Source: Pseudonocardia oceani (GTDB taxonomy: Bacteria; Actinomycetota; Actinomycetes; Mycobacteriales; Pseudonocardiaceae). From it: DNA of 64,000 bases. Positions within the stretch are counted from its first letter, which is position 1. Every line of letters starts with the position of its first letter. Shown here piece by piece: positions 1-64,000 of this stretch. The notes under the pieces are model-generated. The model was not told the origin of the DNA, searched no databases, and was given only the letters and a program-made list of their open reading frames with translations. The translations under genes were made by a program, and so were the position numbers. The stretch covers positions 5,528,501 to 5,592,500 of the forward strand of contig NZ_JADQDF010000001.1 in NCBI RefSeq assembly GCF_019263585.2, written 5' to 3'.

Positions 1-1153
1 GCGGGGGCCAGTCGTCGCGCAGCGCGTCGCGCCCCATGAACAGCCCCAGGTGCCCACCGGTCGCGGTCCGGCGGGTGACCTGCGGGGCAGGCGTGCCCAC
101 CGCGTCGGCCGCGGCGAACAGCTGCGCGGGCGGCGTGATGTGGTCGGTCGACCCGGCCAGCAGGAACAGCGGACAGGTGATGTTCGCGAGGTCGGCGCGG
201 CGCCCGTCGACGACGAGGTCGCCCGAGATGAGCTCGTTGCCGTGGAACAGGTGCTCGACGAGCCACAGGTAGAACGCGCCCGGGATGTCCTGGGTGTGCT
301 TGAACCAGTCCTCGAACACGCGGTAGCGCTCGACGTGCGCGGCGTCGTCGATGTTCTCCAGGAGCTGGAGCTGGCGCGACACCTCCGACTGCGGCTGGAT
401 CGCGACGAAGTTGGCGAGCACGGCGGCGCCGGGCATGTTGCCCCCGCCCATGCGCACCAGCGCGCGGTAGGGTGCGAGGCCCAGCGCGCCGGTCATCGCG
501 CGGGTCGAGGAGGCGATCACCGACTCGCCGGCGTGGAAGTCGATGGGCGCGCCCGCCAAGGTCAGGGTGTGGACGCGCTCGGGGTGCAGCGCCGCGTAGA
601 TCGCGGCGAGCCACCCGCCCTGGCAGTCGCCGACGAGGTTGGCGCGCCCGCCCATGCGCCGGATCGACCGGTCGATGAGGTCGAGGTAGTCGGTGATGCC
701 GACGTCGCGGGTGGCCGTGGTGGCGGGGCGCCACTCCAGCGCGTAGAGCTTCGTCAGCCCGGCGGCGGCGAGCACGGCGAGCTGGCTCTGGCGCGGGGAG
801 AAGTCGATGACGTGGCTCGAGTGCCCGGCCTGCGGCGGCAGCACCAGCGTCGGCACGACGTCGTCGTGGGCGTCGGCGGGTGCGGTGAAGTCGCGCAGGT
901 GCGCGAACGGCGTCGACAGCGTGATCGTGTTCTCGCGGTGCCAGCGGGGCTCGCGGCGGTCGGCCATCGTGCTCCACCACAGCGCGCCGCGGGCGAGGTT
1001 CGCCAGCGGGGTCCGGGGGCGGGTCACGGCGTCGAGCCACAGGTTGCCCGCCGAGCGCGTGAGCTCGACGGTCGTGCGGGCCGCCGCGTTGGCGTTGTAG
1101 GCCGCGAGGTGGCGCAGGGCGCCACCGATTCCGGTGGAGGTGGGTGCGGTCAT
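1..1153 (-). CDS. PhaC-like alpha/beta hydrolase (PHA synthase/depolymerase family), partial
   Basis: This reverse-strand frame stays open to the left window edge, so the C-terminus is missing; 384 codons are visible from the ATG at 1153, with a GGGAG Shine-Dalgarno about 7 nt upstream. The protein is an alpha/beta hydrolase of the polyhydroxyalkanoate synthase/intracellular depolymerase type. Its nucleophile elbow is GDCQGG, with Cys177 as nucleophile. The likely acid is the Asp of GSTDHITPP and the base is the His of GGHLGLFMG. It is divergent from phaC at 1391 and shares a 237-bp promoter region with it. A Cys nucleophile occurs both in synthases and in PhaZ1-type depolymerases, so the direction of the reaction is undecided. 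Confidence 0.8.
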   Translation of the reverse strand, partial: MTAPTSTGIGGALRHLAAYNANAAARTTVELTRSAGNLWLDAVTRPRTPLANLARGALWWSTMADRREPRWHRENTITLSTPFAHLRDFTAPADAHDDVVPTLVLPPQAGHSSHVIDFSPRQSQLAVLAAAGLTKLYALEWRPATTATRDVGITDYLDLIDRSIRRMGGRANLVGDCQGGWLAAIYAALHPERVHTLTLAGAPIDFHAGESVIASSTRAMTGALGLAPYRALVRMGGGNMPGAAVLANFVAIQPQSEVSRQLQLLENIDDAAHVERYRVFEDWFKHTQDIPGAFYLWLVEHLFHGNELISGDLVVDGRRADLANITCPLFLLAGSTDHITPPAQLFAAADAVGTPAPQVTRRTATGGHLGLFMGRDALRDDWPP

Positions 1154-1191
1154 CACGGGCTCCCGGGTGCGGGACGGCAGCGTCGCCGTCG

Positions 1192-1328
1192 TTACCCGAC
1201 GGTAGGTGGCGCTAGGCATGTGACGCAACAGCTGGCTTACCCGGAGGTAGCGTTCGGGATGTCAAGCACCTACGTGACCACGCTCGCACGTGACCTGTGA
1301 CCAGCAGTTATGTCTACCCGTGGGTAAG
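1192..1328. promoter_or_regulatory. Three TTACCCG/GGTAG dyads between divergent PHA genes
   Basis: The shared promoter region holds three related inverted repeats: TTACCCGACGGTAG (1192-1205), TTACCCGGAGGTAG (1237-1250) and CTACCCGTGGGTAAG (1314-1328). The shared half-site is TACCC facing GGGTA or GGTA. Their number and position suggest operators for one repressor controlling both PHA genes. The regulator is unknown; the XRE protein at 3158 is one candidate. Confidence 0.5.
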
Positions 1329-1390
1329 CCGTCACCCTGGGGTAGTCCCCGTGTGCCACGAGCACCGACATCGACGACGAAGGAGTTGCC

Positions 1391-3133
1391 GTGACCCAGA
1401 CGAGCGACCCGACCAGCACGCTCCAGCGGACCGCATCGGGGGTGGTGAACGGCGTGCGCGACCTCCTCGACCCCGGTGCGCTGGCCGCCCGGGTCGATCC
1501 CGTGGCGTTCGGCGGGGCGCTCGGCGACGTCGCGAAGGGGCTGCTGGCGCACCCGCTACCGGTGGCGCGCCGCACCGCGGGTCTCGCCGCCGGCTCGGGC
1601 CGGGCCGCGCTGGCCGCGCTCGCGCGCAGCGTCGGCGGCCACGGCGCCGGGCCCGCGCCGCTGCCCGACAAGGACCGCCGCTACGCCGACCCGGCATGGG
1701 AGGGCAACGCGTACTACTACCTGCTCCGCCAGCAGCACGCGCTGTTCGCCGAGTACCTGGAGGCGGTGGCGAAGGGCGTCGAGCTGAAGCCCGTCTCCCG
1801 GCGGAAGATCGACTTCCTGGTGCAGCAGGCCGTCGAGGCGACCTCGCCGGTCAACTGGCCGTGGTCGAACCCGACGATGGTGAAGAAGGCGTTCGAGACC
1901 GGCGGGCAGAGCCTGTTCCGCGGGAGCCGCAACCTGCTGCGCGACGTCGTCGGCGGCGGCGGGATGCCGCGCCAGACGACGCCCGGCGAGTTCGAGGTCG
2001 GCAAGGACCTGGCCGCGACGCCCGGGGTCGTGGTGCACCGCAACCGGCTGATGGAGCTGATCCAGTACAAGCCGCAGACCGAGCAGGTGCACGAGATCCC
2101 GCTGCTGCTCTCGCCGCCGTGGATCAACAAGTACTACATCATGGATCTCGCGCCGCAGAAGAGCCTCGTCGAGTGGGCGGTGCAGCACGGGCACACCGTC
2201 TTCGTCATCTCCTACCGCAACCCCGACGAGAGCATGCGCGACGTCGTGATGGCCGACTACATGCAGGAGGGCCCGCTCGCCGCCCTCGACGTGGTGCAGG
2301 ACATCACCGGCTCCGACAAGGTCAACGTCGCGGCGCTGTGCCTGGGCGGCACGCTCGCCGCGGCCACCGCCGCGTGGCTCGCCGCGCGGGGCGACCAGCG
2401 GATCAACACGATCACGCTGATGAACACGCTGCTCGACTTCAGCGAGCCCGGCCGCCTCGGCGTCTTCACCGACGAGACCACGGTGAACCGGCTCGAGAAC
2501 ACGATGCGTCGCACCGGTTACCTGCCCGCGAGCAGCATGAAGACGACCTTCGACCTGCTGCGCGCCACCGACCTCGTGTGGAACTACGTGATCAACGACT
2601 GGCTGCTCGGCGAGGAGCCCGCGGCCTTCGACATGCTCGCGTGGAACGCCGACTCGACCCGCATGCCGGCCGCGATGCAGACCGAGTACCTGCGCAACCT
2701 CTACCTCGACAACCAGCTCGTCGAGGGCAAGATGGAGCTCGCGGGGGAGCGGCTGGACCTGGGCGCCGTCACGCAGGACGCGTACGTCGTCAGCGCGGAG
2801 GCCGACCACATCGCGCCGTGGCGCTCGGTCTACAAGGGCCTGCGCCACCTGGGCGGCACCGTGCGGTTCGTGCTCTCGAACTCGGGCCACATCGCGGGTG
2901 TCGTCAACCCGCCGTCGCCGAAGTCGAAGCACTGGTTCGGCGAGGGTGCCGACCTCCCCGAGAGCGCCGACGACTGGCGCGACGACGCCGGCGAGCACCG
3001 TGCGAGCTGGTGGGAGGACTGGTCCCCGTGGATCGGCGAGCGCGCCGGCGAGATGACCGCCCCGCCGCGCCTGGGCAGCGACGCCCACCCCGTCCTGCAG
3101 GCCGCGCCGGGGAGCTACGTCTTGGGAACCTGA
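1391..3133 (+). CDS. phaC: Class I polyhydroxyalkanoate synthase PhaC
   Basis: A protein of 580 residues, the usual size for class I PhaC, which polymerises (R)-3-hydroxyacyl-CoA into storage polyester at the granule surface. The lipase-box-like elbow is AALCLGG with Cys317 as nucleophile. The catalytic Asp is in SAEADHIAPW and the His in SNSGHIAGVVNPP. The conserved block PPWINKYYIMDL precedes the elbow, as in other PhaC. The GTG start is preceded by AAGGAG. An XRE regulator follows 24 bp downstream. A second phaC lies at 26924-28624 with a different flanking operon. Confidence 0.95.
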   Translation: MTQTSDPTSTLQRTASGVVNGVRDLLDPGALAARVDPVAFGGALGDVAKGLLAHPLPVARRTAGLAAGSGRAALAALARSVGGHGAGPAPLPDKDRRYADPAWEGNAYYYLLRQQHALFAEYLEAVAKGVELKPVSRRKIDFLVQQAVEATSPVNWPWSNPTMVKKAFETGGQSLFRGSRNLLRDVVGGGGMPRQTTPGEFEVGKDLAATPGVVVHRNRLMELIQYKPQTEQVHEIPLLLSPPWINKYYIMDLAPQKSLVEWAVQHGHTVFVISYRNPDESMRDVVMADYMQEGPLAALDVVQDITGSDKVNVAALCLGGTLAAATAAWLAARGDQRINTITLMNTLLDFSEPGRLGVFTDETTVNRLENTMRRTGYLPASSMKTTFDLLRATDLVWNYVINDWLLGEEPAAFDMLAWNADSTRMPAAMQTEYLRNLYLDNQLVEGKMELAGERLDLGAVTQDAYVVSAEADHIAPWRSVYKGLRHLGGTVRFVLSNSGHIAGVVNPPSPKSKHWFGEGADLPESADDWRDDAGEHRASWWEDWSPWIGERAGEMTAPPRLGSDAHPVLQAAPGSYVLGT

Positions 3134-3157
3134 GCCGCGAGCCGTCATGATGCGGGC

Positions 3158-3532
3158 ATGAGTGCGGCAGAGCAGCCCGAACCGTCCGGGTCGTGGTCGA
3201 TCAACGCGCTGGGCCACTTCATCCGCGCGCAGCGGCAGCTGGCGAAGCTGTCGCTGCGGGAGATGGCCGCCATGACCAGCGTGTCGAACGCCTACCTGAG
3301 CCAGGTCGAGCGGGGGCTGCACCAGCCCTCGCTCAAGGTGCTGCACTCCATCGCCGACGCCCTGCAGCTCTCGACGGAGCAGCTGCTGATCCAGGCCGGG
3401 TGGCGGGACGCGGGTCCGACGCCGGATCCGGAGACGACCGAGGACGTGATCGCGCGCGACCCTCGTCTCACGCCGGCGCAGCGGGCGGCGCTGCTGTCGG
3501 TGTACCGGAGCTTCGTGGACGACGACGCCTGA
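3158..3532 (+). CDS. XRE-family helix-turn-helix regulator
   Basis: A 124-residue protein. Residues about 15-70 form a classic Cro/CI helix-turn-helix, with the recognition region around SLREMAAMTSVSNAYLSQVERG. The C-terminal 50 residues are short and acidic and contain no sensor domain. It lies 24 bp after phaC on the same strand, so it is probably co-transcribed and may control PHA genes. That role is inferred from position only. Confidence 0.8.
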   Translation: MSAAEQPEPSGSWSINALGHFIRAQRQLAKLSLREMAAMTSVSNAYLSQVERGLHQPSLKVLHSIADALQLSTEQLLIQAGWRDAGPTPDPETTEDVIARDPRLTPAQRAALLSVYRSFVDDDA

Positions 3533-3609
3533 TCGGCTCGTCGGCCGCCGTCCGCCCTGCCGCCGGTGATCAGCGGTTTCGGGAGGGTGCGGGGCCGCGC
3601 GGACGTCAT

Positions 3610-3668
3610 GATCGCCAGGAGTGGTGCGAGGGGTCATTCCTGACCGCCTGGCACCACTCTCGGTGATC
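3610..3668. terminator. Imperfect 19-bp inverted repeat between convergent genes
   Basis: The left arm at 3610-3628 (GATCGCCAGGAGTGGTGCG) pairs with 3650-3668 with few mismatches around a 21-nt loop. It sits between the convergent XRE and HNH genes and so could end transcription in both directions. The left arm resembles sequences at 31821 and 31904 inside a repeat region, so this may instead be a dispersed palindromic repeat. Confidence 0.5.
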
Positions 3669-3679
3669 TTGACTTGAAA

Positions 3680-4936
3680 TCAGGCTGCGGCGAGGTGGGC
3701 GAGGATCTTGCGGCGGGGTGTTCGGTGCGGGTCGATCCACTTCGGTGGCACGAACTCCGGTAGTCCGTCGCGGATGCGGACGGCCCAGTCGGTGTGGTGG
3801 ATCTGGCGGTGGTGGGCTCTGCACAGCATCACCAGGTTGTTCAGGGCTGTGGGTCCGCCGTGTTCCCAGTGGTGGATGTGGTGGATCTCGGACCAGGAGG
3901 GTGGGCGGTCGCAGCCGGGGTGGGCGCAGCCGCGGTCGCGTGCGGTGACGGCGCGTCGGAGGCCGTCGGGGATGGTGCGGGTGGCGCGGCCGATGTCGAG
4001 GGGTTGTCCGGCGCCGTTCATCACGACCGGGATGACGCTGGCGTCGCAGGCCAGGGTGCGCAGCGCGGCCGGGGTGAGCGTGCCGCCGAACTCGAGCATG
4101 GCCGATCGGGCGCGGTGCTCGAGGTCCTCGAGCCGGACGAGGACGGTCAACACCGGGCGGCGGCCGCCGGTGTCGGGCAGGTCGTCGCCGTGGTCGAGGA
4201 CGTGCCCGCAGATGTCGGCGAGTGCTTCGGCCTGTCGTTGTGGCGCCGGTCGGTCGTCGTCGGTGGTGAGCGGGGCGGCTTTGGCGTCGATGACCGCGGC
4301 GATGGCGTCGTAGAGGGCGGGGTCCTGGAACCGGCCCTTGATCGACCCTCCGGCTGCGTGGCGGGTGAGACGGAGTTCATTGACCGGGGCAGGCACCCGG
4401 TCGTCGGGTTCGGCCCCGTCCTGGTCGAGCAGGGCGACCAGCGCGGTGCCCAGCGTCTGGAGCTCGGACGGGTTGAGGCGGGTGGCGTCGGCGGCGAGCT
4501 GGGCTTCGACCCCGGCCCACTGCTCGGGTGAAAGTCGCTCGGCAGCGTCGGTGGCGAGCACCCGCCCGATGACCTCGACGTGCCGCAGCGCGATGTCGCC
4601 CGCACCGAACGCGGCCGCAGCAGAGGGCAGCCGAGCAGGCAGCGGTGTCCCGTCGAGAGTGGTCCGGGCGTGGACGTCAGAAGCAACGGCGGCACGTCGC
4701 CGGGCCTCGACGTAGTCCCACGACAACAGGTCCGAAAGGGCACGGGCCGCAGACCGGTAGCCGCGGGTCAGAAAGGCGCCTTGAGCGTCCAATGCAGCGA
4801 TGGCAGAAGTGGAGATCGCATCCACGCGGCGGACAACGCTCTCGCACAGCCTCACCAGCGCGAGGAGCTCGGCCTCGGACCCGGTGGCAGTGACGGAAGC
4901 CAGCTCGTCGAGCGCAGAGTCGAAAACCCGTCCCAT
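3680..4936 (-). CDS. DUF222 / HNH endonuclease domain protein
   Basis: A 418-residue protein with the actinobacterial architecture of a long helical DUF222 region followed by a C-terminal HNH nuclease domain. The nuclease part shows RDRGCAHPGCDRPPSWSEIHHI and then HWEHGGPT and LVMLCRAHHRQIH, giving the zinc cysteines and the His-Asn-His residues. Such genes occur in many near-identical copies in Pseudonocardia-like and mycobacterial genomes, often associated with 13E12-type repeats. The biological role is not settled. Confidence 0.85.
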   Translation of the reverse strand: MGRVFDSALDELASVTATGSEAELLALVRLCESVVRRVDAISTSAIAALDAQGAFLTRGYRSAARALSDLLSWDYVEARRRAAVASDVHARTTLDGTPLPARLPSAAAAFGAGDIALRHVEVIGRVLATDAAERLSPEQWAGVEAQLAADATRLNPSELQTLGTALVALLDQDGAEPDDRVPAPVNELRLTRHAAGGSIKGRFQDPALYDAIAAVIDAKAAPLTTDDDRPAPQRQAEALADICGHVLDHGDDLPDTGGRRPVLTVLVRLEDLEHRARSAMLEFGGTLTPAALRTLACDASVIPVVMNGAGQPLDIGRATRTIPDGLRRAVTARDRGCAHPGCDRPPSWSEIHHIHHWEHGGPTALNNLVMLCRAHHRQIHHTDWAVRIRDGLPEFVPPKWIDPHRTPRRKILAHLAAA

Positions 4937-5129
4937 GCTCTGATCGTACTAGAACACACGTTCGAATAATAGGCTTTGAGCTGGCATAACGGGACCACAA
5001 GCTAGTCCCAGCAATCAGAACGGGAACCGTTCTGTGCCCGGGTCCGGAGGCCATCGGGACCACGACGGCAACCGACCCGGTACACGTTCTTCAACGCAAC
5101 GGAACCACGGCTCAGGCCGCACGCAGGGC

Positions 5130-5168
5130 AAACTCGCCGGGCGCGGAAGGCACACTCGCCGGGGAGGG
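5130..5168. repeat. Two units of a 22-bp dispersed repeat
   Basis: AACTCGCCGGGCGCGG at 5130 and ACTCGCCGGGGAGGGG at about 5153 lie 22 bp apart just past the 3' end of dtd. They match the AACTCGCCGG units of the array at 32091-32220 in sequence, spacing and closing GGGGAGGG, so this is a small copy of the same repeat family. The remaining intergenic sequence (4937-5129) shows no gene. Confidence 0.65.
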
Positions 5169-5171
5169 GAG

Positions 5172-5597
5172 TCAGGCGTCGATGAGGACGGTGAACGGTC
5201 CGTCGTTCACCGACTCCACCGCCATGTCCGCCCCGAACACCCCGGTCTCCACCACCGCCCCCCGCTCCCGCAACGCCTCGATGACGGCGTCGACCAGCGG
5301 CTCGGCAACGGCAGGAGGAGCCGCCGACGACCACGACGGCCGCCGCCCCTTGCGCGTGTCGCCGTAGAGCGTGAACTGGCTGACGACCAGCAGCGGCGCC
5401 CCGAGCTCCGCGCACGACCGCTCCCCGGACAGGATCCGCAGCTCGTGCAGCTTGCGCGCCATCACCGGAACGGCGGCGGCCGTGTCGTCGCGGTGCACCC
5501 CGAGCAGGACGAGCAGCCCGGGTCCGGTGATCGAGCCGACCACCGCACCGTCGACCGTCACCGAGGCCCGCGACACCCGCGCCGCCACCGCCCTCAC
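5172..5597 (-). CDS. dtd: D-aminoacyl-tRNA deacylase
   Basis: A 141-residue protein with full-length DTD features: N-terminal [17 protein letters not shown], the catalytic-pocket motif [17 protein letters not shown] and the C-terminal motif [10 protein letters not shown]. It hydrolyses D-amino acids wrongly attached to tRNA. The GTG start at 5597 lies inside a 17-bp tandem triplication that also covers the stop of the upstream methyltransferase gene, so the two genes are separated only by repeat sequence and are probably co-transcribed. Confidence 0.93.
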
Positions 5598-5631
5598 GCC
5601 GCCACCGCCCTCACGCCGCCACCGCCCTCAC
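5581..5631. repeat. 17-bp tandem repeat x3 at the methyltransferase/dtd junction
   Basis: GCCGCCACCGCCCTCAC is repeated exactly three times (5581-5597, 5598-5614, 5615-5631). On the coding strand the unit begins with GTG. The repeats run from the methyltransferase stop into dtd codons 1-6. Because 17 is not a multiple of 3, copies are in different frames and only the innermost GTG opens dtd. Confidence 0.85.
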
Positions 5632-7139
5632 GACGGCACCAGCAGCCCGTGCCGGACCAGCTCGCGGACCGCGGGCAGGGTGGCCGCGACGAGCTCGCCC
5701 ACCGGCCGGTCGTGGGCGAAGGCCAGCAGCTCCAGCAGCTCGTCGAGCGGCAGCGTGCCCCGGCACCCGGCCAGCAGGGCGGCCGCTGGGGCGTCGACCT
5801 CGTGGCGCCAGCGCGGGCCGTCGAGCCGGGCGACGGCCGAACCGGCGTCGGTCCAGCCCTCCTCGCCCGGCTCCGACCAGCTCTCCAGGACCACGCCGGG
5901 CGCCACGGCGAGGCGGGCGCCGAGCAGGACGTCGTCGGCGGCGTGGGCGCGCAGCCAGTCGATGCGGTCGAGCCAGCCGGCGACCTCGGGGCCCAGCGGG
6001 TCGGACACCTCGGTGAGCAGGTCCTCGACCACGACCTCGGGCGCACCGTCGGTGCGGCGCAGCACCAGGTACCCGAAACCGACGGCCTCGACGTCGGCGG
6101 ACTCCATCCAGTCCAGCCACGCGCCGGCCTGCGCGCGGGCGGCGGGCGAGGTGAGATCGAGCCCGGCGTCGCGCTGCCAGGTGCCCACGTGCAGCGCCGG
6201 GTCGGCCACCTCCCGCTGCACGATCCACGCGTCGACGCCCGGCGGGAGCCACGAGCGGACGCGGTCGGGCCAGTCCTCGCCGCGCACGTGCAGCCACGAC
6301 CCCAGCAGCTGCGCCACCCCGCCCGGCTCCAGGTGCGCGGGCAGGTCGGCCACCAGCGCGGCGAGCGCCTCGTCGCCGGCGCGGCCGGAGTCGCGGTAGA
6401 CGTAGTCGACGCGGGCGGGCCCGGGCACGAACGGCGGGTTGGAGACGATCCGGTCGAACCGGCGCCCGGCGACGGGTTCGAGCCACGGCCCGTCCAGCAG
6501 CTCGACGTCGAGCCCGTTGAGCGCGAACGTGGCCCGGGCCAGCGCGAGCGCGCGCGGCGCGACGTCGGTGGCGGTGACGGCGCGGGCGTGCCGGGTGGCG
6601 TGCAGCGCCTGCACGCCGCAGCCGGTGCCGAGGTCGAGCAGGGTCCCGACCGGCCGGCGGTCGGTGGCCGAGGCCAGCGTCAGCGACGCCCCGCCGACGC
6701 CGGTGACGTGGTCGCGCTCCTGGCCCCGACGACTGATCTGGGGTGCGTCGAGGTCCGACAGGACCCACCACTCGGCCGGGTCCTCCGGGTCGTCGACGCC
6801 GTAGGGCCGCAGGTCGAGCGCGGCCGCCCACCCGCCGTCGACGGCCCGCAGCAGGCCGGCCGCGGCGGCGTCTGCGGGGGAGAGCGGTGCGAGTGCGGCG
6901 GCCACCGCGGCATCCGGCTCGACGGCCCCGAGCAGCAGCAGCCGCACCAGCACGCCCAGCTCGCCCGCGTCGCGCGCGGCCCGGTGCGCGGGCTCGACCT
7001 CGCCCCGGCCCAGCGCCGCGTGCGCCCCCGCGCCGAGCAGCTCGCGCACGGCGTCGGTGGTGTAGCGGTGGCGGGTGAGAGCGGTCCGGAGGGCATCGGT
7101 GACGGCGGCATCCACCCCGTGATCCAAGCAGGGACGCAC
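5628..7139 (-). CDS. SAM-dependent class I methyltransferase (HemK/RsmC-like core)
   Basis: A 503-residue protein. The Rossmann methyltransferase core is central: motif I LLDLGTGCGVQALHA (about residues 165-180), acidic motif II TATDV, and motif IV SNPPFVPGP near 230. The NPPF motif is typical of enzymes that methylate amino nitrogens in nucleic acids or glutamine. The N-terminal 150 residues are helical and the C-terminal 200 residues are family specific. The target is unknown. The start is uncertain; a GTG about nine codons into the frame gives MDAAVTDALRTAL and is an alternative. It runs into dtd through the 17-bp repeats. Confidence 0.75.
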   Translation of the reverse strand: MRPCLDHGVDAAVTDALRTALTRHRYTTDAVRELLGAGAHAALGRGEVEPAHRAARDAGELGVLVRLLLLGAVEPDAAVAAALAPLSPADAAAAGLLRAVDGGWAAALDLRPYGVDDPEDPAEWWVLSDLDAPQISRRGQERDHVTGVGGASLTLASATDRRPVGTLLDLGTGCGVQALHATRHARAVTATDVAPRALALARATFALNGLDVELLDGPWLEPVAGRRFDRIVSNPPFVPGPARVDYVYRDSGRAGDEALAALVADLPAHLEPGGVAQLLGSWLHVRGEDWPDRVRSWLPPGVDAWIVQREVADPALHVGTWQRDAGLDLTSPAARAQAGAWLDWMESADVEAVGFGYLVLRRTDGAPEVVVEDLLTEVSDPLGPEVAGWLDRIDWLRAHAADDVLLGARLAVAPGVVLESWSEPGEEGWTDAGSAVARLDGPRWRHEVDAPAAALLAGCRGTLPLDELLELLAFAHDRPVGELVAATLPAVRELVRHGLLVPS

Positions 7140-7149
7140 GCACGCGCCC

Positions 7150-7812
7150 TCAGTGCACCGCGCCGCGCAGCAGGCTGTCGCGCGAGTGCGCGGCGACGCC
7201 GTCGAACCGCTCGGCCGACACCTCCAGCGTCGGGAACCGCTCCATCGGCAGGTCCGACGGGACGGTGAACTCGCCGTCGTAGCCGCCGCCGTCGCGGGCC
7301 AGCGCGCCGAGCGAGAACATCCGGACTCCGGAGCCGTCGGTCAGCCAGACCTCGAGGTAGTCGTCCTCCGGCGCGGCCACGACCCCCTCCACGTGGACGA
7401 CGACCGCGCGCACGCCCTCGCGGTCCACCAGCGACGCCGAGCCGGTGGCCCCCGTCCCGTCGACGGCGGCGAGCACGGCCAGCGGACGCCCGGCGGGCGG
7501 CTCGTCGCCGACCAGGCGCCCCGCCGCGAACCCGACGAGCAGCGCGACCAGGGCGGCCGCGACGGGAGGAGCCCACCGCCGCGGCCGCGGTCCGTGGCCG
7601 AGCTCGCCGGTGATCGCGGTCCAGATGCGGTCGGGCGGCGGCTCGTCGTCGGCGGCCGCCCCGCCGGACGTGGCGAGGTCGACCGTGCGCCGCAGCTCCT
7701 CGACGTGCGCGCGGCACAGCGCACAGCCTGCCAGGTGGCGCTCCACCTGCGCATCCACGCTGTGCGAAGGGAGGGCGGCCAGCGCGAGCCGGTCGGGGTG
7801 GGGATGCCGCAC
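7150..7812 (-). CDS. RskA-type anti-sigma factor (membrane)
   Basis: A 220-residue protein. The N-terminal zinc-binding anti-sigma domain carries HLAGCALCRAHVEEL (HxxxCxxC). One transmembrane segment, AALVALLVGFAAGRLV, lies near residues 88-103. The extracytoplasmic RskA C-terminal domain includes the typical YLEVWLTDGSGVRMFSLG. Proteins of this family hold an ECF sigma factor inactive until proteolysis. No complete ECF sigma gene is adjacent: the next gene on this strand is a methyltransferase and the upstream gene is divergent. It is therefore an orphan anti-sigma here. Confidence 0.88.
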   Translation of the reverse strand: MRHPHPDRLALAALPSHSVDAQVERHLAGCALCRAHVEELRRTVDLATSGGAAADDEPPPDRIWTAITGELGHGPRPRRWAPPVAAALVALLVGFAAGRLVGDEPPAGRPLAVLAAVDGTGATGSASLVDREGVRAVVVHVEGVVAAPEDDYLEVWLTDGSGVRMFSLGALARDGGGYDGEFTVPSDLPMERFPTLEVSAERFDGVAAHSRDSLLRGAVH

Positions 7813-7979
7813 GTCGGCCTCCCGCCGTCGTCGTGCCCGTCCGGCGGTGCCGGGCGGGTCGTGACCGTGCCGAGCGGTCGTGGCGGGTTCGTTGCTCCGG
7901 GGCCCAGCGGTTCGGCCCGGACGGGCGACGTCGCGAGTCCGCGCCCGGTGCGTCCCGGTTCGCGACTAGTCTCGGGGGC

Positions 7980-8555
7980 GTGCCGCTGCAGCTGAGCCAG
8001 GACGCCGACTCCGACGCGCTGCTCGACCGCGACCCCCTCGCCCTCCTGATCGGGATGCTGCTCGACCAGCAGATCCCGATGGAGCACGCGTTCTGGGCGC
8101 CCGCCGAGCTCGCCCGCCGGCTGGGCCGCGACCGGCTCGACGCCCGCGAGATCGCCGAGCACGACCCGGACGCCCTCGTCGCCCTGTTCGCGACGCCGCG
8201 GGCGCTGCACCGCTACCCGAAGTCGATGGCCGGGCGGGTGCAGGCGCTGTGCGCGGCGCTCGTCGAGACCTACGACGCGGACGTCACGCTCGTGTGGAGC
8301 GGCGCCGAGGACGGCAGGGAGCTGGTGGCCCGGCTCGTCGCCCTCCCCGGCTTCGGCACGCAGAAGGCGCAGATCTTCACGGCGCTGCTGGGCAAGCAGC
8401 GCGGCGTCACCCCGCCGGGCTGGCGGGAGGCCGCCGGCTCCTACGGCGACGAGGGCGCGCACCGCTCGGTGGCCGACGTCCGCGACCCCGAGTCGCTGCT
8501 GAAGGTGCGGGAGTTCAAGCAGGCCGCGAAGGCCGCCGCGAAGGCCGCGAAGTAG
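7980..8555 (+). CDS. HhH-GPD family base-excision DNA repair protein
   Basis: A 191-residue protein. It begins at GTG 7980, with a TAGTCT -10-like element a few bases upstream, so the message may be leaderless. The N-terminus contains DPLALLIGMLLDQQIPMEHAFWAP, and a helix-hairpin-helix lies around LVALPGFGTQKAQIFTALLGK, as in a conserved actinobacterial family of small putative glycosylases. The C-terminus ends in Lys/Ala repeats that could bind DNA. The expected catalytic Asp of HhH-GPD enzymes is not clearly identifiable, so substrate and activity are uncertain. Confidence 0.8.
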   Translation: MPLQLSQDADSDALLDRDPLALLIGMLLDQQIPMEHAFWAPAELARRLGRDRLDAREIAEHDPDALVALFATPRALHRYPKSMAGRVQALCAALVETYDADVTLVWSGAEDGRELVARLVALPGFGTQKAQIFTALLGKQRGVTPPGWREAAGSYGDEGAHRSVADVRDPESLLKVREFKQAAKAAAKAAK

Positions 8556-8565
8556 GGGCCGGGAC

Positions 8566-8967
8566 GTGCACCAGGTCCCCGAGAAGCTCCGCGACGTGCG
8601 GGTCGTCGACCCCGACCAGGTCTGCGACGCCACCGCCGTGCTCGCCGACACCGAGCAGGTGCAGCACGCCGCGGCGGTGCTCGACGCGCTCGGCGACGTC
8701 AACCGCCTGTCGATCCTGCTCGCCCTGCACCACGCCGGCGACCTGTGCGTGTCCGACCTCGCGTTCGCCGTGGGGATGAGCGACAGCGCCGTCTCGCACG
8801 CCCTGCGGCTGCTGCGCGCGCACGGGATGGTGCTGGCGAGCCGCGAGGGCCGGCTCGTGCGCTACCGCGTCACCGGCGCGCTCACCGAGCGGCTGCTCGA
8901 CGTGGTCTCCGACGGGGTCGTCGGGGAGGTCGCGCTGCACGCCCACGGCCATCCCGTCGACGGCTGA
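8566..8967 (+). CDS. ArsR/SmtB-family metal-responsive regulator
   Basis: A 133-residue winged helix protein. The core runs from LDALGDVNRLSILLALHHAGDLCVSDLAFAV to RLLRAHGMVLASREGRLVRYRVT. The DLCVSDL helix is where ArsR/CmtR-type sensors place a metal ligand, and the C-terminus has a His-rich EVALHAHGHPVDG tail like nickel/cobalt sensors of the NmtR/KmtR type. It lies 109 bp before cbiM on the same strand and very likely represses the importer when metal is abundant. The exact metal is inferred from the neighbours. Confidence 0.85.
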   Translation: MHQVPEKLRDVRVVDPDQVCDATAVLADTEQVQHAAAVLDALGDVNRLSILLALHHAGDLCVSDLAFAVGMSDSAVSHALRLLRAHGMVLASREGRLVRYRVTGALTERLLDVVSDGVVGEVALHAHGHPVDG

Positions 8968-8990
8968 GATCGGAAACAAGAACGTCAAAC

Positions 8991-9008
8991 ATTGAAGACC
9001 TGTTCATG
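8991..9008. promoter_or_regulatory. Candidate ArsR-family operator upstream of cbiM
   Basis: ATTGAAGACCTGTTCATG is an AT-rich imperfect dyad (TGAA facing TTCA) in an otherwise GC-rich sequence, between the metal sensor and cbiM. Related sensors bind TGAAC-type inverted repeats. The halves match at only about 5 of 8 positions, so this is a suggestion. Confidence 0.35.
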
Positions 9009-9076
9009 CTTGCAGGGGTGCCCGCCCGGGTCCTAGGGTCGACCGACCGTCGCCGTCACGATCCGGGAGTCCCGCC

Positions 9077-9769
9077 ATGCACATCGCCGAGGGGTACCTC
9101 CCGCCGCTGCACGCGGCCGCCTGGACGGTGGCGGCGGCGCCGTTCGTCGTCCACGGGGCCCGGGCGGTGGTCCGCCGGGTCCGCGAGGACCCGGACACGA
9201 AGCTGCTGCTCGGGGCGGCCGGCGCGTTCGCGTTCGTGCTCTCGGCGCTGAAGATCCCGTCGGTCACGGGGTCGAGCTCGCACCCCACCGGCACCGGCCT
9301 GGGGGCGATCCTGTTCCGGCCCCCGGTGATGGCGCTGCTGGGCACGATCGTGCTGCTGTTCCAGGCCCTGCTCATCGCGCACGGCGGCATCACGACGCTG
9401 GGCGCGAACGCGTTCTCGATGGCGATCGTCGGGCCGTGGGTCGCCTACGGGGTGTTCGTGCTGGTCGGCAAGCTCGGCGGCGGGCTGTCGGTCGGGGTGT
9501 TCCTCGCGGCGTCGCTGGCGGACCTGGCCACGTACTCGACCACCTCGGTGCAGCTCGCGCTGGCCTACCCCGACGCCACCTCCGGCGTGCTCGGCTCGAT
9601 CGTCAAGTTCGGCACGATCTTCTCGATCACCCAGATCCCGCTCGCGGTCTGCGAGGGGCTGCTGACGGTGCTGATCGTGCGGCTGCTGGTGAAGGTCAGT
9701 CCCGCGGAGCTGCTCCGCCTGGGTGTCCTGCGCCGTCCCGCCACCACCCCCGCCCCCCAGGAGGTCTGA
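9077..9769 (+). CDS. cbiM: Energy-coupling factor cobalt/nickel transporter substrate-specific subunit CbiM
   Basis: A 230-residue membrane protein with the diagnostic N-terminus MHIAEGYLP, whose residues form the square-planar Co/Ni site of CbiM/NikM. Conserved [20 protein letters not shown] and later [15 protein letters not shown] segments follow, with six to seven transmembrane helices. With CbiN, CbiQ and CbiO it forms a class I ECF importer for Co(II) or Ni(II). It is the first gene of an operon closed by 1-4 bp junctions. Confidence 0.95.
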
Positions 9770-9770
9770 C

Positions 9771-10097
9771 GTGTCGCGCTCCGCACTGGTCAACTGGCTG
9801 CTCGTGCTCGCGGTGGTGGTGATCGCCGTGGTCCCGCTGGTGTTCATCGGCAGCGACACGGAGTTCGGGGGAGCCGACGGGGTGGCCGTCGAGCAGATCG
9901 AGGCCGACAACCCCGGTTACGAGCCGTGGTTCACGCCGCTGTTCGAGCCGGAGGCGGAGACGGCCTCGACGCTGTTCGCGCTGCAGGCGGCTCTCGGCGC
10001 GGGGTTCCTGGGCTACCTGTTCGGCGTCCTGAACACCCGGCGCCGCCTGGCCCGCGCGGCCGTCGTGACCGACGCTCAGCGCGACGACCCGGCCTGA
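9771..10097 (+). CDS. cbiN: Cobalt/nickel ECF transporter small subunit CbiN
   Basis: A 108-residue protein with two transmembrane helices (about 8-27 and 70-88) around an extracytoplasmic loop. That loop contains the CbiN signature EADNPGYEPWFTPLFEPEAETASTLFALQAALGAG. It couples with CbiM in metal uptake. The GTG start directly follows the cbiM stop and is preceded by GGAGG within the cbiM end. Confidence 0.93.
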   Translation: MSRSALVNWLLVLAVVVIAVVPLVFIGSDTEFGGADGVAVEQIEADNPGYEPWFTPLFEPEAETASTLFALQAALGAGFLGYLFGVLNTRRRLARAAVVTDAQRDDPA

Positions 10098-10831
10098 TGC
10101 ACGGGCTCGACGCCCTGGCCCAGACGACGCCGTGGCGGCGGCGGCACCCGGGGGAGAAGGCGCTGCTGGCCCTCGGGCTGGTCGGCGCGGCGGTCGCGCT
10201 GCCGCCGTGGCCGGGCGCGCCCGTCGTCGGCGCGGTGGCGCTGGCGCTGCTGCTCGGCCCGCTGCGCCTGCGGCCCGGGCAGGTGCTGCGCGCGGTGCGG
10301 GCGCCGCTGGTGTTCGTCGTCGTCGGGTCGGTGCCGCTGCTCGTCGCCGTCGGGGGCGTCCCGCTGGTCCGGTGGGCCCCGGAGGGCCTCGGCCCCGCGG
10401 TCGCCCTGGCCGGGCGGGCCACCGCCGCGCTGCTCTGCCTCATCCTGTTCGCCGCCAGCACCCCGCTGGCCGACGCGCTGCCGCGGCTGGAGCGCCTCGG
10501 CGTGCCCGCCGCCGTCACCGAGGTGGCGGCACTGGTCTACCGGCTGCTGTTCCTCCTGCTGGAGACGGCCGGCACCGTCCGCGAGGCGCAGGCCGGGCGG
10601 CTGGGCTTCCGGACCTGGCGCACCACCTACCGGTGCGTCGCCGGGCAGGCCGCCGCGGTCTTCGTCGGCGCGTTCGACCGCGCCCGGCGCCTGGAGCAGG
10701 GGCTCGCGCTGCGCGGCTACACCGGGTCGCTGCGGGTGCAGGTCGACGAGCGGCCGCTGTCGGTGCCGTTCGTCGTCGCCTCGGCGGCGCTGGTCGGAGC
10801 CGTCGTCACCGTGACGCTGGTGCTGGCGTGA
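10097..10831 (+). CDS. cbiQ: Cobalt/nickel ECF transporter transmembrane subunit CbiQ
   Basis: A 244-residue protein with four to six transmembrane helices. Cytoplasmic coupling motifs of ECF T-components are present: EAQAGRLG near residue 160 and ARRLEQGLALRGY near 200 (the Ala-Arg-Gly helices). It transmits ATPase movement to CbiM. The ATG overlaps the cbiN stop (TGATG). Confidence 0.93.
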   Translation: MHGLDALAQTTPWRRRHPGEKALLALGLVGAAVALPPWPGAPVVGAVALALLLGPLRLRPGQVLRAVRAPLVFVVVGSVPLLVAVGGVPLVRWAPEGLGPAVALAGRATAALLCLILFAASTPLADALPRLERLGVPAAVTEVAALVYRLLFLLLETAGTVREAQAGRLGFRTWRTTYRCVAGQAAAVFVGAFDRARRLEQGLALRGYTGSLRVQVDERPLSVPFVVASAALVGAVVTVTLVLA

Positions 10832-11694
10832 CGCCCGTGCTGGAGGCCCGGGGCCTGTGCTTCTCCTACGAGACGGGCCGCCCGGTCCTCGACGGTGCCG
10901 ACCTCGCCCTGCACGCCGGGCGCCGGGTCGCGGTCCTCGGACCCAACGGCGGCGGCAAGACCACCCTGTTCCGCCTGCTCGCGGGCGCGCTCGCCCCCGG
11001 CGCGGGGGAGGTGCTGCTCGACGGCGAGCCGGTCCGTCGCACCCGCCGCGGGCTCACCGCCCTGCGCACCCAGGTGCAGCTGGTCCTGCAGGACCCCGAC
11101 GACCAGCTGTTCTCCGCCAGCGTCGGGCAGGACGTGTCGTTCGGGCCGGTCAACATGGGCCTGCCCGCCGACGACGTGCGCGCCCGCGTCGACGCCGCCC
11201 TGGCCGCGCTGGGCATCACCGGCCTGGCCGAGCGCCCCACCCACATGCTGTCGTTCGGGCAGAAGAAGCGCGTGGCCATCGCGGGCGCGGTCGCGATGGC
11301 ACCCCGCCTGCTGGTCCTCGACGAACCCACCGCGGGCCTCGACCCGGCCGGCGTCGAGGAGCTCCTCGACACCCTCGCCGGACTGCACGCCACCGGCACC
11401 ACGCCCGTCCTGTCCACCCACGACGTCGACCTCGCCCACCGCTTCGCCGACGAGGTCGCCGTCGTCGTCGACGGCCGGGTCGTCACCGGCGAGACCTCCG
11501 CGGTCCTCGGCGACACCGCGCTGCTGCGCGCCGCCCGCCTCGGCCCGGCCTGGGCGCCCGCCGTGCACCGCCTGCTCGCCGCGGCGGGGTCCGACGCCCG
11601 CCCGCGCACCGCTGCCGAGCTGCACGAACTCCTCGCCGCCGTGGTGCAGACCACGTCCGCAGGGGCCGGGTCGACGGGCGCTCCGCAGGGGTGA
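10828..11694 (+). CDS. cbiO: Cobalt/nickel ECF transporter ATP-binding protein CbiO
   Basis: A 288-residue ABC ATPase. Walker A is GPNGGGKTT (38-46), the Q-loop region is LVLQDPDDQLFS, the signature is the ECF-type LSFGQKKRVAIAG, Walker B is LLVLDEPTAGLDP, and the switch His is in LSTHDVD. It starts at a GTG that overlaps the cbiQ stop (GTGA), so translation is coupled. It completes the CbiMNQO importer. Confidence 0.93.
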   Translation: MTPVLEARGLCFSYETGRPVLDGADLALHAGRRVAVLGPNGGGKTTLFRLLAGALAPGAGEVLLDGEPVRRTRRGLTALRTQVQLVLQDPDDQLFSASVGQDVSFGPVNMGLPADDVRARVDAALAALGITGLAERPTHMLSFGQKKRVAIAGAVAMAPRLLVLDEPTAGLDPAGVEELLDTLAGLHATGTTPVLSTHDVDLAHRFADEVAVVVDGRVVTGETSAVLGDTALLRAARLGPAWAPAVHRLLAAAGSDARPRTAAELHELLAAVVQTTSAGAGSTGAPQG

Positions 11695-11798
11695 GTGGCA
11701 CCATGGATCACGGCGGTCGAGTGGCCCGGTTCCCGTGGTCACCGCTGATCGTGAGCACCGCCGGCGAGGGCGCCAGAAGCGCGCAAGAAGGAGTCACC

Positions 11799-12134
11799 GT
11801 GGCCGACCCGCAGCATGCGGCGAACCCGGTCCTGATCACCGACGCGGCGATGTCCTACGAGGAGGAGCTCGCCGCGCGCAAGCACCGGTACAAGATCATG
11901 ATGGGGATGCGCATCCCGCTCATGGTCCTCGCGGGTGTCTTCTACACGATCCCCTGGCTCGCGGTCGCCCTGCTCGTCATCTCGATCCCGCTGCCCTGGA
12001 TGGCGGTGCTGATCGCGAACGACCGGCTGCCGAAGAAGCGCGAGGAGGTCAGCCGCTTCCGGGCCGACCGCCCGCAGATCGAGGCCCCCGCGCCCCGCGC
12101 CGTCGAGCACCGGGTCATCGACCAGGAGGACTGA
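11799..12134 (+). CDS. DUF3099 domain membrane protein
   Basis: A 111-residue protein. A short soluble N-terminus contains ITDAAMSYEEELAARKHRYKI, followed by two transmembrane helices (about 38-58 and 62-80) with PWLAVALLVISIPLPWMAVLIAND, then a basic/acidic tail. This is the actinobacterial DUF3099 pattern; function is unknown. The GTG start is preceded by GAAGGAG. It is about 100 bp after cbiO and may be transcribed independently. Confidence 0.75.
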   Translation: MADPQHAANPVLITDAAMSYEEELAARKHRYKIMMGMRIPLMVLAGVFYTIPWLAVALLVISIPLPWMAVLIANDRLPKKREEVSRFRADRPQIEAPAPRAVEHRVIDQED

Positions 12135-12182
12135 CGAGGGCCGGGAGGGCACACCGCGTGCGTCCGCACCCGGTGTGCCGCC

Positions 12183-12593
12183 TCAGGCGGCCTGCCCGAA
12201 ACGCGTCCACAGGGACGGCAGTCCGGTGATGGGCGCGACCAGGTCGTGCACCCCCTGGTCGAACAGGACGCCCGCGACGCCGTCGGCGGCCAGCGCGGGG
12301 GCGAGTCCGGTGAGGTCGGCGGGCGTGATGGTCATGGCGGCGGTGGCGCCCGCGGCCCCGGCGCCGTCGCGTGCTCCGGCGAACGCGGCCACGTGGTGCC
12401 GACCGGTGAAGGCGAGCAGGAAGCGCTGGTCGCCGACGACGCCCACGAGCGGCCGCGGATCCTCGGCCGTGCCGGTCGGTAGCAGCCACCAGTGCTCGAG
12501 GCCGTAGACCGCCTCCCAGAGCCGGACGAGGTCCTGCCCGGACGGGTCGTTGCGCACGGACGTCGCGATCTCGTCGACAAGAGCGGAAGTCAT
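12183..12593 (-). CDS. Conserved hypothetical protein
   Basis: A 136-residue soluble protein with no signal peptide or membrane segment. It contains WEAVYGLEHWWLLPTG and a small beta-rich middle, and ends VAPITGLPSLWTRFGQAA. I do not recognise a family with confidence; the layout is loosely like SseB-type proteins. A perfect 14-bp palindrome lies directly upstream of the start. Confidence 0.6.
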   Translation of the reverse strand: MTSALVDEIATSVRNDPSGQDLVRLWEAVYGLEHWWLLPTGTAEDPRPLVGVVGDQRFLLAFTGRHHVAAFAGARDGAGAAGATAAMTITPADLTGLAPALAADGVAGVLFDQGVHDLVAPITGLPSLWTRFGQAA

Positions 12594-12608
12594 ACCGCGA
12601 CCATAATG

Positions 12609-12622
12609 CTTCCGATCGGAAG
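12609..12622. promoter_or_regulatory. Perfect 14-bp palindrome upstream of the 12183-12593 gene
   Basis: CTTCCGATCGGAAG is a perfect inverted repeat, 16 bp upstream of the start codon at 12593 and just after the stop of the ferredoxin gene. It is a plausible dimeric repressor site. Confidence 0.4.
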
Positions 12623-12626
12623 TTCT

Positions 12627-13028
12627 CTAGACCTCGCCGGCCTCGGCCCGCGCGCGGCGGGACGGCGTGAACACGCACAGGTCGAGCAGGCCGGGCGGAT
12701 CCTCGACGCCGGGTCCGCCCGCCTGCACCCACTCGACGACCTCGTCCACGGTCTCCGGGTGCAGCACGTTGGCCAGCCAGACCGGCCGGGCTCCGGCGGC
12801 CCGGCCGGCGGGTGACGGTCCGACGACCACGACGTTGGACCGCTCGCAGGCATCGAGGCAGTCGGTGACCCGCACCCGCCCGGCGGCGCCCATCCCGTCG
12901 ACCAGCGCCGCGACCTGGCCCGTGTGATCGACGCCCGGATGCTTGCGCGCGGTGCCGCAGCAGCACCCACGGCAGACCGTGACGGTGCACCCGGCGGAGG
13001 ACGAGGACGCAGGACGGCGGCGGGGCAT
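12627..13028 (-). CDS. Thioredoxin-like (2Fe-2S) ferredoxin domain protein
   Basis: A 133-residue protein from the ATG at 13028. VTVCRGCCCGT near the N-terminus and VTDCLDACERSNVVVVGP about 40 residues later give the four-cysteine arrangement of thioredoxin-like 2Fe-2S ferredoxins. The C-terminal half contains PVWLANVLHPETVDEVVEWV. It is a likely small redox protein, partner unknown. It is divergent from the AmiC-like gene at 13157. Confidence 0.75.
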   Translation of the reverse strand: MPRRRPASSSSAGCTVTVCRGCCCGTARKHPGVDHTGQVAALVDGMGAAGRVRVTDCLDACERSNVVVVGPSPAGRAAGARPVWLANVLHPETVDEVVEWVQAGGPGVEDPPGLLDLCVFTPSRRARAEAGEV

Positions 13029-13156
13029 GCGTCCACTAGAACATTCACACCTGCGCAGATACCACTCGAACGGCGCAACCGCCGTCAACGTCACGGCAAC
13101 ACTGCGCTCGCAGACTGGTGCATCTTCCGGACCCGGGAGCAGCTGGAGGGGTCCCC

Positions 13157-14221
13157 ATGGTCACCGACGTACTCGACGTGGCATTCGTCGTCCCGAGCAG
13201 TGGACCGTCCGGGATCTACGGCCCGTCGTGCTGGGCCAGTGGCCGGCTGGCGGTGTCGGAGATCAACGACGGGGGCGGCATCCTCGGCCGCGAGGTCCGC
13301 CTGCGCCCGGTCGACGGGGGCAGGCGGCCGCAGGAGGTGGCCGACGAGGTCGGGTCCCTCGTGTCCACCGGCGCCGTCGGCGCCGTGGCGGGTTGGCACA
13401 CCTCGGCCGTCCGGCAGGCGGTGGTGCCGCGCCTGGAGGGCCGGGTCGCCTACGTCTACACCGCGTTGTACGAGGGCGGAGAGCGCACGCCGGGAGTGTT
13501 CCTGACGGGGGAGACGCCGGCCGGGCAGCTGCTTCCCGCGCTCGGGTGGATGGCCCGCGAGCTCGGCATCCGCAGCTGGTGCATCGTCGGCAACGACTAC
13601 ATCTGGCCCCGGGCCTCGGCCCGCGTGGCCCGGGCGTTCGCCGAGTCGGTGGGCGTGGAGATCCGCGACGAGGTCTACGTGGGCCTGGGCACCGAGGAGT
13701 TCGGTCCGACCCTGCGCCGCGTGGAGCGATCCCACGCGCAGGGGGTGCTGATGCTCCTCCTGGGATCCGACGCCGTGCAGTTCAACCGCGCCTTCACCGA
13801 GATGCGGCTGCACGACCACTGCGTGCGGCTGAGCCCGCTGATGGACGAGAACATGCTCCTGGCGACAGGGGCGGCCAACACCCACGAGCTGTACTCGGCG
13901 GCGGGTTTCTTCGAGGCGCTCGGCACCTCCCACGGGCTGGACTTCGAACGCCGCTACCTCGAGAGGCTGGGGCCCACCGCTCCGGCGATCACCTCGCCGG
14001 GCGAGTCGTGCTTCGAGGGGATGACGCTGCTGTCGCACCTGGCGGCGGCGGCGCGGAGCACCGACGTCGCCTCGATCAACGCGGCCGCGGAGTCGGTGAC
14101 CTACGAGGGTCCGCGGGGTGCGGTGCGGGTGCGGGACCGGCACCTGCTGCAGCGCATCTACCTGGCGCGGGCGGACGGCCTGGAGTTCGACGTGCTCGCC
14201 GAGATCGACGGCGGCGCCTGA
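13157..14221 (+). CDS. AmiC-like amide/urea-binding protein (cytosolic type I periplasmic-binding fold)
   Basis: A 354-residue protein of the receptor-family ligand-binding group that includes AmiC, FmdD and UrtA: VAFVVPSSGPSGIYGPSCWASGRLAVSEINDGGGILGREV, then GAVAGWHTSAVRQAVVPRLEGRVAYVYTALYEGGE. There is no signal peptide or lipobox, and no ABC permease or ATPase follows, so it is probably a cytosolic sensor like Pseudomonas AmiC rather than a transport protein. The ATG at 13157 has GGAGGGG 6-8 nt upstream. It opens the amide cluster. The usual partner AmiR antiterminator is absent; a MarR regulator follows on the opposite strand. Confidence 0.8.
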   Translation: MVTDVLDVAFVVPSSGPSGIYGPSCWASGRLAVSEINDGGGILGREVRLRPVDGGRRPQEVADEVGSLVSTGAVGAVAGWHTSAVRQAVVPRLEGRVAYVYTALYEGGERTPGVFLTGETPAGQLLPALGWMARELGIRSWCIVGNDYIWPRASARVARAFAESVGVEIRDEVYVGLGTEEFGPTLRRVERSHAQGVLMLLLGSDAVQFNRAFTEMRLHDHCVRLSPLMDENMLLATGAANTHELYSAAGFFEALGTSHGLDFERRYLERLGPTAPAITSPGESCFEGMTLLSHLAAAARSTDVASINAAAESVTYEGPRGAVRVRDRHLLQRIYLARADGLEFDVLAEIDGGA

Positions 14222-14258
14222 GCCGGGCGGATCGTCCGGCGGGCCGTCGGTGCGTTCC

Positions 14259-14693
14259 TCAGTCGTCCGGGGTGAGGAGGTCGAGCAGCTCGAGCAGGGT
14301 CGGTGCGTGGGCGCCGATCGCGCCGAGCAGCTCGGTCTCGACGTCACGCACCGCGGGGGACAGGCGGGTGTGCACGGCACGGCCGTCGTCGGACAGGAAC
14401 ACCAGGACGCGCCGGCGGTCGCGCGTGTCGGCGAGTCGGTAGACCCGGGCGGTGTCGACGAGCCGGTCGACGAGCTTGGTGAGCGTCGGCCCCGGTACGC
14501 CGACGGCAGCGGCGATGCCGGTCATCGTGAGGCCGGCGCCGCCGGAGAGCAGGTCGAGCACACGCCACTGGTCGACCGTCAGGCCGTCGGCGGCCACCAC
14601 GGCCTCGACACGGCGCGCCACCTGGTACTCGGCTCGCCCGAGAAGCCGGTCGAGCGGGGCGCGCCGCGCCGAGTCCTGCCCCGTCGACGTCAC
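14259..14693 (-). CDS. MarR-family transcriptional regulator
   Basis: A 144-residue winged helix protein. The helix-turn-helix runs around LTMTGIAAAVGVPGPTLTKLVDRLVDTARVYR, with the wing DTRDRRRVLVFLSDDG and flanking dimerisation helices. It is transcribed away from the gene at 14827, so the region 14694-14826 is shared, and it probably controls the amide cluster. The ligand is unknown. Confidence 0.85.
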   Translation of the reverse strand: MTSTGQDSARRAPLDRLLGRAEYQVARRVEAVVAADGLTVDQWRVLDLLSGGAGLTMTGIAAAVGVPGPTLTKLVDRLVDTARVYRLADTRDRRRVLVFLSDDGRAVHTRLSPAVRDVETELLGAIGAHAPTLLELLDLLTPDD

Positions 14694-14761
14694 GTCGCCT
14701 CCTGGTGTCGCATCCCGACCCGGACGGCCGGAACGCTGTCATCGTAAAGCAATGGACACGT

Positions 14762-14777
14762 GAGTGGTACTTCCAGG
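14762..14777 (+). promoter_or_regulatory. 16-bp motif, copy A (GAGTGGTACTTCCAGG)
   Basis: This exact 16-mer occurs here, in the promoter region between marR and the gene at 14827, and again at 16032-16047 just before fmdA. It contains TGG-N5-CCA half symmetry. An exact 16-mer is not expected by chance in 64 kb, so it is a candidate operator or leader element for the cluster. Confidence 0.5.
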
Positions 14778-14826
14778 CGACACTATTGCCGCAGCATGCT
14801 TCCATGGCACCGGGACGGGAAGCGGC

Positions 14827-15396
14827 GTGACGACGCCGGACCAGGGCCTGCGCTACGAGCTGGCCGCCGTGATCGGCGCTGCCGACGCACTCGCCGGCGT
14901 CGCCGCGGTGCTCGGGGTCGAGGCCGTGCCGCTCGACGCGGCGGACCTCGTGCTGGTGCCGGTCACCGCGGAGCCGGCCGGTGAGGTCACGCCCGCCGCG
15001 CTGTGCACGCCCGGGATGGACGTCATCCCCGGAGGCATGCCCTACGCCGCACAGCGCCGGGAGGGCTGGTCGACCGGTCGGGAGTCGGGGTTCGCGGTCC
15101 TCACGCCGGGTCTGGTCGCGGTTGTGGAGGCGGCGTCGACGCGCGGTCCACTGGCCTGCTCCACCGCCCCCGTGTCGGTCGCCCTGCGCGAGCTCGGGGT
15201 CGTGTCTGCCGGTCGACGCGACGACTTCGTCGTCGCCGGGCTCGGCCGGCACCGGCGCAAGGCCGGCTGGTTGCTGCCCCGCCCGCCGTCGCCCCTGAGC
15301 CACGTCACGGACCTGCCCGATGGGGCCGAGCACGACGAGGAGACGCAGATGACCGCTACGGACGACCCGGCCGCACGCCCTGGGGTGGGGGCGTGA
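14827..15396 (+). CDS. Hypothetical protein of the amide cluster
   Basis: A 189-residue protein from the GTG at 14827, with GGGACGGGAAG upstream. A longer reading starts inside the 16-bp motif and is less likely. The protein is soluble and contains CTPGMDVIPGGMPYAAQRRE in the middle and GRHRRKAGWLLPRPP towards the end. I do not recognise the family. Its stop overlaps the start of the next gene (GTGA), so it is translationally coupled and probably part of the fmdB-fmdA transcription unit. Confidence 0.6.
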   Translation: MTTPDQGLRYELAAVIGAADALAGVAAVLGVEAVPLDAADLVLVPVTAEPAGEVTPAALCTPGMDVIPGGMPYAAQRREGWSTGRESGFAVLTPGLVAVVEAASTRGPLACSTAPVSVALRELGVVSAGRRDDFVVAGLGRHRRKAGWLLPRPPSPLSHVTDLPDGAEHDEETQMTATDDPAARPGVGA

Positions 15397-15659
15397 CCCC
15401 CGCGCACGACCGGGTCCTGCTCACCGAGCGCGAGCGCAGGGATTTCGACCGTCTGGCACGGGATCCGGCGGTCCCGGCCGCAGGGCCCTCGCCCGCGACG
15501 CTGCTCGCGGTCGGCCTGATCGGCGTGGTGGCCGGGGCGCTGGCCGTCAGCCCGGTCGTCATGGTCGCCGGGATCGCCCTCGCCCTGACCGTGCTCGGCC
15601 GCGCCGTGCGCTCCCACCCGCGGGGCGAGGGCCCCGGCGGTCGGCAGCAGGCGGGTTGA
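15393..15659 (+). CDS. DUF3040-like small membrane protein
   Basis: An 88-residue protein. The N-terminus LLTERERRDFDRLARD resembles the DUF3040 start, and two hydrophobic segments follow (about 34-50 and 52-68: LLAVGLIGVVAGALAV, VVMVAGIALALTVLG). It begins at a GTG overlapping the previous stop. Function is unknown. The family assignment is tentative because DUF3040 proteins are usually longer. Confidence 0.6.
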   Translation: MTPAHDRVLLTERERRDFDRLARDPAVPAAGPSPATLLAVGLIGVVAGALAVSPVVMVAGIALALTVLGRAVRSHPRGEGPGGRQQAG

Positions 15660-15684
15660 CATAAACTTCCGAACGACATAGTTT
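15656..15684 (+). promoter_or_regulatory. Sigma-70 type promoter with internal dyad upstream of fmdB
   Basis: TTGACA (15656-15661) is separated by 17 nt from TAGTTT (15679-15684), a near-consensus housekeeping promoter. AAACT and AGTTT form an inverted repeat with 12 nt between them, overlapping the promoter, which suits a MarR-type operator. The segment is notably AT-rich compared with its surroundings. Confidence 0.6.
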
Positions 15685-15716
15685 GAGATGACAGTAATGC
15701 TGATCGAGAGGGGCCC

Positions 15717-16004
15717 GTGATGCCGACCTACCGGTACGCCTGCGCCGAGTGCGGGGCCTTCGACGCGATCCGCCCGATGCGCGAGTCCGGTTCGGGCGCC
15801 TCCTGCCCGATCTGCGCCGGACCCTCCCGTCGGGTGTTCGGGGCCCCCGCACTGCGAGCGCTCCCCGCCGGTCTGCGTAGCGCGCTCGACGCCCAGCACC
15901 GCAGTGCCGACGCCCCTCGGGTCGCCACATCGGTACCGGGCCGGGCCGGCCGCACGCAGCGCCGCGCGACCGATCCCAGGCAGCTGCGCCTGCCCCGCCC
16001 GTAG
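15717..16004 (+). CDS. fmdB: FmdB-family zinc ribbon protein
   Basis: A 95-residue protein. The FmdB zinc ribbon occupies the N-terminus: MPTYRYACAECGAFD then ASCPICAGPSRRVFGAPALR, with two CxxC pairs. The family is named from the formamidase operon of Methylophilus, where it was proposed to be regulatory. Location 52 bp before fmdA repeats that association. The start is GTG 15717 or ATG 15720; AGAGG upstream suits either. Confidence 0.88.
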   Translation: MMPTYRYACAECGAFDAIRPMRESGSGASCPICAGPSRRVFGAPALRALPAGLRSALDAQHRSADAPRVATSVPGRAGRTQRRATDPRQLRLPRP

Positions 16005-16031
16005 CGCCCGCACCGTCGTCCGTCCCCGCCC

Positions 16032-16047
16032 GAGTGGTACTTCCAGG
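16032..16047 (+). promoter_or_regulatory. 16-bp motif, copy B, overlapping the fmdA ribosome-binding site
   Basis: GAGTGGTACTTCCAGG again, identical to 14762-14777. Its last bases form part of the AGGAGG Shine-Dalgarno of fmdA, so a factor bound here, or to the RNA, could affect translation as well as transcription. Confidence 0.5.
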
Positions 16048-16056
16048 AGGTTCGCC

Positions 16057-17304
16057 GTGCCCGACGTCGTCTTCAGCGTGGACCAGGCCAAGTCGATGCG
16101 TGACCAGGTCGTCCCCGGTCACAACCGCTGGCACCCCGACATCCCGCCCGCCGCCACGGTGAAGCCGGGCTCGTCGATCCGCATCGAGTGCCGGGAGTGG
16201 ACCGACTCGCAGATCGGCAACAACGACTCGGCGAACGACGTCCGCGACGTGGAGCTCGACGGCTGCCACATGCTGTCCGGCCCGATCGCCATCGAGGGGG
16301 CCGAGCCGGGCGACCTGCTCGTCGTCGACATCCTCGACCTCGGTCCGGTACCGCAGGAGATCGGCGACGCGCCCGGGCAGGGGTGGGGCTACACCGGCAT
16401 CTTCGCGACGGGCAACGGCGGCGGTTTCCTCACCGAGGAGTACCCCGACGCCTACAAGGCGATCTGGGACTTCAGCGGCCAGAAGGCCACCTCGCGCCAC
16501 ATCCCCGGCGTCAGCTACACCGGTATCACCCACCCCGGGCTGTTCGGCACCGCGCCCTCACCGGAACTGCTGGTGAAGTGGAACGAGCGCGAGCGCGCGC
16601 TGATCGCCACCGACCCGGGGCGCGTTCCTCCGCTGGCGCTGCCTCCGCTGGAGGCGCTGGTGCTCGGCGGCACCGCCACCGGCGACACGCTGGCCGGGAT
16701 CGCCCGGGACGGGGCCCGCACCGTGCCGCCGCGGGAGAACGGCGGCAACCACGACATCAAGAACTTCACCCGCGGCTCCCGCGTGTTCTACCCCGTGCAC
16801 CACCCGGGGGCGTTGTTCTCCGGTGGCGACCTCCACTTCAGCCAGGGCGACGGCGAGATCACGTTCTGCGGGGCCATCGAGATGGGCGGGTTCATCGACT
16901 TCCACGTCGACCTGATCAAGGGGGGCATGGAGACCTACGGCGTCACCACCAACCCGATCCTGATGCCGGGCAACGTGGAGCCGCGCTACAGCGAGTTCGT
17001 CACGTTCATCGGCATCTCGGTCGACCACACGACGAACACCAACCACTACAACGACGCCACGCTCGCGTACAAGAACGCCTGCCTCAACGCGGTCGAGTAC
17101 CTCAAGAAGTTCGGGTACTCCGGTCCGCAGGCGTACCTGCTGCTGGGGTCGGCCCCGATCGAGGGACGGGTCAGCGGTGTCGTCGACATCCCGAACGCCT
17201 GCTGCTCGCTCTACCTGCCCACCGCGATCTTCGACTTCGACATCACGCCGTCGGCGGCCGGTCCGGTCACGGCCGACCGCGGGTCCTGCGCGGTCTCGTC
17301 GTGA
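16057..17304 (+). CDS. fmdA: Formamidase (acetamidase/formamidase family)
   Basis: A 415-residue protein, full length for FmdA. It hydrolyses formamide (and sometimes acetamide) to formate and ammonia in the cytosol. Visible features are the N-terminal [50 protein letters not shown] and [22 protein letters not shown], which carry the metal and substrate residues of the family. The GTG at 16057 is preceded by AGGAGG. The stop overlaps the GTG of the amidase-like gene, so the two are translationally coupled. Confidence 0.93.
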
Positions 17305-18113
17305 GACGGGTCGGGGCCGGGCACCCCGGCGGCAGCGTCGGGGTGGCGGTGCTGAGTCACACCGTGCCGGCGCCGCGCTCCCGCGGCGACGTGCGGCTCA
17401 ACTACCTGCGGATCGCCGACCTCGTCGTCGGCATGAAGCACGGCGAGCCCGGCCTCGACCTGATCGTCTTCCCCGAGTACGGCACCCACGGCTTCGGGGG
17501 AGGCGGGTCCGATGCGCTGACGATGCCCGGCGAGGACGTCGACGTGTTCGCCAGGGCCTGTCGCACCGCCGGGGTGTGGGGCGTGTTCTCGGTCAGCGGG
17601 GGCCGCTGCCGCCCCGATCCCGACAACACCATCGTCCTCATCGACGACCGTGGCGGGGTGGTGCAGCGGCACAGCCGGGCCGCCGGCCGCCGCGGCGGCG
17701 ACCCGCCCGAGGTCGTGGCGGGTCCCGGCGGGCTGCGCACGGGGCTGAGCATCGTCCGTGACGACCCGGCCGTCGGTCAGGGCTGCCAGTTCCGCGGCGC
17801 CGAGCTGCTGATCCGGTACCAGGCCGAGCCGGACGTGCCGGCGTCCGCCCAGGTGCAGGCCGCGCGGGCCGCGGCCTGGATGGGCACCTGCTACGTCGTG
17901 GCCCCGAACGCGGCCGGGCGCGCCGGCCGGCGCCGCTGGTCGGGCCACTCCGCGATCGTCGGCTTCGACGGCGTGACGCTGGGCGAGTGCGGCGACGAGG
18001 AGCACGAGTTCCAGTACGCCGAGCTGTCGATCGGCGCGCTGCGCCGGGCCCGGTCCGGGCGTGCGCTGCTGGAGCGCACGTTGCGGACGCGTGCCCTCGC
18101 GCGCGCCTCCTGA
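17301..18113 (+). CDS. Nitrilase-superfamily aliphatic amidase homologue lacking catalytic Lys and Cys
   Basis: A 270-residue protein clearly related to aliphatic amidase AmiE (about 346 residues): [61 protein letters not shown]. The catalytic Glu is kept (Glu59 in FPEY). The segment that should hold the Lys (YRKxxPW) reads [10 protein letters not shown]. The nucleophile site ICDDG reads IVRDDP, with Arg153 replacing Cys. The C-terminal ~70 residues are also missing. It is probably a pseudoenzyme with a structural or sensing role. It is coupled to fmdA by a GTGA overlap and lies 44 bp before the first tubulin-like gene. Confidence 0.8.
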
Positions 18114-18157
18114 ACCCATCCGTCCGAGAACGACCAGCCGCGAGGAGCCAGCACACG

Positions 18158-19645
18158 ATGTCAGACGACCACGGACACGGACACGGCCACGACGATCCCC
18201 ACGACACGACACTCGCCCGGATCGAGGCGCTGAGCAAGGAGAACGTCCACCACGCGGGCGACCACGAGGGCCCGTTCTCGCTGCACGTACTGGGCCTGGG
18301 GGCGACCGGCGCGGCCGTCGTCGCCGAGATCCTGAAGGACGCACCCGAGGGCTTCACGGCGCTGGCGGTCAACATCGGCGACGGGCCGCTCGCGGCCGTC
18401 CGCGCCGCGGCGGGGGAGACGCCCGGGATCGTCACGGTGGACCTGCCGATCCCGAGCAGGTCCGGTCTGTCGGCGTCGCTGAACCGGTACCGCGAGTTCC
18501 TCAAGATGGAGTACCCGCGCTACTACTGGAACCCGAACTACGAGCCGTGGCTGCCCGGCGACCTGGCGCTGCCCGGCCCGGACGAGTTCGTGCCGCGGGC
18601 GATCGCCAAGGCGATCTACAACTGCGAGTACTACCAGAACCAGGAGATCACGACGGCGATGGAGGCGTTCGCCGCGGGCGTCCTCGCCAGCGACAAGACG
18701 CCCGTCGTGGTGATCCCGTTCTCCCTCGGCGACAGCATCGGCAGCGGGCTGGTCGTCGACATCGCCCGCCACCTGTCGTCGATCAAGCTGGGGCGCCGCC
18801 CGTGGGTGGTCGGCGTCGGCATCACCCCGACCACGCCGTCCGCCGAGTTCTTCCCGGTGATCAACGAACTCGACTGCATGATCGACACTCCGAAGAACCA
18901 GGGCGTGATGGCGGTCTGGGGCGACCTCTACAAGAACCCGTTCACCGGCGGCTTCTTCTCCGTTCCCGAGGCGCCCGGTGCGGACGTGGTCCCCGGGGTC
19001 GCGAAGTTCCTGGCCGCCGGCGGTGGCCAGGACCTCTACGAGTCGCTCAAGGCGCTCAACTGGCTCGCGGTCCCCGGCGACCAGTGGCACCCGGCCATCC
19101 GGGGCGAGCAGAGCGACAAGTGGCTCAACGTCCTGGCCGTCTCGACGCTGGAGGACGCCGGCTCGCTGGGTGGTCTGGGCCTGGTCGAGGGCTTCTCCAC
19201 CGAGTACGCCGAGGCCCGCGTGTTCGGCTCGGGCCCGGCGGCCACCGCCGCCGCGAAGGCCGTGGCCGGGGCGATCGGCGAGGTCGCCACCACCCGGGTG
19301 GAGCCCGTCGTCAAGACCGCGGAGGGGGCCGACTTCGTCAGCGTCGTCCTGCCCCGCGCCACCAAGCTCGACCTGGAGGCGTTCGTCCCGTCCCGCGATC
19401 TCTACGACCCGCTGGAGTGGGAGGACAAGCTGCTCCTGCACTCGTGGATCCTCGATCTCGGGGTGATGCTCTGCGAGCCCTCCATCCGGTTCGACGGCAT
19501 GGGCGGCGAGTGCATCTGGGGCTGCGCCTGCTGGGTCGTCGTCCCGCACGCGGCCATCCGAGGGGAGGCGATCGCGTCCCCGATCTCCGACGCGGAGGTC
19601 GCGGCGATCGCCACCTCCGGTGCCGGTGTGGCGGCGTCCGGATGA
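18158..19645 (+). CDS. Tubulin/FtsZ-fold protein A (degenerate GTPase loop, His-rich N-terminus)
   Basis: A 495-residue protein from the ATG at 18158 (GAGGAG upstream), unlike any family I can name. The N-terminal half follows the FtsZ/tubulin order: glycine-rich T1-like loop LGLGATGAAVV (45-55), AVNIGD (70-75), T4-like loop LGDSIGSG (190-197), and WVVGVGITP as in the FtsZ strand before T5. Relative to paralogue B (20023) the T4 loop has lost the GGTG core, so GTP use is doubtful. The first 16 residues are His/Asp-rich (HGHGHGHDDPHD), a likely metal-binding tail. Shared with B are YPRYYWNPNYEPWLP, VMAVWGDLYKNPFTGGFF and C452-x3-C456-x-C458 in ECIWGCACW. Confidence 0.75.
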   Translation: MSDDHGHGHGHDDPHDTTLARIEALSKENVHHAGDHEGPFSLHVLGLGATGAAVVAEILKDAPEGFTALAVNIGDGPLAAVRAAAGETPGIVTVDLPIPSRSGLSASLNRYREFLKMEYPRYYWNPNYEPWLPGDLALPGPDEFVPRAIAKAIYNCEYYQNQEITTAMEAFAAGVLASDKTPVVVIPFSLGDSIGSGLVVDIARHLSSIKLGRRPWVVGVGITPTTPSAEFFPVINELDCMIDTPKNQGVMAVWGDLYKNPFTGGFFSVPEAPGADVVPGVAKFLAAGGGQDLYESLKALNWLAVPGDQWHPAIRGEQSDKWLNVLAVSTLEDAGSLGGLGLVEGFSTEYAEARVFGSGPAATAAAKAVAGAIGEVATTRVEPVVKTAEGADFVSVVLPRATKLDLEAFVPSRDLYDPLEWEDKLLLHSWILDLGVMLCEPSIRFDGMGGECIWGCACWVVVPHAAIRGEAIASPISDAEVAAIATSGAGVAASG

Positions 19646-19661
19646 GGGGAGGAGGGGGCTG

Positions 19662-19961
19662 ATGGCCACCGACTGGGCCGACGTCGTCAAGCGGTACGCC
19701 GACGGTGCCGAGCTCCCGTCGATGCCGGGGGCCCGCACGCTCAAGGTCACCGGCGCCGACGACGGCTACGTCTACGTCTCGCACCGGCTCTGGCAGGACA
19801 AGATCACCCGTGCCTACCTCGAGAAGGCGATGACGCTCCTCGACGAGGGGAAGATGACCCGCAACTACGGCGACGTCATCGACCACTACCGCACCTACAT
19901 CGCCGACGAACGGCCGACGACGGCCGCGACCATCCTCAAGGACCTCGGCTACCTCGACTGA
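19662..19961 (+). CDS. Small cluster protein S1 (paralogue of 22804 and 23100)
   Basis: A 99-residue soluble protein from the ATG at 19662, with GGAGGGG 4-10 nt upstream. Layout: W-x-x-V-x-x-RY-x-x-G near the N-terminus, a short beta segment (LKVTGADDGYVYVSHRLWQDKITR), then helices ending ATILKDLGYLD. It shares this pattern with the proteins at 22804 and 23100, so the three are paralogues. It lies between the two tubulin-like genes, which suggests a stoichiometric partner. Family and function are not recognised. Confidence 0.7.
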   Translation: MATDWADVVKRYADGAELPSMPGARTLKVTGADDGYVYVSHRLWQDKITRAYLEKAMTLLDEGKMTRNYGDVIDHYRTYIADERPTTAATILKDLGYLD

Positions 19962-20022
19962 CCCGTCCGCACTCCCGGGGACGTACCGCGCTGACGCACG
20001 CCCGAAAACAGGAGGAATGGCA

Positions 20023-21678
20023 ATGGGATTGTCCATGTACCACAGTGCGACCGGTGCGCAGTCGCCGCACTGCATCCACGCGATCGGCATCGGCAAGATG
20101 GGCGCCTACATGGTCGAGGCGCTGCTGCGCACCGGTGAGATCGAGGACATGCTGGAGGACCCGCGCGCCCGGTTCACCGGCCTCTCGATCGACATCGGTG
20201 ACCAGGACCAGCACGAGCTGAAGGAGTACGTGAGCGGCTTCGACCAGCGCCTCGCGGAGCGCGGCATCCCGACCGAGCGGGCCCAGGTCCGCACCGTGTC
20301 CCTGGACGTGCCGGAGAAGAAGGACCTCATGACCAGCCTCAACCGCTGGCGCGAGTACCTGAAGATGGAGTACCCCCGGTACTACTGGAACCCGAACTAC
20401 GAGCCGTGGCTGCCGAGTGACACCGAGATGCCGAAGGCCGGGGACTCCGTCCCGCGCGCCATAGCGAAGGCGATCTACGGGCACTACTACTACGGCGAGG
20501 ACAAGTCGCTGGAGAAGGAGCTCGACGACTTCGTCGCGAGCATCAACCAGACGAAGCTGCCGTCGCTCGTCCTCGTGTTCTTCTCGCTGTCCGGCGGCAC
20601 CGGTTCGGGCATGGTCGTCGACCTCGCGCGGCACCTGTCCAACGTCAAGCTCGGCCGCCGCATCCCGGTGGTCGGAGTGGCGGCGATGCCGTTCTCCGGC
20701 GACGAGGCGCACGTCGGCGGCGACGCCGCGCTGTACCCGACGATGAACGAGATCGACTGCATGCTCGACGACGCCAAGAACCAGGGCGTCATGGCGGTGT
20801 GGGGCGACCTCTACAAGAACCCCTTCACCGGTGGCTTCTTCGCCCTCCCGCAGGAGCACTCCTGGCAGCGCCTGGGCTCCTACACCAAGACCGGCAAGCC
20901 GGCGATCCGCGACGCGCTCCGCAAGGGGGTCACGCGCAAGTTCGTGAACGACTCCTTCATGCGCTTCGTCGTGCAGGACTACGGCCGACTGCTGTTCAAG
21001 ATGCTGCGCCCGATGGGCTTCACCGGCGCCCCGCACGAGCGCAACATCTCCGGTGACCGCACCTGGACGCTCTTCGACGTCGCCAAGTACACCCACCCGG
21101 GCGTCGAGGTGCTGCCGGGCGAGCCGCGCAGCAAGTGGCGCGCGGTCGTCAACAAGTGGATCGGCTACATCCCGCAGTGGTCGGGCCTCAAGGAGGGCTT
21201 CAAGACCGACTACATCGAGGCCCACACCGTGGCTCCGCGCGAGCTGTGGAACGAGGGCCTGGAGACCAAGCTCAAGGAGACCCTGCAGACCTTCGTCCTC
21301 GACGGCGACGACGGAACGGTCAACACCTCGGTCGGAGAGTTCTTCGACGAGCTCACGGCATACTCGAACATCATCATCCCGGGTGTCGCGAAGACGGACT
21401 TCACGGCCTTCTACGAGGCCCGCGACGCCTACGACGCGATCGAGTCGTGGGACGAGAAGCTGATGATGCACTCCTGGCTGCTCGACCTCGGCGTGATCCT
21501 GTCCGAGCAGTCCATCCGCTTCGACGGCATGGCGGGCGAGTGCATCTGGGGCTGCGCCTGCTGGGTGGTCATCCCGCACGAGGCGATCCGCGGCGACGCC
21601 CCGATCTCGAAGGACGTCACCATCGTGCAGGCCGAGCACATCGCGATGATGGTCAAGACGGTCGTCCCGACCCCCTGA
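20023..21678 (+). CDS. Tubulin/FtsZ-fold protein B (intact SGGTGSG loop)
   Basis: A 551-residue protein. The ATG at 20023 is chosen because AGGAGG ends 7 nt upstream; an ATG at 20017 would be too close. The tubulin-superfamily GTPase pattern is present: T1-like GIGKMGAYM (22-30), LSIDIGD (54-60), T4 signature SGGTGSG (190-196) followed by MVVDLARHL, and IPVVGVAAMPFSGDE like FtsZ strand S5/T5. A usual T7 NxDxxD catalytic loop is not obvious. It shares long blocks with protein A and the C-terminal C507-x3-C511-x-C513 motif. It is about 55 residues longer than A, with an insertion around 275-345. Known cytoskeletal FtsZ, CetZ and TubZ lack the YYWNPNYEPW and CxxxCxC blocks. Confidence 0.78.
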   Translation: MGLSMYHSATGAQSPHCIHAIGIGKMGAYMVEALLRTGEIEDMLEDPRARFTGLSIDIGDQDQHELKEYVSGFDQRLAERGIPTERAQVRTVSLDVPEKKDLMTSLNRWREYLKMEYPRYYWNPNYEPWLPSDTEMPKAGDSVPRAIAKAIYGHYYYGEDKSLEKELDDFVASINQTKLPSLVLVFFSLSGGTGSGMVVDLARHLSNVKLGRRIPVVGVAAMPFSGDEAHVGGDAALYPTMNEIDCMLDDAKNQGVMAVWGDLYKNPFTGGFFALPQEHSWQRLGSYTKTGKPAIRDALRKGVTRKFVNDSFMRFVVQDYGRLLFKMLRPMGFTGAPHERNISGDRTWTLFDVAKYTHPGVEVLPGEPRSKWRAVVNKWIGYIPQWSGLKEGFKTDYIEAHTVAPRELWNEGLETKLKETLQTFVLDGDDGTVNTSVGEFFDELTAYSNIIIPGVAKTDFTAFYEARDAYDAIESWDEKLMMHSWLLDLGVILSEQSIRFDGMAGECIWGCACWVVIPHEAIRGDAPISKDVTIVQAEHIAMMVKTVVPTP

Positions 21679-21747
21679 CCGGTACCGGGCCGGCCGGCGC
21701 ACCACGCCGGCCGGCCCTGCCCCTCCGCCACCCCCGAGGAGTCAGCC

Positions 21748-22230
21748 GTGCCCGCCATCGGAGACAGGGTCCCCGACACCACCGTCATGATCACCACCCC
21801 CGACGGCCCCGGCCCCGCCAGCTCGGCGGAGCTGCTGGGCGCCGGCACCGTCGTGCTCGTCGGGGTCCCCGGCGCGTTCACCCCCGTCTGCAGTGACTTC
21901 CACCTCCCCGGATTCGTCCTCGCGGCCGACCAGCTCAAGGAGAAGGGCGTCGACAGGATCGCGTTCGTCTCGGTGAACGACGCCTTCGTCATGGGTGCCT
22001 GGGGCAGGGCCGAGGACGTGGGCCGGGAGTTCCTCATGATCGCCGATCCCGACGCGGCCTTCGCGAGGGCCATGGGCATGGACACCGACGCCGGCGCGTT
22101 CGGGCTCGGCACCCGCTCGCAGCGCTACGCCGCGATCATCGAGGACGGCGTGATCACCTCGTTCGACGTCGAGGCGGAGTTCGTCGACCACCGGGTCAGC
22201 ACCGCCGAGGCCGTGCTGGCGAGGCTGTGA
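21748..22230 (+). CDS. Peroxiredoxin (Prx5-type, 1-Cys)
   Basis: A 160-residue AhpC/TSA-family protein. The peroxidatic site is PGAFTPVCSDFHLPGF with Cys48, typical of peroxiredoxin 5. No second cysteine is visible, so it should be a 1-Cys enzyme needing an outside reductant. The GTG start is preceded by GAGGAG. It is embedded between tubulin-like gene B and the sigma-like gene, so it may protect cysteine-rich cluster proteins from peroxide (inference). Confidence 0.9.
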   Translation: MPAIGDRVPDTTVMITTPDGPGPASSAELLGAGTVVLVGVPGAFTPVCSDFHLPGFVLAADQLKEKGVDRIAFVSVNDAFVMGAWGRAEDVGREFLMIADPDAAFARAMGMDTDAGAFGLGTRSQRYAAIIEDGVITSFDVEAEFVDHRVSTAEAVLARL

Positions 22231-22234
22231 TGTC

Positions 22235-22330
22235 GTGACCGGGGACGTCGTGACCGGGGACGTCGTGACCGGGGACGTCGTGACCGGGGACGTCGTGACC
22301 GGGGACGCCGTGACCGGGGACGCCGTGACC
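22235..22330 (+). repeat. 15-bp tandem repeat forming serial GTG start sites
   Basis: GTGACCGGGGACGTC occurs four times (22235-22294), then GTGACCGGGGACGCC twice (22295-22324), then a partial unit. Every copy supplies an in-frame GTG and a GGGGA sequence 5-6 nt before the next GTG. The unit is a multiple of 3, so copy number changes would alter only the N-terminal V-T-G-D-V repeat or the number of start sites. Confidence 0.9.
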
Positions 22331-22801
22331 GGGACGGACTGCGCGCAGGAGTTCGACGAGTGGCTCGGCCGGGTCGGTGCGCTCTTCGAGGCCGTGCGGT
22401 TCACCTGCACCCACCGCCTCGCCGATCCGGCGCTGGCCGAGCAGGTGAGCGTGCAGGTCGTCGCCGGGATGGTGGCCCGACCCGCGGTGTTCCGGTACTT
22501 CGGGCTGCCGTTCTCCGGCCGGATCGCGAAGCTGGCCGAGGGGCTGATCGCCACGGCCGACGCCGGTGGGCTGGCCGTCGTGTGCGGCTGGCGCGAGCTG
22601 CGCGGCCGGATCGCGAACCTGCCCCACGAGCACCGTGAGCCGCTCGTGGTGACCTGCCTGCGCGGCGGCGACGCCGAGGAGCTCGCGGCGGTGCTGGCGT
22701 GCGACGTGGCCGTGGCCGAGGGCCGCCACGAGGCGATGCTCGCGTACGTGGAGGAGCTGGTCCGACCCGGCACCGCGCCGGTTCGCGTGGAGAGGGGCTG
22801 A
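22235..22801 (+). CDS. Sigma-70-like helical protein with repeat-encoded N-terminus
   Basis: 188 residues if read from the first GTG; the true start could be any of seven in-frame GTGs. After (VTGDV)n, residues 40-95 (WLGRVGALFEAVRFTCTHRL, then DPALAEQVSVQVVAG) resemble sigma region 2. Residues 125-175 (LPHEHREPLVVTCLRGGDAEELAAVL) resemble the sigma region 4 pattern LPxxxRxxLxL..G...EELAxxL. The promoter-contact residues of true ECF factors are not evident, so it may be a divergent or non-DNA-binding derivative. It lies 2 bp before small protein S2. Confidence 0.55.
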   Translation: MTGDVVTGDVVTGDVVTGDVVTGDAVTGDAVTGTDCAQEFDEWLGRVGALFEAVRFTCTHRLADPALAEQVSVQVVAGMVARPAVFRYFGLPFSGRIAKLAEGLIATADAGGLAVVCGWRELRGRIANLPHEHREPLVVTCLRGGDAEELAAVLACDVAVAEGRHEAMLAYVEELVRPGTAPVRVERG

Positions 22802-22803
22802 CG

Positions 22804-23103
22804 GTGCCACTGGACTGGACGCTGGTCATGGACCGCTACGACGGCGGGACGAGGATCCCGACGGTCGCGGGCGGGAAGACGTTGGAGATCACCGGGGTCG
22901 ACGACACCGGCGTGCACATCCGGCACGCGCTGTGGCGGGACACGCTCGCCCGCGAGCACCTGTCGAAGGCGGCCGAGCTCATCGAGTCGGACCGGATGAG
23001 CCGGCACGCCGGGCTGTTCGTCGAGGAGTACCGGGCGCTGGTGGCCGACGTGCGGGCGACGTCGGTCGCGCACGTGCTCAAGGACCTGGGCTACCTGGAA
23101 TGA
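22804..23103 (+). CDS. Small cluster protein S2
   Basis: A 99-residue protein from the GTG at 22804. It is a clear paralogue of S1: LDWTLVMDRYDGGTRIP, LEITGVDDTGVHIRHALWRD, and the ending AHVLKDLGYLE against TILKDLGYLD. It keeps the acidic helix FVEEYRALVADVR. The stop overlaps the ATG of S3 (ATGA), so both are made together. Function is unknown. Confidence 0.7.
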   Translation: MPLDWTLVMDRYDGGTRIPTVAGGKTLEITGVDDTGVHIRHALWRDTLAREHLSKAAELIESDRMSRHAGLFVEEYRALVADVRATSVAHVLKDLGYLE

Positions 23104-23426
23104 GCCTCGACTGGCCCTCGGTGCTGGACCGCTACCGCGGCGGCCGGAGCGTGCGCCCGCTCGTCGGGAGCTCGACGCTGCGGGTGGAGGTCGCCGACGA
23201 CGCACTGGTCGTCACCCAGCGGCTCTGGCGGGCCGAGGTGACCCGCTCCGAGCTGCAGGTGGCGCTGGATCTACTGGGGGACCGCGGGGCCCGGGTCGGC
23301 GCCGTCCGGTTCTCCGAGGAGCTGCGCCGCCACTACTCCGGCGGTCCGCAGGTGCAGCCGACCTGCTCGCGCACCCCCAACCTCAGTGCGGTGGTCCTCG
23401 TCGACCTGGGCCACCTCACGGTGTGA
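23100..23426 (+). CDS. Small cluster protein S3 (divergent)
   Basis: A 108-residue protein. It is the third and most divergent paralogue: LDWPSVLDRYRGGRSVRPL, LRVEVADDALVVTQRLWRAEVTRSEL. The C-terminus differs, with an insertion (PQVQPTCSRTPN) before a terminal VVLVDLGHLTV in place of LKDLGYL. The ATG overlaps the S2 stop. Its end overlaps psuK on the opposite strand by 11 bp, which marks the end of the cluster. Confidence 0.65.
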   Translation: MSLDWPSVLDRYRGGRSVRPLVGSSTLRVEVADDALVVTQRLWRAEVTRSELQVALDLLGDRGARVGAVRFSEELRRHYSGGPQVQPTCSRTPNLSAVVLVDLGHLTV

Positions 23427-24267
23427 CGGGCCGGGCGCCCGGGTGCCGCACCGCCTCCGCGCCGGCGGCGCACCCGGCGGCCAGCGCCTCCTCCGGGCCC
23501 GCGCCCGCCAGCCGGGCCGCGAGCAGCCCGGCGTCGAAGGCGTCGCCGGCGCCGGTCGGGTCGACCGGGGTGACGGCCTCGGCCACGACCGACCAGGAGC
23601 CCGTCCGGTCGACCCAGCGCGCCCCGTGCTCCCCGTCGGTGACGGCCACGGCACCGACGACGTCGAGCAGCGCCTCCGCCGACCCGCCCAGCGCGGCGAG
23701 CTCGTCGGCGTTGGGGAGCAGGAGGTCGACACCGCGGACCCAGCCCCGGAACTCCGGCGTCAGCGCGGGGGCGGCCTGCGGGTCGACCGACGTCGTCCAG
23801 CCCGCGGCGCGCGCGGCGGCCAGCGCGGCGAGCCCGGCGGGGCGCGACGGCGGGTCGAGCAGCACGTAGCCGGACAGGTGCAGGTGCCCGCGGCCGGTGA
23901 GCGCCGGCAGGTCGGCGGGGGAGAGGCGGGCGGCGGCGCCGCGGTCGGACAGCATCGTGCGGTCGCCGTCGAGCAGGACGACGACCGTGCAGGTCGGCGC
24001 CTGCGGGTCGACCGCCGCGGCCACGTGCACCCCGGACGCCGCCAGCTCGGCCACCGCGGCCCGGCCGGGTCCGTCGTCGCCGACGCGGGCCACGAGCGTC
24101 ACCGCCGCGCCGCGGTGGGCGAGCCAGGCCGCGGTGTTCGCGCCCGCCCCGCCCGCCGTCGTCCGGATGCGGGCGGGGACGTCGGCGCCGGGGACGGGGG
24201 GCGTCGACGGCGTCACGAGCACGTCGACGCCCAGGTCGCCCACGACCACGACCGGCGTCCCCGTCAT
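23416..24267 (-). CDS. psuK: PfkB-family kinase, probable pseudouridine kinase
   Basis: A 283-residue PfkB/ribokinase-fold enzyme: N-terminal VVVVGDLGVDVLV, GGAGANTAAWLAHRG, and C-terminal PVDPTGAGDAFDAGLLAA with the catalytic Asp of the GAGD motif. The ATG overlaps the stop of psuG (4 bp), so it most likely phosphorylates pseudouridine to pseudouridine 5'-phosphate for PsuG. The substrate is assigned from that partnership. Confidence 0.85.
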   Translation of the reverse strand: MTGTPVVVVGDLGVDVLVTPSTPPVPGADVPARIRTTAGGAGANTAAWLAHRGAAVTLVARVGDDGPGRAAVAELAASGVHVAAAVDPQAPTCTVVVLLDGDRTMLSDRGAAARLSPADLPALTGRGHLHLSGYVLLDPPSRPAGLAALAAARAAGWTTSVDPQAAPALTPEFRGWVRGVDLLLPNADELAALGGSAEALLDVVGAVAVTDGEHGARWVDRTGSWSVVAEAVTPVDPTGAGDAFDAGLLAARLAGAGPEEALAAGCAAGAEAVRHPGARPVTP

Positions 24268-25190
24268 CCTCCGGCCAGCGCCACGGCCACCCGCGCGGCC
24301 AGCCCGGCGTTCGCGCGCACCAGGGCGAGGTTCGTGCGCAGGCTCGCCCCCTCGCTGCCGGCGTGGAAGTGCTCGAGCAGGGCCGGGGTGACGTCCTTGC
24401 CGGTGATCCCGCGCTCGGCCAGCAGCGCGAGCCCCTCGCCGAGCAGGCGGTCGTGCAGTGCGGCGTCGAGCTCGTCGTCGACGGGGATGGGCTGGGCCAG
24501 CACCGCGCCGACGCCGGGCGACAGCTCGCGGTGGGCGCGCCAGACGGCGGCCGCCTCGGCGGGGGAGTCGACGCGCCACGGCACGGCATGCCCGGAGTCG
24601 CGCCGGTAGAAGCCGGGGAAGGCGTCGGTGCCGTAGCCCAGCACCGGCACGGACTCGGTCTCCAGCACCTCGAGGGTGGCGGCGACGTCGAGGATCGACT
24701 TCACCCCGGAGCACACGACGAGCACGCCGGTGCGGGCGAGCGCGGCGAGGTCGGCGGAGACGTCCCAGGTGTCGCGCGCGCCGCGGTGCACCCCGCCCAG
24801 CCCGCCGGTGGCGAACACGGGCACGCCCGCGGCCGCGGCGAGCGCGGCGGTGGCGGCCACCGTAGTGGCGCCGTCGCGGCCCAGGCCCACCGCGACGCCG
24901 AGGTCGCGGACCGACAGCTTGTCGAGGTCGCCGCCGCAGACGCGGTCGAGCTCGGCGGCGGAGAGGCCGACGCGGGGCACGCCGTCGAGCACGGCGACCG
25001 TGGCCGGCACCGCGCCGTGGGCGCGCACCTCCGCCTCCAGCTCGTCGGCGGCGGCGCGGTTCTGCGGCGCGGGCAGGCCGTGCGCGAGGATCGTGCTCTC
25101 CAGCGCGACGACGGCGCCGCCGGACGCGAGCGCGTCGGCCACGTCACGGGACAGGGCGGGGAAGGAGACGGAACGGGACACGTGGGGCAT
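24264..25190 (-). CDS. psuG: Pseudouridine-5'-phosphate glycosidase
   Basis: A 308-residue enzyme that splits pseudouridine 5'-phosphate into uracil and ribose 5-phosphate. Family motifs visible: VALESTILAHGLPAPQNR, VPATVAVLDGVPRVGL, KLSVRDL, VFATGGLGGVHRGA, CSGVKSILD, YRRDSGHAVPWRVDSP. The start at 25190 abuts the divergent gene at 25192, so both promoters must overlap coding sequence or one true start is internal. Confidence 0.92.
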   Translation of the reverse strand: MPHVSRSVSFPALSRDVADALASGGAVVALESTILAHGLPAPQNRAAADELEAEVRAHGAVPATVAVLDGVPRVGLSAAELDRVCGGDLDKLSVRDLGVAVGLGRDGATTVAATAALAAAAGVPVFATGGLGGVHRGARDTWDVSADLAALARTGVLVVCSGVKSILDVAATLEVLETESVPVLGYGTDAFPGFYRRDSGHAVPWRVDSPAEAAAVWRAHRELSPGVGAVLAQPIPVDDELDAALHDRLLGEGLALLAERGITGKDVTPALLEHFHAGSEGASLRTNLALVRANAGLAARVAVALAGG

Positions 25191-25191
25191 C

Positions 25192-25449
25192 ATGGACGAC
25201 ATGGCGACCCAGGTTCTGCCCGACGTCGAGACGCGGCCCGAGGGCACCGACAGCACGGGCACCGACGAGCCCAAGATGTTCCACTACGTCAAGAAGAACC
25301 GGATCGCCGAGAGCGCGGTGCTGGGCAACATGGTGCAGGCGCTGTGCGGGGAGACGTTCCCGGTCACGCGCTCGCCCAAGCCCGGCTCCCCGGTCTGCCC
25401 GGACTGCAAGAAGATCTTCGACGGGCTCCGGCCCGGCGGCGACGACTGA
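25192..25449 (+). CDS. DUF3039 zinc-ribbon-like protein
   Basis: An 85-residue actinobacterial DUF3039 protein. Features: MFHYVKKNRIAESAVLGNMVQALCGETF and SPVCPDCKKIFD, giving three metal-ligand-like cysteines. Function is unknown. The ATG at 25192 or 25201 may be used; upstream spacing to psuG is almost nil. Confidence 0.8.
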   Translation: MDDMATQVLPDVETRPEGTDSTGTDEPKMFHYVKKNRIAESAVLGNMVQALCGETFPVTRSPKPGSPVCPDCKKIFDGLRPGGDD

Positions 25450-25456
25450 GCCCCGG

Positions 25457-26098
25457 GTGCCCACGCGAGCCGCCGTGCGCGGGTGGTTGTACGACCGTGC
25501 GATCACGGGCCTCACAGCCGGCTGGTACCGCGCCGTGTTCGACCGGCTCCCCGACGGCGCCCGCATGCTCGACGTCGGCATCGGCACCGGCACCGCGCTC
25601 GCCCGCGGCGCCGAGACCGTCCGGCGCAAGGACCTGCACGTCACGGGCCTCGACATCGACCGCGACTACCTGCGCCGCTGCGTCGAGGAGATGGCCCGCG
25701 CCGGTCTCGCCGCGCACGTCACGCCGATCCTGCAGTCGGTCTACGACCACCGCGATGGCCCCTACGACGCCGCCTACTTCAGCGCCAGCCTGATGCTGCT
25801 GCCCGACCCGGTCGCCGCCCTGCGCCACGTCTCCGGCCTGCTCGCGCCCGAGGGCCAGCTGTTCTTCACCCAGACCTTCCACCACCGGCGCTCGCCGCTG
25901 CGGGAGAAGGTCAAGCCGCTGATGCGCCACGTCACGACGATCGACTTCGGCACGGTCACCTACGAGGACGACTTCCGCCGGGTGCTCGCCGCCGCCGACC
26001 TCCAGGTCCTGGAGCTCGTCACCCTGGGCACCACCCGGTCCTCGTCCTACCGCCTCGCCGTGGCGGTGCCCGACGGGGGCAGGCGCGCGGCCGCCTAG
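25457..26098 (+). CDS. Class I SAM-dependent methyltransferase
   Basis: A 213-residue protein. Motif I MLDVGIGTGTALARGA is near residue 36, the acidic residue is in VTGLDIDRDYL, and the later strand is PYDAAYFSASLMLLPDPVAALRHVSGLLAPEGQLFF. The layout resembles small lipid or quinone-type methyltransferases. The substrate is unknown. It starts 7 bp after DUF3039 and may be co-transcribed. Confidence 0.82.
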   Translation: MPTRAAVRGWLYDRAITGLTAGWYRAVFDRLPDGARMLDVGIGTGTALARGAETVRRKDLHVTGLDIDRDYLRRCVEEMARAGLAAHVTPILQSVYDHRDGPYDAAYFSASLMLLPDPVAALRHVSGLLAPEGQLFFTQTFHHRRSPLREKVKPLMRHVTTIDFGTVTYEDDFRRVLAAADLQVLELVTLGTTRSSSYRLAVAVPDGGRRAAA

Positions 26099-26105
26099 GG
26101 CCGCG

Positions 26106-26927
26106 CTACTCCGCCAGGAACCCGTCGATCACCGGCGCCAGCTCCTCCGCCTCGGTGAGCAGGGCCAGGTGCCCGCCCGAGTAGACGTGCAGGCGGGAGT
26201 TCGGGATGCCCTTGTGCATGATCCGCGCGTTGACGACCGGGATGATCGGGTCGTCGTCACCGGCGACGATCAGCGTGGGCTGCCGGATCAGCGGCAGGCC
26301 CGGCAGGCTGCTCCAGCCCGCGCCGGCGAGGAGCTGGTAGTAGTAGCCGCGCTTGGGGCCCTTGCGGGTGTAGGTGTGCAGCACCTCCGACGCCCGTTCG
26401 GGGTGCGTGCGCATCGTGCCGCCGTAGATCTCCCCGGCGATGGTGCGCGCGTACTCGGGGTCGTGGTGGCGCCGCGGTGTGAGCATCTTGGCCAGCACGT
26501 TCGGCCGGGCGGGCACCATCAGCGAGCCGGTGCCGGTGGCGGCCAGTACGAGGCGGCGGCACTGCCTGCGCTGCACCGCCGCGAACTGCTGGGCGAGCCC
26601 GCCGCCCCAGGAGAATCCCATGACGTCGACCTCGCCGTAGCCCAGGCGGCGCACGAGCGTCCCGATCAGCGGCGCGAACGTCGACATGTGGTACGGCAGC
26701 CGCGGCATCGGCGAGCCGCCGATGCCGGGCACGTCGAACCGGACGACCTCCAGCTCGGGCGGCAGCTCGTCGACGAAGGGCTGCAGCAGCTCCAGGCTGG
26801 CGCCGATGCCGTTCATCAGCAGCAGCGGCGTCCGCGAGCGCGTCCCGGTTGACCGACGCACCGACACCCGCAGGCAGCGGCCCCGGACGTCGACCTCGAA
26901 CAGCTCGTCACCCGTCACCGCGGTCAC
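26106..26927 (-). CDS. phaZ: Intracellular medium-chain-length PHA depolymerase PhaZ-like
   Basis: A 273-residue alpha/beta hydrolase closely following Pseudomonas PhaZ: RTPLLLMNGIGASLELLQPF, FDVPGIGGSPMPRLPY, nucleophile elbow GFSWGGGLAQQFA (Ser), IYGGTMR, GYYYQLLAGAGW, acid in VAGDDDPIIP and base in GGHLALL. It releases 3-hydroxyacids from stored polyester. The GTG overlaps the phaC stop (GTGA), which makes a coupled synthase/depolymerase pair. Confidence 0.88.
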   Translation of the reverse strand: MTAVTGDELFEVDVRGRCLRVSVRRSTGTRSRTPLLLMNGIGASLELLQPFVDELPPELEVVRFDVPGIGGSPMPRLPYHMSTFAPLIGTLVRRLGYGEVDVMGFSWGGGLAQQFAAVQRRQCRRLVLAATGTGSLMVPARPNVLAKMLTPRRHHDPEYARTIAGEIYGGTMRTHPERASEVLHTYTRKGPKRGYYYQLLAGAGWSSLPGLPLIRQPTLIVAGDDDPIIPVVNARIMHKGIPNSRLHVYSGGHLALLTEAEELAPVIDGFLAE

Positions 26928-28624
26928 GTCGCGCGCACGTAGTCGCCGGGGGCGGGGACGAGGGCGTGCAGCCCGCGCCCGCCCAGCTCCGCCGGGGCGT
27001 CGACCTCGTCGCCGCAGCGCTGACCGAGCCACTCGGCGTGGTCGGGCCACCACGACCCCTTGACGGTCTCGGCCACCGCCAGCCACGCGTCGGCGTTGAT
27101 CGGCGTGGGTGTCCGCGACGCCGGGGGCGCGACGCGGAAGCCGGCCTTGGGGTTGCCGGGCGGGTTGACCAGCGAGGCGATGTGCCCGCTCGTCGACAGC
27201 ACGAACCGGCTCTCGCCGCCCAGGAGCTGCGTGGTGCGGAAGCAGGACTGCCAGGCGCAGAGGTGGTCGGCGATGCCCGCGATGACGTACATGTCGCGGT
27301 CGACCTTCGACAGGTCCACCGGCGTGCCCAGCATCGTCGTGGAGTTGGGGACCACGAGCGCGTTGGCGACGGCGATGTCGATGAAGTCACGGTGCAGCCC
27401 GGCCGTCATGCGGGTGGTGTCGGCGTTCCAGAACAGGATGTCGAACGCTTTCGGCGGGCGGCCCTTGAGGTAGTTGTTCACCCAGTAGGACCAGATGAGG
27501 TCGTTGGGCCGCAGCCAGGCGAACACCTCGGCCAGCGTGCGGCCGTCGAGGTAGCCCTTCTTCTGCGACGCCTCCACGGCCTGGCGCGCGGTGTCCGGGT
27601 CGAGCAGTGCGCCCGTGGTGCCGGCCTTGGCCTGGTCGAGGACCGTGACGGCGAAGGTCACCGACGCCACGCGCTCCTGGCCGCCCGTGGCGGCGAGGTG
27701 GCCCAGCAGCATCGAGGTGATGATCCCGCCCGAGCAGAACGCCATGAGCGCCGTGCTGGACCGGCGGCTGATCGTCTCGCAGGCCGCCATGGCGTCGAGG
27801 ATCGCGGAACCGTAGGTGTCGAGGTCCCAGGCCGCGTGCTCCTCGGTCGGGTTGCGCCACGACATGAGGAACACCTGCTGGCCGGACTTCAGCAGGTTCT
27901 CGACGATGCTGCGGCCCGGCGCGAGGTCGGCCACGTAGTACTTGTTGATCGTCGGCGGGATGATCAGCAGCGGGGTCTCGCGGACCGTGGGGGTCTGCGG
28001 CAGGTACTGGATCAGCTCGAAGACCGGGGTGCGCAGCACGACCGCGCCCGGGGTGCAGGCGACGTCCTCGCCGACGGTGAACGCGTCGGGCTCGACCATC
28101 GACGGCACCCGCGGCTTCGTCGCGAGGTCGCCGACGAGCCGCCGGACGCCGCTGACGATGCTCGCGCCGCCGGTCTTGCGCGCCTCCTGCCACAGCGCGG
28201 GGTTGAGCAGGCTGTTGCTCGGCGCCAGGGCGTCGACGACGTTGCTCACGGCGAACTGGATGCGCTCGTGGTCGGCCCAGTCGAGGCCGGCGTCCTCGAC
28301 GAGGTCGGCCGCGGTGCCGCCGGCGGCGATGTGGGCCTGCACGAGCCGGTGCAGCAGCGGGTTCTCCGTCCACGCCGGGTCGGCGTAGCGCTTGTCCTTG
28401 GGGCCCGGCTCGAGCTCGGAGGCGCCGACGCCGATCTTCGCGAGCTCGGCGGCGAGGCCGGCTCCGCGGCGGGTGAGCGTGACCGGCTTCGTGGCCAGCG
28501 CGGCGGCCATCCGCAGACCGGCCCCGCCGGGCAGGATCCGGCGCAGCGGGCCCAGCGCGCCGTCGGACAGCAGCATGTCCAGACCGGTGGCGACGTCGGG
28601 ATCGGCGGACTGCTCGGCCGTCAT
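26924..28624 (-). CDS. phaC: Polyhydroxyalkanoate synthase PhaC (second copy)
   Basis: A 566-residue protein, homologous along its length to the 1391-3133 PhaC. Nucleophile elbow ALMAFCSGG with Cys297, Asp in AGIADHLCAWQSC, His in STSGHIASLVNPP; PTINKYYVADLAPGRS precedes the elbow. Its ATG overlaps the stop of the upstream membrane protein and its stop overlaps phaZ, so the three form one tightly packed operon. Having two synthases suggests different substrate chain-length preferences (inference). Confidence 0.94.
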   Translation of the reverse strand: MTAEQSADPDVATGLDMLLSDGALGPLRRILPGGAGLRMAAALATKPVTLTRRGAGLAAELAKIGVGASELEPGPKDKRYADPAWTENPLLHRLVQAHIAAGGTAADLVEDAGLDWADHERIQFAVSNVVDALAPSNSLLNPALWQEARKTGGASIVSGVRRLVGDLATKPRVPSMVEPDAFTVGEDVACTPGAVVLRTPVFELIQYLPQTPTVRETPLLIIPPTINKYYVADLAPGRSIVENLLKSGQQVFLMSWRNPTEEHAAWDLDTYGSAILDAMAACETISRRSSTALMAFCSGGIITSMLLGHLAATGGQERVASVTFAVTVLDQAKAGTTGALLDPDTARQAVEASQKKGYLDGRTLAEVFAWLRPNDLIWSYWVNNYLKGRPPKAFDILFWNADTTRMTAGLHRDFIDIAVANALVVPNSTTMLGTPVDLSKVDRDMYVIAGIADHLCAWQSCFRTTQLLGGESRFVLSTSGHIASLVNPPGNPKAGFRVAPPASRTPTPINADAWLAVAETVKGSWWPDHAEWLGQRCGDEVDAPAELGGRGLHALVPAPGDYVRAT

Positions 28625-29676
28625 CGTGGCTCCCTGGTGCTCTCGGAGGCGGTCGTCCTCGCAGCATGGGCGGCGGGGGCGGTCGCGGGCAAGTCGGGGG
28701 CGGGCACCCCCGGAGGTGCGGACGGGTGGGCCACCACGGGCGTGCCGGGCTGGGTGCGCATCGCCCGCAGCCGGTCGGAGCGGCGGGGCCGGGGCTCGGG
28801 GTGCGAGGGCCGGACCTGCTCGACGGCGTTGTTGAGGTGCGCGCCGAGCACGATCGAGAGGCCCAGCAGGAACCCGAACAGCAGGAACGCGATCGGGGTG
28901 GCCAGCGCGCCGTAGGTGTAGCCGGTGCTCGTCAGCACGGCGATGTAGACGCGCAGGCCGGTGGCGCTGGCGATGAACACCACCATCGCGAGCAGCGCGC
29001 CGGGCAGCAGGCGCCGCCAGGGCAGCGTGTGCGGCAGCGCGAGGCGGTACATCGCCGTGAGCACGAGCACGGTGATGAGGGCGGCGCCGGGGTAGTAGAA
29101 GGCGCCGATGAGCGACGTCGCCGCGCCCCGCCACGACTCCGGCAGGACCTGGGGGAGCAGGTCGGGACCCAGCGCGATGACCGGCAGCGTGAAGATCGCG
29201 ACGACGAGCGCGAGCAGGTAGACCAGCAGCGAGAAGATCCGCTGCCACACGGGGTGGCGCACGAGCTTCTGCCCGTGCGCCTCGGTGATCGAGTCGACGA
29301 GCGAGGCGATGGCCGACGACCCCGCCCACAGCGCGATGACGAACCCGACCGACACGACGTCGGCGCGGCCGTCGGTGAGGATGCTCGACGCGGTCGGCGC
29401 GATGATCTCGTCGACGACGTCGGGGGTGAACACCTGCCGGGCGAAGGTGACGATCGACTCCTCCACCACCCGCACGGTGCCGTTGCCGAACCAGTCGCCG
29501 ACGTAGCCCAGCGACCCGAGCAGCGCGAGGAACAGCGGGGGCAGCGAGAGCGCCTGCCAGAACGCCGCCTGCGCGGAGTGGGAGAAGATGTCCTGGTCCC
29601 AGGCGCCGCCGAGCGTCCGGCCGACCACCCGTCGCCACGGCGGTGCGGGGTCGGTGCTGGTCGGCGCGTCGCTCAT
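28621..29676 (-). CDS. YihY/BrkB-family inner membrane protein
   Basis: A 351-residue protein with about six transmembrane segments. Family features: SLPPLFLALLGSLGYVGD near the N-terminus, SVGFVIALWAGSSAIASLVDSITEA, and YTYGALATPIAFLLFGFLLGLSIVLGAHLN. The last ~80 residues are Pro/Arg/Ala-rich and disordered. Role in this operon is unknown. Overlap with phaC by ATGA couples them. Confidence 0.85.
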   Translation of the reverse strand: MSDAPTSTDPAPPWRRVVGRTLGGAWDQDIFSHSAQAAFWQALSLPPLFLALLGSLGYVGDWFGNGTVRVVEESIVTFARQVFTPDVVDEIIAPTASSILTDGRADVVSVGFVIALWAGSSAIASLVDSITEAHGQKLVRHPVWQRIFSLLVYLLALVVAIFTLPVIALGPDLLPQVLPESWRGAATSLIGAFYYPGAALITVLVLTAMYRLALPHTLPWRRLLPGALLAMVVFIASATGLRVYIAVLTSTGYTYGALATPIAFLLFGFLLGLSIVLGAHLNNAVEQVRPSHPEPRPRRSDRLRAMRTQPGTPVVAHPSAPPGVPAPDLPATAPAAHAARTTASESTREPR

Positions 29677-29800
29677 GGTCCGCCCAGGATGGACCACGGG
29701 GTGCCCCGGTGCCGGGCGCGACGGGTCTCGGCGAGTCGGGCGAGACCACCCCGTAACCTGGTCGGCGGTCCCCCCGGAAGCCCCGCAGTCTTGGAGTCGT

Positions 29801-31522
29801 GTGTCCCAGGCCCCCCAGCTGGCTGCGTCGGCCCGCCCGATGCGCGCCTGGCAGCGCAAGGCGCTGAGCCGCTACCTCGCCACCGGTCCCCAGGACTTCC
29901 TCGCCGTCGCCACGCCGGGCGCGGGGAAGACGGCGTTCGCGCTGCGCGTCGCGTCGGAGCTGCTGGCCGACCGGACGATCTCGAACATCACGGTCGTCGC
30001 GCCCACCGAGCACCTCAAGTACCAGTGGAGCCAGGCCGCGGCGGCCGTCGGCATCGCGCTGGACCCGGAGTTCCGCAACTCCGCGGGCGGCACGTCGTCG
30101 GACTACACGGGGATCGCCGTCACCTACGCCGGCGTCGCGGCCCACCCGCTGCTGCACCGGGCCCGCACGGAGAACCGGCGCACGCTCGTCGTCCTCGACG
30201 AGGTCCACCACGCGGGCGACGCCCGGTCGTGGGGCGACGCCGTCAAGGAGGCGTTCGACCCCGCCGCGCGGCGCCTGACGCTCACCGGGACCCCGTTCCG
30301 CTCCGACGACAACCCGATCCCGTTCGTCGACTACCTCCCCGACGCCGACGGGGCCCTGCGCAGCCGCTCGGACCACTCCTACGGCTACGCGGAGGCCCTC
30401 GCCGACGGCGTGGTCCGGCCGGTGGTGTTCCTGGCCTACTCGGGCGTCTCCAGCTGGCGCACGAGCGCGGGCGAGGAGATCACCGCCCGCCTGGGCGAGC
30501 CGCTGACGGCCGAGCAGACCGCGCGGGCCTGGCGCACCGCGCTCGACCCGGGCGGCGAGTGGATCCCCGCCGTCCTCGCCGCGGCCGACAAGCGGCTCAC
30601 CGGGCACCGCCTGGGCGGCATGCCCGACGCCGGCGGCCTCGTCATCGCCTCCGACCAGACCACCGCGCGGGCCTACGCCGCGATCCTCACCGACGTCACC
30701 GGGACGCCGCCGGTGCTCGTGCTGTCCGACGAGGCCGGGTCGTCCGAGCGCATCGCGCGGTTCAGCACGTCGACCGACCGGTGGATGGTGGCGGTCCGGA
30801 TGGTGTCCGAGGGCGTCGACGTCCCGCGGCTCGCCGTCGGGGTCTACGCCACGAGCGCGTCGACGCCGCTGTTCTTCGCGCAGGCGATCGGGCGCTTCGT
30901 GCGGTCGCGGCGGCCGGGGGAGACGGCGTCGGTGTTCGTCCCCAGCGTGCCGGTCCTGCTGGGCCTGGCGAGCGAGCTGGAGGCCCAGCGCGACCACGTC
31001 CTGGGCACGCCGCACCGCGCCGAGGAGCAGTGGAACGACGAGGAGCTGGCGGCGGCGAACCGGCAGGAGGACGAGCCGGGGGAGGACGAGCCGTCGTTCA
31101 CCGCGCTGGGCGCCAACGCCGAGCTCGACCAGCTCATCTACGAGGGCACCTCGTTCTCCGCCGACGAGGAGGACTACCTGGGCCTGCCCGGCCTGCTCGA
31201 GCCCGACCAGGTGCGCACGCTGCTCGACCAGCGGCAGACGGAGTGGCTGAGCCGTTCGGGTCGTGCGGCGCGCACCGCGCCCGCCGTCGTCCCGCCGCCG
31301 TCGGCCGAGCCCGCCGAGCGTCCCCAGCAGTCGGTGCGGGAGCGGATCGCGGCGCTGCGCAAGGAGCTCAACACCCTCGTCGCGCTGCACCACCACCGCA
31401 CGAACAAGCCGCACGGGAAGATCCACAGTGAGTTGCGGACGCTGTGCGGCGGCCCGCCCACGGCGATGGCCAACATGGAGCAGCTGGAGGAGCGCATCGC
31501 GACGCTCCGCAGCTGGCGCTGA
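29801..31522 (+). CDS. DEAD/DEAH-box-like helicase
   Basis: A 573-residue superfamily 2 helicase found in many actinobacteria. Walker A is ATPGAGKT (37-44), motif II is DEVHH (133-137), motif III is LTGTPFRSDD, and the C-terminal helicase half has MVAVRMVSEGVDVPRLAVGVYAT and QAIGRFVR. The C-terminal 100 residues hold a helical extension (RERIAALRKELNTLVALHHH). The GTG at 29801 has GGAG upstream. Biological role is unknown. Confidence 0.82.
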   Translation: MSQAPQLAASARPMRAWQRKALSRYLATGPQDFLAVATPGAGKTAFALRVASELLADRTISNITVVAPTEHLKYQWSQAAAAVGIALDPEFRNSAGGTSSDYTGIAVTYAGVAAHPLLHRARTENRRTLVVLDEVHHAGDARSWGDAVKEAFDPAARRLTLTGTPFRSDDNPIPFVDYLPDADGALRSRSDHSYGYAEALADGVVRPVVFLAYSGVSSWRTSAGEEITARLGEPLTAEQTARAWRTALDPGGEWIPAVLAAADKRLTGHRLGGMPDAGGLVIASDQTTARAYAAILTDVTGTPPVLVLSDEAGSSERIARFSTSTDRWMVAVRMVSEGVDVPRLAVGVYATSASTPLFFAQAIGRFVRSRRPGETASVFVPSVPVLLGLASELEAQRDHVLGTPHRAEEQWNDEELAAANRQEDEPGEDEPSFTALGANAELDQLIYEGTSFSADEEDYLGLPGLLEPDQVRTLLDQRQTEWLSRSGRAARTAPAVVPPPSAEPAERPQQSVRERIAALRKELNTLVALHHHRTNKPHGKIHSELRTLCGGPPTAMANMEQLEERIATLRSWR

Positions 31523-31545
31523 CCCGCCCCCCTAGCCACCCCCCC

Positions 31546-31699
31546 GGCGAGTTTGCCGCCCGCGCCCGGCGAGTTTGCCGCCCGCTCCCCGCGAGTTGGC
31601 CGCCGGCGCCCGGCGAGTTCGCCGCCGGGGCCCGGCGAGTTGGCGCCGGCGCCCAGCGAGTCTGCGGCTGCCGCCCCGCGAGTCGCGCGTCGCGGCCGG
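31546..31699 (+). repeat. 22-bp tandem array, forward (7 units)
   Basis: Units begin at 31546, 31568, 31590, 31612, 31634, 31655 and 31678, all built around GGCGAGTTTGCCGCC with decay towards the right-hand end. The period is 22 bp (one 21, one 23). There are no spacers between units, so this is not CRISPR. Confidence 0.85.
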
Positions 31700-31775
31700 G
31701 GCCCGGGCCACCACCGCCTGCACCCCCGTGGGACGGCCCGGCGCCGGAAGTGTGTCGTGGCAGCCCACACGGCGG

Positions 31776-31965
31776 CCCTCCAGTGACGGTCTCGGCGGTC
31801 AAGGACAGAGGGCGGCCGGTGATCGTCAGGAGTGCGACGTAGCAGCCCCCTCGACGACCCTCCAGTGACGGCCTTATCGATCAAGGGCAGAGGGCGGGCC
31901 GGTGATCGCCGGGAGTGCGACGTGAGCGCCCCTGCCGCGACCCTGGCGTGACGGTTCCGGCGATC
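31776..31965 (+). repeat. 82-bp direct repeats (2 full, 1 partial)
   Basis: CCCTCCAGTGACGG starts units at 31776 and 31858; a decayed third starts at 31941 (CCCTGGCGTGACGG). Each full unit contains GGTGATCG(T/C)C(A/G)GGAGTGCGACG, similar to the left arm of the inverted repeat at 3610-3628. Confidence 0.75.
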
Positions 31966-32090
31966 AGAGGAGCGGACGAAGGGCGATCGCGGTCCGCCCA
32001 GCCACCCGGCTCGATCGCGACGTGCCGTCGGGGGCGATCCGCGTGCACGTCCCCGATCGGTGGGCCGGCACGTCCACCGAGCGCGAGCGG

Positions 32091-32220
32091 CAAACTCGCG
32101 GGGCGTCGACGCGAACTCGCCGGTCGTGAGCGGCGAACTCGCCAGGCGGGAGCGGCGAACTCGCTGAGCGCCGGTCGCAAACTCGCGGGGCGGGAGCGGC
32201 GAACTCGCCGGGGGAGGGAG
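32091..32220 (-). repeat. 22-bp tandem array, reverse (6 units)
   Basis: AACTCGC occurs at 32093, 32114, 32136, 32158, 32180 and 32202, a 22-bp period (one 21). This is the reverse complement of the forward array. The last unit closes with CCGGGGGAGGGAG, similar to the copy at 5153-5168. Confidence 0.85.
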
Positions 32221-32232
32221 GGGTGCAGACGG

Positions 32233-32270
32233 CCGGAGGGGCGGGGACCGTGTGGTCCCCGCCCCTCCGG
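32233..32270. terminator. 17-bp perfect stem, 4-nt loop
   Basis: CCGGAGGGGCGGGGACC, loop GTGT, and the exact complementary arm. It lies 43 bp past the stop of the reverse-strand zinc ribbon gene at 32314 and next to the repeat array. A strong intrinsic-type hairpin without a T-run, as usual in such GC-rich genomes. Confidence 0.8.
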
Positions 32271-32313
32271 GTGTCGTGTGTGGGTGGTGTGCCGGCGTCC
32301 GGGCCGGCGCCGA

Positions 32314-32499
32314 TCAGCTGCCGGTCTCGACGCTCGCTTCGAGCTCGCGGAGCTTGTCGGCGTGCGCCCGGCCGTGGTGCCCGCAAAAGAGCAGTTCTCC
32401 GCCGGACGGCAGGATGGCACGGACCTTCGCAGCCGCTCCGCATCGGTCGCAGCGGTCGGCAAGGGTCAACTCGGGCCGGGTCAGGGTTCCTGGCTGCAT
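32314..32499 (-). CDS. Small zinc-ribbon protein (DUF7455-type)
   Basis: A 61-residue protein from the ATG at 32499. LTLADRCDRCGAAAKVRAILPSG and LLFCGHHGR give a Cys2-Cys-His metal site typical of a short actinobacterial family usually encoded near housekeeping genes. Function is unknown. The hairpin at 32233 should end its message. The upstream region 32500-32778 holds the divergent promoter for the exporter gene, with no further gene seen. Confidence 0.7.
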   Translation of the reverse strand: MQPGTLTRPELTLADRCDRCGAAAKVRAILPSGGELLFCGHHGRAHADKLRELEASVETGS

Positions 32500-32778
32500 G
32501 GCGGTCTCCCTCCGTCTCGGCTCCGGAGGCCCGGAGCCGCGTTCCTGGACGACCGCTTGCGCGGTGTGTCCACTCTCCCAGACGTTGCACACCCCCGCAC
32601 GTGTTCCCGGGGCGAGTCGCGACGGTCATCACGTTTGACCGTGAGTGACCGGTGCGGTGACGCCCAGGTGGCCTGTGCGGGACCTTCGTTGACTACGAGT
32701 GAATGATGCGTGCCGGGAAGTGACACCGCAAGGTGGCGCGGCTGAAGACTTGTGGCGCGCTTGTTACGTTCTGGATTC

Positions 32779-33654
32779 ATGGTCACCGCCATCCACCAGC
32801 GGGTTCCCGCGCCCGTGCTGTTCGTCGCGGGCGGCCTGTCGATGTACGTCGGAGCAGCCCTGGCCGTGGGCCTGTTCGACGTCCTGCCGCCCACCGTGGT
32901 GGCCCTGCTGCGCCTGCTGGGGGCCGCCGTGGTGCTGCTCGCCTGGCGCCGCCCCGGGCGGGCGGCGTGGCGCGGATCACGTCTGGCGCGGGCCTGCGCC
33001 TTCGGTCTGGCGACCGCGCTGATGAACCTCGCGTTCTACGAGGCGATCGCCCGGCTGCCGCTCGGCACGGCCGTGGCGGTCGAGTTCGTCGGGCCCGTGG
33101 CGGTCGCGGCGGTGGCCTCGCGGCGCCCGCGGGACGTGGCGGCCGTCGCCCTGGCCGCACTCGGCGTGGCGCTCATCGCGGATGTGCGCTGGTCAGGCAG
33201 CCCGTCGGGGGTGCTGTGGGCGCTCGCGGCGGCGGGCATGTGGGCGGCGTACATCCTGCTCGGCAAGCGCGTCGCGACCGCGGGCAACGGGCTCGACGAC
33301 ATGGCCGTCGGCTTCACCGTCGCCGCCGTCCTGCTCTCCCCGCTGCTGCTGGTCGGCGGCCCGGCGGCGCTGGGCGCGCTCGCCGACCCGGCCGTGCTGC
33401 TGCTGGCCGTCGGGGTGGGCGTGCTGTCCAGCGTCGTCCCCTACGTCCTGGACCAGCTCGTGCTGCGCCGGGTCGGCCAGGCCCGGTTCGCGGTGCTCCT
33501 CGCGCTGCTCCCGGCCACGGCCACCGTCGTCGGGCTCGTCGCGCTCGCGCAGGTGCCGACCCTGCTCGAAGGGGTGGGCATCGCGGCCGTCATCGGCGCC
33601 GTCGCGCTGCGCTCGCGCGACGGCGACGTGGTTCTGGATGCGGACCTCCGGTAA
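32779..33654 (+). CDS. EamA/DMT-family exporter (RhtA-like)
   Basis: A 291-residue membrane protein with ten transmembrane helices in two EamA repeats (about 10-135 and 150-285). PPTVVALLRLLGAAVVLLAWRR, ALMNLAFYEAIARLPLGTAVAVEFVGP and GVLSSVVPYVLDQLVLRR resemble the threonine/homoserine exporter RhtA group. Likely exports amino acids or similar metabolites. Confidence 0.88.
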   Translation: MVTAIHQRVPAPVLFVAGGLSMYVGAALAVGLFDVLPPTVVALLRLLGAAVVLLAWRRPGRAAWRGSRLARACAFGLATALMNLAFYEAIARLPLGTAVAVEFVGPVAVAAVASRRPRDVAAVALAALGVALIADVRWSGSPSGVLWALAAAGMWAAYILLGKRVATAGNGLDDMAVGFTVAAVLLSPLLLVGGPAALGALADPAVLLLAVGVGVLSSVVPYVLDQLVLRRVGQARFAVLLALLPATATVVGLVALAQVPTLLEGVGIAAVIGAVALRSRDGDVVLDADLR

Positions 33655-33763
33655 CCCGTTCACGGACCGTAGTCCACTCTGATGTGACTCTCCGTCACCG
33701 ATTTCGACCCGTTCGCGCCGCCCCTGCGTCCCAGCATCCGGACGCGCCGGGCACGTGTCCGGC

Positions 33764-34702
33764 TCAGCCCGGCGGGGGAGTGCGGAGCCGGGCCGCGAGC
33801 GCCGGGAAGTGGCCGGGCCGCTCGCCGAACTCGAAGACCTCCGCGGCCGGACCGACGATGAGCCGGTCGGGGTCGGTGCCGACCTCGAGGTCCTTGCCGG
33901 GGTAGTCGAACAGCCGCAGCACGTTGCGCATGGCCTCGAGCCGTGCGCGCTTCTTGTCGTTGCTCTTGATCACCGTCCAGGGTGCGTCGGCGGTGTCGGT
34001 GTAGAAGAACATCGCCTCCTTCGCCTCGGTGTAGGCGGCCCACTTGTCCAGCGACGCGAGGTCCATGGGGCTGAGCTTCCACTGCCGGACGGGGTCGACC
34101 TGGCGGATCGTGAAGCGGGTGCGCTGCTCGTTCTGCGACACCGAGAACCACAGCTTGACCAGGTGGATCCCGCTGCGGACGAACATCCGCTCCAGCTCCG
34201 GGGCCTCGCGCATGAACTCCATGTACTCGCGGGCCTCGGCGAACCCCATCACCCGTTCGACGCCCGCGCGGTTGTACCAGCTGCGGTCGAACAGGACGAT
34301 CTCCCCGGCGGCGGGCAGGTGGGCCACGTAACGCTGGAAGTACCACTGGGTGGACTCGCGCTCGGTCGGCTTCTCCAGCGCGACGACCCGGGCGCCGCGC
34401 GGGTTGAGGTGCTCCATGAACCGCTTGATCGTGCCGCCCTTGCCCGCCGCGTCGCGCCCCTCGAACAGGATGACGACCCGCTGCCCGGTCTCCTTGATCC
34501 AGTTCTGGAGCTTGAGCAGCTCGATCTGCAGCAGCCGCTTGCCGCGGTCGTAGTCGGCGCGCGAGAGCCGCTCGTCGTACGGGTAGCCCTCCCGCCACGT
34601 GTCGACATGGGCGCCGTCGGGGCCGACGAGCACGGGGTCGTCGTCGTCGGAGTCGTCGACGCGCAGGGCCGAGTGGTCGGCGAGGAGGTCGGGGAGGTCC
34701 AC
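33764..34702 (-). CDS. ppk2: Polyphosphate kinase 2
   Basis: A 312-residue PPK2 class I type enzyme, which transfers phosphate between polyphosphate and nucleotides. Walker A is GRDAAGKGGT (82-91), then HLNPRGARVVALEKPTERE, Walker B/lid VLFDRSWYNR (136-145), SGIHLVKLWFSVS and later SPMDLASLDKW, PWTVIKSNDKKRAR. The GTG start is at 34702. A single gene with its own promoter. Confidence 0.92.
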   Translation of the reverse strand: MDLPDLLADHSALRVDDSDDDDPVLVGPDGAHVDTWREGYPYDERLSRADYDRGKRLLQIELLKLQNWIKETGQRVVILFEGRDAAGKGGTIKRFMEHLNPRGARVVALEKPTERESTQWYFQRYVAHLPAAGEIVLFDRSWYNRAGVERVMGFAEAREYMEFMREAPELERMFVRSGIHLVKLWFSVSQNEQRTRFTIRQVDPVRQWKLSPMDLASLDKWAAYTEAKEAMFFYTDTADAPWTVIKSNDKKRARLEAMRNVLRLFDYPGKDLEVGTDPDRLIVGPAAEVFEFGERPGHFPALAARLRTPPPG

Positions 34703-34892
34703 GCGCGCACGATCGCCGGTCGGGATGGCCGGACGGTGAACGCCGCGTGGACGCCCGCGGTCGTCACACCCGCGCCGCCCCCCCCGCCGCTGTTAGTCCG
34801 AACGGAGCAACGCTGAGTGGTCGTCACAACAAACTCGGGCCGATGTCACCAGAACGTGACCGAAACGCGATGACTTGAACGATCCAGTGTGC

Positions 34893-34922
34893 TTGGCACC
34901 ACTCCAGGTGGGGGCATACGTT
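34893..34922 (+). promoter_or_regulatory. Candidate promoter of the sugar ABC operon
   Basis: TTGGCA (34893-34898) followed after 18 nt by TACGTT (34917-34922), about 50 bp before the start codon at 34971. The spacer contains CCACTCCAGGTGG, a small inverted repeat that could be a regulator site. Confidence 0.4.
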
Positions 34923-34970
34923 GCCGGTCACAACATTCCCCTCCTCCGACGACGTGGAAGGTCCCACAGC

Positions 34971-36086
34971 ATGCGCACCAGGAGAACCGCTCAGCTCGCA
35001 CTCGGGCTGGGAGTAGCACTCACGCTGGCCGCGTGCGGTCAGAACGCCGCCGCGCCGACCGCCGCACCGGGCGCCGAGGTGGCGGAGGACGCGCCGCGCG
35101 TCGGCGTGATCCTCCCGGAGACCGAGAGCTCCGCCCGCTGGGAGGGCTTCGACCGCCCCCTGCTCACCGCCGCGATGGCCGAGGCCGGCCTCGACGCCGA
35201 CATCCAGAACGCGCAGGGCGACGAGCAGACCTTCGCGACCCTGGCCGACGGCTTCATCGCCAGCGGCGTCGACGTCCTCGTCATCGCCGCCATCACCAGC
35301 GAGTCGGGTGCCGCCGTGGCCGCGAAGGCCAAGGCCCAGGGCATCCCGACGATCGACTACGACCGCCTGAGCCTCGGCGGCTCCAGCGACTACTACGTGT
35401 CCTTCGACAACGAGGGCGTCGGCGCGCTGCAGGGCGAGGGCCTGGCCCAGGCGCTGAGCGGGGCCCAGGGCGCCCAGATCATCGAGATCCGCGGTGCGCC
35501 CACCGACAACAACGCGACGCTGTTCTACAACGGCGCGCAGACCGTGCTCAAGCCGCTCTACGACTCGGGCGCGCTGAGCCTGGTCGCGAGCCAGCCGATC
35601 GAGGACTGGGACAACCAGATCGGCGGCACCACCTTCGAGCAGCTGCTCACCAGCAACGGCGGCCAGGTCGGCGGCGTGCTCGCCGCCAACGACGGCCTCG
35701 CCGGCGCGATCATCACCGTGCTGCAGAAGTACGGCCTGAACGGCTCCGTGCCCGTCACCGGCCAGGACGCCACCCCGGACGGCCTGCAGGCCATCCTGCG
35801 CGGCGACCAGTACATGACGGTCTACAAGCCGATCCAGGAGGAGGCCCAGGCCACCGCGGAGCTCGCCGCCGCCCTGGCCGAGGACGACACCGCGGCCGCC
35901 GACGCCATCGCGACCGGCACCGTCGACGACCCGGAGGGCAACCGCCAGGTCAAGTCGGTCCTGCTCACCCCGCAGCTGATCACCCGCGACAACGTCAAGA
36001 CCGTGATCGACGACGGCGCGGTCCCCGCGTCCGAGGTCTGCGTCGCCGACCTGGCCGCGGCCTGCACCGAGCTCGGCATCAGCTGA
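34971..36086 (+). CDS. Sugar ABC transporter substrate-binding lipoprotein (XylF-like)
   Basis: A 371-residue protein. Lipoprotein signal peptide with lipobox LTLAAC (Cys22). The mature part is a type I periplasmic-binding fold resembling XylF: VGVILPETESSARWEGFDRP, IPTIDYDRLS, GVLAANDGLAGAIITVL, VTGQDATPDGLQAILRGDQYMTVYKP. It captures a pentose-type sugar outside the membrane for the ATPase and permease downstream. The exact sugar is unproven. Confidence 0.88.
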   Translation: MRTRRTAQLALGLGVALTLAACGQNAAAPTAAPGAEVAEDAPRVGVILPETESSARWEGFDRPLLTAAMAEAGLDADIQNAQGDEQTFATLADGFIASGVDVLVIAAITSESGAAVAAKAKAQGIPTIDYDRLSLGGSSDYYVSFDNEGVGALQGEGLAQALSGAQGAQIIEIRGAPTDNNATLFYNGAQTVLKPLYDSGALSLVASQPIEDWDNQIGGTTFEQLLTSNGGQVGGVLAANDGLAGAIITVLQKYGLNGSVPVTGQDATPDGLQAILRGDQYMTVYKPIQEEAQATAELAAALAEDDTAAADAIATGTVDDPEGNRQVKSVLLTPQLITRDNVKTVIDDGAVPASEVCVADLAAACTELGIS

Positions 36087-36099
36087 CCCACTACCCCTC

Positions 36100-36139
36100 G
36101 TGCGCGGGAACCGTGGCCCCGGCCACGGTTCCCGCGCAC
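36100..36139 (+). terminator. 19-bp perfect inverted repeat between binding protein and ATPase genes
   Basis: GTGCGCGGGAACCGTGGCC and its exact complement are separated by 2 nt. Placed within the operon, such a hairpin typically stabilises or attenuates the message so that the binding protein is made in excess over the ATPase and permease. Confidence 0.75.
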
Positions 36140-36156
36140 AGGCACGGAGGTGCCGC

Positions 36157-36930
36157 ATGAGCGACCCGATCCTGCAGTTGCGCGGGGTGAACAAGAGCTT
36201 CGGCGCCGTGCAGGTGCTGCACGACGTCGACTTCACGGTGCGGGCCGGTGAGGTCACCGCGCTCGTCGGTGACAACGGCGCGGGCAAGTCCACGCTGGTC
36301 AAGTGCGTGGCGGGCATCCACCCGACCGACAGCGGCGAGGTGCTGTTCGACGGGCAGCCGGTGACGGTCGCGGCCCCGGCCGACGCCGCCAAGCTCGGCA
36401 TCGAGGTCGTCTACCAGGACCTGGCGCTGGCCGACAACCTCGACATCGTGCAGAACATGTTCCTCGGCCGCGAGCGCGGGAAGCCCTGGCTGCTCGACGA
36501 GGCCGACATGGAGCAGGCGGCGCGCGACACCCTCGCATCGCTGTCGGTGCGCACGGTCACCTCCGTCCGCATGCCCGTCGCGGCGCTGTCGGGCGGGCAG
36601 CGGCAGACCGTCGCCATCGCCAAGGCCGTCCTCTGGGACTCCAAGGTCGTGCTCCTCGACGAGCCGACCGCGGCGCTGGGCGTCGCCCAGACCCGCCAGG
36701 TGCTCGACCTGGTCCGCCGCCTCGCCGAGCAGGGTCTCGGCGTCGTGCTGATCAGCCACAACATGGCCGACGTGTTCGAGGTCTCCGACCGGATCGCGTG
36801 CCTCTACCTCGGACGGATGGTGGCCCAGGTGCCGACGAAGGACGTCAGCCACGGCCAGGTCGTGGAACTCATCACGGCCGGCCGCTCCGGCGACCTGGGC
36901 CTGCAGCGTCCCGAGGCGGTGACGGTCTGA
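36157..36930 (+). CDS. Sugar ABC transporter ATP-binding protein
   Basis: A 257-residue protein with a single nucleotide-binding domain: Walker A GDNGAGKST, VVYQDLALADNLDIVQNMFLGRE, signature LSGGQRQ, Walker B VVLLDEPTAALG, His switch LISHNM. Members of the xylose/ribose family often have two fused domains of ~500 residues, so this is the short FrcA-like form working as a homodimer. The stop overlaps the permease ATG. Confidence 0.9.
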   Translation: MSDPILQLRGVNKSFGAVQVLHDVDFTVRAGEVTALVGDNGAGKSTLVKCVAGIHPTDSGEVLFDGQPVTVAAPADAAKLGIEVVYQDLALADNLDIVQNMFLGRERGKPWLLDEADMEQAARDTLASLSVRTVTSVRMPVAALSGGQRQTVAIAKAVLWDSKVVLLDEPTAALGVAQTRQVLDLVRRLAEQGLGVVLISHNMADVFEVSDRIACLYLGRMVAQVPTKDVSHGQVVELITAGRSGDLGLQRPEAVTV

Positions 36931-38384
36931 TGACGGCCCCCGAGAAGCCCGACCTCGAGAAGAAGTCGGCGGCCGAGCGCGCCGCGCCGGCGTCGAGCCG
37001 CGCGGCCGACTTCGGCATCGACACCACCGCCCGCACCACGGGCCAGGCCGTCGCGGGCTACCTGCGCGGCCTGCGCACCGGCGAGCTCGGCGCGCTGCCC
37101 GCGCTGCTGGGCCTGCTGGTGCTGCTCGTCCTGTTCAGCGCGCTGGACTCCACCGGCACGTTCCCCAGCCTGCTCAACCTGGCCAACCTGCTCCAGCAGG
37201 GCGCCGGGCGCACGATCATCGCGATGGGCCTGGTCTTCGTCCTGCTCACCGGGGAGATCGACCTGGCGGCCGGTACGGCGTCGGGCCTCGCGGCCGCGGT
37301 CATGGCGCTGCACCTGGTGAGCGGTGGCAACCTGCTGGGTGGCATGGGCACCACGGTGTTCGTGCTGTTCCTGCTGGTCGTGGTGCTGGCCATCGTGCTG
37401 GCGCTGCTGCTGCGGATCTGGGCGGGCGCCGCGCTCAGCGCCGTGGCCCTGCTGCTCCTGGTGATCGGCTTCCCGCCGAACCCGTGGCTGCAGATGCTGC
37501 TCGCGGTGTGCGTCGGCGTGGTCATCGGCTGCATCACCGGGTTCCTGGTGGCGCGGATCGGCATGCCGTCGTTCGTCGTCACGCTGGCCCTGTTCATCGC
37601 CTGGCAGGGCATCATCCTGGCGCTCATCGGCGACGGCGGCACGCTCGGCCTGCGCGACCCGGTGATCAACGCGGTCGCCAACGGCAACCTGTCGACGCTG
37701 GGCAGCTGGGTGCTGTTCGTCGTCGCCGCGGGCGGCTACGCGGCCGTCCTGCTCAACCGGCAGGTCTCGCGGCGCAAGCTCGGCCTCGTCGCGCAGCCCA
37801 CCGGGCTGGTGCTGATCAAGGTCGGGGCCGTGGTCGTGCTGGGCGCGATCGCCACGTTCCTGCTCACGCAGAACCGCTCGCCGGGCGACACCCTCATCGA
37901 GGGCGTGCCCTACGTGGTGCCGATCGTGCTGGCGCTGCTGGTCATCGGCACCTACGTGCTCGACCGCACCCGATTCGGCCGCCACGTCTACGCGGTCGGC
38001 GGCAACCGGGAGGCCGCACGGCGCGCCGGCATCGACGTCGTGCGCATCCGGGCGTCGGTGTTCGTCATCGCGTCGGTGTTCGCGGCGATCGGCGCGATCG
38101 TCTACTCGTCGAAGGTCGGGTCGGTCAGCCCAGGCGCGGGTGGCGGCAACACGCTGCTGTTCGCGGTCGGCGCGGCCGTCATCGGCGGCACGTCGCTGTT
38201 CGGCGGGCGCGGGCGCATCAGCAACGCGGTGATCGGCGGTGCGGTCCTCGCGACCGTCGAGAACGGCCTGGGCCTGCTCCGGCAGCCCGCGGCCGTGGTG
38301 TTCGTGGTGACCGGGCTGGTGCTGCTGCTGGCGGCGTCGGTCGACGTCCTCTCGCGGCGGCGGTCTGCGGTCGCCGGCAGGTGA
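36930..38384 (+). CDS. Sugar ABC transporter permease (XylH-like)
   Basis: A 484-residue membrane protein. A 45-residue charged cytoplasmic N-terminus is followed by about 12 transmembrane segments. Family motifs: NLLQQGAGRTIIAMGLVFVLLTGEIDLAAG, IGMPSFVVTLALFIAWQG, and HVYAVGGNREAARRAGI, the coupling loop for the ATPase. ATG overlaps the previous stop (TGATG). Confidence 0.9.
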   Translation: MTAPEKPDLEKKSAAERAAPASSRAADFGIDTTARTTGQAVAGYLRGLRTGELGALPALLGLLVLLVLFSALDSTGTFPSLLNLANLLQQGAGRTIIAMGLVFVLLTGEIDLAAGTASGLAAAVMALHLVSGGNLLGGMGTTVFVLFLLVVVLAIVLALLLRIWAGAALSAVALLLLVIGFPPNPWLQMLLAVCVGVVIGCITGFLVARIGMPSFVVTLALFIAWQGIILALIGDGGTLGLRDPVINAVANGNLSTLGSWVLFVVAAGGYAAVLLNRQVSRRKLGLVAQPTGLVLIKVGAVVVLGAIATFLLTQNRSPGDTLIEGVPYVVPIVLALLVIGTYVLDRTRFGRHVYAVGGNREAARRAGIDVVRIRASVFVIASVFAAIGAIVYSSKVGSVSPGAGGGNTLLFAVGAAVIGGTSLFGGRGRISNAVIGGAVLATVENGLGLLRQPAAVVFVVTGLVLLLAASVDVLSRRRSAVAGR

Positions 38385-38412
38385 GCACCGCCGACGGGCC
38401 CGGGGACCGGCG

Positions 38413-39603
38413 GTGAACCGGGCCTGGGTGGGGGAGCACGGCAGCGGCTCGTCGGGGGCCCGCCCCGACGAGGCGCGCCGGCACAACCGGGCCGCGCTCC
38501 TGCGCCGCCTGCACGTCGACGGACCCTGCACGCGGGCCGTGCTGGCCGCGGAGCTGGGGCTCAACCGCAGCACGATCAAGGCGGTGGTGGACGGCCTGGC
38601 GGAGTCCGGCGTCGTCACCGAGGCCGTCCCGGCGCGCCGCACGGGCGCCGGGCGGCCCTCGCTCATGGTGCTGCCGCAGCCCGAGTCGGCGGTGGTGCTC
38701 GCGGTCGACGTGCGGGTGGAGCAGGTCGCGATGTCGATGGTCGGGCTCGGCGGCCAGGTGATCGGGCGGCACAGCTGGAACCTGCGCCGCTCCACCCGCA
38801 CCCCGGGTGAGGTGATCACCCACGTCGCCGAGTCGGCGCAGCTCCTCGCCGAGGAGCTCGCCGTGACCCCGTCGGGCGCGGGCATCTCGGTGCCCGGCGT
38901 CGTCCGCCGCGACGACGGCTGGGTGCACGAGGCGCCCAACCTCGAGTGGCGCGACATCGCGCTCGGGGCCCGGCTCGCGTCGGTGCTCCGGCTGCCCGTG
39001 CAGGTGGCCAACGACGCCGAGATGGGCGCGCTGGCCGAGCACGTGCGGGGCGTCGCGCGGGAGGTCGCCGACCTCGTCTACATCTCGGCGGACAAGGGCG
39101 TCGGCGGCGGCGTCATCTCCTCGGGACGGCCGCTGCGCGGCACCCGCGGCTACGTCGGCGAGCTCGGCCACCTGGTCGTGCGGCCCGGTGGGCGGCCCTG
39201 CTACTGCGGGTCGCGCGGCTGCTGGGAGACCGAGGTGGGGGAGGCGGCGCTGTGCCGCGCGCTCGGGATGCCCGAGGACACCCCGCGCGGCGTCGTCGTC
39301 GCGGAGCTGCGGTCGCTGGAGACGGCGCCGGTGCCCGGCCCGCTCGACGAGTTCGCCGAGTGGCTGGCCACCGGGCTCGTGACCGTCGTCAACATGATGG
39401 CGCCCGAGCTGGTGGTGCTCGGCGACCTGTTCACGGCGCTGCCGCCCGCCGTCGTCGGGCACGTCCGCACGCTGGTGCACGAGCGCAGCCTGGTCAGCCG
39501 GGCCGTGGGCGGGACGCGGATCGAGACCAGCCCGCTGGGCCGCGACGCGAAGCTCGTCGGGGCGGCGGAGCTGGCGTTCGAACCCGTGCTGGGAGCGGTC
39601 TAA
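38413..39603 (+). CDS. ROK-family transcriptional repressor (XylR/NagC type)
   Basis: A 396-residue protein. The N-terminal MarR-like helix-turn-helix (about 30-75: CTRAVLAAELGLNRSTIKAVVDGLAESG) is followed by a ROK domain with GAGISVPGVV, NDAEMGALAE, GVGGGVISSG, GELGHLVV and zinc ligands CYCGSRGCWE. Placed 28 bp after the sugar permease, it most likely represses this importer until the sugar binds. Confidence 0.9.
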   Translation: MNRAWVGEHGSGSSGARPDEARRHNRAALLRRLHVDGPCTRAVLAAELGLNRSTIKAVVDGLAESGVVTEAVPARRTGAGRPSLMVLPQPESAVVLAVDVRVEQVAMSMVGLGGQVIGRHSWNLRRSTRTPGEVITHVAESAQLLAEELAVTPSGAGISVPGVVRRDDGWVHEAPNLEWRDIALGARLASVLRLPVQVANDAEMGALAEHVRGVAREVADLVYISADKGVGGGVISSGRPLRGTRGYVGELGHLVVRPGGRPCYCGSRGCWETEVGEAALCRALGMPEDTPRGVVVAELRSLETAPVPGPLDEFAEWLATGLVTVVNMMAPELVVLGDLFTALPPAVVGHVRTLVHERSLVSRAVGGTRIETSPLGRDAKLVGAAELAFEPVLGAV

Positions 39604-39917
39604 CCGCGGGTGACGTTCAGCTCCACGTCGCGCCCGTCGATCCCGTCCACCCGCACGAGCAGGCCGCCGACCGGGGCGCTCTCGCCCGGCGCCAGCGTCG
39701 CGGAGTCGCCGCGGGCCGACACCGTGACCGCGGCCGGCGTGATGGCCGAGATCCGCAGATCGCGCTCCAGCGAGCCGATCTCGACCTCCACGGTCTGCTC
39801 ACCGGACAGCGAGATCGAACAGACGCCGCCCGAGCAGCTGCTGGAGCGGGACGTGCCCGTGCAGGCGCCGAGGGCGAGCAGGGCGGACAGGACGACGAGG
39901 ACGACGCGGGCGCGCAC
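39600..39917 (-). CDS. Small secreted lipoprotein
   Basis: A 105-residue protein from the GTG at 39917 (GGAG upstream). Signal peptide VRARVVLVVLSALLALGAC with lipobox Cys19. The mature part is a short beta-rich domain with a possible disulfide (SCSGGVCSISLSG) and VEVEIGSLERDLRISAITPAAVTVSARG. Function is unknown. Its stop codon overlaps that of the ROK gene (convergent). Confidence 0.75.
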   Translation of the reverse strand: MRARVVLVVLSALLALGACTGTSRSSSCSGGVCSISLSGEQTVEVEIGSLERDLRISAITPAAVTVSARGDSATLAPGESAPVGGLLVRVDGIDGRDVELNVTRG

Positions 39918-40032
39918 GGGGCTCTCCGGAGGGGATCGGGTCGGGTGTGACGCGGCCCAGTCTCGGGCACGGGGCCGGGAGGGGTCCCGGCGCGTGGCGG
40001 GGTCCGGGCGCGCCGCGTAGAGTCCGGCCAGA

Positions 40033-40124
40033 CCCGCGGGAGCCCACGATCCGAGGCTGAGAGGGCGGCAGGACACGGCCGTCGACCGTTCGAACCTGAC
40101 CCGGTTAGCACCGGCGTAGGGAGG
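40033..40124 (+). ncRNA. TPP (THI-box) riboswitch
   Basis: Conserved thiamine pyrophosphate aptamer elements are present in order: GAGCCC pairing with the GGCTGAGAGGG element, TCGAACCTGACC, and GGTTAGCACCGGCGTAGGGAGG, immediately before thiY. The 3' end of the closing stem includes the GGGAGG Shine-Dalgarno, so TPP binding should block translation initiation of the importer. Confidence 0.95.
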
Positions 40125-40130
40125 ACCGTC

Positions 40131-41132
40131 ATGGCCCGTGCTCTCACTGTCCTGCTCGCGACGCTCTCGCTCGTCCTGGCCGCCTGCTCCGGCTCGCCGC
40201 CCGGGGAGGCGCCGATCCGCGTGGCGCTGGACTGGACGCCCAACACCAACCACACCGGCCTCTACGTCGCGCAGGCGGAGGGCTGGTTCGCCGAGGCCGG
40301 GCTCGACGTCGAGATCCTGCCCTACAACTCCACCTCGCCCGACACGCTCGTGTCGGCGGGCGCCGCGGAGTTCGGCATCTCCTTCCAGGACTCCTTCACC
40401 TACTCCAAGGCCGCGGGCGCCGACATCACCTCGGTGATGGCCGTGCTCCAGCACTGGGGCAGCGAGATCGCGGTGCGCGCCGACCGCACCGACATCACCA
40501 GCCCCGCCGACCTCGACGGATCCGTCTACGGCGGCTTCGGCGGCCCGGGCGAGACGCCGAAGATGCAGGCCGTGATCCGCGGCGCGGGCGGGACGGGCGA
40601 CTTCGAGACCGTCGTGCTGGGGACGTCGGCCTACGAGGCCCTGTACGCCGGCGACGTCGACTTCACCGAGCCGTTCGTCGCCTGGGAGGGCATCGAGGCG
40701 GAACTGCGCGGCGAGCCGCTCAAGACCTTCGCCTACACCGACTACGGCTTCCCCGACGCCTACAGCGTGCTGCTCATCGGCAACTCGCCCTGGCTCGCGG
40801 AGCACCCCGACGAGGCCCGCGCGTTCGTGCAGGCCGCCCAGCGCGGCTACCGGCTCGGCGCCGACGACCCCGCGCGCGCCGCGCAGCTGCTCATGGACGC
40901 CAACCCCGGTGTCTTCGCCGAGCCCGAGCTCGTGACGCGCAGCCAGGACGTGCTGGCGGCGGAGTACCTGCGCGACGAGTCGGGCGCGGTGGGGCCGCAG
41001 ACGCTGGAGCGCTGGAGCGGCTACTCCGGGTTCGTCGTCGACTCCGGGTCGCTGACGGGGCCGGACGGGGGGCCGGTGACCGAGCGCCCGGACTTCGCGA
41101 CGTGGTTCACCAACGAGTACCTGGCGCCGTGA
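40131..41132 (+). CDS. thiY: Thiamine-precursor ABC transporter substrate-binding lipoprotein ThiY
   Basis: A 333-residue protein. Lipobox VLAAC (Cys19). NMT1/THI5-like fold: IRVALDWTPNTNHTGLYVAQAEGWFAEAGLDVEILPY, SAGAAEFGISFQDSF, DGSVYGGFGGPGETPKMQAVI. It binds a hydroxymethylpyrimidine-type thiamine precursor such as formylaminopyrimidine. TPP riboswitch control supports the assignment. The stop overlaps the thiX GTG. Confidence 0.92.
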   Translation: MARALTVLLATLSLVLAACSGSPPGEAPIRVALDWTPNTNHTGLYVAQAEGWFAEAGLDVEILPYNSTSPDTLVSAGAAEFGISFQDSFTYSKAAGADITSVMAVLQHWGSEIAVRADRTDITSPADLDGSVYGGFGGPGETPKMQAVIRGAGGTGDFETVVLGTSAYEALYAGDVDFTEPFVAWEGIEAELRGEPLKTFAYTDYGFPDAYSVLLIGNSPWLAEHPDEARAFVQAAQRGYRLGADDPARAAQLLMDANPGVFAEPELVTRSQDVLAAEYLRDESGAVGPQTLERWSGYSGFVVDSGSLTGPDGGPVTERPDFATWFTNEYLAP

Positions 41133-41158
41133 CGACCCGACTCGTGACGACCCGACTC
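41129..41158 (+). repeat. 15-bp tandem duplication at the thiX start
   Basis: GTGACGACCCGACTC occurs twice in a row (41129-41143, 41144-41158), giving two in-frame GTG starts and the N-terminus VTTRLVTTRLA. This parallels the repeats at 22235 and 5581. Confidence 0.9.
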
Positions 41159-41947
41159 GCTCGCCACGAGACCCCGGCTCGCGGGGGTCGGGGGATGGTG
41201 TGGCCCGCGCTGCTGCTCGTCGCGCTCGGGCTCGCGGCCTGGCAGATCGGCGTCGACGCCTCGGGCGTGCGGCCGCAGGTGCTGCCCTCGCCGCTGCGGG
41301 TGGTGGAGCAGGGCTGGGCCCACCGCGGGCCGATCTGGGAGAACACGGTGCCGACGCTGCAGGCCACGGCCGTGGGGTTCACGGTGTCGCTCGCGCTGGC
41401 CTGGGCGCTCGCCGTCGCCGTCGACTTCTCCCCGTGGCTGCGCCGCGCGCTGACCCCGCTGCTGGTGGCGTCCCAGACGCTGCCGATCATCGCGATCGCG
41501 CCGCTGCTGATCATCTGGCTGGGGTTCGGGCTGGCTCCCAAGGTCGTCGTCATCGCGCTGGTGACGTTCTTCCCGATGGCGGTGGGGCTGATCGAGGGGT
41601 TCGCGTCGACGCCGCGGCAGGCCACCAGCCTGCTGCGCAGCATGGGCGCCTCGCGCTGGGCGCAGTTCCGCCACGTCCGGCTGCCCGGCGCCATGCCCTC
41701 GTTCTTCACGGCCCTGCGCATCGGCATCACCTACGCCGTGACCGGGGCGATCTTCGCCGAGTACGTCGGCGCGACGGCCGGGCTCGGGATCTTCATGAGC
41801 GTGCAGAAGAACTCGTTCCGCACCGACCTGGTGCTCGCCGCCGTCGTCGTGACGGCGCTGCTGTCGGTGGCGCTGTTCGCGCTGACGTTCCTCGTGCAGC
41901 GGCTGGTGGCCCCGTGGAGCCGCGACGGCGGGAGCCGGGATGTCTGA
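41129..41947 (+). CDS. thiX: Thiamine-precursor ABC transporter permease ThiX
   Basis: A 272-residue BPD_transp_1-type permease with about six transmembrane helices. The EAA coupling loop region is GASRWAQFRHVRLPGAMPSFF, preceded by TLPIIAIAPLLIIWLGFG as in SsuC/TauC/ThiX proteins. It starts at a GTG overlapping the thiY stop; a second GTG 15 nt later is equally possible because of the tandem duplication. Confidence 0.9.
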   Translation: MTTRLVTTRLARHETPARGGRGMVWPALLLVALGLAAWQIGVDASGVRPQVLPSPLRVVEQGWAHRGPIWENTVPTLQATAVGFTVSLALAWALAVAVDFSPWLRRALTPLLVASQTLPIIAIAPLLIIWLGFGLAPKVVVIALVTFFPMAVGLIEGFASTPRQATSLLRSMGASRWAQFRHVRLPGAMPSFFTALRIGITYAVTGAIFAEYVGATAGLGIFMSVQKNSFRTDLVLAAVVVTALLSVALFALTFLVQRLVAPWSRDGGSRDV

Positions 41948-42689
41948 GTCGAAGCTGATCGTCGACCACGTCCACCTGGCGTTCGGCGACCTGCCCGTCC
42001 TCGACGGCGTCGCGTTCGACGTGGCGCCGGGGGAGTTCGTGTCGCTGGTCGGGCCCAGCGGCTGCGGCAAGTCGACGCTGTTCGACGTGATCGCGGGCCT
42101 GCGCCGGCCCGACGCCGGGCGGGTCGTCGTCGACGGGGAGGACGCGACCGGCCGCGTCGACCCCTTCGCCTACATGCCCCAGCAGGATCTGCTGTTCCCG
42201 TGGCGCACGGTGCTCGACAACACCGCGCTCGGGCTGGAGGTCGCCGGCGTGCCGCGTCGCGAGGCCCGGCGGCGGGCGGGGGAGCTGTTCGGCCCGTTCG
42301 GCCTCGCCGGGTTCGAGCGGGCCCGGCCCGCGGAGCTGTCGGGCGGGATGCGCCAGCGCGCCGCGCTGCTGCGGACCGTCGTGCAGGACCGGGCGGTGCT
42401 GCTGCTCGACGAGCCCTTCGGCGCGCTCGACTCGCTCACCCGCGCCGACCTGCAGGCCTGGCTCGACGACGTGCGCGCCGGCTTCGGCTGGACCGTCCTG
42501 CTCGTCACCCACGACATCCGCGAGGCCGTGCGGCTCTCCGACCGGGTCGTGGTGCTCGGGCCGCGGCCCACGCGGGTGCGCCGCGAGGTCACCGTCGACC
42601 TGCCGCGCCCGCGGGCGACGGAGGCGGTGCTGTCGCCCGCTTTCGCGGCGGTCGAGGCGGAGGTGCTGGCGGCGCTGCGCGGGGCCTGA
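41940..42689 (+). CDS. thiZ: Thiamine-precursor ABC transporter ATPase ThiZ
   Basis: A 249-residue ABC ATPase of the SsuB/TauB/ThiZ group: Walker A GPSGCGKST, Q-loop YMPQQDLLFPWRTVLDN, signature LSGGMRQRAAL, Walker B VLLLDEPFGALD, His LVTHDIREA. The start overlaps the thiX end by 8 bp. It powers uptake of the thiamine precursor. Confidence 0.9.
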   Translation: MSESKLIVDHVHLAFGDLPVLDGVAFDVAPGEFVSLVGPSGCGKSTLFDVIAGLRRPDAGRVVVDGEDATGRVDPFAYMPQQDLLFPWRTVLDNTALGLEVAGVPRREARRRAGELFGPFGLAGFERARPAELSGGMRQRAALLRTVVQDRAVLLLDEPFGALDSLTRADLQAWLDDVRAGFGWTVLLVTHDIREAVRLSDRVVVLGPRPTRVRREVTVDLPRPRATEAVLSPAFAAVEAEVLAALRGA

Positions 42690-42727
42690 GCCGGCGTACC
42701 CGGTCGAGGCTCTCCCGGTCGACGGCG

Positions 42728-43498
42728 TCAGGCAGTCAGGCGCAGGCCCTGCGGCGAGCCGAGGTCGGCGAGGTCGGCGCGCAGCGCGCGGGTGTCGGGG
42801 TGGTCGGGGCCGAGCAGGTCGGTGCAGTCGGCCAGCGCCCGCTCCAGCGCCGCGGCGGCCTCCCGCTCGCGCCCGAGCGCGGCGAGGCAGCCGGCCAGGG
42901 CCGCGCGGACGGTGATCGTGTGCAGGTGGCGGGCGCCGTGGGCGAACTCGGTGTCGCGCAGGGCCGACTCCAGGACGGTGACGGCCGCGGCGGGCTGCCC
43001 GGCGGCGGCCTGGGCCAGCGCGAGGCCGGTGCGGGCGGCGATCGTGGCGAGGTCGGCGGGACCGAGGTCGCGGCGGCGGGCGTCGGCCACGCGGGAGGCC
43101 AGGTCGACGGCCTCGGCGTGGCGGCCATCGAGGCGGTAGGCGGTGGCCAGGGCGTCGCGGGCGTCGAGCGTGCGGGCGTCGTCGGGGCCCAGGACGCGCA
43201 CGCGGGCGTCGACGACGGAGAGCAGGAGCTCGACCCCCTCGCCGGGCCGCTCGGCGGCCGCGGTGGCGACGGCGAGGTTGCCCTCCGCGACGAGCGTGTC
43301 GGGGTGGTCGTCGCCGAGCAGGGCCCGGCAGGCGACGACGGTGGACGTCAGCAGGCGTACCGCCTCGTCGGGCTGCCCGTCGGCGAGCCGGGCCGCGGCC
43401 TCCGCGTTGCGCTCCGCGAGCGCCTCGACGCGCTCCGCGCGCGTGCCGTGCCGGGGCGCGTCGGAGCGCCGGTCGTCCTTGCGGTTCCACCACGCCAT
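42728..43498 (-). CDS. Tetratricopeptide-repeat protein
   Basis: A 256-residue soluble protein made of about five helix pairs of the kinesin-light-chain TPR type (LLGDDHPDTLVAEGNLAVATAA, LGPDDARTLDARDALATAY, LLGPDHPDTRALRADLADLG). The basic N-terminus is MAWWNRKDDRR. A probable protein-protein scaffold. Partner unknown. Confidence 0.8.
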   Translation of the reverse strand: MAWWNRKDDRRSDAPRHGTRAERVEALAERNAEAAARLADGQPDEAVRLLTSTVVACRALLGDDHPDTLVAEGNLAVATAAAERPGEGVELLLSVVDARVRVLGPDDARTLDARDALATAYRLDGRHAEAVDLASRVADARRRDLGPADLATIAARTGLALAQAAAGQPAAAVTVLESALRDTEFAHGARHLHTITVRAALAGCLAALGREREAAAALERALADCTDLLGPDHPDTRALRADLADLGSPQGLRLTA

Positions 43499-43624
43499 GT
43501 CGCGAACGGTACGGTTCCTGCGGCCGTTCGTGGCACATCCTGTGATCTGTTCGGTGCAACCGGGACGCTTCTTCACCGGCTGTGAGGGTCGGATCACGAC
43601 GGGGTGATCTCCTACGATGGCGGC

Positions 43625-43924
43625 GTGCGACTGACGCGCAGCGCCCGCAAGCACGGGCTCACCGCCGACGAGGTCCGCCGCGTCCTCGACGCCCCGCTGC
43701 GCTCGGTGCGCCAGCCCTCCCCGCACGGCGAGGTCGTGCTCCACATCGGGGTCACCGACCGGCGCGACCTGGTCGAGGTGGTCGTGGCGCCGGGCGACCC
43801 GCCGGTCGTGCTGCACGCCATGCGCCTGCGCCCCGGCAACTACGGGCACCTGACCGGCGGACCCGCGGCGTTACACCCCACGGCGAACCCGACCGGAAGG
43901 GATGACGTGCGGGAACGCGGCTAA
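43625..43924 (+). CDS. Hypothetical small protein, possibly leaderless
   Basis: A 99-residue protein from the GTG at 43625. A -10-like TACGAT ends about 7 nt before this codon, the arrangement expected for a leaderless actinobacterial message; a GTG at 43604 would lie upstream of that element. Sequence LTRSARKHGLTADEVRRVLDAP, then HIGVTDRRDLVEVVV, vaguely recalls small toxin-like (BrnT/DUF4258) folds. No antitoxin was recognised. Tentative. Confidence 0.55.
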   Translation: MRLTRSARKHGLTADEVRRVLDAPLRSVRQPSPHGEVVLHIGVTDRRDLVEVVVAPGDPPVVLHAMRLRPGNYGHLTGGPAALHPTANPTGRDDVRERG

Positions 43925-43955
43925 CCGATCCGTCCCGCGCAGCGATACCCCGGGC

Positions 43956-44108
43956 ATGACCGTGATCACCTCGTCGACGGCCCCCGGCCGCGTCGTCGCC
44001 CCCGGCCCGCACCTCATGGCCGTCCCCGCCGTCGACCGCGTCGTCGGCGTGCTGTTCGCCCTGACCGTCACCCTGTTCCTCATCGGCCTCGTCGTCCTCG
44101 GGCTCTGA
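43956..44108 (+). CDS. Small single-pass membrane protein
   Basis: A 50-residue peptide. It has one hydrophobic helix near the C-terminus (VVGVLFALTVTLFLIGLVVLGL) after a 26-residue soluble part. No family recognised. Lies between the 43625 gene and DUF2252 on the same strand. Confidence 0.5.
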   Translation: MTVITSSTAPGRVVAPGPHLMAVPAVDRVVGVLFALTVTLFLIGLVVLGL

Positions 44109-44146
44109 GCACTTCGGGCGGCGCCCGCCCCGCGTAGCCTGCGCGG

Positions 44147-45559
44147 GTGACGAGCGCTCCCGGCCACACCGTCCTCGCCGACGCCGACGGCACCGCGTAC
44201 GCCTCGCTGCGGGCCCGTCCCGTCGAGCGGTCCGAGCGCCACGCGATGGGCCGGGCCCTGCGCAAGCGGGTGCCGCGCTCGTCGCTCGCCGACTGGGCGG
44301 CGCTGCCCGGCCGCCCCGATCCCGTCGCGCAGATCGCGGAGTCCCACGTCGGGCGCGTCGAGTCGCTCGTGCCGATCCGCGTCGGCCGGATGACCGCCTC
44401 CCCGTACGGCTTCCTGCGCGGCACCGCCGTCGTCATGGCGACGGACGTGGCCTCGCTGCCGCGCACCGGCATCACCCCCGTCGTCTGCGGGGACGCCCAC
44501 CTGGGCAACTTCGGCTTCTACGCCTCGCCCGAGCGCGACCTCGTCATCGACCTCAACGACTTCGACGAGGCCCACCCCGGCGCGTGGGAGTGGGACCTGC
44601 GCCGGCTCGTCGCGAGCACGTGGGTGGCCGGGCGGCACGGGAAGGCGTCGGAGGAGCAGTGCGACGAGGCCGTCCGCACCTGCGTGTCGGCCTACCGCGA
44701 CGAGGTGCGGTACCTGTCGGAGAAGCCGCTGCTCTCGCGCTCCTACGAGCGCCTCGACGTCGACCGGCTCGCCGAGGAGAGCCCGCGCGCGCTGCGGACC
44801 GAGGTGGTCCGGGCCGCGCGGCGGGCGCGGCGGCGCACCGGTGACCGCGCGCTGCCCCGGTTCACCGAGGAGTTCAACGGGACGCGGCGCCTGGTCGAGG
44901 AGCCGCCGCTGATCACGCGGCTGCCCGGCAGCGAGGCCGACCTCGTCGCGGAGGCGCTGGACGACTACCTGCAGACCCTCGCCCCGCACTGGCGGCGCGT
45001 GCTGGGCGGCTACACGCTGCTCGACGTCGGGCACAAGGTGGTCGGCGTCGGGAGCGTAGGGCTGCGCGCCTACGTGGCGCTGCTGGAGGGCTCTGCGCCC
45101 GACGACGTCGTGTTCCTGCAGCTCAAGCAGGCGCGGCGCTCGGTCCTGGCCCGGCACGTGCACGGCGACTCCGCACTGCACGCCCACCAGGGCCAGCGCG
45201 TCGTGGAGTACCAGCAGGCGCTGCAGACCGTGAGCGACCCGCTGCTGGGCTGGGCCGGCGTCGGCGACCTCCAGTTCTACGTGCGCCAGTTCCGCGACAT
45301 GAAGGGCTCGATCGACCTCGAGGGCATCCGGCCGGCCGCGCTCGTCGACTACGCCGGGGTGGTCGGGCACCTGCTCGCCAAGGGCCACGCGCGCACCAGC
45401 GGGGCGTCGATGATCGCGGGCTACGTCGGACGCGGCGACAACCTCGACCGCGCGCTGAGCACGTTCGCCCGCCGCTACGCCGACCAGACCGAGGCCGACC
45501 ACGCCGCGCTCGTCGCCGCCGTCCGGCGCGGGCAGGTGGCCTGCGAGCCGGGGTACTGA
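44147..45559 (+). CDS. DUF2252 family protein (kinase-like fold)
   Basis: A 470-residue DUF2252 protein. VCGDAHLGNFGFY and VIDLNDFDEAHPGAWEWDL mirror the catalytic and metal loops of aminoglycoside-phosphotransferase-like kinases. Further family motifs are VGVGSVGLRAYVALLEG, VFLQLKQARRSVL and RQFRDMKGS. The substrate is unknown. The start GTG at 44147 fits family length. The following gene begins 1 bp after the stop. Confidence 0.85.
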   Translation: MTSAPGHTVLADADGTAYASLRARPVERSERHAMGRALRKRVPRSSLADWAALPGRPDPVAQIAESHVGRVESLVPIRVGRMTASPYGFLRGTAVVMATDVASLPRTGITPVVCGDAHLGNFGFYASPERDLVIDLNDFDEAHPGAWEWDLRRLVASTWVAGRHGKASEEQCDEAVRTCVSAYRDEVRYLSEKPLLSRSYERLDVDRLAEESPRALRTEVVRAARRARRRTGDRALPRFTEEFNGTRRLVEEPPLITRLPGSEADLVAEALDDYLQTLAPHWRRVLGGYTLLDVGHKVVGVGSVGLRAYVALLEGSAPDDVVFLQLKQARRSVLARHVHGDSALHAHQGQRVVEYQQALQTVSDPLLGWAGVGDLQFYVRQFRDMKGSIDLEGIRPAALVDYAGVVGHLLAKGHARTSGASMIAGYVGRGDNLDRALSTFARRYADQTEADHAALVAAVRRGQVACEPGY

Positions 45560-45560
45560 C

Positions 45561-46448
45561 GTGCGGATCGCGTCGCTGCTGCCCGCCGCCACCGAGATCG
45601 CCGCGGCCGTGGGCCTCGTCGACGACCTGGTGGCGGTCACGTTCGAGTGCGACCACCCGGCCGGGATCCGCGACCGCGTGCCCGTCGTCGTCGACACCCC
45701 GCTGGCCGCCGGGCTCACCCCCGGCGAGATCGACGCGGCGGTGCGCGAGCGGATGGCGGCGGGGCTGCCGATGTACGAGGTCGACGCGGCCGCGCTGGGC
45801 CGGCTCGCGCCCGACCTGATCCTCACCCAGGACCTGTGCCGGGTCTGCGCGCTGCCCGCGGGCTCGGTCGCCGACGCGCTGGCCCTGCTCGGCTCCGACG
45901 CCGAGGTCCTGTCGATCGACCCGCACTCCGTCGACGACGTGCTGGCCTCGATCAGCGAGGTCGGGCACCGCGGTGGCGCGTCCGCACGGGCGGACGCGCT
46001 GGTGGGGGAGCTGCGGGAGCGGCTGGCGGCCGTCGCGGACGCGGTGGCGGGGCGGGCGCGCCCCCGCGTGCTGGTGCTGGAGTGGACCGACCCCCCGTTC
46101 CTGGCCGGGCATTGGGTGCCCGAACTCGTGCGCCGGGCCGGGGGCGAGCCGGTCGGCGGTGCCGACGCCGGGCGCAGCACCACCGCGACCTGGGAGTCGC
46201 TCGCCGCGCACGCCCCCGACCTCGTGGTGGTCGCGCCGTGCGGCTACGGCCTCGAGGACGCCGTCGCGCAGGCCGGGCAGGTCCGCGACCTGCTCCCCGC
46301 GGTGCCGGTGGTGGCGATCGACTCCGCCGCCTACGTCGTCCGCGCCGGCCCCCGGCTCGTCGACGGGATCGAGGCGCTGGCCTGGGCGCTGCACCCCGAC
46401 GCGGTTCCGGAGCCGCCGGTGGGGCGGGTGGTGGGGGTGCGGGGCTGA
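45561..46448 (+). CDS. Cytosolic BtuF-like periplasmic-binding-fold protein
   Basis: A 295-residue protein of the cobalamin/iron-siderophore binding fold (TroA/BtuF superfamily): RIASLLPAATEIAAAVGL, VTFECDHPAGI, LILTQDLCRVCALP, VLVLEWTDPPFLAGHWVPEL, VVVAPCGYGL. It has no signal peptide or lipobox and no ABC genes beside it, as in a widespread cytosolic subgroup of uncertain role. It follows DUF2252 directly. Confidence 0.78.
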   Translation: MRIASLLPAATEIAAAVGLVDDLVAVTFECDHPAGIRDRVPVVVDTPLAAGLTPGEIDAAVRERMAAGLPMYEVDAAALGRLAPDLILTQDLCRVCALPAGSVADALALLGSDAEVLSIDPHSVDDVLASISEVGHRGGASARADALVGELRERLAAVADAVAGRARPRVLVLEWTDPPFLAGHWVPELVRRAGGEPVGGADAGRSTTATWESLAAHAPDLVVVAPCGYGLEDAVAQAGQVRDLLPAVPVVAIDSAAYVVRAGPRLVDGIEALAWALHPDAVPEPPVGRVVGVRG

Positions 46449-46527
46449 TCGGCCCGCGCCCGTGCCGGCGCCGTTGCGGCGGCGACGCGGCCGGCTTCGC
46501 GGGCGGCGGGTGCCCGCCGTCACCCCC

Positions 46528-46566
46528 GCGTCAAGATCGCGTCAACTCCGGGCTCCGGCCCGTCAA
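46528..46566 (+). promoter_or_regulatory. Candidate KdpE operator: GTCAA direct repeats
   Basis: GCGTCAA at 46528-46534 and 46539-46545 are exactly 11 bp apart; a further GTCAA lies at 46562-46566, about two turns on. Head-to-tail half-sites at 11 bp spacing are characteristic of OmpR/KdpE-family regulators, and the position is about 90 bp before the first kdp ORF. Confidence 0.45.
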
Positions 46567-46656
46567 GCACCCGTAGCGGCGGCCCCGCGGTTCCCCGGGC
46601 CGGCGCAGGCTCGGCCCGTCCACCGGAACGGCCGGTGGGGTGGAGGGGTGGGAGCG

Positions 46657-46740
46657 ATGGCGGACGTCGCGTACGTGCTGCTGGTCGTCGGCGGGTTCCT
46701 GGTGCTCGCGACGGCCCTGCGCGGGCTGGAGCGGCTGTGA
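46657..46740 (+). CDS. 27-residue membrane peptide upstream of kdpF
   Basis: MADVAYVLLVVGGFLVLATALRGLERL is encoded behind a GGAG ribosome-binding site and is a single transmembrane helix with a basic end. Its TGA overlaps the kdpF start, so it is translationally coupled to the Kdp operon. Resembles a KdpF-like stabilising peptide. Too short for routine gene calling. Confidence 0.6.
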   Translation: MADVAYVLLVVGGFLVLATALRGLERL

Positions 46741-46826
46741 GTGCCACGAACGCCGTCGGGGCCGTGCTGGCGCTGGCGCTGCTCGCGTACCTGTTCGTGG
46801 CGATGGTCCGCCCGGAGCGGTTCTGA
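46737..46826 (+). CDS. kdpF: Potassium-transporting ATPase subunit KdpF
   Basis: A 29-residue peptide starting at GTG and ending VAMVRPERF, the hallmark C-terminus of KdpF. A single transmembrane helix that stabilises the KdpABC complex. It overlaps the preceding peptide and the kdpA start (TGATG). Confidence 0.85.
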   Translation: MSATNAVGAVLALALLAYLFVAMVRPERF

Positions 46827-48508
46827 TGACGACGACGGTGGCCGGGCTCCTGCAGGTCGGTGCGCTGCTGGTGCTGCTCGCGGTCGTGCACGTCCCGTTC
46901 GGCGACTACATGGCCCGGGTCTACGGCAGCGGGGTCCACGGCAGCGGGCGGCACTGGCGGGTGGAGCGGGCGTTCTACCGCGTGGTCCGGGTCGACCCGG
47001 ACTCCGAGCAGCGCTGGCCGGTCTACGCCGCCGCGCTGCTCGCCTTCTCGTTCGTCTCGGTCCTGTTCCTCTACCTGCTGCAGCGCCTGCAGGGTCTGCT
47101 CCCGCTGAGCCTGGGGCGCGGCGCGGTGGAGCCGGGGATCGCGTTCAACACCGCGGTGTCGTTCGTGACCAACACGAACTGGCAGTCCTACGTGCCCGAG
47201 ACCGCCATGGGCCACCTCGTGCAGATGGCCGGGCTGACGGTGCAGAACGTCGTGTCGGCGGCGGTCGGGATGGCCGTGGCGGTCGCGCTGGTGCGCGGGT
47301 TCGCCCGCAGCGGCGGTGACGGGCGCATCGGCAACCTGTGGGTCGACCTGACCCGCGGCGTGGTGCGGATCCTGATGCCGGTGTCGGTGGTCGCGGCGCT
47401 GGTGCTGCTCGCGATGGGCGTGACGATGTCGCTGCGCGCGGGCGTCGACGTCACCGGTGTCGACGGCGCGACGAGCACCATCGCGCTGGCTCCCGCGGCG
47501 AGCCAGGAGGCCGTGAAGCTGCTGGGCACCAACGGCGGCGGTGTCTTCAACGCCAACTCCGCGCACCCCTTCGAGAACCCCGACGGCCTGACGAACCTCG
47601 TCGAGGTCCTCCTGCTGCTCGTGATCCCGGTGTGCCTGACGCGCACGTTCGGGACGATGGTCGGCGACGTCCGCCAGGGCCGGCTGCTCGTCACCGTGAT
47701 GGCCGGGCTGTGGGGGCTGCTGCTCGCGGTGGCCTGGGTGGCCGAGAGGTTCCCCAACGGGCCGGCGCACCTGCTGGCCGGCGGGGCGATGGAGGGCAAG
47801 GAGACCCGCTTCGGCATCCCGGGGTCGGTGCTGTTCGCGATCTCCACCACCGGCACGTCGACGGGCGCGGTCAACAGCCTGCACGACGGGTTCACCGGCC
47901 TCGGCGGCGGGATGACGCTGCTCAACATCCTGTTCGGGGAGGTCGCGCCGGGAGGGGTCGGCGCCGGGCTCTACGGAATCCTCGTGCTCGCCGTGATCGC
48001 GGTGTTCCTGGCCGGGCTGATGGTCGGGCGCACGCCGGAGTACCTGGGCAAGAAGCTCGGGCGCGTGCAGATCACGGCCGCGGCCGTCGCGATCCTGGCG
48101 ATGCCGACGGTGGTGCTGCTCGGCACCGGCGCGGCGCTCGCCCAGCCCGCGGAGATCGACGCGGTGCTGGCCAACTCGGGCCCGCACGGGCTGTCGGAGG
48201 TGCTCTACGCCTACGCCAGCGCGGGCAACAACAACGGCAGCGCGTTCGCCGGGCTGACCGCCACCAGCGGCTGGTTCCAGGCCTCGCTCGGGATCGCCAT
48301 GCTCGTCGGCCGGTTCGTGCCGATCCTCGCGGCGCTCGCCCTGGCCGGGTCGCTGGCCACACAGCGCCGCTCCGAGCCGGGTGCAGGCAGCCTGCCCACC
48401 TCCGGCCCCCTGTTCGGCGTCCTCCTGGGCGGCACCGTCGTCCTCGTCGCCGCCCTCACCTTCTTCCCGGCCCTCGCGCTGGGACCGTTCGCGGAGGCAC
48501 TGCTGTGA
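46826..48508 (+). CDS. kdpA: Potassium-transporting ATPase potassium-binding subunit KdpA
   Basis: A 560-residue protein, normal length. Ten transmembrane helices with four selectivity-filter-like loops, for example [46 protein letters not shown] and [13 protein letters not shown]. It forms the potassium channel-like part of the high-affinity Kdp pump. Confidence 0.96.
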
Positions 48509-50565
48509 CCGCTGGACTCGTGACACCCGGACCCCCCGTGCAGGACCGGCGGGAGCAGGCGCCGGTCGCGGCGGGTGCGTTCTCCCCGTCGCAGCTCGCG
48601 GCCGCCCTGCCCGGGGCGCTGCGCAGGCTCGACCCGCGCGCGCAGCTGCGCAACCCCGTCATGTTCGTCGTCTGGGTCGGGTCGGTGCTGGTCACCGTCC
48701 TGACGGTGCTCGACCCGAGCGTCTTCTCCGTCCTCATCGCGGTGTGGCTGTGGTTCACCGTGCTGTTCGCGAACCTGGCCGAGGCCGTGGCGGAGGGCCG
48801 TGGCAAGGCGCAGGCCGAGGCGCTGCGGCGCACGAAGACCGGGTCGGTCGCGCGGCGGCTGCGGGCCGACGGCACCGAGGAGCGGGTGCCCGGCACACAG
48901 CTCACGATCGGCGACCGGGTCGTCGTCGAGGCGGGGGAGCTCGTGCCCGGTGACGGCGATGTCGTCGAGGGCATCGCCACCGTCGACGAGTCGGCGATCA
49001 CCGGGGAGTCCGCGCCGGTCGTGCGCGAGTCCGGGGGCGACCGCTCGTCGGTCACCGCCGGCACGACCGTGCTCTCGGACCGGATCGTCGTGGAGGTCAC
49101 GACGCGGCCGGGGGAGTCGTTCGTCGACCGGATGATCGCGCTGGTCGAGGGCGCGCAGCGGCAGAGGACGCCCAACGAGATCGCGCTGACGATCCTGCTG
49201 TCCGCGTTGACGATCGTGTTCCTGCTGGCCGTCGTCGCGCTGCAGCCGATGTCGGCGTACTCGGGGCGGGAGCAGTCGCTCGTCGTGCTGACCGCGCTGC
49301 TGGTGTGCCTGATCCCGACGACGATCGGCGCGCTGCTCTCCGCCATCGGGATCGCCGGGATGGACCGGCTCGTGCAGCGCAACGTGCTGGCGACGTCCGG
49401 GCGGGCTGTGGAGGCCGCGGGCGACGTCGACACGCTGCTGCTCGACAAGACCGGCACGATCACCTTCGGCAGCCGCCGGGCGACCGAGCTCGTGCCCGTC
49501 GACGGGACGCCGCCCGCGGAGCTCGCCGCCGCGGCCCGGCTCTCCAGCCTGGCCGACACGACACCCGAGGGCCGCTCGATCGTCGCGCTGTGCGCGGCCG
49601 AGCACGGTCTGCCCGCCGAGGCGACGGCGCAGGAGGCCGTGCTGCGGTTCGTCCCGTTCACCGCGCAGACCCGGATGTCGGGCGTCGACGCCGGTGGCCG
49701 GGAGATCCGCAAGGGCGCGGCGTCGGCGGTGCTGGCGCGGGTCGACGCTCCGTCGGCGCAGGCGCGGGAGGTCGTCGACCGGATCGCAGGCGAGGGCGCG
49801 ACGCCGCTGGTCGTCACGGACGGCGGCCGGGTGCTGGGCGTCGTGCGGCTCTCCGACGTCGTCAAGCCCGGCATGCGCGCGCGGTTCGAGGCGATGCGCG
49901 CGATGGGCATCCGCACGGTGATGGTCACCGGCGACAACGCGCTCACCGCGGCGGCCATCGCGCGGGAGGCGGGCGTCGACGACGTGCTGTCCGAGGCCAC
50001 GCCCGAGGACAAGATGGCGCTGATCCGGAAGGAGCAGGAGGGCGGGCGGCTGGTCGCGATGACCGGCGACGGCACGAACGACGCGCCCGCGCTCGCGCAG
50101 GCCGACGTCGGCGTCGCCATGAACACGGGAACGGCCGCGGCCAAGGAGGCCGGCAACATGGTCGACCTCGACTCGGACCCGACGAAGCTCATCGAGATCG
50201 TCGAGATCGGCAAGCAGCTGCTCATCACCCGCGGCGCGCTCACGACGTTCTCGGTGGCCAACGACCTCGCCAAGTACTTCGCGATCCTGCCGGCCATGTT
50301 CGCGGCGCTGTACCCGCAGCTCGACCGGCTCGACGTCATGGCGCTGGCCACACCGCAGTCGGCGATCCTGTCGGCGGTGATCTTCAACGCGCTGGTCATC
50401 GTCGCGCTGATCCCGCTGGCGCTGACCGGCGTGCGCTACCGCCCCACCGGTGCGGTGGACCTGTTGCGCCGCAACCTGTTGATCTACGGGCTGGGCGGCG
50501 TCGTCACGCCGTTCGCCGGGATCTTCCTCATCGACCTGCTCGTCCGCCTCGTCCCGGGGATCTGA
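48505..50565 (+). CDS. kdpB: Potassium-transporting ATPase ATP-binding subunit KdpB
   Basis: A 686-residue P-type ATPase. Phosphorylation motif DKTGT (Asp314), TGES in the actuator domain (AITGESAPV), hinge [17 protein letters not shown] and [20 protein letters not shown]. It starts at a GTG overlapping the kdpA stop (GTGA). Provides energy for potassium uptake by KdpA. Confidence 0.96.
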
Positions 50566-51191
50566 TGCTCACCACCATCGCCCGCCAGTCCGCGGCCGCC
50601 GTCCGCGTGCTGCTCGTCCTGACCCTGCTGCTCGGGCTCGTCTACCCGCTGGGGATCTGGCTGGTCTCGCGCCTGCCGGGGCTGTCGGGGCCCGCGGAGG
50701 GCTCGATCCTGCGCTCCGCGGACGGCACGGCCGTCGGGTCGTCGCTGATCGGGATCGACCCGGTCGCCGCCGACCCGGCCGCCGACCCCTTCTTCCACAC
50801 CCGGCCCTCGGCCACGGCGCAGGACGGCCTGGGCCTGGACCCGGGCGACCCGTCGACGTCGGCGGGCGCCAACCTCGGCGGCTTCGACGACGGGCTGGTG
50901 GCAACGGTCGCGGCGCGGCGGGAGGCGGTCGCGGCGCGCGAGGGCGTCGACGTCGCCGCGGTGCCGGTGGACGCGGTGTCCAGCTCGGCCTCGGGGATCG
51001 ACCCGGGCATCAGCCCCGCCTACGCCGCCCTGCAGGTGGCGCGGGTGGCGCGGGTGACGGGGCTGTCCGAGGACGAGGTGCGCGCCCTGGTCGCCGAACA
51101 CACGCACGGCCGGGCGCTGGGGTTCCTCGGGGAGCCCGCGGTGAATGTGACGGAGCTGAACCTGGCGGTGGCGGGGGCGCGGCGGGGCTGA
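50565..51191 (+). CDS. kdpC: Potassium-transporting ATPase subunit KdpC
   Basis: A 208-residue protein. One N-terminal transmembrane helix (AVRVLLVLTLLLGLVYPLGIW) followed by the soluble domain with GSSLIGIDP, FFHTRPSA, GANLGG, VDAVSSSASGIDPGISPAYA and FLGEPAVNVTELNLAV, all typical of KdpC. ATG overlaps the kdpB stop. Confidence 0.95.
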   Translation: MLTTIARQSAAAVRVLLVLTLLLGLVYPLGIWLVSRLPGLSGPAEGSILRSADGTAVGSSLIGIDPVAADPAADPFFHTRPSATAQDGLGLDPGDPSTSAGANLGGFDDGLVATVAARREAVAAREGVDVAAVPVDAVSSSASGIDPGISPAYAALQVARVARVTGLSEDEVRALVAEHTHGRALGFLGEPAVNVTELNLAVAGARRG

Positions 51192-51199
51192 CCGGGAGG

Positions 51200-51248
51200 G
51201 TCAGGAAAGCCACGTTCCCGCCCTCTGAGGGCAGGAACGTGGCTTTCC
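51200..51248. terminator. Nested hairpin between kdpC and kdpD
   Basis: A perfect 17-bp stem (CAGGAAAGCCACGTTCC with its complement at 51232-51248) encloses a second 5-bp stem (GCCCT-CTG-AGGGC). It separates the structural genes from the sensor pair and could be an attenuator, a terminator or a dispersed palindromic repeat. Confidence 0.75.
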
Positions 51249-51294
51249 TGCAACGGGGCGGGAGCCTGCACCGGACCGGAAGCAGGAGAGGAGG

Positions 51295-53835
51295 ATGGTC
51301 CACGTGGGTGAGCGCGGCGAGCTGCGGATCTACCTCGGCGCGGCACCGGGGGTCGGCAAGACCTTCGCGATGCTCGGCGAGGCCCACCGGCGCCTCCAGC
51401 GCGGCACCGACGTCGTCATCGGGCTCGTCGAGACCCACGGCCGCGCCCGCACCGCGGAGCTGGTGGAGGGCATCGAGGTCGTGCCGCGCCGCCGGATGGT
51501 GCACCGCGGCACCGTCCTGGAGGAGATGGACGTCGACGCCGTGCTGGCCCGCCGGCCCGAGGTCGCCGTCGTCGACGAGCTGGCCCACACCAACGCCCCC
51601 GGCTCCCGCCACGCGCGGCGCTGCCAGGACGTCGCCGCGCTGCTCGACGCCGGCATCGACGTCCTCACGACGGTCAACGTGCAGCACCTGGAGTCGCTCC
51701 GCGACGTCGTCGAGCGCATCACCGGGGTCCGCCAGCGCGAGACCGTGCCCGACGAGGTGGTGCGCCGGGCCGAGCAGATCGAGCTCGTCGACATCACCCC
51801 GGAGGCGCTGCGCCGCCGCATGGCGCACGGCAACGTGTACGCGGCGGAGAAGGTCGACGCGGCCCTGTCGAACTACTTCCGGCCCGGCAACCTCATCGCC
51901 CTGCGTGAGCTGGCGCTGCTGTGGGTGGCCGACCAGGTCGAGGTCGCGCTGCAGCGCCACCGCACCGACCGCGGCGTCACCGACACCTGGGAGACGCGCG
52001 AGCGCGTCGTCGTCGCCCTCACCGGCGGCCCGGAGAGCGAGACGGTGCTGCGCCGGGCCGCGCGGATCGCCCAGCGCGCCGGGTCGGCCGAGCTGGTCTG
52101 CGTGCACGTGCTGCGCGGCGACGGCCTCGCAGGTGCCCCGGTCGGCGCCCTGGCGCGGCTGCGCACCCTGGCCGACGACGTGGGCGCCTCCTTCCACAGC
52201 GTCGTCGGCGGCTCCGGCGACGGCGGGGTGCCGGCGTCGCTGCTCGAGTTCGCCCGGGGCGTCAACGCCACCCAGCTCGTCCTCGGCACGTCGCGGCGAT
52301 CGCGCCTGGCCCGCGCGTTCGACGAGGGGATCGGCACGCGGGTCGTGCAGGAGTCCGGCCCGATCGACGTCCACATGGTCACCCATCCCGAGGCGGGCGG
52401 GCGCGGGTTCCGGACGCCGGGGCCGCGCCTGCGGGTGCCCGGCCGGCGCGGGGGCGTCGGCTTCGGGCTGGCGCTCGTACTGCCCGCGCTGGCCACGGTG
52501 CTCGGGCTGCTGCTGCTCGACCTCGTCGACCTCTCCACCGACGTCGTCCTGTTCTTCCTGGCGACGGTCGTGGTCGCGCTGGTCGGCGGGCTGGGCCCGG
52601 CGGTGCTCGCCGCGGTCGCCGGCGGGCTGATGCTCAACTTCTTCCTCACCCCGCCCACCGGCAGCCTGACCATCGCGCAGCCGGAGAACGCGGTGACGAT
52701 CGTGGCGATGGTGGTGGTCGCCGTCCTCGTCGCGCTGGTCGTCGACCGGGCCGCGCGGCGCACCGAGCAGGCCGAGCGGCTGCGCACCGAGGCGGCGCTG
52801 CTGGCGTCGTTCTCGCGCACCGTGCTCACCCGCACCGACCCGCTGCCGCGCCTGCTGGAGAAGGTGTCCGACGCGTTCGGGCTGACGTCGGTGGCGGTGC
52901 TGGAGCACGCGGGGGGGCAGGCGGCGGGGGAGTGGCGACGGGTCGCGGGCGTCGGGCCGCCCGCGGGGGACGGGCACCCCGGCTCGTGGGACGTCGACGT
53001 CGCCGTGGAGACCGGACTGCACCTGGTCGGGCACGGGCGGGCGCTGCCCGCGGCCGACCGGCGGCTGCTGGAGACCGTCGGCGGGCAGGCGCTGCTCGCC
53101 CTGCGCAGCCAGCGCGACGCCGCCGACGCCGCGGCCGCCCGCCGCCGCGCCGAGGCCACCGAGATGCGCGGCGCGCTGCTCTCGGCCGTCGGTCACGACC
53201 TGCGCACGCCCCTGACCTCGATCAAGGCCGCCGCCGGGAGCCTGCGCGACGAGCGCCTGCTGCTCTCGGCCGTCGACCGGGCCGAGCTGGCCGCCACCGT
53301 CGAGGAGTCGGCCGACCGGCTCACCGCGCTCGTCGACAACCTGCTCGACTCCTCCCGCCTCGCCGCCGGCGCGGTCGCCCCGCTGCTGGCGCCCGTCGGG
53401 TACGACGAGGTCGTGGTGCGCGCGCTGGACGGGCTGGAGGGGGCGTCGCGGGTGGAGGTGGAGGTCGACGAGGCGCTGCCCGACGTCACCGCCGACGCCG
53501 GCCTGCTGGAGCGGGTCGTGGCCAACCTCGTCGACAACGCGCTGCGCCACGCCCGCGGCGCCCCGGTGGCCGTGCGCGCCAGCACCCACGCCGACCGCGT
53601 CGAGCTGCGGATCGTGGACCTCGGGCCGGGCACCGCGCGCGAGGACCTGTTCGTCGCCTTCCAGGGCCGTGGCGACCGCCGCTCCGCCGGGGTCGGCCTC
53701 GGGCTCAGCGTCGCGCGCGGGTTCACCGAGGCGATGGGCGGCGCGCTCACCGCGGAGGACACCCCCGGCGGCGGGCTCACGCTGGTCGTCGCGCTGCCGG
53801 CGGCGCGACGACCCACGCGTGCGGCGCTCGCGTGA
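51295..53835 (+). CDS. kdpD: Potassium sensor histidine kinase KdpD
   Basis: An 846-residue protein. The N-terminal KdpD domain (10-210) has Walker-like GAAPGVGKTFAM and VVDELAHTNAPGSRH. A universal-stress-like domain follows (about 240-365), then four closely spaced transmembrane helices (385-480), a GAF-like region, and HisKA with AVGHDLRTPL (His634) plus HATPase (NLVDNALRHA, GVGLGLSVARGF). It senses potassium limitation and phosphorylates KdpE. Confidence 0.95.
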   Translation: MVHVGERGELRIYLGAAPGVGKTFAMLGEAHRRLQRGTDVVIGLVETHGRARTAELVEGIEVVPRRRMVHRGTVLEEMDVDAVLARRPEVAVVDELAHTNAPGSRHARRCQDVAALLDAGIDVLTTVNVQHLESLRDVVERITGVRQRETVPDEVVRRAEQIELVDITPEALRRRMAHGNVYAAEKVDAALSNYFRPGNLIALRELALLWVADQVEVALQRHRTDRGVTDTWETRERVVVALTGGPESETVLRRAARIAQRAGSAELVCVHVLRGDGLAGAPVGALARLRTLADDVGASFHSVVGGSGDGGVPASLLEFARGVNATQLVLGTSRRSRLARAFDEGIGTRVVQESGPIDVHMVTHPEAGGRGFRTPGPRLRVPGRRGGVGFGLALVLPALATVLGLLLLDLVDLSTDVVLFFLATVVVALVGGLGPAVLAAVAGGLMLNFFLTPPTGSLTIAQPENAVTIVAMVVVAVLVALVVDRAARRTEQAERLRTEAALLASFSRTVLTRTDPLPRLLEKVSDAFGLTSVAVLEHAGGQAAGEWRRVAGVGPPAGDGHPGSWDVDVAVETGLHLVGHGRALPAADRRLLETVGGQALLALRSQRDAADAAAARRRAEATEMRGALLSAVGHDLRTPLTSIKAAAGSLRDERLLLSAVDRAELAATVEESADRLTALVDNLLDSSRLAAGAVAPLLAPVGYDEVVVRALDGLEGASRVEVEVDEALPDVTADAGLLERVVANLVDNALRHARGAPVAVRASTHADRVELRIVDLGPGTAREDLFVAFQGRGDRRSAGVGLGLSVARGFTEAMGGALTAEDTPGGGLTLVVALPAARRPTRAALA

Positions 53836-54512
53836 CCCGCGTCCTGGTCGTCGACGACGACCCGCAGATCCTGCGCGCGCTGCGCATCAACCTCACCGCG
53901 CACGGCTACGACGTCACCACCGCCTCCGACGGCGCCGGGGCCCTGCGTGCGGCCACCGACGGGCCGCCCGACGTCGTCGTGCTCGACCTGGGCCTGCCCG
54001 ACCTCGACGGCACCGAGGTCATCGCCGGGCTGCGCGGCTGGACACCGGTGCCGATCATCGTGCTCTCGGCGCGCGACGGGTCGACCGACAAGGTGCAGGC
54101 GCTGGACGCCGGCGCCGACGACTACGTCACCAAGCCGTTCGGGATGGCCGAGCTGCTCGCGCGGCTGCGGGCGTCGGTGCGGCGGGCGGCGGCGGCGACC
54201 GTCGACGGCGAGCCGGTCGTCGACGCCGGGGGGTTCCGCGTCGACCTCGCGGCGAAGAAGGTCGTCCGCGACGGTGCCGAGGTGCACCTGACGCCGACCG
54301 AGTGGGGGATCCTCGAGCTGCTGGTGCGCCACCGCGGCAAGCTCGTCGGGCAGCGCGACCTGCTGCGCGCCGTATGGGGTCCGGGGTACGGGAAGGAGAC
54401 CAACTACCTGCGGGTCTACCTCGCGCAGCTGCGCCGCAAGCTGGAGGCCGACCCGTCGCGGCCCGAGCACTTCATCACAGAAGCGGGCATGGGCTACCGG
54501 TTCGAGGTCTGA
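53832..54512 (+). CDS. kdpE: Response regulator KdpE
   Basis: A 226-residue OmpR-family regulator. Receiver with phospho-acceptor Asp52 (VVVLDLGLPDLDG) and conserved Lys in YVTKPFGMAELLARLR; winged-helix DNA-binding domain LTPTEWGILELLVRHRGKLV and RVYLAQLRRKLE. GTG overlaps the kdpD stop. It should activate kdpFABC. Confidence 0.95.
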   Translation: MTRVLVVDDDPQILRALRINLTAHGYDVTTASDGAGALRAATDGPPDVVVLDLGLPDLDGTEVIAGLRGWTPVPIIVLSARDGSTDKVQALDAGADDYVTKPFGMAELLARLRASVRRAAAATVDGEPVVDAGGFRVDLAAKKVVRDGAEVHLTPTEWGILELLVRHRGKLVGQRDLLRAVWGPGYGKETNYLRVYLAQLRRKLEADPSRPEHFITEAGMGYRFEV

Positions 54513-54519
54513 TCGGGGG

Positions 54520-55266
54520 GTGCCCGCAGTGAAGGAGTCCCTCGCCCTGGTCGCGCGCGAGCTCGCCCCGGTCCTGGGCGTCGGGCGCCGAAGCGCGCGC
54601 CGGCACCCGGTGTGGACCGAGCCCGACCCGGTCGACGGCCGCGGGGTCGGCGTCGTCGTCGTGCCCGGGTTCGGCGGGGCGGACGCCTCGATGGCGGTGC
54701 TGCGCGGCTGGCTCGCCTCGCGCGGCTACCGGCCCGCCGGCGCCGGCCTGGGCATCAACGTGGGCTGCAGCGCCGACCTCGTCGACCGACTGGAGCAGCG
54801 CGTCGCCGAGCACGCCGCCGCGACCGGCGGACCGGTGGTGCTGCTCGGGCACAGCCGCGGTGGCTGGATCGGGCGCCTGGTCGCCGTGCGCCGCCCCGAC
54901 CTGGTGCGCGGCCTGGTCATGATGGGCACGCCGGTGCTCGACCCGCTCGACACCCGCGGCGCCGTCACGGTCGCGTGCCGCGCGCTGATGGCGCTGTCGG
55001 ACCTCGGGCTGCGCGGGCTCCTGGAGCGCGACTGCGTCGACGGCACCTGCCGCGCCGCCACCGAGGCCGGGCTCACCGCGCCGCTGGAGATGCCCGTGGT
55101 GGCCCTCTACTCTCGCAGCGACGGGCTCGTCGGGTGGCGCTCCTGCCTCGCCCCGGACGCCGAGCACGTCGAGGTGACGTGCAGCCACACGGCGATGGTC
55201 CACGATCCGGCGCTGTTCACCGCACTGGCACCGCGACTGGCCGCATGGGTACCCCGTCCGGAGTAA
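54520..55266 (+). CDS. Alpha/beta hydrolase
   Basis: A 248-residue protein. Nucleophile elbow VVLLGHSRGGWIGRLVA, oxyanion region VVVVPGFGGADASM, acid probably in LYSRSDGLVGW, base in CSHTAMVHDP. Resembles lipase/PGAP1-like small hydrolases; substrate unknown. Starts 7 bp after kdpE, possibly by read-through from the kdp operon. Confidence 0.8.
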   Translation: MPAVKESLALVARELAPVLGVGRRSARRHPVWTEPDPVDGRGVGVVVVPGFGGADASMAVLRGWLASRGYRPAGAGLGINVGCSADLVDRLEQRVAEHAAATGGPVVLLGHSRGGWIGRLVAVRRPDLVRGLVMMGTPVLDPLDTRGAVTVACRALMALSDLGLRGLLERDCVDGTCRAATEAGLTAPLEMPVVALYSRSDGLVGWRSCLAPDAEHVEVTCSHTAMVHDPALFTALAPRLAAWVPRPE

Positions 55267-55342
55267 CCCGGGGTACGGTTCTCCCACGACGTGCACGTGG
55301 CCCCATCGGGGCCGGCGGCACGCAACACGAGGGAGTCACCGC

Positions 55343-55543
55343 GTGAGCTGGACCGGAAGCCCGACCACCAACGACGAGGGCGGCCGCTTCGCCGCCGCGC
55401 AGGCCGCCAACGAGACCAGCAACGACCTGCAGAACCGGCGTGCCGCGCGCGTGGTCGCGGGCCGTGCGATCGACGTCGACGACTGCGCCGAGATGCTGGC
55501 GATGCTCGGTCTCGACGCGAACGACCGGGTGGCCGTGGACTAG
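55343..55543 (+). CDS. Short actinobacterial hypothetical protein
   Basis: A 66-residue soluble, acidic and helical protein from the GTG at 55343 (GAGGGAGT upstream). It ends AEMLAMLGLDANDRVAVD. No family recognised. A terminator-like hairpin follows at once, so it is probably a monocistronic message. Confidence 0.6.
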   Translation: MSWTGSPTTNDEGGRFAAAQAANETSNDLQNRRAARVVAGRAIDVDDCAEMLAMLGLDANDRVAVD

Positions 55544-55558
55544 CTCCACCGCTCCGGG

Positions 55559-55599
55559 AGACCCGGTCGGCCCCGCGGTACGCGGGGGTGGCCGGGTCT
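55559..55599 (+). terminator. Hairpin terminator after the 55343 gene
   Basis: AGACCCGG and CCGGGTCT form the outer stem and CCCCGCG/CGCGGGG the inner stem around GTA, with three mismatches between them, followed by TCGTCT. Lies 16 bp past the stop codon. Confidence 0.75.
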
Positions 55600-55677
55600 T
55601 CGTCTGCCCGGAGCCCCGTGACCGCGTGCGCGTTAGAGTCACGCCGTCACACGTCCGGGCCCGACGGAGAGGCGGAC

Positions 55678-56748
55678 ATGCTCGCTGTGCCCCGCCTCTG
55701 GCGGCTGCGGCGGCCCGTGCGCACGGGTGCCGGGCCGGAGGCCGTCGGCGCGCTCACGGCGGGCCGGCGCATCGCGGCCGAGCTGCGCGGCGGGCTCGAC
55801 GGACCTGGTGCGGTCGTCGCGGCGCGCGAGCTGCGGCGCCTGCTCGACGTCGCCTCGGTCGGCCTCGGCGGACTCGAGGGCGAGGTGGTGTGGGGCGGGC
55901 GACCGTCCGACCCCCGCGCCGCGGTGGCCGTGGTCGAGGGCGTGCTGCGCACCGACTCCCGGCACCGCCGCGCCGACCTCGTCGCCGTGCCGGTGCACGC
56001 GCGCGACGAGCTGACGGGCGTGCTCGTCGTGCAGGGCCGGCTGTCCACCACGCAGGTGCGCGAGGCCGCGGCGTGGGTGGGGGAGTCGCTGGAGCGGGCG
56101 CGGCTGGAGGCCTCGGCCGGCATCGCGGAGGCCGCGGAGCTGAGAGCGCTGCGTGCGGAGATCTCGCCGCACTTCGTCTACAACTCGCTCACCGTGATCG
56201 CCTCGTTCGTGCGCACCGACCCCGAGCGGGCGCGCGAGCTGATGCTCGACTTCGCCGCCTACACCCGCCACAGCCTGGCCCGCAGCGGCGACTACACGAC
56301 GGTCGCGGGGGAGTTCGCCGCCATCGAGGCCTACCTCGCGCTGGCCCGCGCGGTGCTGGGGGAGCGGCTGCGCGTTCAGGTTCGCATCGCCCCGGAGATC
56401 CTGCCGGTGGCGCTGCCCTACCTGGCGCTGCAGCCGCTGGTGGAGAACGCGGTGCGGCACGGGGTGGAGCTGGGGCCGGGCGGGCTGGTGCAGGTCACCG
56501 GGGAGGCACAGGGGGGCGAGTGCGTGATCAGCGTCGAGGACGACGGGCCGGGCATGGACCCCTCCTACGCCGCCGCCGTGCTGGCCGGGCGGGGCAACCC
56601 GGGCAGCCTCGGGCTGGTCAACGTCGACCGCAGGCTCCGCCGCGTCTTCGGGCCGGGCTACGGGCTCGTGGTCGAGACCGCCGACGGCGCCGGGACGAAG
56701 GTGGTGCTGCGCGTGCCGCGGTTCCAGCCGGGCGTGGCGGCGTCGTGA
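55678..56748 (+). CDS. LytS-family sensor histidine kinase
   Basis: A 356-residue protein. A GAF-like N-terminal half (about 25-140) without transmembrane segments. The LytS/His_kinase domain has ALRAEISPHFVYNSLTVIASFVRTDPERARELMLDF with the phospho-acceptor His, then HATPase LQPLVENAVRHG and EDDGPGMDP. A cytosolic sensor. The stop overlaps the response-regulator GTG, so they form a pair. Confidence 0.88.
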   Translation: MLAVPRLWRLRRPVRTGAGPEAVGALTAGRRIAAELRGGLDGPGAVVAARELRRLLDVASVGLGGLEGEVVWGGRPSDPRAAVAVVEGVLRTDSRHRRADLVAVPVHARDELTGVLVVQGRLSTTQVREAAAWVGESLERARLEASAGIAEAAELRALRAEISPHFVYNSLTVIASFVRTDPERARELMLDFAAYTRHSLARSGDYTTVAGEFAAIEAYLALARAVLGERLRVQVRIAPEILPVALPYLALQPLVENAVRHGVELGPGGLVQVTGEAQGGECVISVEDDGPGMDPSYAAAVLAGRGNPGSLGLVNVDRRLRRVFGPGYGLVVETADGAGTKVVLRVPRFQPGVAAS

Positions 56749-57512
56749 GGGTCCTCGCCGTCGACGACGTCGCCCCCGCCCTGGAGGAGCTGCGCCGGCT
56801 GCTGCTGGAGTCGCCCGGGGTCGAGGAGGTCGCGACGGCGCCGGGGCCGGTCGAGGCGCTGCGCCGGATCCAGGCCGACCGCTTCGACGTGGTGTTCCTC
56901 GACGTCTCGATGCCCGCGATGGACGGCATGGAGCTGGCGTCGCTGCTGGCCCGGATGACCGACCCGCCGGCGATCGTGTTCGTCACGGCGTTCGAGGAGC
57001 ACGCGGCGTCGGCGTACGGGATCGGGGCGGTCGACTACCTGCTCAAGCCGGTCGGGCCCGAGCGCCTCGCCGCCGCGCTCGACCGCGTCCGGCGCTTCAC
57101 CGCCGCGGCGGCGCCCGACCCGGAGGCGGTCGGGGCGGTCGACGCGCTGGCCGCGGTGCCCGTCGAGCTGGGTGGCCGCACCCGGTTCGTCCGGCGCGAC
57201 GACGTGCGGTTCGTCGAGGCGCAGGGCGACTACGTCCGGCTGCACACGACGACCGGTGGGCACCTGGTGCGCATCCCGATCTCCCGGCTGGAGGAGCACT
57301 GGGCCCCGGCGGGCTTCGTGCGGGTGCACCGCAGCTACCTGCTCGCCGTGCCCGCGGTGCGCGAGCTGCGCAGCGACGTCAGCGGCGGCCTGCTCGCCCA
57401 CACCGACGCGGGCGACGTCCCGGTGAGCCGCCGCCACGCCCGGCAGCTGCGCGAGCTGCTGCTCGAGGCGGCCACCCGCGGCGACTTCGACCCCCGCGGC
57501 AGCAGACGGTGA
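56745..57512 (+). CDS. LytTR-family response regulator
   Basis: A 255-residue protein. Receiver domain with Asp53 (VVFLDVSMPAMDG) and Lys in YLLKPVGPERL, then a LytTR DNA-binding domain (DDVRFVEAQGDYVRLHT, FVRVHRSYLLAV). The pair is followed without a gap by a symporter, recalling LytS/LytTR systems that control organic-acid uptake such as BtsSR and YpdAB. It probably controls the transport genes downstream. Confidence 0.9.
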   Translation: MRVLAVDDVAPALEELRRLLLESPGVEEVATAPGPVEALRRIQADRFDVVFLDVSMPAMDGMELASLLARMTDPPAIVFVTAFEEHAASAYGIGAVDYLLKPVGPERLAAALDRVRRFTAAAAPDPEAVGAVDALAAVPVELGGRTRFVRRDDVRFVEAQGDYVRLHTTTGGHLVRIPISRLEEHWAPAGFVRVHRSYLLAVPAVRELRSDVSGGLLAHTDAGDVPVSRRHARQLRELLLEAATRGDFDPRGSRR

Positions 57513-57856
57513 CCAAGCAGCGCCGCGTCGCCGTCAGCAGCCCGCAGACCCGCCTGGTGATCGCGCGCCGCCGCTCGGGGGCCCGCGTCGACCCGCCGCA
57601 CCTCGCGGGGCCCGACATGGAGCGCGCGCGCCGGGTGCACCGCGAGCAGCTGCGCCGGGCCATGGCCGCGGTCGCCGGGCTCGCCGGACTGATCATCGGG
57701 CTGCCGCTGGTGCTGGCCGCGTTCCCGGAGCTGGACGCCGTGCGGCTGTTCGGCGTGCCGGTGTCGTGGCTGGCGGTCGCGGTGCTGCCCTACGCCGTGC
57801 TGGTCCTGCTCGCGGGGTGGCAGCTGCGCCGCGCCGAGGACGCCGAGGACGGGTGA
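57509..57856 (+). CDS. Small two-helix membrane protein (symporter partner)
   Basis: A 115-residue protein. A basic 50-residue N-terminus (RARRVHREQLRRA) precedes two transmembrane helices (about 53-73 and 80-104). Size and position directly before a sodium:solute symporter match the DUF485 protein/ActP arrangement, although the sequence is not clearly DUF485. GTG overlaps the regulator stop. Confidence 0.65.
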   Translation: MTKQRRVAVSSPQTRLVIARRRSGARVDPPHLAGPDMERARRVHREQLRRAMAAVAGLAGLIIGLPLVLAAFPELDAVRLFGVPVSWLAVAVLPYAVLVLLAGWQLRRAEDAEDG

Positions 57857-57863
57857 GCCGCCG

Positions 57864-59570
57864 GTGATCGCCGCGGGCATCGTCCTGGTCGTCCTCGCCA
57901 CGCTGCTCATCGGCGCGCGCGGCGTGGCCGCGATGCGCAGCACGTCGGACTTCCTGGTCGCCTCGCGGCGGATCTCGCCCGCGCTCAACGCCGCCGCGGT
58001 GTCGGGGGAGTACCTGTCGGCGGCGTCGTTCCTGGGCGTCGCCGGGCTCGTGGTCAAGGACGGGATCGGGGCGCTGTGGTACCCGGTCGGCTTCACCGCG
58101 GGCTACCTCGCGATGCTCGCGCTGGTGGCTGCCCCGATGCGGCGCACCGGTGCGCTGACCGTCCCCGACTTCGCCGAGGCCCGCCTGGGCTCGGCCGGGC
58201 TGCGGCGGCTGTCGGCCGTGGTCGTGCTGGTGATCGCCACGCTGTACCTGGTGCCGCAGTTCAAGGCGGCCGGGCAGGTGCTCGCCGTCGTGGCGGGCAC
58301 GCCGTACTGGGTCGGGGTGGTCGTCGCGGGGGCGGCGGTGAGCATCACGCTCGCGCTCGGCGGGATGCGGGCGGCCACCTACGTGCAGGCGTTCCAGTTC
58401 GGGCTGAAGATGGTGCTGTTCGTCGTCCCGGCGGTCTGGCTGGTGCTCAGCGTGAGCGCCGAGACCCGCAGCGCGGCGCTGTCGCCGGTGGAGTTCACGA
58501 CGTTCGCCGCCACCACGCCCGTCGAGTTCCACCTCGGCACGGAGCTGTCGGTCACCGAGCCGACGACGGTCGCGATCGACGGCCGCACGCCCGAGCTGCT
58601 GGGCCCGGGCCGCTACGAGGTCGAGGGCGGCAGCGTCTGGGTCTTCGCCGCGGGATCGGACGTCCCCGACGTCGACGGGGCGGTGCCGCCGGGCGGTTCG
58701 GGCTGGTCGCGGCCGCTGCTCGACCCGGGCGGCGCCGGCTACCCGGTGCTCGCGACGCTGTCGGTCCTCGTCGCCACCGTCCTCGGGACGATGGGGCTGC
58801 CGCACATCCTGGTGCGCTTCCACACCAGCCCCGACGGGCGCGGCGCGCGGCGCACCGCGGCGATCACCGTGGCGCTGCTCAGCGCGTTCTACCTGTTCCC
58901 GGCGGTCTACGGCGTGCTCGGCGCGGTGCTGCTGCCCGAGCTGTACCTCTCCGGCGGCACCGACACCGTCGTCGTCGCCCTGCCGGCCCGCGTCGACGGC
59001 GGGCTCGCGGGCACCCTGTTCACCGCCCTGCTGACGGCGGGCGCGTTCGCCGCGTTCCTCGCCACGTCGCTGGGGCTGCTGCTCGCGCTGTCCGGCGCGG
59101 TCTCGCACGACCTGCTGCCCGGCACGACCCTGCGGCGGCTGCGGCTGACCTCGCTCGCCGCGGCCGCGCTCGTCGTCGCGCTGGCGCTGCCCGCGGTGCA
59201 CCTCGACGTCGGGGTGCTCGTGACGTCGGCCTTCGCCGTGGCCGCCTCGACGTTCTGCCCGCTGCTGGTGCTGGGCATCTGGTGGGCCGGGCTCACCGCG
59301 CGTGGCGCCGCCGTCGGCATGGTGGTGGGGCTGGTGGCGTCGGCGGGCGTGATCGGCGTCGACCTCACGCTGGGCTCGCCCGACGGCATCGCCTCGATCC
59401 TGCTCGGCCAGCCCGCGCTGTGGTCGGTGCCGCTGGCCTTCACGACGATGGTGCTGGTGTCGCTGCGCGGGCACCCGCCGGCGTGGGCCGCGGCCGCGAT
59501 GCTGCGGCTGCACCTCGACGAGACGCGGCCCCGGCCCTGGGACCGTGATCGGCGATCTGACCGAGCGTGA
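57864..59570 (+). CDS. Sodium:solute symporter family transporter
   Basis: A 568-residue protein with about 13 transmembrane helices. SSS signature regions: DFLVASRRISPALNAAAVSGEYLSAASFLGVAG, MGLPHILVRFHTSPDG, ALLTAGAFAAFLATSLGLLLALSGAVSHDL. An unusual ~80-residue soluble insertion (about 205-285) includes VAIDGRTPELLGPGRYEVEGG. Probably imports a monocarboxylate such as acetate or pyruvate; substrate unproven. Confidence 0.85.
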   Translation: MIAAGIVLVVLATLLIGARGVAAMRSTSDFLVASRRISPALNAAAVSGEYLSAASFLGVAGLVVKDGIGALWYPVGFTAGYLAMLALVAAPMRRTGALTVPDFAEARLGSAGLRRLSAVVVLVIATLYLVPQFKAAGQVLAVVAGTPYWVGVVVAGAAVSITLALGGMRAATYVQAFQFGLKMVLFVVPAVWLVLSVSAETRSAALSPVEFTTFAATTPVEFHLGTELSVTEPTTVAIDGRTPELLGPGRYEVEGGSVWVFAAGSDVPDVDGAVPPGGSGWSRPLLDPGGAGYPVLATLSVLVATVLGTMGLPHILVRFHTSPDGRGARRTAAITVALLSAFYLFPAVYGVLGAVLLPELYLSGGTDTVVVALPARVDGGLAGTLFTALLTAGAFAAFLATSLGLLLALSGAVSHDLLPGTTLRRLRLTSLAAAALVVALALPAVHLDVGVLVTSAFAVAASTFCPLLVLGIWWAGLTARGAAVGMVVGLVASAGVIGVDLTLGSPDGIASILLGQPALWSVPLAFTTMVLVSLRGHPPAWAAAAMLRLHLDETRPRPWDRDRRSDRA

Positions 59571-59705
59571 CCGCTGGACGGCGACGTGAACCGTTCGTCG
59601 ACCGTTCGTCGCCCGAGCGGGTGTTGTGTCGTGCGCCACTTCCGGGCTAGGGCGGGAACCGCTTTCCTGGGCGCCCATGTGTGCGGGCGAGTGCGAGGAG
59701 GCACC

Positions 59706-60053
59706 GTGAGTACCACCGATCCGGATCCGGTTCCGGCAACGGGGACCCGGGACTGGCAGGCCATCGAGGCCGAGCCGGACTTCCAGGAGCTCCGCCGCCG
59801 GCTGCGCGGTTTCGTCTTCCCGGTCACCGGCCTGTTCCTGGGCTGGTACGTGCTGTACGTGCTGCTGGCGACGTACGCGTCGGGCTTCATGTCCATCAAG
59901 GTGCTGGGCAACATCAACCTCGGCCTGCTGCTCGGGCTGCTGCAGTTCGTGTCGACGTTCGCGATCACCGCCTGGTACGTGAAGTTCGCCGACCGCCGGC
60001 TCGACCCGCTGTCGAGCTCCATCCGCGAGGGCATCCAGGGGGCCGACAAGTGA
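59706..60053 (+). CDS. DUF485 family membrane protein (YjcH-like)
   Basis: A 115-residue DUF485 protein. FQELRRRLRGFVFPVTGLFLGWYVLYVLLATYASGF then NINLGLLLGLLQFVSTFAITAWYVKFADRRLDP, two transmembrane helices. Universally paired with ActP-type symporters. The stop overlaps the symporter GTG. Confidence 0.9.
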   Translation: MSTTDPDPVPATGTRDWQAIEAEPDFQELRRRLRGFVFPVTGLFLGWYVLYVLLATYASGFMSIKVLGNINLGLLLGLLQFVSTFAITAWYVKFADRRLDPLSSSIREGIQGADK

Positions 60054-61696
60054 GCACCACCGTTCTGGCCCAGGGCGTCGAGGGCAGCAACCCGGTCCTC
60101 AACATCACGATCTTCGGGCTGTTCGTCGTCATCACGCTCGGGATCGTCGTCTACGTGAGCCGCCGGGCCACATCGAGCGCCTCGGACTTCTACACCGCGG
60201 GCGGCGGCTTCTCCGGCCCGCAGAACGGCGTCGCCATCTCCGGCGACTACCTCTCGGCCGCGTCGTTCCTGGGCATCGCCGGCGCCATCGCGCTGAACGG
60301 CTACGACGGCTTCCTCTACTCCATCGGCTTCCTGGTGGCCTGGCTCGTCGCGCTGCTGCTGGTCGCCGAGCTCCTGCGCAACACCGGCAAGTACACGATG
60401 GGCGACGTCCTGGCGTTCCGGATGCGGCAGCGGCCCGTCCGCGCCGCCGCGGCCACGTCGACGCTCGCGGTGTCGTTCTTCTACCTGCTCGCGCAGATGG
60501 CGGGTGCCGGTGGCCTCGTCGCGCTGCTGCTCAACGTGACCGACAAGTTCATGCAGGGCGTCGTCATCGCGATCGTCGGCGCGGTCATGATCGCCTACGT
60601 CCTCATCGGCGGCATGCGCGGCACGACCTGGGTGCAGATCATCAAGGCGGTGCTGCTCATCGCGGGCGCCGGCATCATGACGATCTGGGTCCTCGCGCTC
60701 TACGGCTTCAACTTCTCCGCCGTGCTGGCCGACGCGGTCCGCGCCGGCGGCGAGACCGGTGAGGCGCTGCTCAACCCGGGCAAGCAGTACGGCAAGACCG
60801 CGATCACCCAGATCGACTTCCTGTCCCTGGGCCTCGCGCTCGTGCTCGGCACCGCCGGCCTGCCGCACATCCTCATGCGCTTCTACACCGTGCCCACGGC
60901 CAAGGAGGCCCGCCGTTCGGTGGTCTGGGCGATCTGGCTGATCGGCCTGTTCTACGTCTTCACCCTCGTCCTGGGCTACGGCGCGGGCGCGCTGGTCGGC
61001 CCCGAGGAGATCCGCGCGGCCCCGGGTGGCGCGAACTCCGCGGCGCCGCTGCTGGCCTACGAGCTCGGCGGCACGGTGCTCCTGGGCGTCATCGCCGCGG
61101 TCGCGTTCGCCACGATCCTCGCGGTCGTCGCGGGTCTGACGATCACCGCCTCGGCGTCGTTCGCCCACGACATCTACGCCAACGTGATCAAGAAGGGCGA
61201 GCTGACCGACCCGAACGAGGAGGTGAAGATCGCCCGCATCACGGCGGTCGTCATCGGCATCGTCGCGATCCTGGGCGGCATCCTCGCCAACGGCCAGAAC
61301 ATCGCGTTCCTCGTGGCGCTGGCCTTCGCGGTCGCCGCCTCGGCGAACCTGCCGACGATCCTCTACTCGCTGTTCTGGAAGCGCTTCAACACCCAGGGCG
61401 CGCTGTGGAGCATCTACGGCGGCCTCGGCGTCACCGTGCTGCTGATCGTCTTCTCGCCGGTCGTCTCGGGCAAGCCCGTCGACCCCGCGACGGGGCGCAG
61501 CGCGTCGATGCTGCAGGGCGTGGACTTCAGCTGGTTCCCGCTCGACAACCCGGGCATCGTCTCGATCCCGCTGTCGTTCCTGCTCGGCTACCTCGGCACC
61601 GTGCTGAGCAAGGAGACCCCGAACGCCGACAAGGTCTCCGAGATGTCCGTCCGCTCCCTCACCGGGGTGGGCGTCGAGAAGTCGGTCGTGCACTAG
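60050..61696 (+). CDS. Cation acetate/monocarboxylate symporter (ActP/MctC family)
   Basis: A 548-residue protein with 13 transmembrane helices. DFYTAGGGFSGPQNGVAISGDYLSAASFLGIAG, MGDVLAFRMRQRPVRAAAATSTL, GTAGLPHILMRFYTVPTAKEARRSV, AVVAGLTITASASFAHDIYANV. Close to acetate permease ActP and corynebacterial MctC. With DUF485 in front it forms a complete acetate/pyruvate uptake unit and is a paralogue of the 57864 symporter. Confidence 0.92.
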   Translation: MSTTVLAQGVEGSNPVLNITIFGLFVVITLGIVVYVSRRATSSASDFYTAGGGFSGPQNGVAISGDYLSAASFLGIAGAIALNGYDGFLYSIGFLVAWLVALLLVAELLRNTGKYTMGDVLAFRMRQRPVRAAAATSTLAVSFFYLLAQMAGAGGLVALLLNVTDKFMQGVVIAIVGAVMIAYVLIGGMRGTTWVQIIKAVLLIAGAGIMTIWVLALYGFNFSAVLADAVRAGGETGEALLNPGKQYGKTAITQIDFLSLGLALVLGTAGLPHILMRFYTVPTAKEARRSVVWAIWLIGLFYVFTLVLGYGAGALVGPEEIRAAPGGANSAAPLLAYELGGTVLLGVIAAVAFATILAVVAGLTITASASFAHDIYANVIKKGELTDPNEEVKIARITAVVIGIVAILGGILANGQNIAFLVALAFAVAASANLPTILYSLFWKRFNTQGALWSIYGGLGVTVLLIVFSPVVSGKPVDPATGRSASMLQGVDFSWFPLDNPGIVSIPLSFLLGYLGTVLSKETPNADKVSEMSVRSLTGVGVEKSVVH

Positions 61697-61713
61697 CGCC
61701 ACTCCGCCTCGCA

Positions 61714-61758
61714 CGAACGGCCCTTCCGCCCAGCTCGACCGGGCGGGAGGGCCGTTCG
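61714..61758. terminator. 18-bp stem terminator between convergent genes
   Basis: CGAACGGCCCTTCCGCCC pairs with 61741-61758 with a single T:G wobble around a 9-nt loop. It lies 18 bp past the symporter stop and just before the convergent DUF202 gene end, so it may serve both. Confidence 0.85.
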
Positions 61759-61776
61759 CTCGTCACGGCAGGGGGA

Positions 61777-62088
61777 TCACGGCAGCGCCCCGGTCACGAC
61801 CGCCACCAGCACGGCGCTCCCGAACAGCACGACCGACGCGCCGGCGACGAGGACCGCCGTGCGCGCCGGGGCGCCCGGGTCGGCGAGCACCCGCCGCGAG
61901 CGCCGGGCGCCGAGCACGGCCACCAGCAGCGCGAGCACCAGCCCGAGGACGCCGAGCGCGAGCGCGCCCGACCCGGGGGCGCCGAGGTGGCGCAGCACCA
62001 GCAGGACCCCGCTCGCCAGCACCGCCAGCGCGGTGCGCTCCCAGGCCAGGGCGGTGCGCTCGGCCTGCAGCGCCGGGGGACCGGTCAC
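61777..62088 (-). CDS. DUF202 family membrane protein (second)
   Basis: A 103-residue protein. LQAERTALAWERTALAVLASGVLLVLRHLG is the DUF202 start, followed by two further transmembrane helices. GTG overlaps the stop of the upstream DUF202 gene. Function of the YidG/YidH-type family is unknown. Confidence 0.82.
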   Translation of the reverse strand: MTGPPALQAERTALAWERTALAVLASGVLLVLRHLGAPGSGALALGVLGLVLALLVAVLGARRSRRVLADPGAPARTAVLVAGASVVLFGSAVLVAVVTGALP

Positions 62089-62420
62089 CCCGCGCCGCCG
62101 ACGGCGAGCACCACCGCCACCGCGAGCCCGAGCGCGGCCAGCGCGCAGCCCAGCAGCAGCGGCATGCGGGTGGGCGGCAGGTCGTCGCCCCGCTCCATCG
62201 CGGCCTGCACGCGGTGCCAGCGCAGCACCGCCCCGCCGGCGACGGCGACGCCCAGCGCGGCCAGCACCACGCCGACGACGTGCCGCGCGCCCGCCACCCC
62301 GAACTCCGGCACCAGCGCGACCACGGCGATCCCGCCCGCCACGAGCGCGAGCGACGTGCGCAGCCAGGCCAGGAAGGTGCGTTCGTTGGCCAGGGTGAAC
62401 CGGGCGTCCGGTGCGCTCAC
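62085..62420 (-). CDS. DUF202 family membrane protein (YidH-like, first)
   Basis: A 111-residue protein. RFTLANERTFLAWLRTSLALVAGGIAVVALVPEF is the classic DUF202/YidH motif, with three transmembrane helices. GTG overlaps the GGDEF gene stop, so all three reverse genes are translationally coupled. Two adjacent DUF202 proteins are common. Confidence 0.87.
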   Translation of the reverse strand: MSAPDARFTLANERTFLAWLRTSLALVAGGIAVVALVPEFGVAGARHVVGVVLAALGVAVAGGAVLRWHRVQAAMERGDDLPPTRMPLLLGCALAALGLAVAVVLAVGGAG

Positions 62421-63400
62421 GCGGGCTCGCGGGTGGCCCGCCGCAGCCGCTTGCGCTCGTACATCGCCTGATCGGCGGCCTGCCAGGCGCCGGGAAGCCC
62501 GGCGACCACGCTGTAGGGCGCGTGCCCGAACGACCCCGACACCCCGGCGGCCTCCAGCGCGCTCTCCATCCGCTCGACCAGCTCCACGGTCTGCGTGACG
62601 GTGGCCCCGACGGCGAGCATCCCGAACTCGTCGCCGCCCAGGCGCGCCAGGACGTCGCCGCCGCGGACGCAGCGGGCGAGCGCCGCGGCGGCCCGGCGGA
62701 TGTAGTCGTCGCCCGCGTCGTGACCCCGGGTGTCGTTGACGGTCTTGAGGTGGTCGAGGTCCATGACGACGACGCACGCCGGGTCGCCGAAGCGGCGGTG
62801 GCGCAGCTCCTCGGTGGACAGGAACCGGTCCCAGCCGCGGCGGTTGAGCAGGCCGGTGAGGGCGTCGGTGTCGGCCTCGCGCCGGGCGAGCTCCAGCTCG
62901 CGCGCGGTGGCCGTGGCCAGCTCGTCGGCCTCCAGCACGGCCGAGAGCATGCTGGAGAGCAGGTCGAGCAGCGGGCGGATCTCGTGCAGCGACTCGGGCT
63001 TGCTCTCGGGGTCGTAGCCGCAGACCGTGCCGAACAGGGCGCCGTCCGGCCGGACGATCGGTGTGCCCACGTAGGCGCCGACGACGACGTCCGGCGCGAC
63101 GATCCCGGCCGCCCGTGCGTACTCCGGCACGCGCGAGACGTCCGGCGCGATGCGTGGGGTCTCGCCGGTGACCATCGTCCGGCAGAACGACGTGGCGTAC
63201 GGGAACTCGGTACCCTGCGGCATCCCGTAGGCGGGCGCGTCGAGGGCGAGCATGATCTGGCGGCCGTCGACGACCCGGCTGACGGCCCACATGCCCATCG
63301 GCACGGCGCGGGAGAGGTACTCGACGACGGTGGCGCACGCGGCGTCGAACGTGCGGGCGGGGCGCAGCTGCGCCGCGACGAACGGGGTGTCCGGATCCAT
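62417..63400 (-). CDS. GAF-GGDEF diguanylate cyclase
   Basis: A 327-residue protein. GAF sensor domain (about 15-155, with MPQGTEFPYATSFCRTMV and APDVVVGAYVGTPIVRPDGALFGTVCG) and a C-terminal GGDEF domain with intact active site GGDEF (255-259). An inhibitory-site RxxD (R246-D249) lies five residues before it, so it should make cyclic di-GMP with product inhibition. No EAL domain or membrane segment. Confidence 0.92.
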   Translation of the reverse strand: MDPDTPFVAAQLRPARTFDAACATVVEYLSRAVPMGMWAVSRVVDGRQIMLALDAPAYGMPQGTEFPYATSFCRTMVTGETPRIAPDVSRVPEYARAAGIVAPDVVVGAYVGTPIVRPDGALFGTVCGYDPESKPESLHEIRPLLDLLSSMLSAVLEADELATATARELELARREADTDALTGLLNRRGWDRFLSTEELRHRRFGDPACVVVMDLDHLKTVNDTRGHDAGDDYIRRAAAALARCVRGGDVLARLGGDEFGMLAVGATVTQTVELVERMESALEAAGVSGSFGHAPYSVVAGLPGAWQAADQAMYERKRLRRATREPA

Positions 63401-63495
63401 GGTCCCCTCCGGTCGGTGCGTCCGCACAGCATAGGCGCGGCCCGTTGACCTGTTCGGGGGAAGGGCGGGGCGTGTCCGGGTGCAGCAACGCCTCA

Positions 63496-63521
63496 GGGCC
63501 CGGCCTGGATGGGCCGGGCCC
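63496..63521. terminator. GC-rich hairpin in the 63401-63656 intergenic region
   Basis: GGGCCCGGCC pairs with GGCCGGGCCC across a 6-nt loop. It lies upstream of the GGDEF gene and of the iron-regulated gene, so it may insulate the two divergent transcripts. Confidence 0.45.
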
Positions 63522-63569
63522 CGAGATGTCCCGAACTGACGCGCTGCTCCCACCACGAAGCAACGAGTA

Positions 63570-63588
63570 CGAGGTTAGCCTACCCTCA
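63570..63588. promoter_or_regulatory. DtxR/IdeR-type iron box 1
   Basis: CGAGGTTAGCCTACCCTCA matches the 19-bp consensus TTAGGTTAGSCTAACCTAA at 15 positions including the central GGTTAGCCTA. An iron-loaded IdeR repressor is expected to bind here. Confidence 0.7.
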
Positions 63589-63627
63589 ATATCGCGGCAA
63601 GTACTTCTCCTTCCGGGTTCCGGCCGA

Positions 63628-63646
63628 TATTGTTAGGCAACCCTAA
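63628..63646. promoter_or_regulatory. DtxR/IdeR-type iron box 2
   Basis: TATTGTTAGGCAACCCTAA matches the same consensus at 14 of 19 positions and ends directly at the ribosome-binding site of the next gene, so repressor would block the transcription start region. Confidence 0.65.
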
Positions 63647-63656
63647 GGAGGTGGCG

Positions 63657-64000
63657 GTGATCGGATCCCGCTCCCGGTCCGGGCCCGGCCCGGCCGAGCT
63701 GTCCCGCACCGCGCTCGGACACGCCCCGCTGCTCGCCGTGCGGACGAGCGGCGCCGAGGAGCTCGTCGCCGTCCGCGGCGTCGACGTCGACGGGTCGGTG
63801 GTGCTGCTCGTCGCCGCCGACGGCCCGCTGGTGCACGACCTGTGCCGGCCCGGAACGCCCGAGCACGGGCCGTGCTCCGTCGACGCCGCCCTGCTCAGCC
63901 CCGTGCCCGCCGCCGACCGCGTCCTGCACGCGCTCGCGGCGCGGGGCCTGCTGGAGCTCGCCGAGGACGTCGAGGCGGCGTTGGAGGTCGTGCTCCGCGC
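63657..64000 (+). CDS. Iron-regulated DUF2470-like protein, partial
   Basis: 114 codons are visible before the right window edge. The GTG at 63657 is preferred because AAGGAGG ends 6 nt upstream; an in-frame GTG at 63651 is too close. AELSRTALGHAPLLAVRTSG, VVLLVAADGPLVHDL and LSPVPAADRVLHALAARGLLELAEDVEAAL resemble DUF2470/heme-utilisation-associated proteins that are commonly IdeR controlled. The assignment is tentative because the gene is cut. Confidence 0.55.
   Translation, partial: MIGSRSRSGPGPAELSRTALGHAPLLAVRTSGAEELVAVRGVDVDGSVVLLVAADGPLVHDLCRPGTPEHGPCSVDAALLSPVPAADRVLHALAARGLLELAEDVEAALEVVLR

Follow-up and report, generated by a model that had tools for sequence, protein, structure and literature searches.

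What would two proteins of the tubulin/FtsZ fold do among genes for amide breakdown? The tubulin superfamily is known for filament-forming GTPases that serve division, shape and DNA movement, and two genes predicted to encode such proteins, A and B, lie beside amide genes in a stretch of 64,000 nucleotides from Pseudonocardia oceani (the window). The initial annotation took the cluster for an undescribed system in which A, B and three small paralogues, S1 to S3, form an assembly, either an enzyme scaffold or filament or a new enzyme. We are fairly confident that, as a whole, the locus is best explained as one for a cobalt-dependent hydratase of small nitriles, of the kind of the acetonitrile hydratase (ANHase) of Rhodococcus jostii RHA1. 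Judging by their kinship with the Rhodococcus enzyme, A and B probably make up, as its two subunits, a cobalt enzyme converting small toxic nitriles to amides. The explanation is based on homology, gene linkage, predicted folds and the pattern of motifs; cobalt, nitrile hydration and the role of AnhE are taken from the work of others on RHA1, and the metal site, GTP, the regulation and the substrate in P. oceani are inferred here.

Gene content of the locus

All the genes named in the initial annotation, from the AmiC-like gene to S3, are present in the window. What it missed, the cobalt genes that give the function away, lies just upstream (8566-11694), beyond the segment it described. There, an ArsR-family regulator on the forward strand (8566..8967; PF01022 HTH_5, 41.8 bits, cut-off 22), probably metal-responsive, precedes a cobalt ECF transporter operon (9077..11694, forward strand) with Pfam matches to all four components: CbiM (9077-9769; 181 bits), CbiN (9723-10097; 82 bits), CbiQ (9926-10831; 119.5 bits) and CbiO (10132-11694; ABC_tran, 103.5 bits). 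This CbiM is one of two CbiM matches across the 6.8 Mb genome. A small Cys-rich ferredoxin-like protein follows on the reverse strand (12627..13094); a Pfam search with it gave no match, and its kin adjoin other anh loci, being found by tblastn, with the window or an Agrobacterium query, in 17 of 58 sequences, the window counted in.

The amide genes begin with an AmiC/UrtA-type amide or urea binding protein (13157..14221, forward strand, ATG start; Peripla_BP_6, 245.5 bits) and a MarR-family regulator on the reverse strand (14259..14693; PF12802, 41.6 bits). The remaining genes are all on the forward strand: an FmdB-like zinc-ribbon protein (15720..16004; Zn_ribbon_8, 42.6 bits, cut-off 34.4), the formamidase/acetamidase FmdA (16057..17304; PF03069, 568.8 bits), a degenerate AmiE-like amidase (about 17301..18113; CN_hydrolase, 71 bits) whose GTG start overlaps the fmdA stop, then A (18158..19645), S1 (19662..19961) and B (20017..21678). 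Downstream lie a Redoxin-type peroxiredoxin (21748..22230; PF08534, 106.3 bits), a sigma-like protein of uncertain start (22235..22801) with weak similarity to sigma factors (E 0.014), S2 (22804..23103), and S3 (23100..23426), which overlaps S2 by 4 bases. Homologues of the sigma-like protein recur near actinobacterial anh loci (29 of 58 sequences, again including the window). The intergenic gaps from FmdB through S3 measure -4 to 69 bases, calculated with FmdA and AmiE-like starts slightly different from those given above.

S1 and S2 share 42% identity, and S2 and the more diverged S3 share 38% over 78 columns; therefore, the three small proteins are paralogues, as had been claimed.

Kinship of the A-S1-B triad with acetonitrile hydratase

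The homologue of B encoded on pRHL2 of RHA1 shares 56.5% identity with it across 99% of the length of B; A is 55% identical to its pRHL2 homologue, and S1 60% over 99 residues to the small protein there. The gene order on pRHL2 is also A-small-B, and the triad's neighbours are a MarR gene, AmiC, an aliphatic amidase and a gene annotated as a nickel transporter; no classical nitrile hydratase (NHase) α-subunit match was found on pRHL2. The predicted masses of A, S1 and B (55.8, 11.1 and 63.0 kDa) fit those reportedly given for RHA1 ANHase, an enzyme described in 2007. From gene order, context and these numbers, we infer that the A-E-B genes of pRHL2, RHA1_RS41530-41540, are anhA-anhE-anhB. A table in PMC6941271 lists one RHA1 nitrile hydratase, which its legend would place on the chromosome and not on pRHL2; the entry may or may not mean ANHase, and it counts against the pRHL2 assignment.

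RHA1 ANHase is described in the literature as a Co-NHase whose genes stand in the order <alpha><AnhE><beta>, with AnhE as a cobalt metallochaperone. The A-S1-B triad appears, by sequence, to correspond to AnhA-AnhE-AnhB; therefore, A and B most likely constitute the enzyme, with S1 serving as a cobalt metallochaperone rather than as part of a scaffold. Thus, the system is not an undescribed one. Of the options in the initial annotation, that of a new enzyme is supported.

As in ANHase, homologous α and β subunits are encoded with a gene for a small protein between them. The locus further resembles that of RHA1 in subunits that are 55-60% identical, in the α-AnhE-β order and in its MarR, AmiC, amidase and metal-transporter neighbours. 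It differs in three respects: the pRHL2 type has a Cys triplet in AnhA alone, whereas the window type has one in both subunits; RHA1 has an intact AmiE, whereas the window has FmdA and a damaged AmiE instead; and, downstream, the window continues with a peroxiredoxin, a sigma-like gene and two additional paralogues of AnhE. The classical Co/Fe nitrile hydratases (PF02979) are alike in the reaction presumed, in cobalt, in a Cys-rich motif resembling a claw and in the need for an activator or metallochaperone; their fold differs from the tubulin fold predicted for A and B. The host genome also has three classical NHase α matches, which count against an explanation of the ANHase kind.

Conservation of the triad and its partners

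We surveyed 57 sequences, namely 56 loci and the window (L068, which holds remnants only, was omitted). A scripted check found the A-E-B order in 54 of them. In the remaining three, a piece of A directly precedes AnhE: in L017 and L018, the real A is in place and cut by the contig start, and in L033 it is broken in two by an intervening stop. Each of these C-terminal pieces carries the Cys triplet (outside the counts given below). Two pairs of loci, L053/L054 and L055/L065, are near-copies.

For the partner genes, 43 of the 57 sequences were kept, by flank length. Homologues routinely lacking the amide and small-protein genes would have told against the initial annotation, and this is half the case: the small-protein gene is constant, but fmdA is not, as it occurs at 8 of the 43 well-flanked loci, with AmiE in most others. 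An AmiE or FmdA homologue is present in 35 of 43 (33 without two AmiE-only loci that have damaged triads), and no amidase homologue was found in the other eight. A cobalt-handling gene likewise accompanies 35 of the 43, in 27 cases a Co/Ni transporter homologue; within reach of eight, including the close relatives L012 and L013, there is no cobalt-handling homologue.

No sequence combines a CobW gene with a His-rich tail on AnhA: 26 have the tail only, 24 CobW only and three neither. The split follows phylogeny. CobW was rejected as a universal partner, since none of the 26 sequences whose AnhA is His-rich has it. Relatives of S2 are present at most Pseudonocardiaceae-type loci with two Cys sites. 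The rule of one AnhE per metal site was also rejected, as L024 and the cyanobacterial two-site loci lack an S2 relative in the same search.

Amide hydrolysis and the substrate

The amide pathway itself holds. FmdA passes the NCBIfam equivalog NF045496 at 630.8 bits (cut-off 500) and likely hydrolyses the amide product. The gene called amidase-like is indeed of AmiE-type kinship, but it scores below the AmiE model cut-off (209.8 of 427 bits); its Glu is kept and the catalytic Lys and Cys are lost, in an alignment of 40 AmiE-type rows of which L043 is spurious and L033 cut. Damaged triads occur in five of the surveyed AmiE homologues, those of the window, L012, L013, L016 and L029.

It is possible, if somewhat unlikely, that the same enzyme family acts here mainly as a cyanide hydratase, turning HCN into formamide, which FmdA would cleave to formate and ammonia. 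The score of FmdA under the formamidase equivalog (631 bits, threshold 500) speaks for this, as does the fact that the damaged AmiE-type protein is the genome's only strong AmiE relative (187 bits; next, 27 bits). However, FmdA and an AmiE with an intact triad co-occur in L014 and L045, a second full-length FmdA is encoded elsewhere in the genome, and the FmdA family includes acetamidases too.

A candidate metal site and a proposed mechanism

A and B each contain a C-terminal Cys triplet, C-x3-C-A-C, and a YYWNPN motif. Both motifs are present in 88 proteins and both absent from 21, with no protein split between the two states, and every one of 52 complete pairs keeps at least one site (57 sequences minus three without a usable A and two with a truncated B). 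On a tree of 107 rows (L060 and L063 omitted), there are three changes of site state; the motif pattern rests on just three independent events.

We propose that cobalt would be held by the Cys triplet, facing YYWNPN, in a site resembling the classical C-x2-C-S-C claw. The claw resemblance and the retention of at least one intact site per pair fit a catalytic site. They argue against A and B being NHase homologues in which the triplet is a structural site for zinc or another metal, with cobalt elsewhere; this we consider improbable, even though the RHA1 enzyme has reportedly been found with other metals besides cobalt.

In the nitrile hydratase reading that we prefer, A (AnhA) and B (AnhB) would pair as a heterodimer of tubulin-fold proteins. 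Cobalt would be imported by CbiMNQO and delivered by S1 (AnhE), probably with S2 and S3, assisted by the His-rich tail at the N-terminus of A. At the cobalt, R-CN would be hydrated to R-CONH2, and FmdA would split the amide into acid and ammonia, while the AmiC-like protein and MarR may sense the amide or the substrate. It is tempting to go further and join in one picture a tubulin-superfamily heterodimer turned cobalt metalloenzyme, one claw site per subunit (in the Pseudonocardia type), GTP in B controlling a large filament- or ring-like assembly, sites completed at subunit contacts, cyanide converted to formamide for FmdA, and three losses of the site, each from one partner. Taken together, this picture is rather doubtful.

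According to PMC7329996, all known NHase α subunits carry C-x(T/S)-L-C-S-C, a motif that A and B lack, having C-x3-C-A-C in its place, and ANHase is ascribed self-subunit swapping; both statements fit poorly with the reading of the Cys motif and of AnhE proposed here.

The predicted tubulin fold of A and B

A and B are 39% identical to each other. By itself, B barely passes Pfam Tubulin_2 (27.7 bits, cut-off 27), and a Pfam scan of A gave no match; among 69 members of the A/B family, Tubulin_2 is matched by 57 and Tubulin by 51 (E<=0.01). These were the only families matched at that threshold, none of the 69 matching an NHase family, so classical NHase was ruled out as the nearest family. A PDB sequence search with the A1 profile gave two weak matches only, an Asgard tubulin (E 0.03) and 4b46 (E 0.15); that with A gave a single, meaningless match, and that with the pRHL2 small protein one weak match, 3kg4_A (E 0.008). 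The predicted models of A and B both match tubulin/FtsZ/CetZ structures, with the fold spanning both domains, which upholds the original view of the two as tubulin-fold proteins. The T4 loop, xGTGSG, is found in all 57 AnhB and in 29 of 54 AnhA; in the window it is intact in B (GGTGSG) and degenerate in A (DSIGSG). Since B keeps this nucleotide loop, it likely binds GTP, which might be structural or used in assembly.

The pair shares with the superfamily the two-domain fold and the loop of B; it is unlike it in the C-terminal Cys triplet, in the degenerate T4 of A and in its association with amide and cobalt genes. FtsZl1 and FtsZl2 (PMC2875224), other bacterial and archaeal families of the same superfamily, differ in being implicated in membrane remodelling.

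A fold that spans both domains and a T4 loop retained in every AnhB would suit a non-catalytic filament or scaffold of cytoskeletal type, organising FmdA and other enzymes, which was the other option of the initial annotation. We do not favour it and think it very unlikely, because the Cys triplet and YYWNPN are strictly co-conserved and lost together, in the manner of an active site, and because the enzyme reported from RHA1 is apparently built of A/B homologues; the amidase partner, moreover, is exchangeable among loci. That A and B are TubZ-like plasmid- or DNA-segregation tubulins, neighbours of amide genes by chance, is barely credible: TubZ is among the best fold matches and homologues occur on 15 plasmid records (12 from Rhodococcus), but in P. 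oceani they are carried by a contig of 6.5 Mb or more, 50,697 phage records gave no match, and the linkage to amidase and cobalt genes spans phyla. A phage or viral origin was likewise rejected, with no match in those phage records or, by short peptide patterns, in viral contigs.

The data suggest a second use for the tubulin shape, that of a metal enzyme. If so, a cobalt hydratase would show that a metal active site can be built on the tubulin fold; ANHase is not known to resemble any other nitrile hydratase, and its fold would explain why. A limited search by title or abstract start found no literature linking nitrile hydratase with tubulin, so the tubulin fold of ANHase may not yet be in print. 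Many proteins annotated as "tubulin-like" or "hypothetical" in Actinomycetota, cyanobacteria, Pseudomonadota and Bacillota would then be predicted to degrade nitriles. The family matches 873 protein clusters, of which the best 120 span these four groups, and those beyond the best 120 may include other tubulin-like proteins.

Identity of the gene cluster

The initial annotation had taken the genes at 13157..23426 for a candidate undescribed amide system around two tubulin/FtsZ-fold proteins, A (18158-19645) and B (20017-21678). By sequence comparison, the cluster most likely encodes a variant form of an enzyme already described, the acetonitrile hydratase (ANHase) of Rhodococcus jostii RHA1, with an unexpected fold. 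In a tblastn search against plasmids, B matched 15 records, including RHA1 plasmid pRHL2 (56.5% identity over 99%), on which MarR, AmiC, aliphatic amidase, A, small protein, B and metal transporter follow one another; its small protein and S1 (19662-19961) share 60% identity. This pRHL2 A-small protein-B triad has predicted masses of 55.8, 11.1 and 63.0 kDa, in agreement with the ANHase data reportedly given by Okamoto and Eltis in 2007 and Okamoto et al. in 2010. No match to the classical nitrile hydratase (NHase) alpha subunit was found on pRHL2. The triad also occurs with a cobalt ECF transporter in R. rhodochrous pNit and a sea-ice Rhodococcus, and on an Agrobacterium plasmid it is adjoined by CobW, CbtAB and MoxR/VWA genes.

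Passages of PMC3511329 and PMC3680314 describe the RHA1 enzyme as a cobalt acetonitrile hydratase with genes ordered alpha-AnhE-beta (an order also found in a passage of PMC7193024), and AnhE as a cobalt metallochaperone. Some published statements count against an identity based on RHA1: passages of PMC7329996 say that ANHase uses self-subunit swapping and that every known alpha subunit carries a C-x-L-C-S-C motif, and PMC6941271 tabulates one nitrile hydratase for RHA1, chromosomal according to the table's legend. PMC6941271 also counts one such enzyme for pNit, which holds both the triad and a classical nitrile hydratase, so the table may omit the triad type. As an ANHase variant, the window's system would most likely hydrate a small nitrile, possibly cyanide, ahead of an FmdA step.

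The gene run itself is real, with intergenic distances of -4 to 69 bases from FmdB to S3 (23100-23426). Pairwise comparison confirmed that S1, S2 (22804-23103) and S3 are paralogues, as first proposed; S2 and S3 are additional AnhE paralogues, and other Pseudonocardiaceae-type loci contain relatives of them. A shares 39% identity with B, which is 96% identical to a Pseudonocardia hydrocarbonoxydans protein. The host genome (6.82 Mb, high GC) encodes a normal FtsZ elsewhere.

Conservation of the neighbourhood

The comparison took in 52 loci recovered by scanning genome contigs once, together with the window and five loci on plasmids; setting L068 aside left 57 sequences. By tblastn, the triad is in order in 54, and the remaining three have a piece of A in place. 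Of the linkage proposed earlier between fmdA, the amidase gene and the small protein, the position of S1 was borne out, but fmdA is not constant, AmiE usually standing instead. Among 43 well-flanked sequences, an AmiE or FmdA homologue was found in 35 and not in eight; the same counts hold for a cobalt-handling gene (CbiM, CbiQ, NicT, CbtA or CobW), and 27 have a Co/Ni transporter homologue. The family is rare (3/396 genomes of the phylum, 11/62 of the genus, the host counted in both). Filamentous cyanobacteria (L030, L031, L034, L035, L062) carry triad, AmiE and CobW, with Cbi transporter genes as well in L031 and L035. Near the amidase, nine anh loci have an AAA_2/ClpB_D2-type ATPase gene (for example L065 5787-6851, L066 5482-6564).

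In the window, FmdA (631 bits, passing the NCBI formamidase model) occupies the place held by AmiE in most loci. In the AmiE-like gene there, as in those of L012 and L013, both Lys and Cys are gone; in those of L016 and L029, Lys is missing and the Cys surroundings are altered. No second strong AmiE relative was found in the host genome.

Candidate active site and cobalt supply

Aligning AnhA with AnhB showed an intact C-x3-C-x-C triplet near the C-terminus in both subunits of 32 of 52 pairs, only in A of 11 and only in B of nine; no pair lacks it altogether. In the pRHL2 type the sole triplet sits in AnhA. Since it resembles the claw of classical NHase, we propose the triplet as a candidate cobalt-binding site. 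An N-terminal YYWNPN tracks it without exception (88 proteins have both, 21 neither), and R112, K116, E129, W478, R501 and E508 of B are among the residues present in all triplet-bearing proteins and mostly lost otherwise. In a 107-row tree built with both motif stretches taken out, one branch divides A from B (support 100), and the motif state changes three times. The xGTGSG loop is kept by 57/57 B and 29/54 A.

The window has a CbiMNQO transporter (9077-11694) with an ArsR gene ahead of it; CbiM has just two matches across the host genome. A His-rich tail opens AnhA in 26 actinobacterial sequences, none with CobW within reach, whereas 24 of the 27 others have it; these may be two cobalt delivery routes, but the split follows phylogeny.

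Related and accessory genes

The classical nitrile hydratase alpha has three matches in the host genome (G000:C3:4026803, 2385472, 3517517), which may therefore have two unrelated kinds of enzyme for dealing with nitriles. L067 encodes a third, shorter tubulin-like paralogue (16619-17767, 382 aa) with a KTGSG loop and no Cys-triplet domain. Related pieces occur in L038, L040, L046, L048, L059 and L068; this paralogue belongs to proteobacterial anh loci, mostly close to MoxR/VWA genes, and in Shinella (L068) only an AnhB-like remnant accompanies it.

The sigma-like gene as called opens (22235-22340) with tandem copies of a 15-base sequence that encodes VTGDV, and its true start probably lies further in. 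Homologues of its protein (22235-22801) are found repeatedly at actinobacterial anh loci and share a conserved FRYFGLPYSGRIAxLAE-like stretch; in our reading, the protein's end resembles sigma region 4.
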